Assembly: GCF_001462455.1 (NCBI RefSeq)
Contig: NZ_LNTD01000072.1
Span: forward strand, 1-64,000
Length of the DNA: 64,000 bases
From: Cellulomonas sp. B6
Lineage (GTDB): Bacteria > Actinomycetota > Actinomycetes > Actinomycetales > Cellulomonadaceae
Direction of reading: 5' to 3'
The notes below the pieces were generated by a model. That model saw nothing but the letters and a program-made list of their open reading frames with translations. It was not told where the DNA came from and did no database searches. Positions within the stretch are counted from its first letter, which is position 1. Each line of letters begins with the position of its first letter. Position numbers and translations under genes: made by a program. Positions 1 through 64,000 of this stretch are shown piece by piece.

Positions 1-2469
1 ACGCCCGGCGCCCGTCCCGGTGCCCCGCGTCCCGCGCAGGGCGGCGGCTCCGGTGCGCCCGGTGGCGCCCGTCCGGGCGCGCCGCGCCCCGCGGCTCGCC
101 CCGGCAACAACCCCTTCGCGCCCTCGCAGGGCATGCCGCGCGGCGGCGACCGCTCCGGCGGTCCGCGTCCCGGCGGTCCCCGCCCGGGCAACAACCCGTT
201 CGCGTCCTCGCAGGGCATGCCGCGTCCCGGTGACCGGCGTCCCGCCGAGGGCGCCCCGGCCGCGGCCGCGGGCGAGCGTCCCGGCGGTCCCCGTCCGGGC
301 GGTCCGCGTCCCGGTGGCCCGCGTCCCAACCCGGGCATGATGCCCGGCCGCACCCAGAGCGGTGTCGGTCGCCCCGGCGAGCGTCCCGCGGGTGCGGGCG
401 CCGGTCGCGGCGGCGGCGGTCGCGGCGGCTTCGGCGGCGGTGCGCGACCCGGTGGCGGTGCTCCCGGCGGTGGCGGCGGCTTCGCCGGTCGTCCCGGCGG
501 CGGCGGTCGTCCCGGCGGTGCCGGTCGCGGCTCGACCCAGGGCGCGTTCGGTCGCGCCGGCGGTCGTCCGGTCCGCGGGCGGAAGTCGAAGCGCGCGAAG
601 CGCCAGGAGTTCGAGGCCATGCAGGCCCCGTCGCTCGGTGGCGTCAGCGTCCCGCGCGGCAACGGCAAGACGGTCATCCGCCTGCGTCACGGCTCGTCGC
701 TCAACGACTTCGCCGACAAGATCGACGCCAACCCGGCAGCCCTCGTCACGGTGCTGTTCCACCTCGGTGAGATGGCGACCGCGACGCAGTCGCTCGACGA
801 GGACACGTTCGGCACGCTCGCGGCCGAGCTCGGCTACGTCATCGAGATGGTGTCGGCCGAGGAGGAGGACCGCGAGCTGCTCGGGTCCTTCGACATCGAC
901 CTCGACGCCGAGCTCGAGGCCGAGGGCGACGACGACCTCATGGCGCGTCCCCCCGTGGTCACCGTCATGGGCCACGTCGACCACGGAAAGACCAAGCTCC
1001 TCGACGCGATCCGCTCCACGGACGTCGTCGCGGGCGAGGCCGGCGGCATCACGCAGCACATCGGTGCCTACCAGGTCCGTGCCGAGCACGAGGGCCAGGA
1101 GCGGGCCATCACGTTCATCGACACCCCGGGTCACGAGGCGTTCACCGCCATGCGTGCCCGTGGTGCGCAGGTCACCGACATCGCGATCCTCGTGGTCGCG
1201 GCGGACGACGGCGTGATGCCCCAGACCATCGAGGCGCTCAACCACGCGCAGGCGGCCAACGTGCCGATCGTCGTGGCGGTCAACAAGGTGGACAAGGAGT
1301 CGGCGAACCCCGACAAGATCCGCCAGCAGCTGACCGAGTACAACCTCGTGGCCGAGGAGTACGGCGGCGACACGATGTTCGTCAACGTCTCGGCGAAGCA
1401 GCGCATGGGCATCGACGAGCTCCTCGAGGCCGTCCTGCTCACCGCCGACGCGTCGCTCGACCTGCGGGCCAACCCCGACAAGGACGCGCGTGGCGTCGCC
1501 ATCGAGGCGAACCTCGACAAGGGCCGCGGCGCGGTCGCGACCGTCCTGGTCCAGTCCGGCACGCTGCGCGTCGGTGACGCGATCGTCGCGGGCACGGCCC
1601 ACGGCCGCGTCCGCGCGATGTTCGACGAGCACGGCGAGACCGTCGCCGAGGCGGGCCCGGCCCGTCCGGTCCAGGTCCTCGGCCTGGCGTCGGTGCCGAG
1701 CGCGGGTGACACGTTCCTCGTGGCGCCCGACGAGCGGACCGCGCGGCAGATCGCCGAGAAGCGCGAGGCGGCCGAGCGTGCCGCCCTCCTGGCCAAGCGC
1801 CGCAAGCGCATCAGCCTCGAGGACTTCACGCAGGCGCTCCAGCAGGGCAAGGTCGAGACCCTCAACCTCGTCCTCAAGGGCGACGTGTCGGGTGCCGTCG
1901 AGGCGCTCGAGGACGCGCTGCTCAAGATCGACGTCGGCGACGAGGTCGACCTGCGCGTCATCCACCGCGGTGTGGGTGCCATCACGCAGAACGACGTCAA
2001 CCTCGCCACCGTCGACAACGCGATCATCATCGGCTTCAACGTGAAGTACGCGGAGCGCGTCGAGGAGCTGGCCGACCGCGAGGGCGTCGACGTGCGCTTC
2101 TACTCGGTCATCTACCAGGCGATCGACGACGTCGAGGCGGCCCTCAAGGGCATGCTCAAGCCGGAGTACGAGGAGGTGCAGCTCGGGACCGCCGAGGTGC
2201 GCGAGGTGTTCCGCTCCTCCAAGTTCGGCAACATCGCCGGTTCGCTCGTGCGCTCGGGCACGATCGTCCGCAACTCGAAGGCCCGCGTCCTGCGCGGCGG
2301 CAAGGTCGTGGGGGACAACCTCACGATCGAGTCGCTCAAGCGCTTCAAGGACGACGCGACCGAGGTCCGCGAGGGCTACGAGTGCGGTATCGGTCTCGGG
2401 TCGTTCAACGACCTGCAGCCCGAGGACGTCATCGAGACGTGGGAGATGCGGGAGAAGCCGCGTTCGTGA
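1..2469 (+). CDS. infB: Translation initiation factor IF-2 (5' end outside window)
   Basis: GTPase that delivers initiator tRNA to the 30S subunit and promotes subunit joining. The reading frame is open from base 1, so the true start lies upstream; 822 residues are visible. The first ~200 are a low-complexity Gly/Pro/Arg region typical of actinobacterial IF-2, followed by the IF2_N-type region. The G domain shows GHVDHGKT (G1), DTPGHEAF (G3, with the catalytic His), NKVD (G4) and SAK (G5); domains II to IV follow and end in [15 protein letters not shown]. The frame is intact to the TGA. It lies upstream of rbfA and truB, the conserved order of the nusA-infB translation operon. Identification is certain; only the N-terminus is missing. 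Confidence 0.98.
100..225 (+). repeat. Two copies of a PGNNPFA-x-SQGMPR repeat in IF-2
   Basis: Bases 100-141 and 184-225 encode near-identical 14-residue units (PGNNPFA, then P or S, then SQGMPR) spaced 84 bp apart inside the disordered Gly/Pro/Arg region of IF-2. DNA identity is high with a few substitutions, which suggests in-frame duplication. Flanking GGPRPGG units add to the low complexity. Confidence 0.85.
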
Positions 2470-2477
2470 GGTTCGTT

Positions 2478-2510
2478 GCCCGGGGGTGAGCCACGTGCTC
2501 GCCCCCGGGC
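2478..2510. other. Hairpin immediately after infB
   Basis: Bases 2478-2490 pair with 2498-2510 in a 13-bp stem (one G-U) around a 7-nt loop, starting 9 nt after the infB stop. There is no T-tract. It may be a transcript 3' end or an attenuator before rbfA. Confidence 0.65.
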
Positions 2511-2517
2511 GGCCTCC

Positions 2518-2591
2518 GGGAGGGGTGCGGCGGGCCTACCGCGGGCCTGGCGGCCCGTGCCAGGCCCACCACGGCCCGCCGCACCCCTCCC
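2518..2591. other. 74-nt long compound inverted repeat between infB and rbfA
   Basis: Bases 2518-2536 are the perfect reverse complement of 2573-2591 (19 bp). Inside the loop, 2543-2550 pairs with 2560-2567 (8 bp). The result is a very stable two-tier hairpin in the 196-bp infB-rbfA gap. No T-tract follows. It could be a terminator/attenuator, an RNase III processing site or a small dispersed repeat; the sequence alone does not decide. Confidence 0.75.
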
Positions 2592-2665
2592 TGCGGCCAC
2601 CCTCGTCAGTGGTGAGGTACCCCACGCCCCCGGGAGGGGGAGGGCCTGGAAGGAAGGCTGGACAC

Positions 2666-3100
2666 ATGGCTGACACAGGGCGGGCGCGCAAGCTCGCGGA
2701 GCGGGTGCAGCAGGTCGTCGCGCAGATGATCGACACGCGCGTGAAGGACCCGCGGCTCGGGTTCGTGACGGTGACCGACGTGCGCGTCACCGGCGACCTG
2801 CAGCACGCGGACGTGTACTACACCGTGCTCGGGGACGACGAGGCGCGCGCGGGGTCCGCGAAGGCGCTCGAGAGCGCCAAGGGGCTCATCCGCTCCGAGG
2901 TCGGCAAGCAGACGGGCATCCGGCTCACGCCGACGCTCGCGTTCCACCTCGACGCGGTCCCCGAGACCGCGGCGCACCTCGAGTCGGCGCTGTCCGAGGC
3001 GGCCCGTCGGGACGCCGAGGTCGCGCGCCTCGCGCAGGGTGCCCGGTACGCCGGCGACGAGGACCCGTACCGCCGCGCCGACGACGACACCGCCGAGTGA
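2666..3100 (+). CDS. rbfA: Ribosome-binding factor A
   Basis: Assembly factor for the 30S subunit that acts on the 5' region of 16S rRNA. It has 144 residues. The compact KH-like fold is recognisable from VKDPRLGFVTVTDVRVT and the conserved N-terminal helix RARKLAERVQQVVAQMI. The frame is open further upstream, but the ATG at 2666 (MADTGRARK) matches family N-termini and has a purine-rich site (GGAAGG, 2650-2656) before it. The C-terminal ~20 residues are acidic and probably disordered. Its TGA overlaps the GTG of truB by 4 bp, so the two are translationally coupled. Two large hairpins separate it from infB. Confidence 0.95.
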   Translation: MADTGRARKLAERVQQVVAQMIDTRVKDPRLGFVTVTDVRVTGDLQHADVYYTVLGDDEARAGSAKALESAKGLIRSEVGKQTGIRLTPTLAFHLDAVPETAAHLESALSEAARRDAEVARLAQGARYAGDEDPYRRADDDTAE

Positions 3101-4053
3101 GCCGACCCGAGCGGGCGGCCCGCCCGCCCGCCGGGCCGCGCCGCCCCACGGCCGACGACGGCGTGCTCGTCGTCGACAAGCCCGCGGGCTGGACCAGCCA
3201 CGACGTCGTGGCCCGCGTGCGGCGGCTGGCGTCGACCCGCAAGGTCGGCCACGCCGGCACGCTCGACCCCATGGCGACGGGCGTGCTGGTGATCGGCGTC
3301 GGGCGTGCGACCCGTCTGCTCACGTACGTCACGGGCGCCGACAAGGACTACACCGCCACCGTGCGCCTCGGGGTCGCGACGACCACCGACGACGCCGAGG
3401 GCGAGACCGTGGTCGTCCACGACGCGTCGGGCCTCACGCGGGACGACCTCGCCGCACCCGTGGCCGCGCTCACCGGCGACATCCAGCAGGTGCCGAGCAG
3501 CGTGTCGGCCATCAAGGTCGACGGGCAGCGCGCCTACGCCCGCGTGCGGTCCGGCGAGGACGTCGAGCTCGCCGCGCGCCCGGTGCACGTGGCCCGTCTC
3601 GACGTGCTCGACGTGCGTCCCGCGACCGTCGACGGCGTCGGGGTCCTCGACGTCGACGTGGCCGTGACCTGCTCGTCGGGCACGTACGTCCGTGCCCTGG
3701 CGAGGGACCTGGGTGCGGCGCTCGGCGTCGGCGGGCACCTCACCGCGCTGCGCCGGACCCGTGTGGCGGGCTACGGGCTGGCCGACGCACGCACGCTCGA
3801 CGCCCTCGCGGCCACGCCCGAGGACCGGGCGGTGGCGGTCCTTCCGCTCGCGGACGCCGCGCGTGCCGCGCTGCCGGCGCGCGAGCTCGACGAGGCGGAT
3901 GCCCGCGCGCTGTCCTACGGCCAGGGCGTCGACGCCACCGGTGCGCCGGACGGGCCGCTCGCCGCGCTCGGGCCCGACGGGTCGCTCGTCGCGGTGGTCG
4001 AGCGTCGCGGGCCCCGGCTGCGGCCTGTCGTGGTGTTCTCGCCCGCGTCCTGA
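3097..4053 (+). CDS. truB: tRNA pseudouridine-55 synthase
   Basis: Converts U55 of the tRNA T-loop to pseudouridine. It has 318 residues, a normal length for actinobacterial TruB. The catalytic motif GHAGTLDPMATGVL places the nucleophile at Asp57. DKPAGWTSHDVV (residues 27-38) and the SAIKVDGQRAYARVR segment are further family signatures, and a C-terminal PUA-like extension is present. The GTG start overlaps the rbfA stop (GTGA). Downstream, the usual neighbour ribF is displaced by the cellulase cenC. Confidence 0.97.
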   Translation: MSRPERAARPPAGPRRPTADDGVLVVDKPAGWTSHDVVARVRRLASTRKVGHAGTLDPMATGVLVIGVGRATRLLTYVTGADKDYTATVRLGVATTTDDAEGETVVVHDASGLTRDDLAAPVAALTGDIQQVPSSVSAIKVDGQRAYARVRSGEDVELAARPVHVARLDVLDVRPATVDGVGVLDVDVAVTCSSGTYVRALARDLGAALGVGGHLTALRRTRVAGYGLADARTLDALAATPEDRAVAVLPLADAARAALPARELDEADARALSYGQGVDATGAPDGPLAALGPDGSLVAVVERRGPRLRPVVVFSPAS

Positions 4054-4129
4054 GCGCTCCTCCGCGTCGAGCGGACGAGCGTGATGGGACGCCGTGCCGC
4101 CCCGATGCGCACCGCAGCACGTCGGACTC

Positions 4130-4158
4130 TTCCGGATCGTCCGGTTCACCCCTACCCT
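4130..4158 (+). promoter_or_regulatory. Candidate cenC promoter
   Basis: TTCCGG (4130-4135) and TACCCT (4153-4158) are 17 bp apart, which would place transcription start near 4165, upstream of the CelR-type palindrome. The -35 is a weak match, so the pair is tentative. Confidence 0.4.
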
Positions 4159-4190
4159 GGCTCGCACGACGAGCGCCTCCCACACCGAGG

Positions 4191-4204
4191 TGGGAGCGCT
4201 CCCG
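4191..4204. promoter_or_regulatory. CelR-type operator of cenC
   Basis: TGGGAGCGCTCCCG matches the 14-bp CelR site (TGGGAGCGCTCCCA) of Thermobifida fusca at 13 of 14 positions; the inner 12 bp are a perfect palindrome. It lies 18 bp before the cenC start and downstream of the candidate -10. That position suits a LacI-family repressor released by cellobiose. The repressor gene itself is not in this window. Confidence 0.85.
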
Positions 4205-4221
4205 AACCCAGGGGAGACGAC

Positions 4222-7200
4222 GTGGTTTCTCGACGTGCACGACGGACCGCCCGCGTGGCGACCGCCCTCACGGCCGCCGCCGTCCTCGCCGGCGCCGGGC
4301 TGGCGCCCGCGACGGCGGTCGACGACGACTTCGACGACGGGCCCGGCGCGTGGGTCGCCTACGGCACGGACGGCGACGTGGACACGAGCGCGGGGGCGCT
4401 GTGCGTCGACGTGCCTGCCGGCTCCGCGCAGTACGGCGTGGGCGTCGTGCTCAACGGCGTCGCTGTCGAGGAGGGGACGACCTACACGCTCGCGTACACG
4501 GCCAGCGCGTCGACCGACGTCACGATCCGGGCGCTCGTCGGCCAGAACGGCGCGCCCTACGGCACGGTGCTCGACACGAGCCCGTCCCTCACGGCCTCAC
4601 CCACGGCCGTCGAGGAGGTGTTCACCGCGACCGCGTCCTACCCCGCGACGGCGACGGACGAGGAGCCCGAGGGGCAGATCGCGTTCCAGCTCGGCGGGTT
4701 CACGCCCGACGCGTGGACGTTCTGCCTCGACGACGTCACGTTCTCCGGCGACGCCGAGCTCCTGCCGCACACGTCGTTCGCCGAGGACCTCGGGCCCTGG
4801 GGCCTGTACGGCACGGGCGACCCGACGTTCGCCGACGGCGAGATGTGCGTCGACGTGCCCGGCGGCAACGCGAACCCGTGGGACGCGGGTCTGTCGTTCA
4901 CGGGCCTGCCGATCGAGGAGGGCGAGAACTACGTGCTGACCTTCACGGGTCGCACGGAGCCCGCCACTCCCGTGCGCGCGATCGTCGGCGAGGGCGGCGG
5001 TGCGTACCGTACGGTGCTCGACCAGTCCGCCGCACCGCTCGGGACGCAGGCCACGACCCTGACGTACCCGTTCACGGCGGCGCACACGTTCCCCGCCGAC
5101 GGCGAGGCCGCCGGCCAGGTGGCGTTCCACCTGGGCAAGGCCGCGCCGTACACGTTCTGCCTCTCGGAGGTCTCGTTGACCACGTCCGCCACCCCGCCGC
5201 CCGCCTACGAGCCGGACACCGGTCCGCGCGTGCGCGTCAACCAGGTGGGGTACCTGCCGCAGGGCCCGAAGCGCGCGACGCTCGTGACCGACGCGACGGA
5301 GCCCGTCGCGTGGGAGCTGCACGACGCCGACGGCGCGACCCTCGCGCAGGGCACGACGCAGGTCGTCGGCGCGGACGCGTCGTCGGGTCGGGACGTGCAC
5401 GTCGTCGACTTCTCCGACGTCACGGCCACGGGGACCGGTCTGACGCTCGTCGCGGACGGCGAGACGAGCCACCCGTTCGCGATCGCCGCGGACCTGTACG
5501 CCCAGCTGCGGTACGACGCGCTCAACTACTTCTACCTCGCGCGGTCGGGCACCGACATCGAGGCGTCGATCGTCGGCGAGCAGTACGCGCGCGAGGCCGG
5601 GCACGTCGGCGTCGCCCCGAACCAGGGCGACACCGCGGTGCCGTGCATCGGGCCGCGCGACTACTACGACGGCTGGACGTGCGACTACACGCTCGACGTG
5701 AGCGGCGGCTGGTACGACGCGGGCGACCACGGCAAGTACGTCGTCAACGGCGGCATCGCCGTCGCGCAGCTGCTCTCGACGTACGAGCGCACGCTCACGG
5801 CCGCGACGGCGCAGCCGGGTGCGCTGGACGACGGCACGCTCGCCCTGCCGGAGCACGGCGACGGCGTCCCCGACGTCCTCGACGAGGCGCGCTGGGAGCT
5901 CGACTGGATGCTGCGGATGGTCGCGCCGTCCGGCGAGTACGCCGGCATGGTGCACCACAAGATCCACGACGAGGGCTGGACGGGTCTGCCGCTCATGCCC
6001 GCGGACGACGCGCAGCCGCGCTCGCTGCACCGGCCGTCCACGGCGGCGACGCTCAACGTCGCGGCCGTCGCGGCCCAGGGCGCGCGCCTGTTCGCGCCGT
6101 ACGACCAGGGGTTCGCCGACACGCTGCTCGCGGCGGCGCGCTCGACGTACGACGCGGCGCTCGCGCACCCCGACGTCTACGCACCGGCCGCCGCGGGCAG
6201 CGACGGCGGCGGCCCGTACGACGACGCCGACGTCACCGACGAGTTCTACTGGGCGGCCGCCGAGCTGTTCGTCACGACCGGTGAGCAGCGGTACGCCGAC
6301 GACGTCGCGGCCAGCCGGCACCACACGGGCGACGTGTTCGGCGTCGGCGGGTTCTCGTGGGGGAGCACGGCCGCGCTGGGCCGGCTCACGCTCGCGACCG
6401 TGCCGAACGCGCTGCCCGACCGCGACGCGGCCAGGGCGTCGGTCGTCGCCGCGGCCGACGCGTACCTCGCGGCCCAGGACGCGCAGCCGTGGGGCTCGGT
6501 GTACTCGCCGACCGGTGGCGTGTACGACTGGGGCTCGAACTCCTCGGTCGCGAACATCCTCGTCGTGACCGCGACCGCGTACGACCTCACGCACGACGAG
6601 CGGTACCTGCGCGGCACGCTCGAGGGCCTCGACTACCTGTTCGGCCGCAACGCCCTCAACCACTCCTACGTGACGGGCTGGGGGACGGTGTCGTCGCAGA
6701 ACCAGCACTCGCGCTGGTTCGCGGCGCAGCTCGACCCGTCGCTGCCGCACCCGCCGGTCGGCTCGCTCGCCGGCGGGCCCAACTCGATCGCCTCCACGTG
6801 GGACCCGACCATGCAGGCCGCGTTCACCGAGGGGTGCGCACCGGCCACCTGCTACCTCGACGAGATCAGCTCGTGGGCGTCGAACGAGCTCACGATCAAC
6901 TGGAACTCGGCGCTGTCGTGGGTCGCGTCGTTCGTCGCGGACCAGCGCGACGGGTCGGTCGCGGCGGTCGCGCCCGCCGTCACGACCCAGCCGGTCGACG
7001 TCAGCGTCGCGCTCGGTGCGACTGCGACGTTCACGGCCGCCGCCTCGGGCGTCCCGGCGCCGACCGTGCAGTGGCAGGTCGGTGACGGTCGCGGGTGGCG
7101 GGACGTCGCCGGTGCGACCGGTGCGTCGCTCGACGTCGTCGCGACCGCGGCGAACGCCGGCACGAGGTACCGCGCGGTGTTCACGAACGCGTCGGGCTCC

Positions 7201-7518
7201 GTGACGAGCGACGTCGCCCGCCTGGTCGTCGCGTCGTCCGCGCCCGTCGTCGTGCGGCAGCCGGCCGACACGACGGCGCGCCTGGGCACCTGGGCGACGT
7301 TCGAGGCGGCGGCGAGCGGGTACCCGCAGCCGACGGTCCGCTGGCAGTTCCGCTGGTTCTCCGGTCCGTGGCTGCCCGTGCCCGGTGCGCACGCCACGAC
7401 CCTGCGGGTGCCGGTCACGCCGCTGGCGATCGGCACGCAGTACCGCGCGGTCTTCACGAACGACGCCGGGCGTGCCACCTCCGACGGGGCGCGGCTGACG
7501 CTGCGGTTCGGGCGCTGA
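4222..7518 (+). CDS. cenC: Secreted GH9 endoglucanase, CenC type
   Basis: Extracellular beta-1,4-glucanase that degrades cellulose. It has 1098 residues with the same order as C. fimi CenC: a signal peptide (residues 1-32, Arg-rich start, hydrophobic core, cut after ATA), two CBM4 modules (~33-180 and ~185-335), a CelD_N Ig-like domain (~340-440, starting RVRVNQVGYLP), the GH9 catalytic domain (~445-910) and two C-terminal Ig-like modules. Catalytic residues are visible: GGWYDAGDHGKY with Asp499 and Asp502 (base and helper), and NELTINWN with the acid Glu889. The GTG at 4222 is chosen because GGGGAG lies 5 nt upstream and a signal peptide follows at once; an upstream in-frame GTG at 4081 would spoil the signal. 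It has its own operator and terminator. Confidence 0.96.
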   Translation: MVSRRARRTARVATALTAAAVLAGAGLAPATAVDDDFDDGPGAWVAYGTDGDVDTSAGALCVDVPAGSAQYGVGVVLNGVAVEEGTTYTLAYTASASTDVTIRALVGQNGAPYGTVLDTSPSLTASPTAVEEVFTATASYPATATDEEPEGQIAFQLGGFTPDAWTFCLDDVTFSGDAELLPHTSFAEDLGPWGLYGTGDPTFADGEMCVDVPGGNANPWDAGLSFTGLPIEEGENYVLTFTGRTEPATPVRAIVGEGGGAYRTVLDQSAAPLGTQATTLTYPFTAAHTFPADGEAAGQVAFHLGKAAPYTFCLSEVSLTTSATPPPAYEPDTGPRVRVNQVGYLPQGPKRATLVTDATEPVAWELHDADGATLAQGTTQVVGADASSGRDVHVVDFSDVTATGTGLTLVADGETSHPFAIAADLYAQLRYDALNYFYLARSGTDIEASIVGEQYAREAGHVGVAPNQGDTAVPCIGPRDYYDGWTCDYTLDVSGGWYDAGDHGKYVVNGGIAVAQLLSTYERTLTAATAQPGALDDGTLALPEHGDGVPDVLDEARWELDWMLRMVAPSGEYAGMVHHKIHDEGWTGLPLMPADDAQPRSLHRPSTAATLNVAAVAAQGARLFAPYDQGFADTLLAAARSTYDAALAHPDVYAPAAAGSDGGGPYDDADVTDEFYWAAAELFVTTGEQRYADDVAASRHHTGDVFGVGGFSWGSTAALGRLTLATVPNALPDRDAARASVVAAADAYLAAQDAQPWGSVYSPTGGVYDWGSNSSVANILVVTATAYDLTHDERYLRGTLEGLDYLFGRNALNHSYVTGWGTVSSQNQHSRWFAAQLDPSLPHPPVGSLAGGPNSIASTWDPTMQAAFTEGCAPATCYLDEISSWASNELTINWNSALSWVASFVADQRDGSVAAVAPAVTTQPVDVSVALGATATFTAAASGVPAPTVQWQVGDGRGWRDVAGATGASLDVVATAANAGTRYRAVFTNASGSVTSDVARLVVASSAPVVVRQPADTTARLGTWATFEAAASGYPQPTVRWQFRWFSGPWLPVPGAHATTLRVPVTPLAIGTQYRAVFTNDAGRATSDGARLTLRFGR

Positions 7519-7522
7519 GGTG

Positions 7523-7562
7523 CGACGGCGCCCCGTCGGTCGCGACCGGCGGGGCGCCGTCG
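7523..7562 (+). terminator. Terminator after cenC
   Basis: A 13-bp perfect stem (7523-7535 with 7550-7562) encloses the self-complementary inner segment CGGTCGCGACCG, so nearly all 40 nt can pair. It begins 5 nt after the cenC stop. A T-tract is absent, which is usual for GC-rich actinobacteria. Confidence 0.85.
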
Positions 7563-7690
7563 TCCGTGCTCCGCACGTCGCCGCGCGTCCCCGGCGGACT
7601 CGTCGCCGCGGCCGGTGACGGCCACGGGCCCCGGGCGTGGCAGGCTTGTCCGCCGGGTCCCGCGTGCGCGGGGCGCAGACGGGAGCGGGT

Positions 7691-8677
7691 GTGCAGGTCT
7701 GGACCGACGTGTCGCAGGTGCCCACGGCGTGGGGGCCGTCCGTCGTGACGCTCGGCAACTTCGACGGCGTCCACCGCGGGCACGTCGCGGTGCTGACGCG
7801 CATGGTCGCCGACGCGCGCGCCGTGGGCGCGCAGGCGGTCGCCGTGACGTTCACGCCGCACCCCGCACAGGTGCACCGGCCGCTCGAGGCGCCGCCGCTG
7901 CTGCTGGGCGACGCGGACCGGCTCGAGCTGCTCGCCGGCACGGGGCTGGACGCCGCGCTGCTCGTCACGTACACGCTCGACTTCGCGCGGCAGACGCCTG
8001 AGGCATTCGTGCGGCGCTACCTCGTGGACGCGCTGCACGCGCGGACCGTCGTGGTGGGCCGTGACGTGCGGTTCGGCTGGCAGAACGCGGGTGACCTGAC
8101 GACGATGCGCGAGCTGGGGGAGCGGCACGGCTTCGAGGTCGAGGTCATCGACGACGTGCGTCCCGACGACGAGGACGCGCCGGGCTACCGACGCTGGTCC
8201 TCGACGTGGGTGCGCGAGCTCCTCGCGGCCGGTGACGTCCGTGCCGCGAGCGACGTGCTCGGGCGCACGCACCACGTGCGGGGCGTCGTCGTGCACGGCG
8301 ACGCGCGCGGCCGCGAGCTCGGGTACCCCACGGCGAACCTGGGCGACGTCGCGGGCATGATCCCCGCCGACGGCGTGTACGCGGGGTGGCTGCGCCGCGA
8401 GCGGCGCGCCGACGGCACGTCCGTGCCGGAGTCCGAGCGCGTGCTGCCCGCGGCCGTGTCGATCGGCACCAACCCGACCTTCGACGGGCGCGACCGCCGC
8501 GTCGAGGCCTACGTGCTGGACCGCACCGACCTCGACCTCTACGACGACGAGGTCGTGCTCGAGCTCGTCGAGCGGCTGCGTCCGACGCTGCGGTTCGACT
8601 CGGTCGACGCGCTGCTCGAGCGCATGGCCCGCGACGTCGACGACGTGCGGCGGGTGCTCGCGGTCTCCGCACCCTGA
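7691..8677 (+). CDS. ribF: Bifunctional riboflavin kinase / FMN adenylyltransferase
   Basis: Makes FMN from riboflavin, then FAD from FMN. It has 328 residues. The N-terminal adenylyltransferase shows TLGNFDGVHRGH and FTPHPAQVHRP. The C-terminal kinase shows GDARGRELGYPTANLG, the ADGVYAGW segment and IGTNPTFDGRDRRVEAYVLD. The GTG at 7691 is preferred over an in-frame start at 7637 because GGGAG (7681-7685) precedes it and the protein then begins like family members. A possible -10, CAGGCT, lies at 7641-7646. Its position before rpsO-pnp is conserved in actinobacteria. Confidence 0.95.
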   Translation: MQVWTDVSQVPTAWGPSVVTLGNFDGVHRGHVAVLTRMVADARAVGAQAVAVTFTPHPAQVHRPLEAPPLLLGDADRLELLAGTGLDAALLVTYTLDFARQTPEAFVRRYLVDALHARTVVVGRDVRFGWQNAGDLTTMRELGERHGFEVEVIDDVRPDDEDAPGYRRWSSTWVRELLAAGDVRAASDVLGRTHHVRGVVVHGDARGRELGYPTANLGDVAGMIPADGVYAGWLRRERRADGTSVPESERVLPAAVSIGTNPTFDGRDRRVEAYVLDRTDLDLYDDEVVLELVERLRPTLRFDSVDALLERMARDVDDVRRVLAVSAP

Positions 8678-8718
8678 TCACGGCGTCGGACCCACGGACC
8701 GCACGTGCCGAGGTGCGG

Positions 8719-8724
8719 TAGAGT
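8719..8724 (+). promoter_or_regulatory. Candidate -10 of the rpsO promoter
   Basis: TAGAGT lies 89 nt before the rpsO start in the ribF-rpsO gap and predicts a leader of about 80 nt. No convincing -35 is visible. Confidence 0.5.
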
Positions 8725-8812
8725 GACCGTGCCGTACGACCGGCCGCGGACCGAGAGAGCCCGGGTGGACATGCCCCGGCGCACCGCGCAACGAAGATCC
8801 TGAGGAGACACC

Positions 8813-9082
8813 GTGTCGCTCGACCCCGCCACGAAGCAGGCCATCATGGCCGAGTACGCCACCCACGAGGGCGACACCGGCTCGCCCGAGGTCCAGATCG
8901 CCGTGCTGACGCGCCGCATCAACGACCTGAACGAGCACCTCAAGGAGCACAAGCACGACCACCACAGCCGTCGTGGTCTGCTCCTCCTGGTCGGGCGCCG
9001 TCGTCGCCTCCAGGCCTACCTGCAGAAGATCGACATCAACCGCTACCGCGCCCTCATCGAGCGGCTCGGCCTGCGTCGCTGA
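8813..9082 (+). CDS. rpsO: 30S ribosomal protein S15
   Basis: Primary 16S rRNA-binding protein of the central domain. At 89 residues it is the normal length. Signatures include [35 protein letters not shown] and the [10 protein letters not shown] segment. The GTG start has an AGGAGA site (8801-8806). It is followed by a strong hairpin and then pnp, the ancient rpsO-pnp pairing. Confidence 0.98.
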
Positions 9083-9089
9083 ACCACCT

Positions 9090-9124
9090 GGACCAGCCCG
9101 GACCGTCTCGGTCCGGGCTGGTCC
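9090..9124 (+). terminator. 15-bp hairpin between rpsO and pnp
   Basis: Bases 9090-9104 are the exact reverse complement of 9110-9124, with a 5-nt loop, starting 7 nt after rpsO. It is a strong intrinsic terminator or processing hairpin. Partial readthrough would be needed if pnp depends on the rpsO promoter. Confidence 0.85.
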
Positions 9125-9200
9125 TGCGTACGGGGTCGGTACCCCGCACGCACGCACCACCGCATCCCACCGCGCCGACCCGCTCGTCCGGTCCTCGGTA

Positions 9201-9231
9201 GTGGCTCCCGGAACTCGTGTCCGGGTACCAC
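9201..9231 (+). promoter_or_regulatory. Second hairpin in the pnp leader
   Basis: GTGG (9201-9204) pairs with CCAC (9228-9231), and CCCGGA (9207-9212) with TCCGGG (9220-9225), separated by a 2x2 internal loop. The structure sits 54 nt before the pnp start. In E. coli, PNPase controls its own mRNA through an RNase III-cut leader hairpin, so a similar role is possible here. Confidence 0.5.
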
Positions 9232-9285
9232 GGTCGAAGACCGTCGCGGGGCTGGGCGGCGCCTTCGAGAACAAGGAGGGCACCC

Positions 9286-11526
9286 GTGGAGGGTCCCGAG
9301 ATCCAGTTCGCCGAGGCCGTGATCGACAACGGTCGCTTCGGCACCCGCACCGTCCGCTTCGAGACGGGCCGCATCGCCAAGCAGGCCGCCGGCTCCGCCG
9401 TGGCCTACCTCGACGACGACACGATGCTGCTGTCGGCCACGACGGCCGGCAAGCACCCGCGCGAGGGCTTCGACTTCTTCCCCCTGACGGTCGACGTCGA
9501 GGAGCGCCAGTACGCCGCGGGCAAGATCCCCGGCTCGTTCTTCCGTCGCGAGGGCCGCCCCTCGACCGACGCGATCCTCGCGTGCCGTCTCATCGACCGC
9601 CCGCTGCGCCCCCTGTTCGTCAAGGGCCTGCGCAACGAGGTCCAGGTCGTCGTCACGGTCCTGTCGATCAACCCCGACGACGCGTACGACGTGCTGGCGA
9701 TCAACGCCGCGTCGATCAGCACCCAGATCTCCGGCCTGCCGTTCACGGGCCCCGTCGGGGCCGTGCGCATCGCGCTGATCGACGGCCAGTGGGTCGCGTT
9801 CCCGCGCTACACCGAGCGCGAGCGGGCCACCTTCGAGATCGTCGTCGCCGGTCGCGTCGTCGAGGGCGGCGACGTCGCCATCGCGATGATCGAGGCCGAG
9901 GCGCCCGAGAAGTCGTGGGACCTCATCAAGAACGAGGGTGGCGTCGCGCCGACCGAGGCCGTCGTCGCCGAGGGCCTGGAGGCGTCGAAGCCGTTCATCA
10001 AGGCCCTGGTCGAGGCGCAGCAGCAGCTCGCCGCGCAGGCCGCCAAGGAGACGCAGACCTTCCCGACGTTCCCGGACTACCAGCCCGACGCGTTCGCCGC
10101 CGTCGAGCAGGCCGCGTCCGAGCGCCTGTCCGCCGCGCTGCAGATCGCGGGCAAGCAGGACCGCGAGAACCGCCTGGACGAGATCAAGTCCGAGGTCGCC
10201 GGCGAGCTCGCCGCGCAGTTCGAGGGTCGCGAGAAGGAGATCTCCGCCGCGTACCGCTCGCTGCAGAAGCAGCTCATCCGCCAGCGGATCCTCACCGACG
10301 GCTTCCGCATCGACGGCCGTGGCCTGCGGGACATCCGCACGCTGTCGGCCGAGGTCGAGGTGCTGCCCCGCGCGCACGGCTCGGCGCTGTTCGAGCGCGG
10401 CGAGACGCAGATCCTCGGCGTCACGACGCTGAACATGCTCCGCATGGAGCAGCAGATCGACTCGCTGTCGCCCGAGACGCGCAAGCGGTACATGCACCAC
10501 TACAACTTCCCGCCCTACTCGACCGGTGAGACCGGCCGTGTGGGCTCGCCCAAGCGCCGCGAGATCGGGCACGGCGCGCTCGCCGAGCGCGCGATCGTCC
10601 CGGTTCTGCCGGCCCGCGAGGACTTCCCCTACGCGATCCGCCAGGTCTCCGAGGCGCTGGGCTCGAACGGCTCGACCTCGATGGGTTCCGTCTGCGCCGC
10701 GACGCTGTCGCTGCTCAACGCCGGTGTCCCGCTGCGCGCGCCCGTCGCGGGCATCGCCATGGGCCTGGTGTCCGACACGGTCGACGGTGAGACCCGCTAC
10801 GCGGCGCTCACCGACATCCTGGGCGCCGAGGACGCGTTCGGCGACATGGACTTCAAGGTCGCCGGCACGCGCGAGTTCGTCACCGCGATCCAGCTCGACA
10901 CCAAGCTCGACGGCATCCCCGCCTCGGTGCTGGCCGGCGCGCTGACGCAGGCCAAGGAGGCGCGCCTCGCGATCCTCGACGTCATCGCCGAGGCGATCGA
11001 CGTCCCGGACGAGATGAGCCCGTTCGCGCCCCGCGTCATCTCGGTGAAGGTGCCGGTCGACAAGATCGGCGAGGTCATCGGCCCGAAGGGCAAGATGATC
11101 AACCAGATCCAGGAGGAGACCGGCGCCGACATCTCCATCGAGGACGACGGCACGGTCTACATCGGCGCCACCGACGGTCCGTCGGCGGAGGCCGCGCGGG
11201 CGGCGATCAACGCGATCGCCAACCCGCACATGCCCGAGGTCGGCGAGCGCTTCGTCGGCACCGTGGTCAAGACGACGACGTTCGGCGCGTTCATCTCGCT
11301 GTCCCCGGGCAAGGACGGTCTGCTGCACATCTCGCAGATCCGCAAGCTCGTGGGCGGCAAGCGCGTCGAGAACGTCGAGGACGTCGTCAAGATCGGCCAG
11401 AAGGTCCAGGTCGAGATCGGCGAGATCGACCCGCGCGGCAAGCTCTCGCTGCACGCGGTGCTCGACGAGGCCGAGGCCGGCAGCCAGGACGAGGCCGCGG
11501 ACGCGTCCGCCCCCGCCGACGTCTGA
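9286..11526 (+). CDS. pnp: Polyribonucleotide nucleotidyltransferase (PNPase)
   Basis: Phosphate-dependent 3'-5' exoribonuclease and polymerase. It has 746 residues: RNase PH domain 1, a linking alpha-helical region, RNase PH domain 2 (with [20 protein letters not shown]), a KH domain ([20 protein letters not shown]) and an S1 domain ([20 protein letters not shown]). The GTG at 9286 is chosen over the in-frame start at 9217 because AAGGAGGG (9273-9280) sits just before it and [15 protein letters not shown] is the expected N-terminus. The Streptomyces counterpart is also known as guanosine pentaphosphate synthetase (GpsI). One base separates it from the M16 peptidase gene. Confidence 0.98.
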
Positions 11527-11527
11527 C

Positions 11528-12850
11528 GTGCCGCTCTCCCTTCCGTTGGTCGCCCCCGGTTCGCCGGGGGCCGACCTCGTCGTCGGGCAGGACGGGGGCG
11601 CCGCCGTGCGGCGCACCGTCCTGCCCGGCGGCGTCCGGGTCCTCACCGAGCTCATGCCCGGGCTGCGCTCGGCCACGGTCGGCGCGTGGGTCGGCGTCGG
11701 CTCGCGCGACGAGACGTCGGGCCACTTCGGCTCGACGCACTTCCTCGAGCACCTGCTGTTCAAGGGCACCGCGCGACGCTCGGCGATGGACATCGCCGAG
11801 GCGTTCGACGCGGTGGGCGGCGAGGCCAACGCCGCCACCGGCAAGGAGCACACGTGCTACTACGCGCGCGTGCTCGACTCCGACGTGCCGATGGCCGTCG
11901 ACGTCATCGCCGACATGGTGACGTCCGCCCGGCTCGACGCCGACGAGCTCGAGACCGAGCGCGGCGTCATCCTCGAAGAGCTCGCGATGAACGACGACGA
12001 CCCGTCGGACGTCGCTCACGAGCAGTTCGCGGCCGCCGTCTTCGGCGACACGCCGCTCGGGCGTCCCATCGGGGGCACCCCGCAGACCATCCGCGACGTC
12101 CCGCGCGACGCCGTGTGGGAGCACTACCGCGAGCACTACCGCCCCGAGACCCTCGTCGTCACCGCCGCCGGGGGAGTCGACCACGACGCCCTGTGCGCGC
12201 AGGTCGAGGCAGCTCTCGCGGCCGGCGGCTGGCCGCTCGACCCCGCGGCCACGCCGCGCGCACGCCGCGCCGCCGGCGCCGCCGTGCCGCCCGCGGCGCT
12301 CGAGCTGACGATCCGCCGCTCGACCGAGCAGGCCAACGTGATCGTCGGCGGCCCCTGCCTGACCTCGACCGACCCGCGCCGGTTCGTGCTCTCGGTGCTC
12401 AGCGCGGCCCTCGGCGGCGGCATGTCGTCGCGGCTGTTCCAGGAGATCCGCGAGAAGCGCGGCCTGGCGTACTCGACGTACTCGTTCGCGACCGGCCACG
12501 CCGAGACGGGCCTGTTCGGCCTCTACGCGGGCTGCACGCCCGCCCGCGTCGACGAGGTGACCGCGCTCATGGTCGCCGAGCTCGAGCGCATGGCCGACGC
12601 ACCCATGGGTGCCGCGGAGCTCGCGCGCAGCATCGGCCAGCTCTGCGGCGGGCTCGTGCTCGGCATGGAGGACACGGGCTCGCGCATGAGCCGGCTCGGC
12701 AAGGCGGAGCTGGTGCACGGTGAGCTTCTCGACGTCGACGAGTCGCTGGAACGCGTGCGCGCCGTGACGGCGGCACAGGTGCAGGAGCTCGCGGCCGAGC
12801 TCGCGGCCGCGCCGCGCAGCGTCGTGCGTGTGGGCCCGTTCGGCGCCTGA
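11528..12850 (+). CDS. M16 family zinc metallopeptidase
   Basis: Insulinase/mitochondrial-processing-peptidase-like protease of 440 residues. The inverted zinc motif HxxEH is seen as HFLEH (His71, Glu74, His75), with a downstream Glu in ETERGVILEELAMNDDDP. The catalytic N-half is followed by the structural M16_C half (ending ...SVVRVGPFGA). No signal peptide is visible, so it is probably cytoplasmic. The start lies 1 nt after the pnp stop, so it is co-transcribed with pnp, as in many actinobacteria. The substrate is unknown. Confidence 0.92.
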   Translation: MPLSLPLVAPGSPGADLVVGQDGGAAVRRTVLPGGVRVLTELMPGLRSATVGAWVGVGSRDETSGHFGSTHFLEHLLFKGTARRSAMDIAEAFDAVGGEANAATGKEHTCYYARVLDSDVPMAVDVIADMVTSARLDADELETERGVILEELAMNDDDPSDVAHEQFAAAVFGDTPLGRPIGGTPQTIRDVPRDAVWEHYREHYRPETLVVTAAGGVDHDALCAQVEAALAAGGWPLDPAATPRARRAAGAAVPPAALELTIRRSTEQANVIVGGPCLTSTDPRRFVLSVLSAALGGGMSSRLFQEIREKRGLAYSTYSFATGHAETGLFGLYAGCTPARVDEVTALMVAELERMADAPMGAAELARSIGQLCGGLVLGMEDTGSRMSRLGKAELVHGELLDVDESLERVRAVTAAQVQELAAELAAAPRSVVRVGPFGA

Positions 12851-12916
12851 CCTCGTCCGTCCGCGCCGGCCCTCGGGATGGCCCCCGGGACGGCTCCCGG
12901 CGTCCGCCGCGCGCGG

Positions 12917-12922
12917 CATGAT
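12917..12922 (+). promoter_or_regulatory. -10 of a leaderless promoter (AraC-type gene)
   Basis: CATGAT is followed by 6 nt and then the ATG at 12929, the spacing expected when transcription begins at the start codon. The hexamer fits nAnnnT. Confidence 0.5.
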
Positions 12923-12928
12923 GGGGGC

Positions 12929-15085
<2,157 letters not shown>

Positions 15086-15142
15086 CGGGCCTGCGGCGTC
15101 GTCGCGCGTGCTCGCGGCCGGCCCTCGTGCGGGCCGTGAGGG

Positions 15143-15697
15143 TCAGATGCCCGCGTACCAGCGCCGTTCGAGGACGACGTGCGCCTCCTCGTCGGGCCCG
15201 GGGCCGGTCGCGAGCCGACGCGTCAGACCATCGGGGCCGAGGCCCGCGCCCTCGAGGAACTGCTCGCGCGCGGCGTCGCCCTCGATGACCCAGGTCTGCA
15301 CCTGGTCCGCGCCGTCGGCGCGCAGCAGGTCGACCGCTGCGGCCAGCAGCCGCGAGCCGTGGCCGCCGCGCTGCGCCTGCGGGTCGACCTCGAGCGCGAG
15401 CACGACGCCCGCCGGCGCGTCGGTCGGGTCGGGCGCCGGGATCGGGGCGACGGACGCGAACCCGACGAGGTGCGGCCCGTCGCACGCGACGAGCACGTGG
15501 TACCCGGGGCCGGGGGGAGCGGTGACGGCCAGCGCCCACTGCGCGACGAACGCGTCCTCGTCGAGCGAGCCGAGCACGACCTCGCCGAGCACGTCGGCGT
15601 GCGCGGTGCGCCACGCGGCCAGCTGGATGTGCGCGATGCGCGTCTCGTCGCCGGGGACGGCGGGGCGCACGGACACGTCGGCGGTGGGGGGCAGCAC
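15143..15697 (-). CDS. GNAT family N-acetyltransferase
   Basis: 184 residues. The GNAT fold is recognised from the N-terminal VRPAVPGDETRIAHIQLAAW and the acetyl-CoA-binding segment ALEVDPQAQRGGHGSRLLAA (Q/RxxGxG/A type). The acceptor substrate cannot be told. The GTG start lies 6 nt after TAGGCT on the minus strand, so it is probably leaderless. It is convergent with the dapB operon, 57 bp away. Confidence 0.85.
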   Translation of the reverse strand: MLPPTADVSVRPAVPGDETRIAHIQLAAWRTAHADVLGEVVLGSLDEDAFVAQWALAVTAPPGPGYHVLVACDGPHLVGFASVAPIPAPDPTDAPAGVVLALEVDPQAQRGGHGSRLLAAAVDLLRADGADQVQTWVIEGDAAREQFLEGAGLGPDGLTRRLATGPGPDEEAHVVLERRWYAGI

Positions 15698-15703
15698 CGG
15701 GCG

Positions 15704-15709
15704 AGCCTA
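15704..15709 (-). promoter_or_regulatory. -10 of a leaderless promoter (GNAT gene)
   Basis: On the minus strand TAGGCT is followed by 6 nt and the GTG at 15697. Confidence 0.65.
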
Positions 15710-15721
15710 ACCCGCGGGCCG

Positions 15722-16036
15722 TCAGGGCAGGCCGAGCAGCCGCAGACCGGCGGCGGTCGCGGCGGCCAGCAGCACGACCACGACGAACGGCGCGCGCAGC
15801 GCCAGGGCGACGGCCGCGACGACGAGCGCGGGCAGCCGTGCGTCCAGCGTGAGCCGGCCGCCGGACGTGGCGGTCTGCACGGCGACGAGCGCCGCCAGCA
15901 GCGCGACGGTCACGAGCGCGGCGACCCGCGCGACGCGCGGCTGCGCGAGCCAGTGCTCGGGCAGCAGGTGGCCCGCGAGCTTGATGGCCAGGCACGCCGC
16001 GCCCGCCAGCAGCACGGCCACCCAGAGCCCGCTCAC
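15722..16036 (-). CDS. azlD: AzlD-type branched-chain amino-acid export subunit
   Basis: 104 residues, almost all hydrophobic, with about four membrane segments. It has the AzlD family pattern: an N-terminal WVAVLLAGAACLAIKLAGH helix and a C-terminal LPALVVAAVALALRAPFVVVV region. It forms the small partner of AzlC in a branched-chain amino-acid exporter. The GTG start overlaps the azlC stop by 4 bp (GTGA), so the two are made as a pair. Confidence 0.88.
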   Translation of the reverse strand: MSGLWVAVLLAGAACLAIKLAGHLLPEHWLAQPRVARVAALVTVALLAALVAVQTATSGGRLTLDARLPALVVAAVALALRAPFVVVVLLAAATAAGLRLLGLP

Positions 16037-16737
16037 GCGACACCGTCCGGGGCCGGTCCCGGGGGCCGGGGACCGGTGCTGACGAGGCCGACGACGACCG
16101 CGACGAGCGCGGCGAGGAGCACGGGCACGCCGGCCGGCAGCACGGGCGTCGTCGCGAGGGCGACGACCACGGCGGCGAGCGCCACGAGCTGCGCGGTGCG
16201 CCCCGCGAGCCGCGGCCACACGAGGGCGAGGAACGCGGCGGCGGCCGCGGCGTCGAGGCCGTACGCGCGGGGATCGCCCAGCCGGTCGCCGGCGAGCGCG
16301 CCCACCAGCGTGAACAGGCCCCACAGCACGTAGATCCCGGCGCCCGTCCACCAGAAGCCGACGCGGGCGGCCCGCCGGTCCGGCTGCGCGGTGGCCACCG
16401 CCGTCGACTCGTCGATCGTCAGGTGGGCGCCGGCCAGGCGCCAGCGCCGGGGCAGCGCGAGCAGCGGCGCGAGCTGTGCGCCGTACAGCCCGTTGCGCGC
16501 GCCCAGCAGCGCGGCCGACGCGATCGCGGCACCCGCCGCCCCGCCGCCGCCGGCGACGCCGATGAACGCGAACTGCGACCCGCCCGAGAACATCAGCAGG
16601 CTCAGCGCCATGGTCTGCGCGACGTCCAGCCCTGCCGCCACCGACAGCGCGCCGAACGACACGCCGTACAGCCCCGTGGCGACGGACACCGAGATCGCCT
16701 GCCGCCGCGCGGCGGTCACGGGGTCGTGCGGTGTCAC
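16033..16737 (-). CDS. azlC: AzlC-type branched-chain amino-acid exporter
   Basis: 234 residues with several membrane helices. The AzlC signature is GVSFGALSVAAGLDVAQTMA followed by SLLMFSGGSQFAFIGV. With AzlD it exports branched-chain amino acids or their analogues (family knowledge). The GTG at 16737 is chosen because GACAGT lies 6 nt upstream, the leaderless pattern seen elsewhere; a start 18 nt further up (16755) is also open. Confidence 0.88.
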   Translation of the reverse strand: MTPHDPVTAARRQAISVSVATGLYGVSFGALSVAAGLDVAQTMALSLLMFSGGSQFAFIGVAGGGGAAGAAIASAALLGARNGLYGAQLAPLLALPRRWRLAGAHLTIDESTAVATAQPDRRAARVGFWWTGAGIYVLWGLFTLVGALAGDRLGDPRAYGLDAAAAAAFLALVWPRLAGRTAQLVALAAVVVALATTPVLPAGVPVLLAALVAVVVGLVSTGPRPPGPAPDGVA

Positions 16738-16743
16738 GCGGTC

Positions 16744-16749
16744 ACTGTC
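16744..16749 (-). promoter_or_regulatory. -10 of a leaderless promoter (azlCD)
   Basis: On the minus strand GACAGT is followed by 6 nt and the GTG at 16737. It fits nAnnnT but lacks the T at position 1. Confidence 0.4.
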
Positions 16750-16824
16750 GCACACGCCGCCGGGCCGCCCCGGTGCGCGTCCACGGGGGCCGTCGTCGTG
16801 GCGTCGCCCGGGCCGCGACGCGCG

Positions 16825-18294
16825 TCACAGCGCGACGTACACGGGCTCCAGGTACTCCTCGAGCCCGGCCTCGCCGCCCTCGCGGCCCAGGCCCGAGGTC
16901 TTGACGCCCCCGAACGGCGCGGTAGCGTCGGACACCATGCCCCGGTTGATCCCGACCATGCCGGCCTCGAGCTCCTCGGCCAGGCGCATCGCCCGTGCGA
17001 CGTCGCGCGTGTAGGCGTAGGCCACGAGCCCGAACGGCGTGCCGTTGGCCAGGCGCAGCGCCTCGTCCTCGTCGTCGAACGACACGACGGGCGCGACGGG
17101 CCCGAACGTCTCCTCGGTGACGACGCGCGCGTCGGGCGCGACGCCGGACAGCACGGTCGGCGCGTAGAAGTACCCGCTGCGGCGCAGCGGGTCGCCGCCC
17201 GTGCGCACGGTCGCACCGCCGTCGGCGGCCTCGGCGACGACGTCGGCGACCCGCTCGACCGCCGCGCGCTCGATCAGCGGGCCCACGGTCACGCCCGGCT
17301 CGGTGCCGTGCCCCACGACGAGGGCGTCGAAGGCGGCCGTGAGCCGGGCCGTGAACTCCTGCGCGACCGACGCGTGCACGAGGAACCGGTTGGCGGCCAC
17401 GCAGGTCTGCCCGCTGTTGCGCATCTTGGCCTGCACGGCGCCCTCCACCGCGGCGTCGAGGTCGGCGTCGGCGAACACCAGGAACGGCGCGTTGCCGCCG
17501 AGCTCCATCGACGTGCGCAGGACGTGCGGCGCGGCGGCGGCCAGCAGCGTCGCCCCGACCTGCGTCGAGCCGGTGAACGAGAGCTTGCGCAGCCGCGGGT
17601 CGGCGAGCAGCGGCTCGCTGACGCGGCGCGCCGACGACGAGGGCACGACGTTGAGCACGCCCGCGGGCAGGTCGCGCGCCTCGAGCTCGGCGCGGATCAG
17701 CTCGGCGACGTACGCGGTGGTCAGGGGCGTGAGCTGCGCGGGCTTGACGACGCACGTGCACCCGGCGGCGAGCGCCGGCGCGACCTTGCGTGCGATCATC
17801 GCGACGGGGAAGTTCCAGGGCGCGATGAGCAGCGCGGGGCCGACGGGGCGTCGCAGCACGAGCTGGTGGTGCGTGCCGGCGGGGGCGCGGCGCGCGAGCC
17901 CGTCGACGCGCACGGCCTGCTCGCCGTACCAGCGGACGTAGTCCGCGGCGTACGCGACCTCGGCGCGCGACTCGGCCAGCGGCTTGCCGCCCTCGGCCGT
18001 CACGAGCGCCGCGACGTCCTCGGCGCGTGCCGTGAGGACGTCGAACACGGCGCGCAGCAGGTCGGCGCGCTCGCGGGGCGAGGTGCGGCGCCACGGCTCG
18101 GCGGCCTTGACCGCGGCGTCGAGCGCCTCGCGGGCGTCCTGCTCGTCGCCGTCGGCCACCTCGAACAGCGTGGTGGCCGTGCCCGGGTCCTCGACCGCGA
18201 ACGTCGCGCCCGACCGGGCGGGGCGCCACCGGCCGCCCACGAGCAGACCGGTGGGCAGGTGCGCGGCGACGGCCGGCGGCAGCGACGTGCTCAT
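16825..18294 (-). CDS. gabD: Aldehyde dehydrogenase, probably succinate-semialdehyde dehydrogenase
   Basis: NAD(P)+-dependent oxidation of an aldehyde, probably succinate semialdehyde to succinate. It has 489 residues. [20 protein letters not shown] (cofactor site), ELGGNAPF (general base Glu) and [12 protein letters not shown] (nucleophile Cys) are typical of GabD-type enzymes, and it ends with the oligomerisation tail [13 protein letters not shown]. The ATG at 18294 is chosen over 18303 because GAGG has workable spacing and the protein then starts MSTSLPP. It is divergent from thyA. Substrate specificity is inferred, with no gab partner genes nearby. Confidence 0.85.
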
Positions 18295-18365
18295 GCCCGC
18301 CATCCTCGTCGCGCCCGCGGCGGGCCGCACCCCCGCCGACCGTCCGAGGGTGCGACCATGACGTC

Positions 18366-19202
18366 ATGGCCGACCTCGCCGCCGCGCACGACGCGCGCCC
18401 GACCACCGTGCCCACGCCCTACGAGGACCTGCTGCGCCACGTCCTGACCACGGGCACCCCCAAGGCAGACCGCACGGGCACGGGCACGCGCTCGGTGTTC
18501 GGGCACCAGATGCGGTTCGACCTGAGCGCCGGGTTCCCGCTCGTGACGACCAAGCGCGTGTTCTTCCGCGGTGTGGCCGAGGAGCTGTTCTGGTTCCTGC
18601 GCGGCGAGTCGAACATCGCCTCGCTCGTCGCCAAGGACGTGCACATCTGGGACGAGTGGGCCGACGCCGACGGCGAGCTCGGGCCCGTGTACGGCGTGCA
18701 GTGGCGGTCGTGGCCGACGCCCGACGGCGGGCACGTCGACCAGCTCACGAAGCTCCTGGGCGACCTGCGCGCGAACCCGGACTCGCGCCGTCACGTCGTC
18801 TCCGCGTGGAACGTCGCGGCGCTCGACGACATGGCGCTCGTGCCGTGCCACGCGTTCTTCCAGTTCTACGTCGCGGACGGTCGGCTCTCGTGCCAGCTGT
18901 ACCAGCGCTCGGCGGACCTGTTCCTCGGCGTGCCGTTCAACATCGCGTCGTACGCGCTGCTCACCCACATGGTCGCGCAGCAGGTCGACCTCGAGGTCGG
19001 CGACCTGGTGTGGACCGGCGGCGACTGCCACGTCTACGACAACCACGTCGAGCAGGTGCGCGAGCAGCTCACGCGCGAGGCGTACCCGGCGCCGCAGCTG
19101 CGCCTGCGTCGCGCGGCGTCGCTGTTCGACTACACGTGGGACGACGTCGAGGTGGTCGGCTACCGGCACCACCCGGCCATCGCGGCGCCCGTGGCGGTCT
19201 GA
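18366..19202 (+). CDS. thyA: Thymidylate synthase (ThyA type)
   Basis: Methylates dUMP to dTMP using methylene-tetrahydrofolate and releases dihydrofolate. It has 278 residues, slightly longer than E. coli ThyA because of a ~14-residue N-terminal extension. The active-site Cys is in [13 protein letters not shown], and the [24 protein letters not shown] and GDCHVYDNH motifs are intact. The gene lies 2 bp before dfrA, which recycles the dihydrofolate product. A weak GACCAT hexamer lies 6 nt before the ATG. Confidence 0.98.
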
Positions 19203-19204
19203 GC

Positions 19205-19687
19205 GTGATCGGACTGGTCTGGGCGCAGACGCCCGCCGGGGTGATCGGCGACGCCGGGGCCATCCCGTGGCACGTCCCGGAGGACATGGCGCACTTCCGC
19301 GAGGTCACGGCGGGCGGCACGGTCGTCATGGGGCGTGCGACGTGGCAGTCGCTGCCGGAGCGCTTCCGCCCGCTGCCGGGACGGCGCAACGTCGTGCTCT
19401 CGCGCGACGACGCGTTCGACGCTCCCGGGGCCGAGGTCGTGGCCGGGCTGGACGTCGCGCTGGCCGCCGCGCCCGACGTCTGGGTGATCGGCGGGGGAGC
19501 GGTGTACGCCGCCGCGATCGACCGCGCCGACGTGCTGGAGGTGACGGTCGTCGACCTCGACGTGCCGGGCGACACCGTCGCTCCGGCGGTCGGACCCGGC
19601 TGGCGCCGCGTCTCCGGCGGCCCCGACGCGCCGTGGCTCGTGTCGCGCACGGGGACGCGGTACCGCTTCGACACGTGGCGCCGCTGA
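19205..19687 (+). CDS. dfrA: Dihydrofolate reductase
   Basis: Reduces dihydrofolate to tetrahydrofolate with NADPH. At 160 residues it is the normal length. The start IGLVWAQTPAGVIGDAGAIPWHVPED, the VMGRATWQSLP NADPH loop and the WVIGGGAVYAAAI motif are all canonical. The GTG at 19205 starts 2 nt after thyA, so they form a thyA-dfrA operon. A modest hairpin (CGTGCC at 19695-19700 with GGCACG at 19712-19717) follows and may end it. Confidence 0.97.
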   Translation: MIGLVWAQTPAGVIGDAGAIPWHVPEDMAHFREVTAGGTVVMGRATWQSLPERFRPLPGRRNVVLSRDDAFDAPGAEVVAGLDVALAAAPDVWVIGGGAVYAAAIDRADVLEVTVVDLDVPGDTVAPAVGPGWRRVSGGPDAPWLVSRTGTRYRFDTWRR

Positions 19688-19739
19688 GCACGGGCGTGCC
19701 ACCGTCGGGACGGCACGGCGCGGGGCCGTCGTCGGGCGG

Positions 19740-19745
19740 TACCGT
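19740..19745 (+). promoter_or_regulatory. -10 of the leaderless dapA promoter
   Basis: TACCGT is followed by 6 nt and the ATG at 19752. This spacing favours that ATG over the in-frame GTG at 19746. Confidence 0.65.
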
Positions 19746-19751
19746 GTGCGC

Positions 19752-20681
19752 ATGCCTGCCGTGACGTCCGCCACCCACCCGTTCGGGTCGCTGCTGTCGG
19801 CGATGGTCACCCCGATGACCCCCGACGGCACGATCGACCTCGAGGCGACGGTCCGGCTCGCGAAGCACCTGGTCGACGCGGGGCACGACGGGCTCGTCCT
19901 CAACGGCACCACCGGCGAGGCGTCCACGACCCACTCGCCCGAGAAGGAGGCGGTCGTCGCGGCCGTCGTCGAGGCGGTCGGCGACCGTGCCTACGTCGTC
20001 GCGGGCGCCGGCTCCAACGACACCGCCCACGCGGTCCGCATGGCCGAGCAGGCCGCGGCCGCCGGTGCGCACGGCCTGCTCGTGGTCACCCCGTACTACT
20101 CGCGCCCCTCGCAGGAGGGCGTCGCGCGGCACGTCACGGCGATCGCCGACTCGACCGACCTGCCCGTCATGCTCTACGACGTGCCCGGCCGCGCGGTCGT
20201 CCGCCTCGCCCCGGCCACGATCGACCGCCTCGCGGAGCACGAGCGCGTCGTCGCGGTCAAGGACGCCTCGGGCGACGTCGTGGAGGCCGCGCGCGCGATC
20301 ACGCGCACCGGCCTGGCCTGGTACGGCGGCGACGACGCGCTCGCGCTCGCGTTCCTCGCGCACGGCGCCGTCGGGCTCGTGGGCGTCACGACGCAGGTCG
20401 CGCCCGAGGTGTTCGCGCGACTCTTCGCCGCGTGGCACGCGGGCGACGTCTCCGGCGCGCTGGACGTGTACCGATCGATCCTCCCGGCCGTCACGGCCGT
20501 CAACGGCGCGGGCTTCCAGGCCTCCGCCGCCAAGGCCGCGCTCGTCGAGCTCGGCGTCCTCAGCGGTCGCGCCATGCGGCTGCCCCTCGTCCCCTTCACC
20601 GACGACGAGGCCGCGCACGTGCGCGCCGGTCTGGCGGCCAGCGGTCTGCTCGACGTCGTCGCGGGTGCCGACCGCGCGTGA
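19752..20681 (+). CDS. dapA: 4-hydroxy-tetrahydrodipicolinate synthase
   Basis: Condenses pyruvate with aspartate semialdehyde, the first committed step of the diaminopimelate pathway. It has 309 residues in a TIM barrel. The family motif GLVLNGTTGEASTT, the Tyr in VTPYYSRPSQEG and the Schiff-base Lys in VVAVKDASGD are all present. The ATG start is set by the leaderless -10. RNase J follows 37 bp downstream, an order conserved in actinobacteria. Confidence 0.97.
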   Translation: MPAVTSATHPFGSLLSAMVTPMTPDGTIDLEATVRLAKHLVDAGHDGLVLNGTTGEASTTHSPEKEAVVAAVVEAVGDRAYVVAGAGSNDTAHAVRMAEQAAAAGAHGLLVVTPYYSRPSQEGVARHVTAIADSTDLPVMLYDVPGRAVVRLAPATIDRLAEHERVVAVKDASGDVVEAARAITRTGLAWYGGDDALALAFLAHGAVGLVGVTTQVAPEVFARLFAAWHAGDVSGALDVYRSILPAVTAVNGAGFQASAAKAALVELGVLSGRAMRLPLVPFTDDEAAHVRAGLAASGLLDVVAGADRA

Positions 20682-20718
20682 TGCACGGGTCGGCTCCCAC
20701 CGATCACCCAGGAGATCC

Positions 20719-22404
20719 ATGAGTCACCCCCACCCCGACCTGACCCTGCCGCCGCCGCTGCCGGACGGCGGTCTGCGTGTCGTCCCGCTCGGCGGCCTCG
20801 GCGAGGTCGGTCGCAACATGGCCGTGCTGGAGTACGGCGGACGCCTGCTCGTCATCGACTGCGGCGTGCTGTTCCCCGAGGACAACCAGCCCGGCGTCGA
20901 CCTGATCCTCCCGGACTTCGACTACATCCGGGACCGGCTCGACGACATCGACGCGATCGTCCTCACGCACGGGCACGAGGACCACATCGGTGCCGTGCCG
21001 TACCTGCTGCGGCTGCGCCGGGACATCCCGCTCGTCGGCTCGCAGCTGACGCTCGCGTTCGTCGAGGCGAAGCTCAAGGAGCACCGCATCACGCCGCTGA
21101 CGCTCGCGGTGCGCGAGGGACAGGTCGAGAAGCTCGGCGCGTTCGAGTGCGAGTTCGTCGCGGTCAACCACTCGATCCCCGACGCGCTCGCGGTCGCGGT
21201 CCGCACGCCGGCCGGCACCGTGCTGCACACGGGCGACTTCAAGATGGACCAGCTCCCGCTCGACGGCCGGATCACCGACCTGCGCGCGTTCGCGCGCCTC
21301 GGCGAGCAGGGCGTCGACCTGTTCATGGTCGACTCGACCAACGCCGAGGTCCCCGGGTTCGTCACGCCCGAGCGTGAGATCGGCCCCGTGCTGGACCAGG
21401 TGTTCGCGGAGTCCACGGGTCGGGTCGTCGTCGCGTCGTTCGCGTCGCACGTGCACCGCGTGCAGCAGGTCATCGACGCCGCTGTCGCCAACGAGCGCAA
21501 GGTCGCCCTGGTGGGACGCTCGATGGTCCGCAACATGGGCATCGCGGCCGAGCTCGGCTACCTGCGCGTGCCCGACGGCGTGCTGGTCGACCAGAAGCAG
21601 ATCGAGAAGCTCGCCGACGACCGCGTGGTGCTGATGTGCACGGGCTCGCAGGGCGAGCCGATGGCGGCGCTGTCGCGCATCGCCAACGGTGACCACAAGG
21701 TGTCCGTCGGCCCCGGCGACACCGTCGTCCTCGCGTCGAGCCTCATCCCGGGCAACGAGAACGCGGTGTTCCGCGTCATCAACGGGCTCATGCGCCTCGG
21801 CGCGCGCGTCGTGCACTCGGGCAACGCCAAGGTGCACGTCTCGGGCCACGCGAGCGCGGGCGAGCTCCTGTACTGCTACAACATCCTGCGCCCGCGCAAC
21901 GTCATGCCCGTGCACGGCGAGGTGCGCCACCTCATCGCGAACGCCGCGCTCGCGGTGCGCACGGGCGTCCCGGCCGACCGCGTCGTGCTCGCGGAGGACG
22001 GTGTCGTCGTCGACCTCGTCGACGGGCGCGCGAGCGTCGTCGGCGCCGTGCCCTGCGGGTACGTGTACGTCGACGGGTCCAGCGTGGGCGAGCTGACGGA
22101 GGCCGAGCTCAAGGACCGCCGGATCCTGGGCGACGAGGGCTTCGTCTCGATCTTCGCCGTCGTGTCCTCGGCCGACGGCAAGGTCCTGGCCGGTCCGCAG
22201 ATCCACGCGCGCGGCGTCGCGGAGCAGGACGACGTCTTCGACGGCGTGCTGCCTGACCTCACCGCTGCGCTCGAGGAGGCCGTGCGCGGCGGCGCGACCG
22301 ACAAGCAGCAGCTGCAGCAGGTGATGCGGCGTGTCGTCGGGCGGTTCGTGTCGAACAAGCTGCGACGCCGGCCGATGATCATCCCCGTGGTCGTCGAGGC
22401 GTAG
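20719..22404 (+). CDS. rnj: Ribonuclease J
   Basis: Metallo-beta-lactamase/beta-CASP ribonuclease with 5'-3' exo- and endonuclease activity in mRNA decay and rRNA maturation. It has 561 residues. The zinc motif [15 protein letters not shown] is intact, with the [10 protein letters not shown] start and the beta-CASP segment SGHASAGEL. The ATG at 20719 has AGGAGA 4 nt upstream (20710-20715); the long in-frame upstream extension overlaps dapA and is rejected. A large terminator follows. Confidence 0.97.
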
Positions 22405-22434
22405 CGGCCCCGGTCCGTCCCGGGGCGGACGCGC

Positions 22435-22478
22435 GCGGGCCCCGGCGCAGCAGCGGACGCTGCCGCGCCGGGGCCCGC
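22435..22478 (+). terminator. Terminator after rnj
   Basis: A 14-bp perfect outer stem (22435-22448 with 22465-22478) encloses a 6-bp inner stem (22450-22455 with 22458-22463). No T-tract. It separates dapA-rnj from ftsK. Confidence 0.8.
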
Positions 22479-22582
22479 GGCACGTCGGTGTGACGTGCGA
22501 CGCGTCGCACGGACGGGTCGGATCCGGCGACACGGCCCCCACCGGGGCGGCTCGGGCGCACCGCGCCGCTAACGTGAGGACC

Positions 22583-25198
22583 ATGGCCACCCGTACGACC
22601 CCAGGCACCGCGCGCTCGACGCGCGCCTCCGGAGCGTCGTCGCGGTCGCCCCAGAGCGGCAGGTCCGGCGGCGGCTCGCGCCCCGCCGCGAAGAAGCCCG
22701 TCGAGCCGCCGCGTCCCGCGCTGCCGCTGCGCATCGTCCGCGGCATCTGGATGGGTGCCGCGCACGTCGTCGGCGGCACCGCCCGGCACGTGGGTGCCGG
22801 TGCGCGCGACCTCGACCCCGCCCACCGGCGCGACGGGCTCGCGCTGACGCTGCTCGGTCTGGCGGTCGTCGTGGCCGCTCGCGAGTGGTGGGACCTGTCG
22901 GGCACGGCGGGCGACGTCATCCACAACGTGGTGGCGGGGACGTTCGGCGTCGTCGGCGTCGCCGTGCCGGTCGTGCTGCTGGGCGTCTCGGTGCGGCTGA
23001 TGCGGCACCCGGAGCGCGTGCAGGCGAACTCCCGCATCGGGATCGGTCTGAGCGCCATCACGATCGCGGTGTGCGGCATCGTCCACCTCACCCACGGTCT
23101 GCCGGGAACGCAGGACATGGCGGCCGTGCGCGCCGCCGGCGGCATCGTCGGGTTCGCCGTCGGGACCCCCCTGGCGACGCTGCTCACGCCGGTTGTCGCG
23201 GGGCTGCTCCTGGGCATCCTCGCGTTCTTCGGCGTCCTGGTCGTCACGGCGACTCCCGTGCACCAGATCGGCCCGCGCCTGCAGGCCGCCTACCGGCGCC
23301 TGACCGGCCAGCACGAGAGCGAGCCGCTCGAGGACGAGGACGCCCCGCTGGTCATCGAGGCGCTGCACAGCGCGCGCCCCGAGCCGCCCGCGAAGAAGCG
23401 CCGCGCGCTGCTCGGTCGGCGCCGCGCGCCCGAGGTCGTCGACCCCGACGACGGCCGCCTCGACGAGTACGAGGGCGACGAGGCGTTCGAGCGCGCCGCC
23501 CAGGTGCACCACGAGGACCTCGACGTCGACGACGTCCCCGACGTCGTCGCGACCCGCCGGATGCCGCCCGCGGCGGCCGAGACCGCCCCGACCGCCGTCG
23601 TGACGCCCGAGCTGACGGCGCCCGCACCGACGGGCGTGCCGCGCGGCGAGCAGCCCATGCTCGAGGGTGACGTCGTCTACCTGCTGCCGCACGAGGACGC
23701 GCTCGCCAAGGGGGCGCCGCACAAGGTGCGCTCGGCGGCGAACGACCGCGTGGTCGAGTCGCTCACGTCGGTGCTCGAGCAGTTCCAGATCGACGCGCAG
23801 GTCACGGGATTCACGCGCGGCCCGACCGTCACGCGGTACGAGGTCGAGCTCGGCCAGGGCGTCAAGGTCGAGCGCGTCACGGCGCTGAGCAAGAACATCG
23901 CCTACGCGGTCGCGAGCGCCGACGTGCGCATCCTGTCGCCGATCCCCGGCAAGTCGGCCATCGGGATCGAGATCCCCAACACCGACCGCGAGACCGTCGC
24001 GCTCGGCGACGTGCTGCGCTCGAGCGCCGCCAAGCGCTCCGAGCACCCCATGGTCATCGGCGTCGGCAAGGACGTCGAGGGCGGCTACGTCGTGGCGAAC
24101 CTCGCCAAGATGCCGCACCTGCTCGTCGCGGGCGCCACGGGCGCGGGCAAGTCGTCGTTCGTGAACTCGATGATCGTGTCGATCCTCATGCGCTCGACGC
24201 CCGACGAGGTCCGCATGATCCTCGTCGACCCCAAGCGCGTCGAGCTCACGCTCTACGAGGGCATCCCGCACCTCATCACGCCCATCATCACCAACCCCAA
24301 GAAGGCCGCGGAGGCCCTCGAGTGGGTGGTCAAGGAGATGGAGGCGCGGTACGACGACCTCGCGATGTTCGGGTACAAGCACATCGACGACTTCAACGCC
24401 GCGGTCCGTGCCGGCAAGGTCAAGCCGCTGCCGGGCTCCGAGCGCAAGATCGCGACCTACCCGTACCTGCTGGTCATCGTCGACGAGCTCGCCGACCTCA
24501 TGATGGTCGCGCCGCGCGACGTCGAGGCGTCGATCCAGCGCATCACGCAGCTCGCACGCGCCGCCGGCATCCACCTCGTGCTCGCGACGCAGCGCCCCTC
24601 GGTCGACGTCGTCACGGGCCTCATCAAGGCCAACGTGCCGTCGCGGCTCGCGTTCGCGACGTCGTCGCTCACCGACTCGCGGGTCGTTCTCGACCAGCCG
24701 GGCGCCGAGAAGCTCATCGGCCAGGGCGACGCGCTGTTCCTGCCCATGGGTGCGGCCAAGCCCATGCGCACGCAGGGCGCCTGGGTCGCCGAGTCCGAGA
24801 TCCACGCGGTCGTCGAGCACGTCAAGGCGCAGCTCAAGCCGATCTACCGCGAGGACGTCACCGTCGTCGCCGCCAAGAAGCAGGTCGACGAGGACATCGG
24901 CGACGACCTCGACCTGCTGCTGCAGGCCGCCGAGCTCGTCGTCACGACGCAGTTCGGCTCGACGTCGATGCTGCAGCGCAAGCTGCGGGTCGGCTTCGCC
25001 AAGGCGGGGCGCCTGATGGACCTCCTGGAGTCGCGCGAGATCGTCGGGCCCTCCGAGGGCTCGAAGGCGCGCGAGGTCCTCGTGCAGCCCGACGACCTGC
25101 CCGGCACGCTCGCGATGCTCCGTGGTGACACCGGCGGCGCGGCCGAGCCGCAGGCTGACGAGGAGAGCGACGGCGAGCCGGGTCTCGCCGACGACTGA
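22583..25198 (+). CDS. ftsK: DNA translocase FtsK
   Basis: Septal ATP-driven DNA pump that clears the chromosome during division. It has 871 residues: a basic N-terminus, about four membrane helices (~85-250), a charged Pro/Ala-rich linker (~250-350), the RecA-like motor with Walker [15 protein letters not shown] and Walker [13 protein letters not shown], and the gamma winged-helix domain ([20 protein letters not shown]) that reads orienting sequences. The ATG at 22583 follows GTGAGGA; an upstream in-frame start at 22490 lies closer to the terminator and adds no family-like sequence. The GGDEF-EAL gene begins 11 bp after it. Confidence 0.96.
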
Positions 25199-25209
25199 GC
25201 GGGCCGGCG

Positions 25210-27375
25210 GTGCGCGCAGACCTGGTCGGACCGTACGGCGTCGTCAGCGCCGCGATCGCCGTCGTCGCGATCGTCTCGCTCGTGACGGTGCTCGTGCTGC
25301 TGCGCCGTGAACGCGGCCAGGCGCGCCGCAACGCCGAGCTCGTGCACGTCGCGCGGCAGCTGCGGCGGCGGTACGACGCGCTGCAGAGCGTCACCCACGA
25401 GGGCGTCGTCGTGCAGTCGGTCGACGGCCGGGTGCTGGACCTGTCGGAGCGTGCGGCCGAGATCCTCGGCGTCGCACGGGCGTCGGTCGTGGGCGTCGAG
25501 GTCGCCCGGCTCCCGCTCGTCCTGCTCGACGACCGCGGCGTCGCGGTGAGCCCCGCGCACGTGCTGGCCGGCCACGGGGACGGCGAGCGCACGACGGTCG
25601 TCACGCTCGTCCCGCCGCTGCCCGGCGCGCGTCCTTCGGTCGTCCAGGTGACGAGCCGCAGCGTGCCCGCCGAGGACGACGAGGCCGCGGTGCTCACCAC
25701 CGTCGTCGACATCACGGCGCGGCACGAGGTCGAGGCCGCGCTGTCGCGCAGCGAGACCCAGTTCCGCGTCGCGATGGAGAACGCGCCGATCGGCATGGCG
25801 CTGGTCGACCTCGAGTGGCGGGTCACCGAGGCCAACGTCGCGCTGGCCGCGCTGCTCGGGACGCACGCGTCGGCGCTGCGCGGCTACCCGCTGGACGACC
25901 TGAGCGCACCCGAGGACCGGGCCGCGCAGCGCATGGCCAGGGACCGTCTGCTCGCGGGCGGGCAGCAGCAGTTCTCGCTCGAGATGCGGTGCCGGCGGGC
26001 CGACGAGCAGCTCGTGTGGGTCGTGCTCGACGCCGCACTGGTCCGGACCCCCGACGGGCGGCCCGACCACTTCGTCGTCCAGGTGCGCGACGCGACCGAG
26101 TCGCGCATGCAGGCCGAGATGCTGGTGCACCGGGCGATGCACGACCCGTTGACGGGGCTCGCGAACCGCACCCTGCTGCAGGAGGTCCTGCAGGCCGCGC
26201 TGTCCCAGCCGGGCGCCGTCGACCGCGTCTCGGTCCTGGCGTGCGACCTCGACGGCTTCAAGGCGGTCAACGACCGGTACGGCCACGCCGCGGGCGACGA
26301 CATCCTGGTGCACGTCGCCGGGGTGCTGCGCGCGGCCACCGCCGGCGGGGGGACCGTCGCCCGCCTCGGCGGCGACGAGTTCGTCGTCGTGCTGCAGTCC
26401 GTGCACGCCGCGCGCGCGGTCTTCGAGGTCGCCAACGCGATCCACGCGGGTCTGGCCGAACCCGTGCGCGTGGGACGGCGGCGGCTGTCGGTCGCGGCGA
26501 GCGTCGGCATCGCGCTCGCCGACCAGCACCTGGCAGGTGCCGGCGCGCCCACGCTGCTGGCGGCGGCCGACGCGGCGCTGTACCGCGCCAAGCAGGGCGG
26601 ACGCGGGCGCACCGAGGTGTACGACGCGTCGATGGAGCTGTCGACGACGCCGACCGTGCAGCGCGAGCTCGTCCACGCGATCGAGAACGACGAGCTGGTC
26701 GTGCACTACCAGCCGATCGTCGACCTGTCCGACGAGCGCGTCGTGGGCTACGAGGCGCTCGTGCGCTGGCAGCACCCGCACCGCGGGCTGCTGCTGCCGG
26801 GCGCGTTCCTGCCGCACATCCAGGAGGCGGGCGTCTCCGTGCTGCTCGGGCAGTTCGTCGCCTCCCGCGTCGTGGAGTTCCTCGCACGGACCGCCGGCGA
26901 CGCCCGGTGGGTGTCCGTCAACGTCTCGGCCGACCAGCTCGGCGACTCCGAGCTGGCCACGCGGCTCCTGCAGGACCTCTCGCGTCACCGGGTGACGGCC
27001 GGCCGGCTCGTCCTGGAGCTGACGGAGTCGTCGCTGGTGGCGTCCGGGACGCGGATCCGGCACGAGCTCACGCAGCTCTCGGCGGCCGGAGTGCCGATCC
27101 TGCTCGACGACTTCGGCACCGGTGTGTCGCCGCTGTCGTACCTGCGGGACCTCCCGGTGGCGGGGGTCAAGCTCGACATGTCCTTCACGTCCGGGATCCC
27201 GCACGACCCGACGGCCGGCAAGGTCACGCGCGCGCTGGGCGCCCTCGCGCGCGAGCTGGCGATGGTGACGATCGCCGAGGGCATCGAGAACGAGGAGCAG
27301 GCCGACTTCCTGCGCCGCAACGGCTGGCGGTACGGGCAGGGATGGTTGTACGGGGGCGCGCTGCCGCTCGAGTGA
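25210..27375 (+). CDS. Membrane PAS-GGDEF-EAL c-di-GMP protein
   Basis: 721 residues: one N-terminal membrane helix (~9-32), two PAS-like sensor regions (~45-170 and ~180-300, the second with ENAPIGMALVDLEWRV), a GGDEF domain (~310-465) and an EAL domain (~475-720). The GGDEF loop is intact (RLGGDEFVVV), so cyclase activity is possible. In the EAL half YEALVRW, VNVSADQL, LELTES, LLDDFGTG, KLDMSF and IAEGIENEEQ are present, so phosphodiesterase activity is also possible. The GTG start is 11 bp after ftsK, suggesting co-transcription. It is convergent with the capA-like gene, only 9 bp apart. The sensed signal is unknown. Confidence 0.93.
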   Translation: MRADLVGPYGVVSAAIAVVAIVSLVTVLVLLRRERGQARRNAELVHVARQLRRRYDALQSVTHEGVVVQSVDGRVLDLSERAAEILGVARASVVGVEVARLPLVLLDDRGVAVSPAHVLAGHGDGERTTVVTLVPPLPGARPSVVQVTSRSVPAEDDEAAVLTTVVDITARHEVEAALSRSETQFRVAMENAPIGMALVDLEWRVTEANVALAALLGTHASALRGYPLDDLSAPEDRAAQRMARDRLLAGGQQQFSLEMRCRRADEQLVWVVLDAALVRTPDGRPDHFVVQVRDATESRMQAEMLVHRAMHDPLTGLANRTLLQEVLQAALSQPGAVDRVSVLACDLDGFKAVNDRYGHAAGDDILVHVAGVLRAATAGGGTVARLGGDEFVVVLQSVHAARAVFEVANAIHAGLAEPVRVGRRRLSVAASVGIALADQHLAGAGAPTLLAAADAALYRAKQGGRGRTEVYDASMELSTTPTVQRELVHAIENDELVVHYQPIVDLSDERVVGYEALVRWQHPHRGLLLPGAFLPHIQEAGVSVLLGQFVASRVVEFLARTAGDARWVSVNVSADQLGDSELATRLLQDLSRHRVTAGRLVLELTESSLVASGTRIRHELTQLSAAGVPILLDDFGTGVSPLSYLRDLPVAGVKLDMSFTSGIPHDPTAGKVTRALGALARELAMVTIAEGIENEEQADFLRRNGWRYGQGWLYGGALPLE

Positions 27376-27384
27376 GCCGCGGCG

Positions 27385-28716
27385 TCAGGGCGTGCGCGCG
27401 ACGACGACGGGGGCCGCCCCGGTGGCGGTCGTCGGGGTCGTCCGCTCGGGCGCCTGGGTGCCGGCGGCCGCGCGGGCCCGGTCGTGCCGGGCCGCGACGG
27501 TGCCGGCCGGCAGCGTGCCCGTGCCGTCGGGCACGTCCGTGAGCGCGAGCACGCGGTGCCCCCCGCGGCGGTCCACCGTGATCGGCGTCCACTGCACGCC
27601 GGCGACCCTCGCCGCGCCCGCGGGCGCGGGCGCGGGGCCCGACGGGTCGTCACCGGGCACGACGACCTGGGCCGTCAGGAGCAGCCCGGCGGCCGTCGCG
27701 GGGCTGCAGCACTGCTCGTCCTGGTTCGAGACGTAGTTGCCCAGCCCGTAGGCGACCCACATGCCCGCACCGGACGGGCCCCCCGGGAGCAGCTCGACGG
27801 GCTGCGGCACGTGCGCGTGGTGCCCGATCACGAGGTCGACGGCCCCCGCGGCCGCGAGCCGCGCCGCGACGTCGCGCTGCGCGTCCGTCGGAGCGGTGCG
27901 GTACTCGGTGCCCCAGTGCAGGCTCACGAGCACGGCGTCGGCGCCCGCGGCGCGTGCCGCCGTGGCGCGTGCCACCACGTCCTCGGTGTCCAGCAGGTGC
28001 ACCGACCACGGCTTGTCGGCGTCGACGGGCATGCCGTTGGTGCCGTACGTGGCTGCCAGGTGCGCGACGGTGACGGTCCGGCCGGCGCGTTCGAGCCGGT
28101 ACAGCTGTGGCTGGGCGTCCTCGGCGGCGGACCGCGCCGTGCCGACGTGTCCGAGGCCGGCCGCGTCCAGCGCGTCGAGCGTGGCGACCACGCCGGGGAA
28201 GCCCCGGTCGACGGAGTGGTTCGACGCGGTCGAGCAGCCGTCCCAGCCGCGTGCCGCGAGGCCGGCCGCGAGCTCCACGGGTGCTCCGAACACGGGGAAG
28301 CCCGACGGTGCGGAATCGGTGGGCGCGACGGGGACCTCGAGGTGGCACAGGGCGAGGTCGGCCGACGTCACCCAGGGGTCGAGCGGGTCGAGCACGGGTG
28401 CGAAGTCGTACCCGGCGCGCGTCCGCGCGGAGCGCAGGACCGGCAGGTGCGGCAGCACGTCGCCGGCCGCGACGACGCTCAGCTCGACGTCGGGCGCCCG
28501 CGTGGGTGCGGGTGGCGGCGCTGCTGCAGGTGACCCCGCCGGCGTCGCAGCCGACGTGAAGGCACCCGCGACGGTCGGTGCCGCCACGGGGGCCACCCCC
28601 GGCGCGTTCGAGGCTCCTGCCGCGCCGGCGACCCCCGCGATCACGAGGACGGTGAGCACCCCGGCGACCACGGCGGGGAACGCGGGACCGCGCTGGTGCC
28701 GGGCGTGACGAGGCAC
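27385..28716 (-). CDS. CapA-family (PGA_cap) surface protein
   Basis: 443 residues. After a short basic N-terminus come a membrane/signal segment (FPAVVAGVLTVLVIAGVAGA), an Ala/Pro-rich spacer (~40-75) and the CapA calcineurin-like phosphoesterase fold: VVAAGDVLPH, SADLALCHLEVP, GWDGCSTASNHSVDRG, VSLHWGTEY and DLVIGHHAHVPQPVE. Relatives act in poly-gamma-glutamate capsule synthesis, but the partner genes capBC are absent here, so the role is open. The GTG at 28716 is set by TACCGT 7 nt upstream; the longer upstream extension overlaps pgsA in antisense and is rejected. Confidence 0.88.
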   Translation of the reverse strand: MPRHARHQRGPAFPAVVAGVLTVLVIAGVAGAAGASNAPGVAPVAAPTVAGAFTSAATPAGSPAAAPPPAPTRAPDVELSVVAAGDVLPHLPVLRSARTRAGYDFAPVLDPLDPWVTSADLALCHLEVPVAPTDSAPSGFPVFGAPVELAAGLAARGWDGCSTASNHSVDRGFPGVVATLDALDAAGLGHVGTARSAAEDAQPQLYRLERAGRTVTVAHLAATYGTNGMPVDADKPWSVHLLDTEDVVARATAARAAGADAVLVSLHWGTEYRTAPTDAQRDVAARLAAAGAVDLVIGHHAHVPQPVELLPGGPSGAGMWVAYGLGNYVSNQDEQCCSPATAAGLLLTAQVVVPGDDPSGPAPAPAGAARVAGVQWTPITVDRRGGHRVLALTDVPDGTGTLPAGTVAARHDRARAAAGTQAPERTTPTTATGAAPVVVARTP

Positions 28717-28723
28717 GTGCTCG

Positions 28724-28729
28724 ACGGTA
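28724..28729 (-). promoter_or_regulatory. -10 of a leaderless promoter (capA-like)
   Basis: On the minus strand TACCGT is followed by 7 nt and the GTG at 28716. Confidence 0.6.
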
Positions 28730-28815
28730 GTCGGACGGGTGTCCTGCACGCCGCCGCCGAACGGGTGCTCCCGAGGGTGACGGCCGCCGGTGACGGCACG
28801 GCGGCGCCCGACCCG

Positions 28816-28821
28816 TAGGCT
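28816..28821 (+). promoter_or_regulatory. -10 of the leaderless pgsA promoter
   Basis: TAGGCT is followed by 6 nt and the GTG at 28828. Confidence 0.65.
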
Positions 28822-28827
28822 GGTCGC

Positions 28828-29421
28828 GTGGTCGCCGACGCTCCCTCCGCCTGGAACCCGGCCAACGTCGTCACGGTCCTGCGCATCGCGGTGGTGCCGC
28901 TGTTCGCGGTCGCGCTGCTCTCCGACGGCGGGCACACGGTCACCGGTCGTCTGCTGGCGACCGGGCTGTTCGTGCTCGCCGCCGCGTCGGACCGCCTCGA
29001 CGGCTGGCTCGCGCGACGCTCGGGCCAGGTCACCGACCTCGGCAAGATGCTCGACCCGATCGCCGACAAGCTGCTCATCGGGTCGGCCCTCGTGCTGCTG
29101 TCCTGGTTGGGCGACCTGTGGTGGGCCGTGACGGCGGTCGTGCTGGTGCGCGAGCTGGGCATCACGGTCATGCGGTTCTTCCTGCTGCGCTACGTCGTGC
29201 TCCCCGCGTCGCGCGGCGGCAAGCTCAAGACCGTGCTGCAGTCGGTCGCGCTGTCGCTGTACCTGCTGCCGCTCGACCACCTGCCGGGGTTCGTGGCCGT
29301 CGTCGCGGCCGTCGTCATGGCCGCGGCGGTCGCCGTGACGCTCGTGACGGGGGTCGACTACGTGCGGGCCGCCCTGCGGATCCGACGGGCGGCGGGGCTG
29401 CCGCCCGCGGCGGGGCTGTGA
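28828..29421 (+). CDS. pgsA: CDP-diacylglycerol-glycerol-3-phosphate 3-phosphatidyltransferase
   Basis: Makes phosphatidylglycerol phosphate, an integral membrane step. It has 197 residues. The CDP-alcohol phosphotransferase motif (D-x2-D-G-x2-A-R-x8-G-x3-D-x3-D) is complete in [13 protein letters not shown] then [12 protein letters not shown]. About five to six membrane helices are present. The GTG start is 6 nt after TAGGCT. Its stop overlaps the cinA GTG (GTGA), giving a pgsA-cinA-clgR cluster as in other actinobacteria. Confidence 0.94.
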
Positions 29422-29918
29422 CCGCCCGGCCCGAGGCGCAGGCGCTGGTCGACCTGCTCGTCCGGTCCGGGTGCACGCTCGCCGTGGCGGAGTCCCTGAC
29501 GGGTGGTCTCGTCGTCGCGGGCGTCGTCGACGTCCCCGGTGCGTCGAGCGTCCTGCGTGGTGGGGTCGTCGCGTACGCGACCGACCTCAAGGCTCGGCTG
29601 CTGGGCGTCGACGAGACGCTGCTGGCGCAGCGGGGAGCGGTCGACCCCGGCGTCGCCCTCGCGATGGCGGACGGTGCGCGCGCGGCCCTGGGTGCCGACG
29701 TCGGCCTCGCGACGACGGGCGTCGCCGGCCCGGACCCGCAGGACGGGCACCCGCCCGGAACCGTCCACGTCGCGGTGGTCGGCCCGGACGTGCGCGAGGT
29801 CCGCACCCTCGCGATCGAGGGCGACCGCCGGCAGGTGCGGGAGTCGTCCGTGCGGGCCGTGCTCGCGCTCGCGTGCACGTGCCTGACCGACCCGCGGCGA
29901 GGTCTCCGGGGAACATGA
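29418..29918 (+). CDS. cinA: CinA C-terminal-domain protein (NMN amidohydrolase, PncC type)
   Basis: 166 residues comprising only the CinA-C domain: [38 protein letters not shown] and [22 protein letters not shown]. Stand-alone proteins of this type deamidate nicotinamide mononucleotide in pyridine nucleotide recycling (family knowledge). The N-terminal COG1058 domain of full-length CinA is absent. The GTG at 29418 overlaps the pgsA stop by 4 bp. Confidence 0.93.
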
Positions 29919-30001
29919 CGGCGCGTGGTCGCGTTGGGGAGGGTGTGAACACCACCCGGACCACCACCCGCTCGCCCGGCGCACGCGTCGGCGGTGCGCG
30001 G

Positions 30002-30007
30002 TACGGT
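30002..30007 (+). promoter_or_regulatory. Candidate -10 of the clgR promoter
   Basis: TACGGT in the 191-bp cinA-clgR gap predicts a leader of ~95 nt. I do not see a clear ClgR palindrome. Confidence 0.4.
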
Positions 30008-30109
30008 GGTCGCCTCCCGGCCGTGCGACCGGGAGCAGCCAGTGGGACGGCCGCGCGCACCGCGGGGTCGTCCGTCGACCGAGGACGAGACGTGGAGGGG
30101 GGAGCCCAG

Positions 30110-30469
30110 ATGGTCGTTCTGCGACGAGAGATCGGCGACGTCCTGCGGGACGCACGCCAGCGCCAGGGCCGCACCCTGCGTGAGGTCTCCTCGGCCGCCC
30201 GCGTCTCCCTCGGCTACCTGAGCGAGGTCGAGCGCGGGCAGAAGGAGGCGTCGTCGGAGCTGCTCAGCAGCATCTGCGACGCGCTCGACGTGCCGCTGTC
30301 CCTCGTGCTGCGCGAGGTCAGCGATCGTGTGGCGGTGGCGGAGGGTCTGCACATCCCCGACACCGTCCCCGCGGACCTGGCGGCCGGTGCCGGGATCGGC
30401 GTCGACCGCACGCTCGGTGGCGACGCCGGTTGGGCGATGCCGCGTTCGGAGCTCGCGCCCGTCGGCTGA
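30110..30469 (+). CDS. clgR: ClgR-type XRE-family regulator
   Basis: 119 residues. The N-terminal HTH_3 domain ([20 protein letters not shown], then [20 protein letters not shown]) matches ClgR, the actinobacterial activator of clp protease and other proteolysis genes. The tail ([18 protein letters not shown]) is short and polar. The ATG at 30110 follows a run of G with GGAG (30101-30104); an in-frame GTG at 30092 is less likely. Synteny pgsA-cinA-clgR supports the name. Confidence 0.88.
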
Positions 30470-30538
30470 CGTCGGTCGTCCTGTCGGGAGCGGTGCTGCT
30501 CCTGTGCGCGCCCCGACGGGTCGCGCGGCACCCGAGGC

Positions 30539-31360
30539 TCAGGTGCGTCCGCGCACCTGGCAGCCGGGGCACCAGTACACCTGGCGCTGCGTGGGAGCCT
30601 GACCGATCTCGTCGCGTGCGACGCGCGCACCGCAGCGCATGCAGGTGCGTCCCTCGCGGCCGTACACGGCCGCGTCAGGACGTCCCGTGGCCACCGAGGC
30701 CCGCAGCAGGGCCCGACCGGCGCGGAGCACCTCGTGCGCGTCGTCCACGGCGTCCGCCCGGGCCCAGGGCCACCAGCCGCGCGCGAACAGCGACTCGGCC
30801 ATGAAGATCGTGCCCAGCCCTGCGACGACCCGCTGGTCCAGCAGGACCTCGCCGACCGGGCGGGCGCCCTGCGCGTGCCACCGCCGCACGGCCTCGTCGA
30901 TGCCCGGCGTCGGCAGGTCGAGCACCGGAGGACCCGCCCACGGCACGCCCGGGGTCTCGTCGAAGTCGCCGTCGAGGACGTCGGGGCCGAGGTGCCCCAG
31001 CAGCGCCCGCTCGCCCGAGGTCGGCACGACGTCGAGCATGCCGAGCTGGAACCCGACGGCCGTCCATCCTGCGACGGCCAGCACCGCCCGGACCTGCGGC
31101 GACCGCGCGGCGGCCCGCCGGTCCGACGACGGGACGACGCGCCACGTGCCGTCCATCCGCAGGTGGGTGTGCAGCGTGCGGCCGTCGTCGAAGCGCGTGA
31201 GCAGGTGCTTGCCGTAGGGGCGTGCGCCCAGCACGGTCCGCCCGCGCAGGTCGACCGTCGCCGCCGTGGGCCAGCGCAGGTCGGCCCGCACGAGCCGGTG
31301 CCCCGCCAGCGCGCGGTCGAGGTGCGCGGCGGCCCGGCGCAGCACGTCACCCTCGGGCAC
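30539..31360 (-). CDS. nei: Endonuclease VIII-like DNA glycosylase
   Basis: Removes oxidised pyrimidines and cleaves the strand at the abasic site. It has 273 residues. The N-terminus MPEGDVLRRAAAHLDRAL has the catalytic Pro2-Glu3 of the Fpg/Nei family, GTIFMAESLFARGWWP contains the helix-two-turn-helix, and the C-terminal zinc finger is C-x2-C-x16-C-x2-C (CMRCG...YWCPGC). MPEGD fits Nei better than Fpg. It sits 123 bp downstream of lhr on the same strand, the lhr-nei pairing known from actinobacteria. GTG start with GGAG 6 nt upstream. Confidence 0.92.
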   Translation of the reverse strand: MPEGDVLRRAAAHLDRALAGHRLVRADLRWPTAATVDLRGRTVLGARPYGKHLLTRFDDGRTLHTHLRMDGTWRVVPSSDRRAAARSPQVRAVLAVAGWTAVGFQLGMLDVVPTSGERALLGHLGPDVLDGDFDETPGVPWAGPPVLDLPTPGIDEAVRRWHAQGARPVGEVLLDQRVVAGLGTIFMAESLFARGWWPWARADAVDDAHEVLRAGRALLRASVATGRPDAAVYGREGRTCMRCGARVARDEIGQAPTQRQVYWCPGCQVRGRT

Positions 31361-31483
31361 GGCGTGCTCCGGTGGTGGTGCGCCGGCCCCCGGTTCCCCG
31401 GACGGGACGCGTTGTGGCGGCTGTCGCGCCTGCCGTCGGCACGTCCGACGGGCCGCCCGTACCGGGGCGACGCCACGACCGCG

Positions 31484-36574
<5,091 letters not shown>

Positions 36575-36580
36575 CGGGCC

Positions 36581-36603
36581 ATTGTGTCGGTTGGCACCGA
36601 CAC
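36581..36603 (-). promoter_or_regulatory. DNA-damage (RecA_NDp/PafBC-type) promoter of lhr
   Basis: Minus strand: GTGTCGGTG (36595-36603), exactly 8 nt, then CACAAT (36581-36586), 6 nt, then the GTG. The mycobacterial consensus is TTGTCRGTG-N8-TAnnnT; 8 of 9 upstream bases match, while the -10 is degenerate. Confidence 0.65.
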
Positions 36604-36625
36604 GCGCGGCCCGGCGCGGCGGTGG

Positions 36626-36631
36626 CAGGCT
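36626..36631 (+). promoter_or_regulatory. -10 of a leaderless promoter (DUF3046 gene)
   Basis: CAGGCT is followed by 6 nt and the GTG at 36638. It is divergent from the lhr promoter in a 63-bp gap. Confidence 0.5.
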
Positions 36632-36637
36632 GGGGGT

Positions 36638-36880
36638 GTGAGGTATCGCGAGCTGACCGACCTGGTGGACGACGTGCTGGGACCGGTCCAGGGCCGGCTG
36701 CTGCTCGACGAGCTGGTGCTCGGCGAGCTCGGGGGGCGCACCGGTGCCGTCGCGCTCGCGGACGGCGAGGACCCGCGCAGCGTCTGGCACGCGCTGTGCG
36801 ACGAGCTCGGCATCCCCGACGCGCGCCGCTGGGGCAGCGACCCGCACCGCCAGGCGCCGCCGCGCCGCTCGGACCGCTGA
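36638..36880 (+). CDS. DUF3046 family protein
   Basis: 80 residues. The DUF3046 pattern is visible: RYRELTDLVDDVLGPVQGR, VLGELGGRTGAVALADGEDP, and VWHALCDELGIPDARRWG near the C-terminus. These small cytoplasmic proteins are found just upstream of recA in many actinobacteria; no function is established that I know of. The frame is open far upstream but that part is antisense to lhr; the GTG at 36638 gives the family-standard N-terminus. The phosphatase-fold gene starts 5 bp after its stop. Confidence 0.88.
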   Translation: MRYRELTDLVDDVLGPVQGRLLLDELVLGELGGRTGAVALADGEDPRSVWHALCDELGIPDARRWGSDPHRQAPPRRSDR

Positions 36881-36885
36881 CCCCC

Positions 36886-39165
36886 GTGGCCCGCGACTCC
36901 CGCCCACCCGCGCCCGACGACCGCCGTCGCCTGGTGCCGCGAGCGGTCGACGTGGGCGACGCGCTCGTCTCTCTCGCGGTCACGGCCCTCGGGCTGGGCG
37001 TCGCGATCGTCGTGGTCGACGGCGTCAGCGCGACGACGCCCTGGGGAGTCCTGCTCGCCGCGCTCGCGGTCGCGGTGGGCGACCTGGTGCTGCGGGCGCC
37101 GCTGCGGGTGCTCGCGACGGTCGCGGGCGCGGGCGGTGCGCTGGTGGCGGGCCTCGCGGCGCAGGTCCTGGTGCTGTGGGGCGCCCTGTCCGTGGCGTCC
37201 GGGGTCGAGGTGACCTCGGGCTGGGCCGTGCTGTGGGTGCTGGTCCTGACGTCCGTGGTCATGGCCGTCGGGCGGTGGCTGTGGGGGGCGAGCGACAACG
37301 AGTACGTGGTCGCCGACGTCGTGCGCCGGGCGCAGCGTGGCGCCCGCGTGCCCGCCGGCGAGCCGGGGGAGCGGCCGCGCGGCATGCTCGTCGTGCAGCT
37401 CGACGGCGTCAGCGCGCCCGTGCTCGACCAGGCGTTCGACGCCGGGCTCGTCCCCACGATGCAGCGGTGGGTCGAGGACGGCACGCACCGGCTCGCGCCC
37501 TGGTGGGCGACCGTGCCGTGCACCACGCCCGCCGCGCAGGCCGGGATCCTGCACGGCGCGGCCGACCAGATCCCCGCCTTCCGGTGGTGGGACCGCGACC
37601 TGCGCCGGCTGGTGGTGACGAACCACCCCGACGACGCGGCGCTCGTCGAGGAGCGGCTGAGCGACGGGTCCGGGCTGCTGACGGGCGGCGGCACCGCGGT
37701 CGCGACGATGTTCTCGGGCGACGCGGCGTCGTCGTACCTCGTGATGAGCCGCGGGCGCCGGCACGGCCTCGGGCCGGGGCCCGGCTACGTGCGGTTCTTC
37801 GCGCGGCCGTTCGTGCTGGCACGGGCCGTGACGGTGACGGTCGGCGAGGTCGTCAAGGAGCTGTACCAGGCGCGCCGCCAGACGGTGCACGACGTGCGTC
37901 CGCGCGTGCCGCGCGGCGGCTGGTACGTGCTGCTGCGCGCCGTGACGAACGTCCTGCTGCGCGACCTGGCGACGTCGCTCGTGGCGGACGCGCTGGTGCG
38001 CGGCGACCCGACGGTGTTCGTCGACCTCGTGGACCACGACGAGGTCGCGCACCACGCCGGCCCGACGCGCCCCGAGTCGCTGCGCTCGCTCGAGGGGCTG
38101 GACCAGGTGCTGCGGATCCTCGAGCAGGTCGTGCGCGTGGCGCCGCGCGAGTACGACCTCGTCGTGCTGTCCGACCACGGCCAGAGCCTGGGCTCGACGT
38201 TCGAGCAGGTCGAGGGTCGGTCGCTCCTGGCGACCGTGCGCGCCCTCATGGCCGAGCCCGACGTCGACGGCCTCGAGAGCACGGACGGCGAGGACTGGGG
38301 ACCGCTCAACGCGCTGCTCACGAGCGTGCTCGGGCGGCCGGGCGACCCGGTCGTGCTCGGCCCCGACGCCGGTCCGGAGCGCCGCCGGGGACGGGCGCGC
38401 CGCGACGGCGGCGTCCCGCGCGTGCGCGAGCACGGCCGGGCGCCACGAGCCGACGGCACGGGGTCCGACGACGCCGTGCCCGACGTCGTGGTCGTCGGCT
38501 CGGGCAACCTCGGACTCGTGTGGTTCCCCGACGCGCCCGCGCGGCTCGTGCTCGAGGAGGTGCAGGAGCGCTGGCCCGGTCTGGTGGCGGGCCTCGCGGC
38601 CCGTCCCGCGGTGGGGGTCGTCGTCGTCGACTCGCGGACCCGCGGCCTCGTCGCCGTGGGGCGGTCGGGGCTGCGCCTGCTGGAGGCCGAGGGGGACGTC
38701 GTCGAGGGCGACGACCCGCTCGCGGCCTACCCGGGCCGGGCGCGCGCCGACCTCGTCCGGGCCGCGCGGCTCCCGCACACGGGCGACCTGCTGGTCGTCT
38801 CGGCGGTCGACGCGCGCGGGCACGTGCACGCGTTCGAGGGGCAGGTCGGTTCGCACGGCGGGCTCGGTGGCCCGCAGAACCTCGCGTTCCTGCTGCACCC
38901 GAGCGACCTCGCGGTCGACGACGCCCTGTGCGAGGACGCCGCCGGCGGCCGGGTGCTGGTCGGCCCGGACGCGGTGCACGCGCAGCTCGTCGCGTGGCTC
39001 GTGGCGCGCGGCGTGCGGCCGGTCGGCCCCGGGACGCGGCACGACGTCGGTCGGGGCGCCGGTCACGCCGTCGGCGGCGCGCCCGCGGTCGGGGACGACG
39101 TCGGGTCCGGGGTCGGCGACGACGTCGCGGGCGGGGCTGCGCGCGGTGCGGGGGAGGCGACGTGA
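36886..39165 (+). CDS. Membrane-anchored alkaline-phosphatase-fold protein with holin-like N-terminus
   Basis: 759 residues. Residues ~20-135 hold about four hydrophobic segments resembling the phage-holin superfamily IV region. The rest is an alkaline phosphatase/nucleotide pyrophosphatase fold: VVQLDGVSAPVLDQAF (metal Asp), VPCTTPAAQAGILHG (nucleophile Thr), FVDLVDHDEVAHHAG and VVLSDHGQSLGSTF (metal ligands). The last ~45 residues are Gly/Ala/Asp-rich and probably disordered. The substrate is unknown. It starts 5 bp after the DUF3046 gene and its stop overlaps the MBL gene start by 4 bp. Confidence 0.88.
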   Translation: MARDSRPPAPDDRRRLVPRAVDVGDALVSLAVTALGLGVAIVVVDGVSATTPWGVLLAALAVAVGDLVLRAPLRVLATVAGAGGALVAGLAAQVLVLWGALSVASGVEVTSGWAVLWVLVLTSVVMAVGRWLWGASDNEYVVADVVRRAQRGARVPAGEPGERPRGMLVVQLDGVSAPVLDQAFDAGLVPTMQRWVEDGTHRLAPWWATVPCTTPAAQAGILHGAADQIPAFRWWDRDLRRLVVTNHPDDAALVEERLSDGSGLLTGGGTAVATMFSGDAASSYLVMSRGRRHGLGPGPGYVRFFARPFVLARAVTVTVGEVVKELYQARRQTVHDVRPRVPRGGWYVLLRAVTNVLLRDLATSLVADALVRGDPTVFVDLVDHDEVAHHAGPTRPESLRSLEGLDQVLRILEQVVRVAPREYDLVVLSDHGQSLGSTFEQVEGRSLLATVRALMAEPDVDGLESTDGEDWGPLNALLTSVLGRPGDPVVLGPDAGPERRRGRARRDGGVPRVREHGRAPRADGTGSDDAVPDVVVVGSGNLGLVWFPDAPARLVLEEVQERWPGLVAGLAARPAVGVVVVDSRTRGLVAVGRSGLRLLEAEGDVVEGDDPLAAYPGRARADLVRAARLPHTGDLLVVSAVDARGHVHAFEGQVGSHGGLGGPQNLAFLLHPSDLAVDDALCEDAAGGRVLVGPDAVHAQLVAWLVARGVRPVGPGTRHDVGRGAGHAVGGAPAVGDDVGSGVGDDVAGGAARGAGEAT

Positions 39166-39983
39166 GCGTGCGGGTCCGGTGGCTGGGGCACGCGACCGTC
39201 GTGCTGGACCTCGCCGGCGTGCGGCTCGTGACGGACCCGCTGCTGCGGCGGCACGCGGGCGTGCTGCGACGTCGTGGCGGGCGCGCACCGCACGCCGCCG
39301 ACTGGCGGGGGGCCGCCGCGGCGCTCGTCTCGCACCTGCACCACGACCACGCCGAGCTCGGCTCGCTGCGCCTGCTCGGCCCCGTCCCGGTGCTCGCCGC
39401 GCCGTCGAGCGCGCGCTGGTTCGTCGACCACGGGTTGTCCGGCGTCGGCCTGGCCGACGACGCGTGGTGGGCGCCGCCCGACGGCGCGGACGTCCGCGTC
39501 CGGACCGTGCCGGCCGAGCACGGCCACCGGCCGATGCCGCACCGGCCCAACGCCGCGACGGGCTTCGTCGTCCGGGGCGGCGGAGTCACGGTGTGGTTCG
39601 CCGGCGACACCGGGCCGTTCCCGGGCCTGGCGCGCGTGCCCGAGCTCGCGGGGGCGCCGGTCGACCTCGCGCTCGTCCCGGTGGGCGGCTGGGGCCCGCG
39701 TCTGTCGGGCGGGCACCTGGACCCGCTCGAGGCGGCGCGCGTGTGCGCCGCCGTGGGCGCGCGCGTCGCGGTGCCCGTGCACTGGGGGACGCTGCACGCG
39801 CCCGCCGCGCGGCGCCTGCCGCCGGGCTGGATGGACCGCGCCGGGCACGCCTTCGAGGCCGCGGCCCGGCGCGTCGCGCCGGACGTGGACGTGCGCGTCC
39901 TCGTGCCGGGGGCGGCGACCGAGGTGACGGCCGTGCGCCGCGGGGGTCCGGGCGAGGTCGGTCCGACGGCGGACGACGCCTGA
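39162..39983 (+). CDS. MBL-fold metal-dependent hydrolase (UlaG-like)
   Basis: 273 residues. The metallo-beta-lactamase motif appears as SHLHHDHAELGSLRLLG, with further ligands in GHRPMPHRPN, FAGDTGPF and VPVHWGTLH. RVRWLGHATVVLDLAGVRLVTDP at the N-terminus is typical of UlaG-like or NAPE-PLD-like hydrolases. The substrate is unknown. The GTG at 39162 overlaps the previous stop. Together with the two genes before it, it forms a three-gene operon ahead of recA. Confidence 0.88.
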   Translation: MSVRVRWLGHATVVLDLAGVRLVTDPLLRRHAGVLRRRGGRAPHAADWRGAAAALVSHLHHDHAELGSLRLLGPVPVLAAPSSARWFVDHGLSGVGLADDAWWAPPDGADVRVRTVPAEHGHRPMPHRPNAATGFVVRGGGVTVWFAGDTGPFPGLARVPELAGAPVDLALVPVGGWGPRLSGGHLDPLEAARVCAAVGARVAVPVHWGTLHAPAARRLPPGWMDRAGHAFEAAARRVAPDVDVRVLVPGAATEVTAVRRGGPGEVGPTADDA

Positions 39984-40043
39984 GAGCGGCACGACGCTCG
40001 GGTCCTGACGTCGCGACACGCGACACGCGCGCCGGTGCGTGCG

Positions 40044-40066
40044 TCGAACACGTGTTCGGGTAGCGT
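40044..40066 (+). promoter_or_regulatory. LexA (SOS) box and promoter P1 of recA
   Basis: CGAACACGTGTTCG (40045-40058) is a perfect 14-bp palindrome preceded by T, matching the actinobacterial SOS box TCGAAC-N4-GTTCGA except at the last base. It lies directly upstream of a -10 hexamer TAGCGT (40061-40066), so LexA bound here would block polymerase. The leader would be ~160 nt. Confidence 0.9.
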
Positions 40067-40146
40067 GTGCGGCGGTGACACGGTCGAACCGACCACAGAC
40101 CCGCCGGCGCACCGCCGGACCACGGGCGAGGGGCGGCCCGGCCGGG

Positions 40147-40169
40147 ATGTCGGTGGTCGGGCATAGCGT
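40147..40169 (+). promoter_or_regulatory. Second, RecA_NDp/PafBC-type promoter of recA
   Basis: ATGTCGGTG (40147-40155), exactly 8 nt, then TAGCGT (40164-40169). It matches TTGTCRGTG-N8-TAnnnT at 8 of 9 upstream positions and the full -10, ~65 nt before the start codon. Confidence 0.8.
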
Positions 40170-40233
40170 CACGCACGACAAGACCAGTTCCCGCAGGAGC
40201 AGCGCGACGCTGCACGACACGACGAGGTACATC

Positions 40234-41271
<1,038 letters not shown>

Positions 41272-41276
41272 TCGGC

Positions 41277-41864
41277 GTGGGGGACCTCACCGGCCGGCCC
41301 GCGGCGCGTCGCCGCGGCCGGCCGGCCGCCGAGCCGCCGGACGCCGGTGCGGCCGCGCAGGACGCGGAGCCGGACCCCGAGTCCGTCGCCCGCGCGATCG
41401 TGCTGCGACGGCTCACCGGGGCGCCCCAGTCGCGCGCCCAGCTGGCCGAGGCGCTGGCGCGTCGGGACGTCCCCGAGGACGTCGCGTCCCGTGTTCTCGA
41501 CCGCTTCACCGAGGTCGGACTCGTCGACGACCAGGAGTACGCGCGGATCCTCGTGCGGTCGCGGCACGCCGAACGCGGGCTGTCGCGCCGGGCGCTGGCC
41601 GTCGAGCTGCGCCGCAAGGGCATCGACGACGAGACCGCCGCCACCGCGCTGGCGGGCGTCGACGACGACGACGAGGAGCACGCGGCGCGCGAGATCGTGC
41701 GTCGCCGTCTGCGGTCGACCGCGGGCCTGGACCGGGACGTGCGGGTGCGTCGCGTGTACGGCGTGCTGGGGCGCAAGGGGTACCCCGGCGGGCTCGTCGC
41801 GCGCCTCGTGCGCGAAGAGCTCGCCGCCGAGGGCGACGGCGACGGCGCCGACGAGGCGCCCTAG
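41277..41864 (+). CDS. recX: Regulatory protein RecX
   Basis: Binds RecA filaments and limits RecA activity. It has 195 residues: a variable N-terminus (~35), then the three-helix repeats of RecX (RRLTGAPQSRAQLAEALARR, FTEVGLVDDQEYARILVRSR and RRKGIDDETAATALAGVDDD). The GTG is 5 bp after recA, so it shares the recA promoters. The acidic tail GDGDGADEAP is variable in the family. Confidence 0.94.
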   Translation: MGDLTGRPAARRRGRPAAEPPDAGAAAQDAEPDPESVARAIVLRRLTGAPQSRAQLAEALARRDVPEDVASRVLDRFTEVGLVDDQEYARILVRSRHAERGLSRRALAVELRRKGIDDETAATALAGVDDDDEEHAAREIVRRRLRSTAGLDRDVRVRRVYGVLGRKGYPGGLVARLVREELAAEGDGDGADEAP

Positions 41865-41943
41865 CCTGCCGGCGAGCGGTGGTCCGTGGGTCAGGTCGAC
41901 GTCCCGACGGACGTCGCTGGTCACGGCCGACGCGTCCGACCTG

Positions 41944-41949
41944 CACAAT
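41944..41949 (+). promoter_or_regulatory. Candidate -10 of the rny promoter
   Basis: CACAAT in the 128-bp recX-rny gap predicts a short leader of ~35 nt containing GGGAGGTG. Confidence 0.4.
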
Positions 41950-41992
41950 GAACGCACGGGCGCCGCCGCGGCACCCTTCGTCGGGAGGTGAC

Positions 41993-43525
41993 GTGGAGCA
42001 GAGCGCGATCGCGACCATCGTCGGGCTGCTCGGGGCGTGCCTCGTCGCGCTGCTGCTCGTGCTCGTCGCACGCCGCGAGGCCGACCAGCAGCGCCGCCGG
42101 GCGTCGGAGGACGTCGAGCGGATCCGGCAGGACGCCCGGGAGATGCTCGCCGACGCCGAGCGTCGCGTGCGGCGCGTCGTCGAGCGTGAGCACGAGATCG
42201 CGACGCAGCGCGCCGAGGTCGCCGAGCTCGAACGCCGCACGCGCGCCGACGCGGAGGCGGTGGCGGAGTCCGAGCGCTCCGCCGCCCGCGCCCTGGACCG
42301 CGCCGAGCACGTCGCGGCCCGCACGCTCGCGGACGCCGACCGTGCGGCCAACGAGCGGCTCGCCGACGCCCGCTCGCAGGCCCGTGCCGAGCTCGAGTCC
42401 GTCAGCGGGCTCACCCAGGACGAGGCCCTCGCCGAGCTGACACGTCGCATCGCCGACCAGGCGGCGAACGACGCGGCGGCACAGGTGCGCCGCGCCGAGG
42501 CGCAGGCGCGCCGCACCGCGGACGCGCGGGCACGCCGGATCGTGTCGACAGCCGTCCAGCGTCTCGCCGTGCCGAGCAGCGCGCAGAGCGCGCTCACCGT
42601 GCTGCCGCTGCCCTCGGACGAGATGAAGGGCCGCATCATCGGCAAGGAGGGTCGCAACATCCGGCACTTCGAGGCGCTGACCGGTGTCAACGTGCTCGTC
42701 GACGAGACGCCCGACACCGTGGTGCTGTCGTGCTTCGACGCCGAACGTCGCGAGATCGCCCAGGTCACGCTGGACACGCTCATGGCCGACGGGCGCATCC
42801 ACCCGCAGCGCATCGAGGCCGCGTACGCCGACGCGCTCGCCGGTGCCGACGAGCGGCACGACGCCGCCGGTCACGACGCCGCCGAGCGTGCCGGCGTCGC
42901 GGGTCTGCACGCCGAGGTCGTGCGGACCGTGGGCCGCCTGCGGCTGCGGTCGTCCTACGGTCAGAACGTGCTCGAGCACCTGGTCGAGTGCGCGCAGGTC
43001 GCTGCCTCGATCGCCGCCGAGATCGGTGCGGACGTCGACGTCGCACGGCGCGGCGCGTTCCTGCACGACCTCGGCAAGGCGCTCACGGCGCAGGTGCCCG
43101 GCACGCACGCCGCGGTCGGTGCGGACCTCGCGCGCCGCCACGGCGAGAGCGACGCCGTGGTGAACGCGATCGCCGCGCACCACGACGAGGTGCCGCCGTC
43201 CACCGTCGAGGCCGTGCTCGTGCAGGCTGCCGACGCGATCTCCGCCGCCCGCACCGGGGCGCGGCGGCAGGAGCTCGACCAGTACGTCGAGCGCATGGTG
43301 GAGCTGGAGACGCTCGTCGCGGAGCACCAGGGCGTGCGACGCGCGCTCGCGATGTCCGCGGGGCGCGAGGTGCGCGTCGTGGTCGAGCCCGAGGAGGTCG
43401 ACGACCGTGCGCTGCCGCACCTGGCGCGCGCGATCGCCCAGCACATCGAGGCCGACCTCACCTACCCCGGCGAGATCCGGGTGACCGTCGTCCGGGAGCT
43501 GCGGGCCAGCGCCACCGCGGGGTGA
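41993..43525 (+). CDS. rny: Ribonuclease Y
   Basis: Membrane-anchored endoribonuclease that starts mRNA decay. It has 510 residues: an N-terminal membrane helix (~5-25), a long Ala/Glu/Arg-rich coiled coil (~28-190), a KH domain (MKGRIIGKEGRNIRHFEAL) and an HD domain with HD in RGAFLHDLGKALT and the SAGREVRVVVEPEEVDD tail. The GTG at 41993 follows GGGAGGTG and starts the helix directly; the longer frame upstream overlaps recX out of frame. It is convergent with gluD. Confidence 0.95.
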   Translation: MEQSAIATIVGLLGACLVALLLVLVARREADQQRRRASEDVERIRQDAREMLADAERRVRRVVEREHEIATQRAEVAELERRTRADAEAVAESERSAARALDRAEHVAARTLADADRAANERLADARSQARAELESVSGLTQDEALAELTRRIADQAANDAAAQVRRAEAQARRTADARARRIVSTAVQRLAVPSSAQSALTVLPLPSDEMKGRIIGKEGRNIRHFEALTGVNVLVDETPDTVVLSCFDAERREIAQVTLDTLMADGRIHPQRIEAAYADALAGADERHDAAGHDAAERAGVAGLHAEVVRTVGRLRLRSSYGQNVLEHLVECAQVAASIAAEIGADVDVARRGAFLHDLGKALTAQVPGTHAAVGADLARRHGESDAVVNAIAAHHDEVPPSTVEAVLVQAADAISAARTGARRQELDQYVERMVELETLVAEHQGVRRALAMSAGREVRVVVEPEEVDDRALPHLARAIAQHIEADLTYPGEIRVTVVRELRASATAG

Positions 43526-43528
43526 GTT

Positions 43529-43579
43529 GGCCGGCGCCCGCCGACGGCCTCATCGGGTGGCGGCACCGCAGCGCCGACC
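43529..43579. terminator. Possible two-way terminator between rny and gluD
   Basis: GGCCGGCGC (43529-43537) pairs with GCGCCGACC (43571-43579) with one mismatch, and CCGCC (43538-43542) with GGCGG (43559-43563) inside. It fills the 66-bp convergent gap. Weak. Confidence 0.35.
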
Positions 43580-43591
43580 GGGCGTCGCGCG

Positions 43592-44455
43592 CTATCGGGT
43601 CGTCGTGGCTGCCATCGCCGGCGCCTCCGCCGTCGCGTCACCCGCCGTCAGCCGTCCGACGCGTGACGCGAGGCGCTCGGCGAGCGTCGTCAGCGCGTAG
43701 TTGATGACGATGAAGACGAGCGCCGCGATCAGCAGCGCCTGCAGCATGTTCCCGTTGCCCGATCCGAAGCGACGGGCGGCGTCCAGGAGCTCGGGGTAGG
43801 TGATGATCGCGCCGAGCGCGGTGTCCTTGAGGATCACGACGAGCTGGCTCGCGATGGCCGGGAGCATCGCGATGAGCGCCTGCGGCACCTCCACGAGCCG
43901 CAGCGACTGCGACGGGCGCAGCCCCACGACGAGCGCCGCCTCGCGCTGACCCTTCGGCAGGTTGTGCACGCCCGAGCGCACGAGCTCGGCGAACACCGAT
44001 CCGTTGTAGAGCGTGAGCGCCAGGACCACGGCGAGCAGCGGGACGTCCGGGGGGTCGACGACCCGCAGCTGGGCGATGCCGCTGTAGAAGAAGACCATCA
44101 TGAGCAGGACGGGGACGGCGCGGAAGAACTCCACGACCGTGCCGCTGACCCAGCGCACCACACGTGAGCCGGACAGCCGACCCATCCCGAACACCAGCCC
44201 GAACACGGCGGACCCGACGATCGCGAGACCCGCCGCGCGCAGGGTCTGCAGCAGACCCGGGAGCAGGTAGGCCGTCCACGTGCGCGGCTGCGCGAACGGC
44301 TCCCACATCGCGGGCTCGAGCTGGCCCTTGCGGTCCAGCAGGACGAGCGCCCACGCGGCGATGCCCGCGACGACGAGCGCCGCCACGACGTTGACGACCA
44401 CCATCCGGCGGCGCGTGCGCGGACCCGGGACGTCGAAGAGGACGAGGTTGCTCAT
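43592..44455 (-). CDS. gluD: Glutamate ABC transporter permease GluD
   Basis: Inner-membrane permease of a polar amino-acid importer. It has 287 residues with a ~50-residue N-terminal extension carrying one extra helix, then the HisM-type permease core. The EAA loop is ELVRSGVHNLPKGQREAALVVGL. The ATG at 44455 overlaps the gluC stop by 4 bp. As in Corynebacterium gluABCD it is the last gene of the set. Specificity for glutamate rests on family resemblance and order. Confidence 0.9.
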   Translation of the reverse strand: MSNLVLFDVPGPRTRRRMVVVNVVAALVVAGIAAWALVLLDRKGQLEPAMWEPFAQPRTWTAYLLPGLLQTLRAAGLAIVGSAVFGLVFGMGRLSGSRVVRWVSGTVVEFFRAVPVLLMMVFFYSGIAQLRVVDPPDVPLLAVVLALTLYNGSVFAELVRSGVHNLPKGQREAALVVGLRPSQSLRLVEVPQALIAMLPAIASQLVVILKDTALGAIITYPELLDAARRFGSGNGNMLQALLIAALVFIVINYALTTLAERLASRVGRLTAGDATAEAPAMAATTTR

Positions 44456-45141
44456 CGGGCCACCGCCAGCCGTCGCGAGAGGGACGTCGTCGCCAGCCCG
44501 ACGGGGACGACGATGATCACGTAGCCGATCGCGAACGTGAGGAACACCGCGAGGATGACGTCCGGGCGGAACTCGATCATGGTCTTCATCAGGCCGGAGG
44601 TCTCCGCGACCGAGCCGGCCGCGGCCACGGTCGAGTTCTTGATGAGGGCGATGAGGACGTTGCCGAGCGGGGCGACGGCGCCCCGGAACGCCTGCGGCAG
44701 GATCACGAGCCGCGCGGCCGGCCAGAAGCCGAGGCCGATGGCGCGTGCCGCCTCGGCCTGGCCCACCGGCACGGTGTTGACTCCCGAGCGCAGCGCCTCG
44801 CACACGAACGCCGCGTGGTAGACCGCGAGCCCCAGCACGGCGAGCCGGAAGAAGTTCGTCTGGAAGTCGCTCGACAGCGTGATGCCGAGCTGACCCCACA
44901 GGCCCAGCACGCAGAACACGATGATGATCGTCAGCGGTGTGTTCCGCAGCAGCGTGACGTACGTCGTGCCGGCCCACCGCAGGCTCGGCACGGGGGAGAT
45001 CCGCATGACGGCGAGCACCGTGCCGATGACGAGCGCCAGCACGGCGGCGTACGCCGTGAGCTGGATGTTCACCCAGAACGCGCCGAGCACGTCGTACTGG
45101 TCGAACAGGGACACGAACTGGTCGAGGTAGCCCTCGTCCAC
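44452..45141 (-). CDS. gluC: Glutamate ABC transporter permease GluC
   Basis: 229 residues with about five membrane helices. The EAA loop is EALRSGVNTVPVGQAEAARA. It pairs with GluD to form the channel. It starts 89 bp after gluB with a strong hairpin in the gap and overlaps gluD by 4 bp. Confidence 0.91.
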   Translation of the reverse strand: MDEGYLDQFVSLFDQYDVLGAFWVNIQLTAYAAVLALVIGTVLAVMRISPVPSLRWAGTTYVTLLRNTPLTIIIVFCVLGLWGQLGITLSSDFQTNFFRLAVLGLAVYHAAFVCEALRSGVNTVPVGQAEAARAIGLGFWPAARLVILPQAFRGAVAPLGNVLIALIKNSTVAAAGSVAETSGLMKTMIEFRPDVILAVFLTFAIGYVIIVVPVGLATTSLSRRLAVAR

Positions 45142-45174
45142 GCGGCCTCCCGGGTGTGCGGTGGGGTGGGAGGA

Positions 45175-45212
45175 CCCGGGGCCGGCCCGCGTGGTGCGGG
45201 TCCGGCCCCGGG
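45175..45212 (-). terminator. Intra-operon hairpin between gluB and gluC
   Basis: On either strand, 45175-45190 pairs with 45196-45212 (16 bp, one bulged base, 5-nt loop). It lies 18 nt after the gluB stop, inside the operon. Partial termination or RNA protection here would raise GluB over the permeases. Confidence 0.7.
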
Positions 45213-45230
45213 CCGACGGTCAGTGCTGCG

Positions 45231-46097
45231 TCACGCGCAGGTGTCGACCTTCGGCGGGTTGAGGGACTCGTTCGGCGTGTACCCCGAGGCGCCGACGTTG
45301 TCGTCGAGCGCCTTCTGCCACGCGCCGTCGGAGATCATCTTCTCGATCGCCGTGTTGACGTCCTGGCAGACGTCGTTGTCCTTCGGCAGGCCGACGCCGT
45401 AGTTCTCCTCGGAGAACGGGTTGCCGACGACCTTGACCTTGCCCTCGTTGGCCGGCAGCGCCGCGAGGCCCGCGAGGATGATGTCGTCGGTCGTCACGGC
45501 GTCCACCGTGCCGGCGACGAGCGCCGTCACGCACTCGCCGTAGCCCGGCTGCTCGAGCAGGTTGGTGCCTGCCGCGTACTCGTCCTTGATGCGCTGCGCC
45601 GACGTCGAGCCGGTCACCGAGCACAGGTTCTTGCCCTCGAGGTCCTCGGGACCGGAGATCGAGTCGTCGTCCTCCGCCACCAGCAGGTCCTGCCCGGCGA
45701 CGAAGTACGGCCCCGCGAACGCCACGACCTCCTTGCGCTTGTCGGTGATCGAGTACGTCGCGAAGATCATGTCGACCTGGCCGTTCTGCAGCATCGTCTC
45801 GCGCTGCGCCGACGGCGCCTGCACCCACTCGATCTGGTCGGGCCCGTAGCCGAGCTCGCCGGCGACGTACTTCGCGACGTCGACGTCGAAGCCGGTGTAG
45901 TCGCTGCCGTCCTGGAAGCCGAGGCCCGGCTGGTCGAACTTGATGCCGATGCGGATCGTGCCGTCGGCGCCGCCGCCGGAGGTCTCGCCGCCGCCCGCGC
46001 CGCCGGTCTCGGCGGGTGCGTCGTCGCCGCCGGAACAGGCGCCGAGCGTGAGCGCGGCCACCGCGGTCAGTGCGAGGGCCAGTCGTCGTGCACGCAT
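45231..46097 (-). CDS. gluB: Glutamate-binding lipoprotein GluB
   Basis: Extracellular solute-binding protein of the transporter. It has 288 residues: a signal sequence with the lipobox LTLGAC (Cys at ~21), a Gly/Glu-rich linker, then a family-3 binding domain ([56 protein letters not shown]). Three Cys in the domain may form disulfides. Second gene of the operon, 76 bp after gluA. Confidence 0.93.
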
Positions 46098-46173
46098 GTG
46101 TGCTTCCCCTTCGTTCGTCCTACGTCGGTCAGGGTCGGGAGGTCGGTGGTCGGGTCGGTGCGGGTCGGTCGGG

Positions 46174-46968
46174 TCAGTGCGTGAGGATCTTGGACAGGAA
46201 GTCCTTCGCCCGGTCGCTGCGCGGCGCGGTGAAGAACGTCTCGGGCTCGGCCTCCTCGACGATCTGCCCGGCGTCCATGAACACCACGCGGTGCGCCGCG
46301 CGGCGCGCGAACCCCATCTCGTGCGTGACGACGACCATCGTCATGCCGTCCCGCGCGAGGCTGACCATCACGTCGAGGACCTCGTTGATCATCTCGGGGT
46401 CGAGCGCCGAGGTCGGCTCGTCGAAGAGCATGGCCTTGGGCTTCATCGCCAGCGCCCGGGCGATCGCGACCCGCTGCTGCTGACCGCCCGAGAGCTGCGC
46501 GGGCCGCTTCTGCGCCTGGTTCGCGACGCCGACGCGCTCGAGCAGCTCCATGGCCGTGGCCTTCGCCGTCGCGGGCTTGACGCCCTTGGCCTTGACCTGG
46601 CCGAGCGTGACGTTCTCGAGCACGGTCTTGTGCGCGAAGAGGTTGAACGACTGGAACACCATGCCCACGTCGGCGCGCAGCCGCGCGAGCTCGCGCCCCT
46701 CCGCGGGCAGGGGTCTGCCGTCGATCGTGATCGTGCCCGAGTCGATCGTCTCGAGGCGGTTGATCGTGCGGCACAGCGTCGACTTGCCGGACCCCGACGG
46801 CCCGATGACGACGACGACCTCGCCGCGGTGGACGGTCAGGTTGACGTCCTTGAGCACGTGGAGCGCACCGAAGTGCTTGTCGACGTGGTCGAGGACGAGG
46901 AGCGGCTCACCGGTCGGACGCGTGTCCACGTCGGCAGGTCCGGGCTCCGCCGTGATGCTGTCGGCCAT
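46174..46968 (-). CDS. gluA: Glutamate ABC transporter ATPase GluA
   Basis: 264 residues. Walker [11 protein letters not shown]-loop FQSFNLF, signature [15 protein letters not shown], Walker [12 protein letters not shown] and H-loop THEMGFA are all intact. A ~20-residue N-terminal extension precedes the core. First gene of gluABCD. The ATG lies 6 nt after TAGGTT on the minus strand, so the operon probably has a leaderless start. Divergent from miaB. Confidence 0.94.
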
Positions 46969-46974
46969 GGACCG

Positions 46975-46980
46975 AACCTA
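46975..46980 (-). promoter_or_regulatory. -10 of the leaderless gluABCD promoter
   Basis: On the minus strand TAGGTT is followed by 6 nt and the ATG at 46968. Confidence 0.6.
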
Positions 46981-47107
46981 CGGGTGAGATGTTGCGTATG
47001 CCACGTGTGCGCGTCACGGTCGCGTAACAGCGGGTTCACACGAAAGGTCCCTTCCGTGGCGTGGGCGTGCTCGTCCGGGCGCCTCGGAGGTGCCACCACG
47101 CGGGTCG

Positions 47108-47113
47108 TACCCT
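47108..47113 (+). promoter_or_regulatory. -10 of the miaB promoter
   Basis: TACCCT is followed by 8 nt and the ATG at 47122, so the transcript would start at or 1-2 nt before the start codon. Confidence 0.55.
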
Positions 47114-47121
47114 GGTGGGCG

Positions 47122-48723
47122 ATGTCCACGACCCTGACCACCGCCGCCGCCCCGCAGGACTCGCCCAGCGCACCCGCGGGCGTCGACGCGCGCCCTCGCA
47201 CGTACCTCGTCAAGACGCTCGGCTGCCAGATGAACGTGCACGACTCCGAGCACATGGCGGGCATGCTCGAGCAGGCGGGCTACGTGCCGGCGCCGCCCGC
47301 GCAGGCCGCGGCTGAGGACGTCGACGTCATGGTCATCAACACGTGCGCGGTGCGCGAGAACGCGGCCGACAAGCTCTACGGCAACCTCGGGCGGCTCGCG
47401 GGCACCAAGCGCACGCGGCCCGGCGGCATGCAGATCGCCGTGGGCGGCTGCCTCGCCCAGAAGGACCGTGCCGGCATCGTCGAGCGCGCGCCGTGGGTCG
47501 ACGTCGTGTTCGGCACCCACAACCTCGACGTGCTGCCGGCGCTGCTCGAGCGCGCGCGCCACAACGAGGCCGCGCAGGTCGAGATCGCCGAGTCGCTGCA
47601 GGTCTTCCCGTCCACGCTCCCGACGCGCCGCGAGTCGGTCTACGCCGGCTGGGTCTCGATCAGCGTCGGCTGCAACAACACGTGCACGTTCTGCATCGTG
47701 CCCCACCTGCGCGGCAAGGAGCGCGACCGGCGACCGGGGGAGATCCTCGCCGAGGTCGAGGCGCTCGTCGCGGCCGGCGCGATCGAGGTCACGCTGCTCG
47801 GGCAGAACGTCAACTCCTACGGCGTCGGTTTCGGCGACCGGCACGCGTTCGGCAAGCTGCTGCGGGCCGTCGGCACCGTGCCCGGGCTCGAGCGCGTGCG
47901 CTTCACGTCCCCCCACCCGGCCGCGTTCACGGACGACGTGATCGAGGCCATGGCGCAGACGCCGACCGTCATGCCGCAGCTGCACATGCCGCTGCAGTCG
48001 GGCTCCGACCGTGTGCTGCGCGCGATGCGCCGGTCGTACCGCTCGGACCGGTTCCTCGGGATCCTCGAGCGCGTGCGCGCGGCGATCCCGCACGCCGCCA
48101 TCACGACCGACGTCATCGTCGGCTTCCCCGGGGAGACCGAGGAGGACTTCGCCGAGACCCTGCGCGTCGTCGAGGCGTCGCGGTTCTCGTCGGCGTTCAC
48201 GTTCCAGTACTCGCCCCGCCCGGGCACCCCCGCCGCCGACCTGCCCGACCAGCTGCCGAAGGCCGTCGTGCAGGAGCGTTACGAGCGGCTCGTCGCGCTG
48301 CAGGAGCGGATCTCGGCCGAGGAGAACGCCGCCCAGGTGGGGCGCACGCTGGACGTGCTCGTCGCCGAGGGCGAGGGGCGCAAGGACGGCGCGACCGCGC
48401 GCATCTCGGGCCGGGCGGAGGACAACCGGCTCGTGCACCTCGCGCTGCCCGCTGACCTCGCGCCGCAGGACGCGCCGCGCCCCGGCGACCTCGTCACGGT
48501 GCAGGTCACCCGCAGCGCGCCGCACCACCTGGTCGCGGACTCGGCGCTCGCGCCCGGGGGCACGTTCCGGGTGCGTCGCACGCGCGCCGGCGACGCGTGG
48601 CAGGCGCGCGCCGAGGGCGGTGACGAGCACGACCACGGCGGCTCGGCCTGCGGGACCGGCGCACCCGCGCCGGCGGGGCCCGTCGTGCTGGGGCTGCCGA
48701 CGCTCGGCCGCCCCACGCGCTGA
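47122..48723 (+). CDS. miaB: tRNA-2-methylthio-N6-isopentenyladenosine-37 synthase
   Basis: Radical-SAM enzyme that adds the methylthio group to i6A37 of tRNA. It has 533 residues. The UPF0004 domain has its three cluster Cys ([16 protein letters not shown]). The radical SAM cluster is CNNTCTFC, and a TRAM domain follows. The last ~45 residues add a Gly/His-rich tail ([11 protein letters not shown]) that could bind metal but is not a family feature. The ATG at 47122 is set by the -10 just upstream. miaA, which makes its substrate i6A37, lies 3.7 kb downstream. Confidence 0.96.
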
Positions 48724-48872
48724 GACCTCCGGCTCGATCCGTGCCCGTCGACGCGGGCGGGTCCGCCACCGGGGTGCGGTGACCCGGGCCCTAGGGACCA
48801 GGACCACGGCACGGGTCAGGGCTTCAATGAACGCGGCAGTGTCGCCACGTCGCAGCGTCAGTGGAGCCCGTC

Positions 48873-50462
48873 ATGCGAGACGTCTTCCTGTTCCTCGCCC
48901 AGCAGCCCGTGCTGCTGCTCTTCGTCGTCATCGGCGTGGGCTCCGCGGTGGGCCACGTCAAGGTCCGCGGCGTCGGGCTCGGGGCGGCCGCCGTGCTGTT
49001 CCTGGCGATCGCGCTCTCGGCGTGGGCGTCGTCGTACGACGTCGACCTCGAGATCACCGAGGCGCTCGGGACGCTCGGCCTGACGCTGTTCACGTTCTGC
49101 GTCGGCCTGGTGTCGGGCGCGACGTTCTTCTCCTCGCTGCGCCGCTCGCTGGCGCCGATCCTCGCGACGGCCGGCGTCCTGGTCGTCAGCGCGGTGGTCG
49201 CGGTGGGAGCGGGGCGCGTGCTGGGCCTGGACGCCCCGACCGTGGCCGGTGCGTGGGCCGGGGCGGTCACGAACACGCCCGCGCTCGCGGCCGCGCGCGA
49301 CGCGGCCGGCGACGCGACGACGCCCACGATCGGCTACGCGGTCACCTACCTCTTCGGCGTGATCGGCATGCTCGTCGCGGTGTCGGTCGCGCTGCGCCAC
49401 CGCGAGCACGACACCGACGCCCCGCCGACCCTCGTCAGCCGCACCGTGCGCGTCGAGGCCACGTCCGGGTCGAGCGTGCGCGACCTCGAGGAGCGGCACC
49501 GCGACCGCATCAAGTTCTCGCGCGTGCGGCGCGGGGAGACCTCGCCGATCCGCACCGCCGACGACGCCGACCTGCTCGTCCTCGACGACCTGGTCACCGT
49601 CGTCGGGCCGGTCGAGGACGTCGACGCCGTCACGCGTGAGCTCGGCCACGCGTCCTCGCACCGGCTCGAGGCCGACCGCATGTACCTCGACATGCGCCGC
49701 GTCACGGTGTCGGCCGAGCGGGCCGCCGGTCACACCATCGCCGAGCTGGACCTGCTGCACCGGTTCGGCGCGACGATCTCGCGCGTGCGCCGCGGCGACG
49801 TCGACGTGGTCGCGACCGACGACTTCCAGCTGCAGCTCGGGGACCGCGTGCGCGTGATCGCGCCACGCGAGCGCATGACCGAGGTGTCGCGCTGGTTCGG
49901 CGACTCCTCGCGCGGGCTGTCCGACATCACCCCGGTGGTGCTGGGCGTCGGCATGGCGCTCGGGATCCTGCTCGGAGCGGTCGCGTTCCCGGTGCCCGGA
50001 CGCGTCTTCTCGATCGGGTCCGCCGCCGGCACGCTGCTGGTCGGCCTCGTCCTCGGTCGGATCGGGCGGGTGGGCCCGCTCGTGACGGCCATGCCGTACA
50101 CGGCCGCCCAGGCGATCGCCGAGCTCGGGCTGCTGGTGTTCCTCGCGCAGGCCGGGTCGCGCGCCGGTGCGCAGATCGGCGCGGCGTTCACGTCGGGCGA
50201 GTGGTTGCGCATCCTGGTGCTGGGCGTGCTGGTCACCGCGACGGTCGGGGTCGGGCTCCACCTCGTCATGCGGCGGGTGTTCCGGGTCGGCGGCACGCGG
50301 CTGTCCGGCGTCGTCGGGGGCACGCAGACCCAGCCGGCGGTGCTCGCGTTCGCCAACGCGCGCACCGGCTACGACGCGCGCGTCGCGCTCGGGTACGCCC
50401 TGGTGTACCCGGCGGCGATGATCACCAAGATCGTCCTGGGGCAGGTGCTCGGGGGCCTGTGA
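48873..50462 (+). CDS. AspT/YidE-type transporter with two RCK_C domains
   Basis: 529 residues. An N-terminal duplication half of about five helices (~5-165), then two RCK_C/TrkA_C regulatory domains (~190-355) with VEDVDAVTRELGHASSH between them, then a second membrane half (~365-529). Both halves share the pattern GAWAGAVTNTPALAAARDA and GVVGGTQTQPAVLAFANART. This layout is that of the aspartate-alanine antiporter (AAE) family; the substrate is not predictable. The ATG at 48873 is favoured by GGAG 6 nt upstream over the GTG at 48861. Confidence 0.9.
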   Translation: MRDVFLFLAQQPVLLLFVVIGVGSAVGHVKVRGVGLGAAAVLFLAIALSAWASSYDVDLEITEALGTLGLTLFTFCVGLVSGATFFSSLRRSLAPILATAGVLVVSAVVAVGAGRVLGLDAPTVAGAWAGAVTNTPALAAARDAAGDATTPTIGYAVTYLFGVIGMLVAVSVALRHREHDTDAPPTLVSRTVRVEATSGSSVRDLEERHRDRIKFSRVRRGETSPIRTADDADLLVLDDLVTVVGPVEDVDAVTRELGHASSHRLEADRMYLDMRRVTVSAERAAGHTIAELDLLHRFGATISRVRRGDVDVVATDDFQLQLGDRVRVIAPRERMTEVSRWFGDSSRGLSDITPVVLGVGMALGILLGAVAFPVPGRVFSIGSAAGTLLVGLVLGRIGRVGPLVTAMPYTAAQAIAELGLLVFLAQAGSRAGAQIGAAFTSGEWLRILVLGVLVTATVGVGLHLVMRRVFRVGGTRLSGVVGGTQTQPAVLAFANARTGYDARVALGYALVYPAAMITKIVLGQVLGGL

Positions 50463-50506
50463 GAACCGGCGCCGCGGGACGCGCGGGGCGCCGCGGGTCG
50501 CAGGTG

Positions 50507-51028
50507 TCAGTTGTCGGGGACGTCGGGTGGCGGCGTGCCCTCCGCGGGCACGACCGGGTCGAGCGCCGCGAACAGCTGGACGCCCGTGCCGAGCCCGCAC
50601 GCCAGCAGCTGTGCGAGCTGCAGGTCCGTCACGCCCTGCTCGAGGTCGGCGGACACCTCGGCGTACACCGCGAGCTCGCCCTCCTCCTCGCGCACGTACG
50701 CCTTGGGCCAGATGCGCTCGCGGTTCCAGTCGTTGATCGCCAGCGCGATCGCACGGCGCTGCTCGAGCGGCAGGCTGCGGTGCCAGCGCCCGCGCACCTG
50801 CAGGATCTCCGACTGCTCGCCCAGCAGCAGGAACCAGAACCGGCTGCCGTCCCACGTGCCGGTGAGGTCGCCGTCCTCGTCGATCACGAACCGGTACCCG
50901 CGGCCCAGCAGGTAGTCCGCGACGCGGTCGCGCGTCAGGGGCTGGGGCGGCTCGTCGTCCTGCGGGCGCGGCTTGGTCGGCTTGGGCAGCCCGCCCAGGA
51001 CGCGCAGCAGCCAGCCGGGCGCGCTCAC
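50507..51028 (-). CDS. YbjN-domain protein (second of a pair)
   Basis: 173 residues. The YbjN/bacterial sensory-transduction-like fold is seen in YLLGRGYRFVIDEDGDLTGTW, SEILQVRGRWHR and NRERIWPKAYVREEEGELAVYAEV. It is clearly homologous to the gene just upstream, so the two are tandem duplicates. GTG start overlapping the partner's stop by 4 bp. The function is unknown; YbjN-like proteins act as chaperone-type factors in some bacteria. Confidence 0.85.
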   Translation of the reverse strand: MSAPGWLLRVLGGLPKPTKPRPQDDEPPQPLTRDRVADYLLGRGYRFVIDEDGDLTGTWDGSRFWFLLLGEQSEILQVRGRWHRSLPLEQRRAIALAINDWNRERIWPKAYVREEEGELAVYAEVSADLEQGVTDLQLAQLLACGLGTGVQLFAALDPVVPAEGTPPPDVPDN

Positions 51029-51609
51029 GGGGCCGTCACCGCGGGGTCGGGGTACCGCTCGTCGAACGCGTCGAACAGCATGCTGCCGGTGGACAGGCCG
51101 CAGAACAGCAGCTGGCTGAGCTGGGCGTCGGTCACGCCGTGCTCGAGGTCCGTCGCGACCTCCGAGACGACGTGCACGCGGCCGTTGTCACGCACGCGCG
51201 CGTACGCCTTGGGCCAGATGCGCTCCGCGTTCCACTCGTTGCACAGGTCGAGCACCTCCTCGAGCCGCTCGATGGTCAGCTCGCGGTGCCACTGACCCCG
51301 CACCTGCAGGATCTCCGAGCGCTCGCCGAACAGGAAGAAGTAGAAGAGCCTGCCGCGCCACAGCCCACCCAGGTCGCCGTCGTTGTCGACGAAGTAGGAG
51401 AACTGGTTCTCGGCCATCCACGACGCGATGCGCGCGGGCGACACGGGGGCGGGCGAGGTGGTCGAGGGCTGCGCGTCACCCAGCTCGCGCACCAGCAGCT
51501 CGGCGACGCGGTCGTGCAGCTCGCGGTCCGTGACCGGGTCCGCGACGGACGCGGGTGCGGGACGCGTGCGAGCCCTCCAGCGCGCAGCGCGCAGACGGAA
51601 CCATCCCAT
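51025..51609 (-). CDS. YbjN-domain protein (first of a pair)
   Basis: 194 residues. It begins with a basic stretch (GWFRLRAARWRARTRP) followed by a Pro/Ser linker and the YbjN core (ASWMAENQFSYFVDNDGDLG, SEILQVRGQWHR and NAERIWPKAYARVRDN). The ATG is 6 nt after TAGGGT on the minus strand, so it is probably leaderless. This pair lies between miaB and miaA in some actinobacteria. The function is unknown. Confidence 0.86.
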   Translation of the reverse strand: MGWFRLRAARWRARTRPAPASVADPVTDRELHDRVAELLVRELGDAQPSTTSPAPVSPARIASWMAENQFSYFVDNDGDLGGLWRGRLFYFFLFGERSEILQVRGQWHRELTIERLEEVLDLCNEWNAERIWPKAYARVRDNGRVHVVSEVATDLEHGVTDAQLSQLLFCGLSTGSMLFDAFDERYPDPAVTAP

Positions 51610-51615
51610 GCCGCG

Positions 51616-51638
51616 ACCCTACCTGGCCCCACCGACCG
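51616..51638 (-). promoter_or_regulatory. Leaderless promoter of the YbjN pair
   Basis: On the minus strand TAGGGT (51616-51621) is followed by 6 nt and the ATG. Exactly 8 nt upstream of the hexamer is CGGTCGGTG (51630-51638), 7 of 9 matches to TTGTCRGTG but lacking both leading T. Confidence 0.6.
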
Positions 51639-51685
51639 TCCGCGGGGTGGGGCCGCACGAGGCGGGGCGTCGGCGTGCGGCGCGT

Positions 51686-51691
51686 TACCGT
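51686..51691 (+). promoter_or_regulatory. -10 of the leaderless promoter of the miaA-dapF operon
   Basis: TACCGT is followed by 6 nt and the GTG at 51698. Confidence 0.65.
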
Positions 51692-51697
51692 CGGTCC

Positions 51698-52462
51698 GTG
51701 CTCGCCGCCGCCCTCGTCCCGGACACCGTCCTGCTGCTGCCCGGCGTCGCCGGTCGCGGGCCCGACGAGCCGGTGCTCGTGGCGCTGCGGGCGGCCGCGG
51801 CGGCGGTCGTCGCGGACGCGGTCGCCGGGGCCGTGCGCGTGGTGGTCGTCGCGCCGGGCCGTGCGGACCGTGCGGTCGTCGGCGACGTCGCCCTCGGCGC
51901 AGCAGCCGCCGGCGTTCCCGACGCCCTGCTGCGCGAGCCCGTGCCGACGGTCCGTCTGGACCCGCCGGGCGTCGGCCCGTCGACGGGCTGGGGGGCAGTC
52001 GGGTCGGGCACCGTCGTCGGGCTGCGTCTCGCGCTCGCCGCGGGCGTGCCCGCGCACCGCCTGCACGCGCTCGAGGTCGCACCCGGTCCGGTCCCCCCGC
52101 TGCGGGCGACGGGGGCGGCCCTGGGCGAGGGCACGGGCACCGTGCTCGTGGTGGTCGGGTCCGGCTCGGCACGTCACGGGGACGACGCACCGCTGCCCGG
52201 CGACGCGCGTGCGTCCGCCGTCGACGCGGCGCTGCTCGCGGCGCTGCAGCAGGGCGGTGCCGCGGCCCGGTCGGCGCTGGCGGCCCTCCCGGAGCCGACG
52301 GCGACGGCGCTCGCCGTGACGGGCTGGGCGCCGTGGCAGGTGCTGGTGGGCGCGCTCGACGCCGGGTCGGGCGATCCGGCGGACGACCGCACCGACGTGC
52401 GGCACGCGACCGTGTGGCGCGGCGCCGCGCACGCGGCGGCGCTGTGGCGGGTCGCATCGTGA
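51698..52462 (+). CDS. Class III extradiol dioxygenase-fold protein (Rv2728c-like)
   Basis: 254 residues, very Ala-rich. AAALVPDTVLLLPGVAGRGPDE at the N-terminus, VVVVAPGRADRAVVG and the VLVVVGSGSARHGDDAPLPG segment resemble the LigB/MEMO fold. Proteins of this kind occupy the slot before miaA in Mycobacterium (Rv2728c) and other actinobacteria; no activity is known to me. The metal-binding His of true dioxygenases are not evident. The GTG at 51698 is set by the leaderless -10; the longer frame upstream is antisense to YbjN. Its stop overlaps miaA. Confidence 0.78.
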   Translation: MLAAALVPDTVLLLPGVAGRGPDEPVLVALRAAAAAVVADAVAGAVRVVVVAPGRADRAVVGDVALGAAAAGVPDALLREPVPTVRLDPPGVGPSTGWGAVGSGTVVGLRLALAAGVPAHRLHALEVAPGPVPPLRATGAALGEGTGTVLVVVGSGSARHGDDAPLPGDARASAVDAALLAALQQGGAAARSALAALPEPTATALAVTGWAPWQVLVGALDAGSGDPADDRTDVRHATVWRGAAHAAALWRVAS

Positions 52463-53415
52463 GCCTCGTCGTGGCCGTCGTCGGCCCCACGGCGACCGGC
52501 AAGTCCGACCTGGCGCTCGATCTCGCGCAGGCGCTGGGCGGCGAGGTCGTCAACACCGACGCCCTGCAGCTGTACCGCGGCATGGACGTCGGCACGGCCA
52601 AGCTCGCGCCCGACGAGCGACGCGGGGTCCCGCACCACCTGCTCGACGTGCTCGACCCGCGCGACGAGGCCTCCGTGGCGGACTACCAGACGCGGGCGCG
52701 CGGCGTGCTGGCCGACCTCGCGAGCCGCGGCGTGCGCGCGGTCGCCGTGGGCGGGTCGGGGCTGTACGTGCGCGCCCTGCTCGACCGCATGGAGTTCCCC
52801 GGCACCGACCCGGACGTCCGCGCCGCGCTCGAGGCGCGTGCCGAGGCCGAGGGGCCGCGCGCGCTGCACGCCGAGCTCGCGGCGCTCGACCCCGTGGCCG
52901 CGGAGAGCATCGGCCCGCGCAACGCGCGCCGCGTCGTGCGCGCGCTCGAGGTCATCGAGCTCACCGGACGTCCGTACTCGGCGAACCTGCCGCGGCACGA
53001 GTACGAGGTCCCCGCCGTGCAGATCGGGCTCGACTGCGACCGCGCCGCGCTCGACGAGCGCATCGAGCGCCGGGTGGCGCGCATGTGGGACGACGGACTG
53101 CTCGCGGAGGTGCGCGCGCTGAGCGCGCACGGCCTGGGGCGCACGGCCTCGCGCGCCGTCGGGTACGCGCAGGCGCTCGCGGAGATCGCCGGCGCGCTCG
53201 ACGGTGCGCAGGCACGCGCCGAGACCGCTGCGGGGACGCGTCGTCTGGCGCGCAAGCAGATGGGCTGGTTCGGCCGCGACCCGCGCGTGCACTGGCTGGA
53301 CGCGCGCGACCCGGACCTCGTGGCGCGCGCTCTCGACGTCGTCGCGCAGGCCGACGAGGGCCGCCTCGCCGCGCCCGACCCCGCCGCTCGCGTGCGCCGT
53401 ACCCTGGGGTCGTGA
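52459..53415 (+). CDS. miaA: tRNA dimethylallyltransferase
   Basis: Transfers a dimethylallyl group to A37 of tRNAs reading UNN codons. It has 318 residues. P-loop VGPTATGKSDLALDLA, the catalytic NTDALQLYRGMDVGTAKL and RRVVRALEVIELTGRPYS are canonical. The GTG start overlaps the previous stop (GTGA), and its own stop overlaps dapF in the same way. Confidence 0.96.
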   Translation: MSLVVAVVGPTATGKSDLALDLAQALGGEVVNTDALQLYRGMDVGTAKLAPDERRGVPHHLLDVLDPRDEASVADYQTRARGVLADLASRGVRAVAVGGSGLYVRALLDRMEFPGTDPDVRAALEARAEAEGPRALHAELAALDPVAAESIGPRNARRVVRALEVIELTGRPYSANLPRHEYEVPAVQIGLDCDRAALDERIERRVARMWDDGLLAEVRALSAHGLGRTASRAVGYAQALAEIAGALDGAQARAETAAGTRRLARKQMGWFGRDPRVHWLDARDPDLVARALDVVAQADEGRLAAPDPAARVRRTLGS

Positions 53416-54380
53416 CCGACGCCCTCGCCCCGACCCCGACGTCCGCGCCCGCACCGGACCGCGCCCGGATCGTCGCGACCAAGGGCCACGGCACGCAGAA
53501 CGACTTCGTGCTCCTCGACGACCGCGACGGCACGCTCGTCCTCGTCCCCGCGCGCGTACGACAGCTCTGCGAGCGCCGCGCGGGCGTCGGCGCCGACGGC
53601 GTGATCCGCCTGGTCGCCACCGAGCACGTCGAGGACGCACCCGCCGCGGCCCGTGCGGCGCGGTGGTTCATGGACTACCGCAACGCCGACGGGTCGGTCG
53701 CGCAGATGTGCGGCAACGGCGTCCGCGTGTTCGCGGCCTACGCGCAGCGGCTCGGCCTCTGGGACCCCGTGACGGGCCCGCTCGACGTCGGCACGCGCGC
53801 GGGGCTGCGCACCGTCGCGGCCGTCGCGCCCGAGGTCGGCGACGGGCCGTGGTTCGAGGTCGGCATGGGCCCCGTCACGCTGCCGGCCGGCCCGGGTGCG
53901 CTCGCGGACGGCGGCGACGCGCACGTCGACGTCGCGGGGCTGTCCGTCACCCGCCCGGGGCTGTCGGTCGACGTCGGGAACCCGCACACGGTCGTCGTGC
54001 TGGCCGACGGCGCCGACCTGGCCCGCGCCGACCTGACGACCGCGCCGGGCGTCGTGCCCGTGCCGCCCGAGGGGACGAACGTCGAGCTCGTGGTCCCGCT
54101 CGGCGAGGAGGTCGGACCCGACGGCCGGCCCCGTGGTCACGTGCGCATGCGTGTGCACGAGCGGGGTGTGGGGGAGACGCGCTCGTGCGGCACCGGCGCC
54201 GTCGCGGCCGCGGCGGCGGTGCGCGCGTGGGGCGGGCCGCAGGCCCCTGACGTCTGGCTCGTCGACGTGCCCGGCGGCACGGTGCGCGTCACGCTGCGCG
54301 CCGACGGCCACGCCGAGCTGGCCGGACCCGCGCTGCTCGTGGCCGAGCTCGACGTCGACCTGGCGGCGCTCCCCGCGTGA
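53412..54380 (+). CDS. dapF: Diaminopimelate epimerase
   Basis: Interconverts LL- and meso-diaminopimelate without a cofactor. It has 322 residues. Both catalytic Cys are present, in MCGNGVRVFAAY and SCGTGAVAAAAA, with the substrate motif KGHGTQNDFVLLDD near the start. GTG overlapping the miaA stop. It completes the pathway begun by dapA and dapB earlier in the window. Confidence 0.97.
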   Translation: MTDALAPTPTSAPAPDRARIVATKGHGTQNDFVLLDDRDGTLVLVPARVRQLCERRAGVGADGVIRLVATEHVEDAPAAARAARWFMDYRNADGSVAQMCGNGVRVFAAYAQRLGLWDPVTGPLDVGTRAGLRTVAAVAPEVGDGPWFEVGMGPVTLPAGPGALADGGDAHVDVAGLSVTRPGLSVDVGNPHTVVVLADGADLARADLTTAPGVVPVPPEGTNVELVVPLGEEVGPDGRPRGHVRMRVHERGVGETRSCGTGAVAAAAAVRAWGGPQAPDVWLVDVPGGTVRVTLRADGHAELAGPALLVAELDVDLAALPA

Positions 54381-54889
54381 GCGAGCCGCTGGTGCTCGCG
54401 CCGCGCGACCTCGGCGCACCGCTCGGCGAGCGCGCGACGCTCGTGCAGGTCTCGACGGCGTTCTGCGCGCCGTGCCGCGCCGCGCGGCGCGTCCTGGCCC
54501 GCGTCGCCGACGCGGTGCCCGGGGTCCGGCACGTCGAGGTCGACGTCGCCGACGCGCCCGCGCTCGCGGACCTGCTGCAGGTCGTCAGCACCCCCACCGT
54601 CGTCGTGCTCGACGCGACCGGGACGGTCGTCACGCGCGCCGCGGGGGTGCCGACGCCCCGTCAGGTGCTGGACGCGCTCGTCGGCGCGCTGCCGTCCGTC
54701 GCGAGCGGCGGCGGCGGCGAGACGGCCGAGCCCGCGGCGTCGGGCGCGGCGGCGGCCGAGGGCGCGGCACCCGGCACCGTGACCCGCTCGGTGGGCGGCA
54801 CCCCGACCCGCGGCGCGGTCGCGACCGCTGCGAGCGCGAGCACCGCCGTGAGCGCGAACGCCGCGACGAACGGCCCCGGCCCGGCGTAG
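54377..54889 (+). CDS. Thioredoxin-like protein with antisense-overlapping tail
   Basis: 170 residues. Residues ~5-105 form a thioredoxin fold with the CAPC redox pair (STAFCAPCRAARRVL) and the cis-Pro loop STPTVVVLD. The last ~65 residues are Ala/Gly/Thr low complexity and lie opposite the 3' end of the MFS gene (229-bp overlap). The GTG overlaps the dapF stop by 4 bp. No signal peptide or lipobox, so it is cytoplasmic. The tail is probably not part of the fold. Confidence 0.8.
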   Translation: MSEPLVLAPRDLGAPLGERATLVQVSTAFCAPCRAARRVLARVADAVPGVRHVEVDVADAPALADLLQVVSTPTVVVLDATGTVVTRAAGVPTPRQVLDALVGALPSVASGGGGETAEPAASGAAAAEGAAPGTVTRSVGGTPTRGAVATAASASTAVSANAATNGPGPA

Positions 54890-56220
54890 CCGGCTCCGCC
54901 GCCGGCGAGCACGACCACGACGCCCGTGAGCGCGAGCGCGAGCGACGCGCCCACCGAGTCGCCGATGTTGTGCGCCGCCGAGTTGCGCCCCTGGTCGCGC
55001 GGTGCGGACCAGCCCAGGACCAGGACGTTGAGGCGTGAGGACGCCATGCCCATGCCGGCGCCCGCGGCGGTCCACACGGCCACCACGGCCCAGGCGGGCA
55101 GCCCGAGCACGGTGACGACCGTCGCGCCCACGACGGCGACCGCGACGAGCGTCGTGCCGATGCGCACGGCGCGGCGGCTGGGCAGCCGGTGCCCGAGGCG
55201 GCCCTGCACGATCGAGGACGCCGACCAGGCCAGCGCCGCGGTCGACAGCCCGAGCCCGCTGGCCGCGGTCGACCAGCCGTCCCGGTCCACGAGCAGGTAG
55301 GGCACGTACACCTGCGCCCCGAAGAACGCGCCGGACACCAGCACGCGGGTCGTGATCACCGACGGCAGACCGACCCGTGCGCGCAGCGTCCCGCGCGGCA
55401 GCAGGGGACGCGCGGCCGCGAGGGCCGCGACCGCGGCGACCACCGCGACCGGTGCCGACCAGGGGCGCGGCAGCTGCGCGGCGACGTTGAGCGCGAGCAC
55501 GGCGCCCGCGACCAGGACGGCCCACAGCACGCGCCGGCCCGCGTCGTCGCGCGGCGCGGGACCGCGGTCGGTGTCCGGCACGGCGTCCGGCCGCGCGGGG
55601 CCCAGGCCGCGCACCGCGCCCAGCAGGGGCACGGTCGCCGGCACGACGAGCAGGGCGACGCCGAGGAACACCGATCGCCACCCGGCGAGCTCGGCGAGGA
55701 ACCCCGCGACCGCGGGGCCGACGATCGAGGGCAGAACCCAGGCGGTCGAGAACCACGCGAACACGCGCGGGTGCAGCACGGCCGGGTAGGCGCGGGCCAC
55801 GGCGACGAGCAGGGTCACGTTGACGACGCCGCCGCCCAGCCCCTGCGCGAGCCGGCCCGCGACGAGGACGGGCATGCTCGTCGCGACGCCGGCCACGACC
55901 AGACCCAGGACGAACACGACGGTGCCCGCCGCGAACGGCGCGGCCGGTCCGCGGCGGTCGGCCCACGCCCCGGCCAGCACCATGCCGACGACGCCCGTCG
56001 CGAGCGGCCCGGCGAACGCGAACGCGTACAGCGAGCGGCCGTCGAGCACGGCGGCGACCTCGGGCATGACGGTCGTGACGGCGAACGACTCGAACGCCAC
56101 GAGCACGACGAGCGCGAACATCGCGAGCGAGGTCGTGCGGCGTGCGCGCCACATCGCCTCGGGCGACGTCGCGGCGGGCTCGGGCGGGGTCGCGGCTGCT
56201 CCGGCGGTCCCCGCGCTCAC
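54661..56220 (-). CDS. MFS transporter
   Basis: 519 residues with about 14 hydrophobic segments. MFS signatures: LAGAWADRRGPAAPF (loop 2-3), GRLAQGLGGGVVNV and FSTAWVLPSIVGPAVAGFLA (helix 5 region), which resembles drug:H+ antiporters. Substrate unknown. The GTG at 56220 overlaps the methyltransferase stop by 4 bp. The C-terminal ~75 codons, including the final helix FVAAFALTAVLALAAVATA and a Pro/Ala/Ser tail, run antisense to the thioredoxin-like gene. Confidence 0.88.
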   Translation of the reverse strand: MSAGTAGAAATPPEPAATSPEAMWRARRTTSLAMFALVVLVAFESFAVTTVMPEVAAVLDGRSLYAFAFAGPLATGVVGMVLAGAWADRRGPAAPFAAGTVVFVLGLVVAGVATSMPVLVAGRLAQGLGGGVVNVTLLVAVARAYPAVLHPRVFAWFSTAWVLPSIVGPAVAGFLAELAGWRSVFLGVALLVVPATVPLLGAVRGLGPARPDAVPDTDRGPAPRDDAGRRVLWAVLVAGAVLALNVAAQLPRPWSAPVAVVAAVAALAAARPLLPRGTLRARVGLPSVITTRVLVSGAFFGAQVYVPYLLVDRDGWSTAASGLGLSTAALAWSASSIVQGRLGHRLPSRRAVRIGTTLVAVAVVGATVVTVLGLPAWAVVAVWTAAGAGMGMASSRLNVLVLGWSAPRDQGRNSAAHNIGDSVGASLALALTGVVVVLAGGGAGYAGPGPFVAAFALTAVLALAAVATAPRVGVPPTERVTVPGAAPSAAAAPDAAGSAVSPPPPLATDGSAPTSASST

Positions 56221-56834
56221 GGCACGACCCGCAGCACGCGGAAGCCCTTGGCGCTCGCCTCGCGGGACGTCGGCAGGCCGGCCTCCTCCGTGAGCCAGCG
56301 TTGCAGCGGGTCGGCGCCGAGGTTCTTGCCGACCACGAGCCACGCGTCACCGCCGGGGGCGACGCGCGGCAGCCAGCGCCGCAGCAGGTCGTGCAGCGCG
56401 GGCTTGCCGATCCGCACGGGCGGGTTCGACCAGCAGGTCGCGAACCGCACGTCGTCGGGCACGTCGTCCGGGAGCGTCGCGACGACGTTGTCGAGCCCGA
56501 GGCGTGCGGCGTTGCGGGCCACGAGGTCGAGCGCGCGCTCGTTGACGTCGACCGCCCACACGCGTGCGTCGGGCGACGTCAGCGCGAGCGTCAGCGCGAC
56601 CGGGCCCCAGCCGCACCCGAGGTCGAGGAGGTCGCCCGCGGCGGGCGGCTGCGGCACGGTGCGCAGCAGCACCTGCGTGCCGAGGTCGACGTGGTCGGGC
56701 GAGAAGACGCCGCCCGCGGTCTCGACCTCGACGTCCCGGCCGGCCAGGCGCACGTGGCGCGTCCTGCGCTGCTCGGCGGAGGCCGGACGGGCCGTGAAGT
56801 AGTGCTCACCCTGCGGGTCGTCGGTGCCGGTCAC
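56217..56834 (-). CDS. Class I SAM methyltransferase, RsmC-like
   Basis: 205 residues. The SAM motif is LLDLGCGWGPVALTLAL, the acidic loop AVDVNERALDLVARNAARLG, and the catalytic NPP motif is CWSNPPVRIGK, as in RsmC-type enzymes that methylate G1207 of 16S rRNA. It has only the catalytic half of E. coli RsmC, normal for actinobacterial forms. GTG start 6 nt after TAGCCT on the minus strand. First gene of a two-gene unit with the MFS transporter. Confidence 0.85.
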   Translation of the reverse strand: MTGTDDPQGEHYFTARPASAEQRRTRHVRLAGRDVEVETAGGVFSPDHVDLGTQVLLRTVPQPPAAGDLLDLGCGWGPVALTLALTSPDARVWAVDVNERALDLVARNAARLGLDNVVATLPDDVPDDVRFATCWSNPPVRIGKPALHDLLRRWLPRVAPGGDAWLVVGKNLGADPLQRWLTEEAGLPTSREASAKGFRVLRVVP

Positions 56835-56840
56835 CCGCCG

Positions 56841-56846
56841 AGGCTA
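56841..56846 (-). promoter_or_regulatory. -10 of a leaderless promoter (RsmC-like gene)
   Basis: On the minus strand TAGCCT is followed by 6 nt and the GTG at 56834. Confidence 0.65.
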
Positions 56847-56944
56847 ACGGCCGCGCGGCGCTGTGCCGGCAGCGAAATCCCGTCGCGACGCTCGTACGTG
56901 CGTGCGATCCTGGACACACCCCGATCCCGGACGAGAGGCCCCGC

Positions 56945-58462
56945 GTGGACGACCGAGAGCACACCACCGACATGACGCCGCAGGCGTCGGCGCGCAGCGC
57001 GCAGGAGGTGGCCGACGACGTCGTCGCACGGGTGCTCGCACGGGCCGGGACCGCGCTGCAGGCGGGTGGCACCGACCACACGGCGTTCGACGGCGACCAG
57101 CTGGACCTCGAGGAGCGCACGTCGCTGCGCCGCGTGGCGAACCTGTCGACCGAGCTCGAGGACGTCACCGAGGTCGAGTACCGCCAGCTGCGGCTCGAGA
57201 AGGTCGTGCTGGTCGGCCTGTGGGGTGCCGGCACGGCCGAGGAGGCCGAGATCTCGCTGCGCGAGCTCGCGGCGCTCGCCGAGACCGCGGGCTCGCAGGT
57301 CATGGACGGCCTGCTGCAGCGGCGGCGGACGCCCGACCCGGGCACGTTCCTCGGATCGGGCAAGGCGGCCGAGCTCGCGACGGTGGTCGCCGCGGTCGGC
57401 GCCGACACGGTCGTCGTCGACGGCGAGCTCGCACCGTCGCAGCGGCGCGCGCTCGAGGACGTCGTCAAGGTCAAGGTCGTCGACCGGACCGCGCTGATCC
57501 TCGACATCTTCGCGCAGCACGCGAAGTCCCGGGAGGGCAAGGCGCAGGTCGAGCTCGCGCAGCTCGAGTACCTGCTGCCGCGCCTGCGCGGCTGGGGCGA
57601 GTCGATGAGCCGGCAGGCGGGCGGCCAGGTCGGCGGCGCGGGCGCGGGCATGGGCTCGCGCGGTCCGGGCGAGACGAAGATCGAGCTCGACCGTCGGCGC
57701 ATCCGCAACCGCATGGCCAAGCTGCGCCGCGAGATCGCGGCGATGGCGCCCGCGCGCGAGACCAAGCGCGCGTCGCGCCGGCGCAACGCGATCCCGTCGG
57801 TCGCGATCGCCGGGTACACCAACGCCGGGAAGTCCTCGCTGCTGAACCGGCTGACGCACGCGGGCGTGCTCGTCGAGAACGCGCTGTTCGCGACGCTCGA
57901 CCCGACCGTGCGCCGGGCCGAGACCACCGACGGGCGCGTCTACACGCTCGCCGACACGGTCGGGTTCGTGCGCGCGCTGCCGCACCAGCTCGTCGAGGCG
58001 TTCCGCTCGACGCTCGAGGAGGTCGCCGACGCCGACCTCATCCTGCACGTCGTGGACGCGGCGCATCCCGACCCCGAGGGGCAGATCGCAGCCGTGCGGC
58101 ACGTGTTCGCCGACATCCCGGGGGCGATGGACGTGCCCGAGATCATCGTGCTCAACAAGGCGGACCTCGCGTCGCCCGAGGCGGTCGCGCGCCTGCGCTC
58201 GCGCGAGGTGCACTCGGTCGTGGTGTCCGCGCACACGGGCGAGGGCGTGGCCGAACTGCAGGAGCTCATCGCCGACCAGCTGCCGCGCCCGGGCGTGAGC
58301 GTCGACCTCGTGGTGCCCTACTCGCGCGGCGACCTCGTGAGCCGCGTGCACGAGCACGGGGACATCGACCACGAGGAGCACACGCCCGACGGCACGCTGC
58401 TGCGGGCGCGCGTCGACGAGGGCCTCGCGGCCGAGCTCGAGGCGGCGTCCCGCACCGCGTGA
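56945..58462 (+). CDS. hflX: Ribosome-associated GTPase HflX
   Basis: GTPase that splits stalled or stressed 70S ribosomes. It has 505 residues: an N-terminal HflX domain with EVEYRQLRLEKVVLVGLW and FLGSGKAAELA, a Gly-rich loop (RQAGGQVGGAGAGMGSRGPG), then the G domain with GYTNAGKSSLLN (G1), DTVGFVRALPHQLVEAF (G3) and NKADL (G4). The GTG has a GAGAGG site ~8 nt upstream. It keeps the dapF-hflX neighbourhood, though the MFS and methyltransferase genes are inserted between on the other strand. Confidence 0.96.
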   Translation: MDDREHTTDMTPQASARSAQEVADDVVARVLARAGTALQAGGTDHTAFDGDQLDLEERTSLRRVANLSTELEDVTEVEYRQLRLEKVVLVGLWGAGTAEEAEISLRELAALAETAGSQVMDGLLQRRRTPDPGTFLGSGKAAELATVVAAVGADTVVVDGELAPSQRRALEDVVKVKVVDRTALILDIFAQHAKSREGKAQVELAQLEYLLPRLRGWGESMSRQAGGQVGGAGAGMGSRGPGETKIELDRRRIRNRMAKLRREIAAMAPARETKRASRRRNAIPSVAIAGYTNAGKSSLLNRLTHAGVLVENALFATLDPTVRRAETTDGRVYTLADTVGFVRALPHQLVEAFRSTLEEVADADLILHVVDAAHPDPEGQIAAVRHVFADIPGAMDVPEIIVLNKADLASPEAVARLRSREVHSVVVSAHTGEGVAELQELIADQLPRPGVSVDLVVPYSRGDLVSRVHEHGDIDHEEHTPDGTLLRARVDEGLAAELEAASRTA

Positions 58463-58472
58463 GCCCCGCGGT

Positions 58473-58506
58473 GCACCGACGTGACGCGACCCCGGCACGT
58501 CGGTGC
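58473..58506 (+). terminator. Terminator after hflX
   Basis: GCACCGACGTG (58473-58483) pairs with CACGTCGGTGC (58496-58506), 11 bp perfect, 10 nt after the hflX stop, with further pairing at the base. No T-tract. Confidence 0.75.
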
Positions 58507-58530
58507 GCCGTGACGCCCCTGCAGGACGCC

Positions 58531-58536
58531 TAGGGT
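58531..58536 (+). promoter_or_regulatory. -10 of a leaderless promoter (S9 peptidase)
   Basis: TAGGGT is followed by 6 nt and the GTG at 58543. Confidence 0.7.
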
Positions 58537-58542
58537 CGAGGG

Positions 58543-60570
58543 GTGCTGCCCACCGACCTGGACCTACTGACCACTCCCGGCGCCCCGACCCTGCTGCCCG
58601 ACGGCTCGGCCGCGGTCGTCGCCGTGACCCGGCCCGACGTCGCCGCCGACGCGTACCGCGGCGAGCTGTGGCTCGTGCCGCTCGACGGCCGCGACGCCCC
58701 CGACGGCACGGGCGACGCGCGCCGGCTCACGCACGGCCACCGCGACGCCGACCCGCAGGTCTCGCCCGACGGGCGCTGGGTCGCGTTCACCCGCGCGCCG
58801 CTGACCGGCGGGCCGGCGCAGGTGCACGTCCTGCCGCTCCTCGGCGGGGAGCCCGCGCGACTCACCGACGCACTGCTGGGCGCCGCGTCGCCGCGCTGGT
58901 CGCCCGACGGCACCCGCCTCGCCTTCACCGCCCGCGTGCCCGAGCCCGGGCGCTACCTGCCCGGCGGCGACCCGTCCGCCGAGGCGCCCCGGCACATCAC
59001 GACGTTCTCCTACCGCGAGGACGGCGCCGGGTTCGTGTCCGACCGCCCGCGGCACGTGCACGTGCTCGACGTGCCCGCCGACCCGGGCGGTGCGCCCGAG
59101 GTGCCCGCGGCCGTGGCGCTCACCTCGGGTCCGCTCGAGGTCACCGACGCCGCCTGGGCCCCGGACGGCCTGGCGCTCGTCGCGACGTGCGCACGGCACG
59201 CGGCGCGCGAGCGCGATGTGCGCCGGGACGCGGTGCTCGTGGCCGCGCCGCGCGGTGCGACGGGCCCGGCGGCGGTCGTGCCGCTGACCGACGCCGACGC
59301 GGGCAGCACGCTGCGCGTCGACGCCGTCCAGGTCGACGGCGACACCCTGTGGCTGCTCGCCGCGGACCTCGGGGCGGACGGGACGGACACGGTCGCGGCC
59401 CTCACGGGGCTCTTCCGGGCGCCCCTGACGGGCGCCGGCAGCGCGCTGCGGACGGCCGCGGCGCCCGAGCGGCTCACCGACGCCGAGCGCACCGACCTCG
59501 GCGGTGTCCTCCACCCGACGCGCGGCGGCGCGCTCGTGACGCTCGAGGAGCGCGGCGCCGTCGTCCTCGCGCACGTGGCCGCGGACGGCACCACGACGCG
59601 CCTGCTGGACGCGCCGCACGTCGTGCTCGGCGCCGCTGCCGTCGTCCACGACGGCGACCTGCGCGTCGTCGCGAGCGCCGCGACCCCGACCAGCGCGGGA
59701 GCCCTGCTGCGCGTCGACGACGACGGCCGGGTCCTCGCCGACTGGTCCGGCCCGCTGCGCGCGACCGGCCGCACGGTGCTGCCGGCGCCCCTGACGGCCA
59801 CGTCGCCCGACGGCTACGAGGTCCACGGCTGGCTCGCTCTGCCCGACCCCGCGCGCCACGGCGCGGGACCGCACCCGACGCTGCTGATGATCCACGGCGG
59901 CCCGTTCGCGCAGTACACCCACGCGCTGTTCGACGAGGTGCAGGTGCTCACGGGCGCGGGCTACGCGGTCGTGCTCGGCAACCCCCGGGGATCCTCCGGC
60001 CGGGGACGCGCGCACGGGCGCGCGATCCGGCAGGCGATGGGCACGGTCGACACCGACGACGTGCTCGCGCTGCTCGACGCCGCGCTCGAGGCCCACCCGC
60101 AGGAGCTCGACGCGGCACGCGTCGGCGTCCTCGGCGGCTCGTACGGCGGCTACCTCACGGCGTGGCTGACGACGCGCACCGACCGGTTCGCCGCCGCCGT
60201 CGTCGAGCGCGGCTTCCTCGACCCCGTGAGCTTCACCGGGTCGGCCGACATCGGCTGGTGGTTCGGGCTGGAGTACGTCGGCGACCATGCGGTCGACCCG
60301 GTCGCGGTCGCGGCGCAGTCGCCCATGGCGCACGTCGGGCAGGTCACGACCCCCACGCTCGTCGTCCACTCGGAGCACGACTGGCGCTGCCCCGTCGAGC
60401 AGGGGCAGCGCTGGTACGTCGAGCTGCGCCGCCGCGGCGTCGAGGCCGAGCTGCTGCTGTTCCCCGGCGAGGGGCACGAGCTGTCCCGCTCGGGGCGGCC
60501 GACGCACCGGCGCGCGCGGTTCGAGCACCTGCTCGACTGGTGGGCGCGGCACCTGCCCGTCGGCGGCTGA
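58543..60570 (+). CDS. S9 family prolyl oligopeptidase / acylaminoacyl peptidase
   Basis: 675 residues. A WD40-like beta-propeller region (~1-400, with repeats such as DADPQVSPDGRWVAFTRAP and PRWSPDGTRLAFTARV) is followed by an alpha/beta hydrolase domain. The nucleophile is Ser533 in GGSYGGYLTAWL, with the acid in HSEHDWRCP and the His in FPGEGHELSR. The oxyanion segment is HGGPFAQYTH. No signal peptide, so a cytoplasmic peptide hydrolase. GTG start 6 nt after TAGGGT. Confidence 0.93.
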   Translation: MLPTDLDLLTTPGAPTLLPDGSAAVVAVTRPDVAADAYRGELWLVPLDGRDAPDGTGDARRLTHGHRDADPQVSPDGRWVAFTRAPLTGGPAQVHVLPLLGGEPARLTDALLGAASPRWSPDGTRLAFTARVPEPGRYLPGGDPSAEAPRHITTFSYREDGAGFVSDRPRHVHVLDVPADPGGAPEVPAAVALTSGPLEVTDAAWAPDGLALVATCARHAARERDVRRDAVLVAAPRGATGPAAVVPLTDADAGSTLRVDAVQVDGDTLWLLAADLGADGTDTVAALTGLFRAPLTGAGSALRTAAAPERLTDAERTDLGGVLHPTRGGALVTLEERGAVVLAHVAADGTTTRLLDAPHVVLGAAAVVHDGDLRVVASAATPTSAGALLRVDDDGRVLADWSGPLRATGRTVLPAPLTATSPDGYEVHGWLALPDPARHGAGPHPTLLMIHGGPFAQYTHALFDEVQVLTGAGYAVVLGNPRGSSGRGRAHGRAIRQAMGTVDTDDVLALLDAALEAHPQELDAARVGVLGGSYGGYLTAWLTTRTDRFAAAVVERGFLDPVSFTGSADIGWWFGLEYVGDHAVDPVAVAAQSPMAHVGQVTTPTLVVHSEHDWRCPVEQGQRWYVELRRRGVEAELLLFPGEGHELSRSGRPTHRRARFEHLLDWWARHLPVGG

Positions 60571-60610
60571 GCCCGGGGCGTGCCGACCCGCCACGTCGAG
60601 GGTGCCGGGG

Positions 60611-60633
60611 GTGTCGGGGGCCGCGACTACGCT
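60611..60633 (+). promoter_or_regulatory. Leaderless, RecA_NDp/PafBC-like promoter of dinG
   Basis: GTGTCGGGG (60611-60619), exactly 8 nt, then TACGCT (60628-60633), then 6 nt and the GTG. Seven of nine upstream bases match TTGTCRGTG, including the TGTCGG core, and the -10 fits TAnnnT. Confidence 0.6.
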
Positions 60634-60639
60634 GTCGCG

Positions 60640-62847
60640 GTGCCCGACCCCGACCCGACCCCTGCCCCGGCCGACCCGGCGCAGGGCGCGTCGACCGTGA
60701 CCGCACCCGGCCGCGACGCGCAGGAGGTCGCCGAGGTCGGCGAGCTGCTCGACCTGGCGGTCGGTGCGCTGGGCGGCGGTCGCCGCGAGGGTCAGCACAC
60801 GATGGCCGTCGCGGTCGCCGAGTCGCTGCGCACGGGTGAGCACCTGCTCGTCCAGGCGGGCACGGGCACGGGCAAGTCCCTGGGCTACCTCGTGCCGGCG
60901 GTGCGGCACGCGGTCCGCGCCGACGAGCGCGTCGTCGTCTCGACCGCGACGCTCGCCCTGCAGCGCCAGGTGCTCACGCGCGACCTGCCGCTCGTGACGA
61001 CCGCGCTCGCGTCGCACCTCCCACGCCCGGCGCAGATCGCGCTGCTCAAGGGCTGGCACAACTACCTGTGCGTGCACAAGGTCGCGGGGGGCTACCCGTC
61101 GGACGAGCAGGGCACGCTGTTCGACGTCCCCGAGCGGCCGGGCGCCGCAGAGCACCCGCCCGAGGACACCGACTCCGGGCGCGAGTCCCTCGGCGACCAG
61201 GTCGTGCGCCTGCGCGAGTGGGCCGAGGAGACGGCGACGGGCGACCGCGACGACCTCGTGCCCGGTGTCTCGGACCGTGCCTGGCGGCAGGTGTCCGTCA
61301 CGGCGATGGAGTGCCTGGGCGGGCAGTGCCCGATGCTCGCGCAGTGCTTCCCCGAGGCCGCCCGCGCGCGCTCGCGCGAGGCCGACGTCGTCGTGACCAA
61401 CCACGCCATGCTCGGCATCGCGGCGTCCGGGTCGCCGAACGTCCTGCCCGAGCACCAGGTGATCGTCGTCGACGAGGCCCACGAGCTCGCCGACCGTGTC
61501 ACGGCCCAGGCCACCGCCGAGCTGTCCCTGCCGACCATCGACCACGCCGCACGCCTGGCCCGCCGGCACGGCGGCGTGCCGACCACCGACCTCGACACCG
61601 CCGGTCAGCACCTCGCGAGCGTGATCGTCCCGCTGCCCGAGGGCCGCTTCCCGCAGGGACTGCCCGACGACGTGCGCACCGCGGTCGCGACCGTGCGGGA
61701 CGCCGCGCGCACGATGCTCACGGCGCTCAAGCCCGACGGTGCGCGCGACGCCGCCGACGGCGGCCGCAAGATGGCCACGTCGACGATGCTCGCGCTGTTC
61801 GAGGTCGCCGAGCGGATGGCCGCCGACCCCGAGCAGAACGCCGCGACCGTGCTGTGGTGCGCGCGCGGCGAGGACCGTCGTGGAGTGACCACGACCCGGC
61901 TGCACGCGGCGCCCCTCGCCGTCGCCGGCCTCGTGCGCACGCACCTGCTCGCGGGCCGCTCGGGCGTCCTGACGTCCGCGACCCTCACGCTGGGCGGGTC
62001 CTTCGACGCGACCGCGCGCGCGGTCGGCCTCGCGCAGCGACCTGACGCCGCACCCGTCGGTCCTGTGACGCTCGTCGGCACCGGTGACGCCGCCACCGGC
62101 GGCGCGGGCGACGCGCGGCCGGCCGGGGAGGCGACGGCCGCGCCGGGGGGCGGTCGGCCGGCCGCCGACGCGCCGCAGCGCTGGCGCGGCCTGGACGTCG
62201 GCAGCCCGTTCGACTACCCGAGGCAGGGCATCTGCTACGTCGCCAAGCGCCTGCCGCCGCCGGGCCGCGAGCCGGCCACCGAGGCGCAGCTCGACGAGAT
62301 CGCCACCCTCGTCGAGGCGGCTGGCGGGCGCACGCTCGGCCTGTTCACGTCGCGGCGCGCCGCGACCGTCGCGGCCGAGGCGATGCGCGAGCGGCTCGAC
62401 GTGCCGGTCCTGCTCCAGGGCGACGACCAGCTGCCGACGCTCGTGCGGCGGTTCTCCGACGACGAGCCGACCTGCCTGTTCGGCACCCTCTCGCTGTGGC
62501 AGGGCGTCGACGTGCCCGGCCCGGCGTGCCGGCTCGTCGTGATCGACCGCATCCCGTTCCCACGGCCCGACGACCCCGTGCGGTCCGCGCGCTCCGACGC
62601 GGTGGCGCGGGCCGGCGGCAACGGCTTCATGTCGGTCTCGGCGACGCACGCGGCCCTCCTGCTCGCGCAGGGCGCGGGCCGTCTCGTGCGGTCGTCGCAG
62701 GACCGCGGCGTCGTGGCGGTGCTGGACCCGCGGCTCGCCACCGCGCGCTACGGCGAGTACCTGCAGCGCTCGATGCCGCCGTTCTGGCGCACCACGGACC
62801 GCGACGTCGTGGTCTCCGCGCTACGTCGGCTCGCCGGTTCCGACTAG
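60640..62847 (+). CDS. dinG: DinG/XPD-type DNA helicase
   Basis: ATP-dependent 5'-3' helicase with an iron-sulfur cluster that resolves R-loops and repair intermediates. It has 735 residues. Walker A AGTGTGKSLGYLVP, DEAH motif VVDEAHELADR, and four cluster Cys (NYLCVHK, ECLGGQC, AQCF). Motif VI region is AHAALLLAQGAGRLVRSSQD-like near the C-terminus. A Gly/Ala-rich insert lies at ~485-510. The GTG at 60640 is fixed by the -10 just upstream. No LexA box is visible before it. Confidence 0.95.
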   Translation: MPDPDPTPAPADPAQGASTVTAPGRDAQEVAEVGELLDLAVGALGGGRREGQHTMAVAVAESLRTGEHLLVQAGTGTGKSLGYLVPAVRHAVRADERVVVSTATLALQRQVLTRDLPLVTTALASHLPRPAQIALLKGWHNYLCVHKVAGGYPSDEQGTLFDVPERPGAAEHPPEDTDSGRESLGDQVVRLREWAEETATGDRDDLVPGVSDRAWRQVSVTAMECLGGQCPMLAQCFPEAARARSREADVVVTNHAMLGIAASGSPNVLPEHQVIVVDEAHELADRVTAQATAELSLPTIDHAARLARRHGGVPTTDLDTAGQHLASVIVPLPEGRFPQGLPDDVRTAVATVRDAARTMLTALKPDGARDAADGGRKMATSTMLALFEVAERMAADPEQNAATVLWCARGEDRRGVTTTRLHAAPLAVAGLVRTHLLAGRSGVLTSATLTLGGSFDATARAVGLAQRPDAAPVGPVTLVGTGDAATGGAGDARPAGEATAAPGGGRPAADAPQRWRGLDVGSPFDYPRQGICYVAKRLPPPGREPATEAQLDEIATLVEAAGGRTLGLFTSRRAATVAAEAMRERLDVPVLLQGDDQLPTLVRRFSDDEPTCLFGTLSLWQGVDVPGPACRLVVIDRIPFPRPDDPVRSARSDAVARAGGNGFMSVSATHAALLLAQGAGRLVRSSQDRGVVAVLDPRLATARYGEYLQRSMPPFWRTTDRDVVVSALRRLAGSD

Positions 62848-62850
62848 CCT
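62845..62850 (+). promoter_or_regulatory. Candidate -10 of ldh, overlapping the dinG stop
   Basis: TAGCCT begins with the dinG stop codon TAG. It predicts a ~70-nt leader to the ldh ATG. Confidence 0.45.
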
Positions 62851-62926
62851 CGGGTGCGGGACGTGCCGCACCGGGCGGGCGCGCCCCGCACCACCGGTTC
62901 CGCGCCCGTGACGAGGGGAAACGACC

Positions 62927-63928
62927 ATGGTCGACGCCATCGAGGGCGACGAGTTCGCCTTCAGCCCGACGCCGTCCGTGCCGCGGCGCACGTCCAAGCT
63001 GGGGATCGTGGGCGCCGGGGCGGTGGGCTCGACGATGGCCTACGCCGCGCTGATGCGCGGCGCGGCCCGCACGGTGGCGCTGCTCGACGTCAACAAGGCC
63101 AAGGTCGAGGCCGAGGTCCTCGACCTCTCGCACGGCATCCAGTTCATGTCGATGGCCGAGGTCATGGGCTCCGACGACGTGTCCGTGATGGCCGACTGCG
63201 ACGTCGTCATGTTCACGGCCGGCGCCAAGCAGAGGCCGGGCCAGTCGCGCCTGGACCTCGCGGAGGCGACGATCTCCCTGGTCAAGAAGGTGCTGCCCGG
63301 CATCGTCGAGGTCGCCCCGAACGCGGTCTACGTGATGGTGACCAACCCGGTCGACGTCGTGACGTACGCGGCGCTGAAGATCTCCGGCCTGCCGCCCTCG
63401 CAGCTGTTCGGCTCGGGAACGGTCCTCGACTCCTCGCGCCTGCGCTACCTCATCGCCCGGCACACGGGTGTCGCGGTGCAGAACGTGCACGCGTACGTCG
63501 CGGGGGAGCACGGCGACACCGAGCTCCCGCTGTGGAGCTCGGCGACGATCGGTTCCGTCCCGATCCTCGAGTGGTCGAGCGGCGAGGGCGGACCCCTGAC
63601 GCGCGAGGTGCGCGACGCCATCGCGCGCGAGGTCGTCGAGTCGGCCTACCGGATCATCGAGGGCAAGGGCGCGACGAACTACGCGATCGCGCTGGCCGGC
63701 TCCCGCATCATCGAGGCGGTCCTCAAGGACGAGCGGCGCATCCTGCCCGTGTCGTCGCTCCTCGACGGCTACCTCGGGATGTCGGACGTGTGCCTGAGCG
63801 TGCCCTCGATCGTCGGGTCGTCCGGGGTGCACGAGCGCCTCGAGGTCCCGATGTCGTCGGACGAGCTCATGGGGATGCGGCGCTCGGCCGAGGCCGTGCG
63901 GTCGGTGGCCCGGCGGTTCGGCTTCTGA
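62927..63928 (+). CDS. ldh: L-lactate dehydrogenase
   Basis: Reduces pyruvate to L-lactate with NADH. It has 333 residues with a ~22-residue N-terminal extension. The NAD fold is KLGIVGAGAVGSTMAYAALM; AGAKQRPGQSRLDL has Gln at the specificity position, which favours lactate over malate dehydrogenase; GEHGDTELPLWS carries the catalytic His. The ATG at 62927 follows GAGGGG (62913-62918). In a cellulolytic, often facultative Cellulomonas it would serve fermentation. A strong terminator follows. Confidence 0.95.
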   Translation: MVDAIEGDEFAFSPTPSVPRRTSKLGIVGAGAVGSTMAYAALMRGAARTVALLDVNKAKVEAEVLDLSHGIQFMSMAEVMGSDDVSVMADCDVVMFTAGAKQRPGQSRLDLAEATISLVKKVLPGIVEVAPNAVYVMVTNPVDVVTYAALKISGLPPSQLFGSGTVLDSSRLRYLIARHTGVAVQNVHAYVAGEHGDTELPLWSSATIGSVPILEWSSGEGGPLTREVRDAIAREVVESAYRIIEGKGATNYAIALAGSRIIEAVLKDERRILPVSSLLDGYLGMSDVCLSVPSIVGSSGVHERLEVPMSSDELMGMRRSAEAVRSVARRFGF

Positions 63929-63956
63929 GCCTGCCGTGACGGGCGAGGGTCGGTCG

Positions 63957-63988
63957 GAGGGCCGGGCGGGTGCTCCCGCCCGGCCCTC
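63957..63988 (+). terminator. Terminator after ldh
   Basis: A 14-bp perfect stem (63957-63970 with 63975-63988) with a 4-nt loop, 28 nt after the ldh stop. Confidence 0.9.
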
Positions 63989-64000
63989 GTGCCGTCGGTG

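Follow-up and report, generated by a model that had tools for sequence, protein, structure and literature searches.

A probable PafBC-type promoter of lhr-nei2 in Cellulomonas sp. B6 with a −10 box lacking the first T

The element upstream of lhr in Cellulomonas sp. B6 is very probably a promoter of the PafBC-dependent (RecA-NDp) type, which would deliver lhr and the following nei2-like gene as a leaderless mRNA; this reading was drawn from sequence comparison. The observations behind it are that the bipartite element keeps its spacing and its distance from the start codon in most lhr genes examined from the class, that T at −12 is consistently missing while A stands at −8, and that PafC is encoded in the genome. 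PafBC control of lhr-nei2 is already known in mycobacteria, and so is the promoter class. The additions made here are the conserved absence of the first T and the A at −8, which together with the predicted leaderless start constitute a variant missed by the published patterns as written.

The putative lhr promoter in the window

The features of the window, which is the whole 64-kb stretch of DNA analysed, are collected in Table 1. Direct reading and a pattern search gave the order G-TGTCGGTG-CCAACCGA-CACAAT-GGCCCG-GTG on the minus strand at lhr. The sequence-only reading had placed TGTCGGTG exactly 8 nt before CACAAT, the latter 6 nt before the GTG of lhr, and had equated the core with that of recA; both points were confirmed, the two cores being identical over 8 bases. 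In the 64-kb window the pattern TGTCGGTG-N8-nAnnnT matches twice, at lhr and recA only, against 0.03 matches expected from 100 dinucleotide shuffles. The identity of Lhr is given by WH_Lhr, WH2/3/4_Lhr and DEAD_assoc above cut-off, i.e. four Lhr-specific winged-helix Pfam families in addition to helicase domains. For the gene behind it the best NCBIfam match is endonuc_Nei2 with 168.9 bits, which is below the cut-off of 400, and Pfam reports Fapy_DNA_glyco. Since the gene downstream of lhr matches Nei2 best, the mycobacterial order lhr-nei2 is kept.

Table 1. Features of the window around lhr and recA
Feature	Position	Strand	Remarks
nei2-like DNA glycosylase/AP lyase gene	30539..31360	−	next downstream of lhr, 123 nt gap
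lhr, large helicase-related protein, 1696 aa	31484..36574	−	Pfam WH_Lhr, WH2/WH3/WH4_Lhr, DEAD, Helicase_C, DEAD_assoc
GTG, lhr start codon and inferred leaderless transcription start	36572..36574	−	6 nt after the −10 box
CACAAT, lhr −10 box	36581..36586	−	without T at −12, with A at −9 and −8
CCAACCGA, spacer of the lhr promoter	36587..36594	−	exactly 8 nt
TGTCGGTG, PafBC-type −26 element of lhr	36595..36602	−	leading G added by 36603
GTGTCGGT-GCCA-ACCGACAC, perfect 8+4+8 dyad	36584..36603		overlaps the lhr promoter; judged incidental
DUF3046 gene	36638..36880	+	divergent, intergenic region common with lhr; PF11248, 77.6 bits
CGAACACGTGTTCG, LexA-type SOS box of recA	40045..40058	+	exact copy
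TGTCGGTG-N8-TAGCGT, PafBC-type promoter of recA	40148..40169	+	64 nt before recA ATG; RecA by Pfam

Two published consensus sequences are relevant, as given in the available text of the two articles: tTGTCRgtg-8 nt-TannnT, in which the first T is required (PMC5656591), and TGTCGG-10N-TA-3N-T with two relaxed cores, which also keeps the first T (PMC8151990). The lhr promoter has the TGTCRgtg element and the 8-nt spacing of PafBC-dependent (RecA-NDp) promoters, while its −10 box is CACAAT instead of TannnT with T first. This departure from the consensus of PMC5656591 counts against the assignment and, because the first −10 T is missing, the lhr promoter is filed as a variant rather than as a plain member of the class. 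The sequence-only reading had pointed out the absent T and had made the strength of the box depend on the activator for that reason. The absence stands; a weaker box does not follow from it alone, since CACAAT shares 4 of 6 positions with TATAAT, against 3 of 6 for TAGCGT of recA, and the form without T is itself conserved. The recA promoter of the same window shares the 8-base core and the spacing with lhr; it differs in having TAGCGT, a 64-nt leader and a LexA box, whereas lhr has CACAAT and neither leader nor LexA box.

A search for the LexA-type box CGAACNNNNGTTCG with at most one mismatch found none at lhr; the closest one, with a single mismatch, lies at 37425, and LexA control of lhr was rejected on the lack of a box there. 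A sigma-70 −35 hexamer TTGACA 16–18 nt before a −10 box was likewise looked for in 36500–36760 with no match, and a housekeeping promoter for lhr was rejected on the lack of a −35/−10 pair in that interval.

Conservation of the element at lhr

The upstream regions of lhr were compared in the best 90 of the 198 family genomes with a match (40 of the same genus, 16 genera, two pairs with identical sequence). Each was scored, with a maximum of 11 and a threshold of at least 9, for TGTSRGTG, spacing 8, A at −11 and T at −7. As the scan scored the A at −11 and the T at −7, these two columns are partly imposed; the first and fifth −10 bases and the start codon do not enter the score. The threshold was reached in 89/90 upstreams of these best 90 of 198. 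A start codon follows the −10 box in all 89 sites, after 6 nt in 85 and after 7 nt in 4, and it is in frame with lhr without a stop in 88, the exception (L101) belonging to a draft genome that is 81% complete.

Controls were made on the same best 90 of 198. Block shuffling gave 41/1800 by score and 2/1800 with the start codon in place; the reverse strand gave 8/90 and 5/90, respectively. At spacings 5–7 and 9–11 the element with the start codon in place was found in 0 to 11 of 90 upstreams, against 89/90 at spacing 8. By score alone, spacings 10 and 11 reached 48/90 and 44/90, of which only 11 and 10 had the start codon in place, and the remaining off-spacings reached 2 to 17 of 90.

The lhr element spans many families of the class, a further difference from the mycobacterial RecA-NDp/P1 promoters. 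For 88 further genomes of the class, among the matches listed, 68 upstreams reached the threshold of 9; the start codon was in place in 58 of these and in frame in 57. The best 80 loci of named species gave 63 by score and 56 with the start codon, all 56 in frame, and the element is present in 18/18 Streptomyces species among these 80. One Streptomyces locus (L372) has its site 117 nt upstream of the first conserved codon, yet in frame. Family f10 gave 20/24 by score and 16 with the start codon, all in frame. The samples overlap slightly: 5 of the 80 named-species genomes are also in other samples, and one f10 genome (G317) is also in the class sample.

A score below 9 was obtained for 20/88 upstreams of the class sample (among the matches listed), 17/80 of the named species (best 80 loci) and 4/24 of f10. 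These low scorers have partly a variant element, TGTCGTAC in Blastococcus and relatives, and partly nothing recognisable. In Blastococcus and Trujillonella (L340, L341, L353, L354, L358) and in others, TGTCGTAC-N8-GACACT stands at the usual distance from the lhr start codon, and PafB may have evolved together with this altered −26 element. Six other sites (L309, L315, L320, L327, L331, L348; from Phycicoccus, an Intrasporangiaceae MAG, Tetrasphaera, Knoellia and Flexivirga) carry GAGGGT, GAGGCT, GAGAGT or GAAGCT with no start codon 6–7 nt on. In Phycicoccus and these relatives, the leaderless arrangement at lhr seems to be lost, or the start lies elsewhere.

The candidate activator and rival explanations

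PafC is encoded in the Cellulomonas genome, with the HTH PF19187 (120 bits), WYL and WCX, and directly before pafC lies a gene for a PafB-like WYL/WCX protein, which is called PafB by its position and its WYL/WCX domains only. PafC and a candidate for PafB, the two proteins that a PafBC-dependent promoter demands, were found in this genome. The PafC HTH was found in 287/296 genomes of the class. Of the 9 without a match, 6 are less than 90% complete and 2, both of family f36 (G228, G279), are near-complete. PafC was not found in G269 and G443, drafts of 91% and 81% completeness, in which the lhr site is still present; any comparison of the loss of PafC with that of the motif concerns these two genomes only, as they are the ones among the 9 that the lhr sample covered.

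For mycobacteria, the available text of PMC11804915 describes binding of the −26 motif by the HTH of PafB, single-stranded DNA as the signal and sigma adaptation as the mode of action. At lhr, damage would accordingly produce single-stranded DNA that binds PafBC, and PafBC would join the housekeeping RNA polymerase holoenzyme. PafB would then recognise TGTCGGTG at −26, which would substitute for a −35 box as found in mycobacteria, and the polymerase would open CACAAT and start the RNA at GTG or within one base of it, which would give a leaderless lhr mRNA. PafBC binding, the transcription start, damage induction and co-transcription of nei2 are what we infer for this locus.

Mycobacterial Lhr had been counted among the damage-induced proteins by the sequence-only reading; the accessible part of PMC11323726 indeed reports upregulation of lhr-nei2 through PafBC in mycobacteria. 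The shared PafBC-type control of recA and lhr that had been thought plausible on this ground finds support in the positional conservation, the genome scan (see below), PafC with its PafB-like partner and the same article, and as a prediction it is well supported. The mycobacterial lhr-nei2 operon has the same gene pair in the same order and reported PafBC regulation, in a different organism. Mycobacterial RecA-NDp/P1/PafBC promoters in general resemble the lhr promoter in the TGTCGGTG element, the 8-nt spacing and the −10 box with A second and T sixth, and as here they serve repair genes in a genome encoding PafC. Unlike them, the lhr promoter has no first −10 T, has A as the fifth base and is followed by the start codon 6–7 nt on. 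A search made largely without subscription literature found no paper on a leaderless PafBC −10 form lacking the T.

The same promoter might be served by another activator, such as another WYL protein, a SiwR-like factor or ClgR, which we regard as improbable. The genome has two more WYL matches (C21, C20), and the two draft genomes without a PafC match retain the lhr site; the element nevertheless stands at many repair genes, as PafBC would predict. ClgR was reported to recognise the recA P1 motif of M. smegmatis, but according to the available text of the same article the induction of P1 needs PafBC (PMC5656591), and the cores of lhr and recA are identical. SiwR is a palindrome-binding factor that works from a −26 site; the SiwR promoter, as far as described in the accessible text of PMC10693628, has a palindrome and GGA at −26, whereas the dyad at lhr is not kept. 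That dyad, GTGTCGGT-GCCA-ACCGACAC, could itself be thought of as the operator of a dimeric repressor acting on the divergent DUF3046 gene as well. It has all 8 pairs in the window and comes near to that in close relatives, with 7 or 8 of 8 pairs in 13/89 lhr promoters (best 90 of 198). Among the same 89 its arms show no covariation (mean of 4.66 pairs against 4.59 after shuffling, P = 0.15), and the left arm and the −10 box persist when the right arm changes. The PafBC motif, moreover, is described as non-palindromic in the available text of PMC6789036. An operator is very unlikely and was rejected on the lack of covariation of the arms; the dyad, which did not figure in the sequence-only reading, looks incidental.

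Least probable of all is a chance match in GC-rich DNA. The genome contains 39 TGTCGGTG-N8-nAnnnT sites, of which 15 lack an ORF of 100 aa with its start 0–12 nt downstream, although recA with its 64-nt leader is among these 15. The fixed place of the element in 89/90 relatives (best 90 of 198) and widely over the class refutes chance at lhr, where a PafBC-type promoter is the reading we prefer.

The candidate regulon and two possible forms of the −10 box

The pattern TGTCRGTG-N{4,14}-TANNNT gave 17 matches in the Cellulomonas genome, 15 of them at spacing 8, and the reversed-pattern control gave 0. Eight of these 15 strict sites (spacing 8, TANNNT) precede repair genes, a group that makes up a few percent of the genes in bacteria. 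Seven were assigned by Pfam, namely RecA, SbcD, a Nei/Fpg glycosylase, UvrB, UvrC, a UvrD-type helicase and a UvrB-interaction-domain protein (Mfd by eye), and one, a UvrA-like protein whose first 400 residues gave no Pfam match, by eye only. The other 7 strict sites belong to two glyoxalase-type genes, an ABC permease, an ABC ATPase, a further ABC transporter, an isochorismatase-type and a luciferase-type gene.

The non-T sites examined numbered 40, of which 24 came from TGTCGGTG-N8-nAnnnT and 16, out of 23 spacing-8 matches, were selected for A as the fifth base. An ORF of at least 100 aa starts exactly 6 nt on in 11/40, against 0.9 per other distance (binomial P ~1e-9), and in 6/24 of those not selected for A (P ~1e-5). 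In the off-spacing control for the A-selected pattern, 1 of the 17 sites considered out of 49 had a start 5–8 nt on. Ten of the 15 non-T sites with a start 5–8 nt on begin a repair gene by Pfam: a UvrD-type helicase, an exonuclease III type (the Pfam family match is general and the name was given by eye), Lhr, SRAP, two ATP-dependent DNA ligases, an AlkZ-like protein, RecO, an O6-methylguanine methyltransferase and a DinB type. For one further target the DNA polymerase A match is just below cut-off, and the remaining four are MDMPI, Ppx/GppA, DUF4132 and an ORF without a family (L409). In this genome-wide scan, which the sequence-only reading had proposed, the sites are concentrated at the starts of repair genes rather than evenly spread.

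The first −10 base of the 89 family lhr sites (best 90 of 198) is C in 74, G in 14, A in 1 and T in none, and the fifth is A in 86/89. For the 58 leaderless lhr sites of the class sample (among the matches listed) the first base is C in 36, G in 17 and A in 5. In recA, by comparison, T is the first and G the fifth base in 30/30 family genomes. The uvrB promoter has T first in 27/30, and all 27 have the start codon 6 nt on and none has A fifth; because the leaderless uvrB has the T, absence of a leader does not explain the missing T, which goes with the gene. The recO promoter resembles that of lhr, 21/30 loci qualifying with G (20) or C (1) first and A fifth in 21/21.

For exonuclease III, 15/30 loci qualify (score of at least 9, leaderless). 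All 15 have A fifth; five have C or G first and ten have T first and T second, with TTGGAT or TTTGAT as the −10 box. In the xthA upstreams (L428–L457), CAGGAT, GAGGAT or GATGAT alternates with TTGGAT or TTTGAT, so that the first two −10 bases change together. A few lhr sites in the wider samples (L187, L245, L318, L404; L187 and L318 from one genome) likewise read TTGGAT, TTGAAT or TTCAAT. These boxes of exonuclease III and lhr refute a rule that A at −11 is always kept, and in all of them the T at −12 is accompanied by loss of the A at −11. TANNAT was not seen in the qualifying sets of lhr, recO, recA, uvrB and exonuclease III. Among the TGTCGGTG-N8-nAnnnT sites of the Cellulomonas genome, A is fifth in 0/15 with T first and in 6/8 non-T sites that start a gene 6–8 nt on (Fisher P = 0.0003). 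L409 was left out of this test because its ORF belongs to no recognised family and the reading frame continues upstream; with it counted, the values are 6/9 and P = 0.0006.

These counts would fit two forms of the PafBC −10 box, one with T at −12 and without A at −8 (TANNGT of recA and uvrB) and the other with A at −8 and without T at −12 (SANRAT of lhr and recO). The full box would be avoided in both, which would keep basal transcription low, and the second, leaderless form would mark out a half of the PafBC regulon that has stayed hidden throughout Actinomycetes, Streptomyces included. We regard the chances for and against this idea as evenly balanced, because few sites were counted and the genes do not constitute independent samples. 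Published motifs that require the T would here drop lhr-nei2, recO, exonuclease III, the two DNA ligases, the AlkZ-like glycosylase, SRAP, ogt and dinB. In S. venezuelae, an initial search suggested that the PafBC motif of M. smegmatis is not conserved, and a similar LexA-independent response was left open in the text available from PMC9380542. The relaxed −10 box with a start codon 6–7 nt on provides a directly testable gene list for this question in Streptomyces, with lhr first.

Some sites of the scan are worth recording on their own. Two strict sites (L049 and L050; C143:20392-20413 on the minus and 20512-20533 on the plus strand) lie 98 nt apart at the divergent ABC permease and ATPase genes, where a damage regulator would not be expected to act. 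L039 (C35:1719-1742, plus strand), which unlike the other off-spacing TANNNT site has a start codon in place, combines TGTCAGTG with TACGCT at spacing 10 and lies 6 nt before a small HNH endonuclease-type gene (Pfam HNH). The same leaderless element as at lhr precedes the DUF4132 gene (L424, C126:18428-18449, minus strand) and the mycothiol-dependent maleylpyruvate isomerase-like gene (L410, C85:11528-11549, minus strand), and both are candidates for unrecognised damage-response genes.
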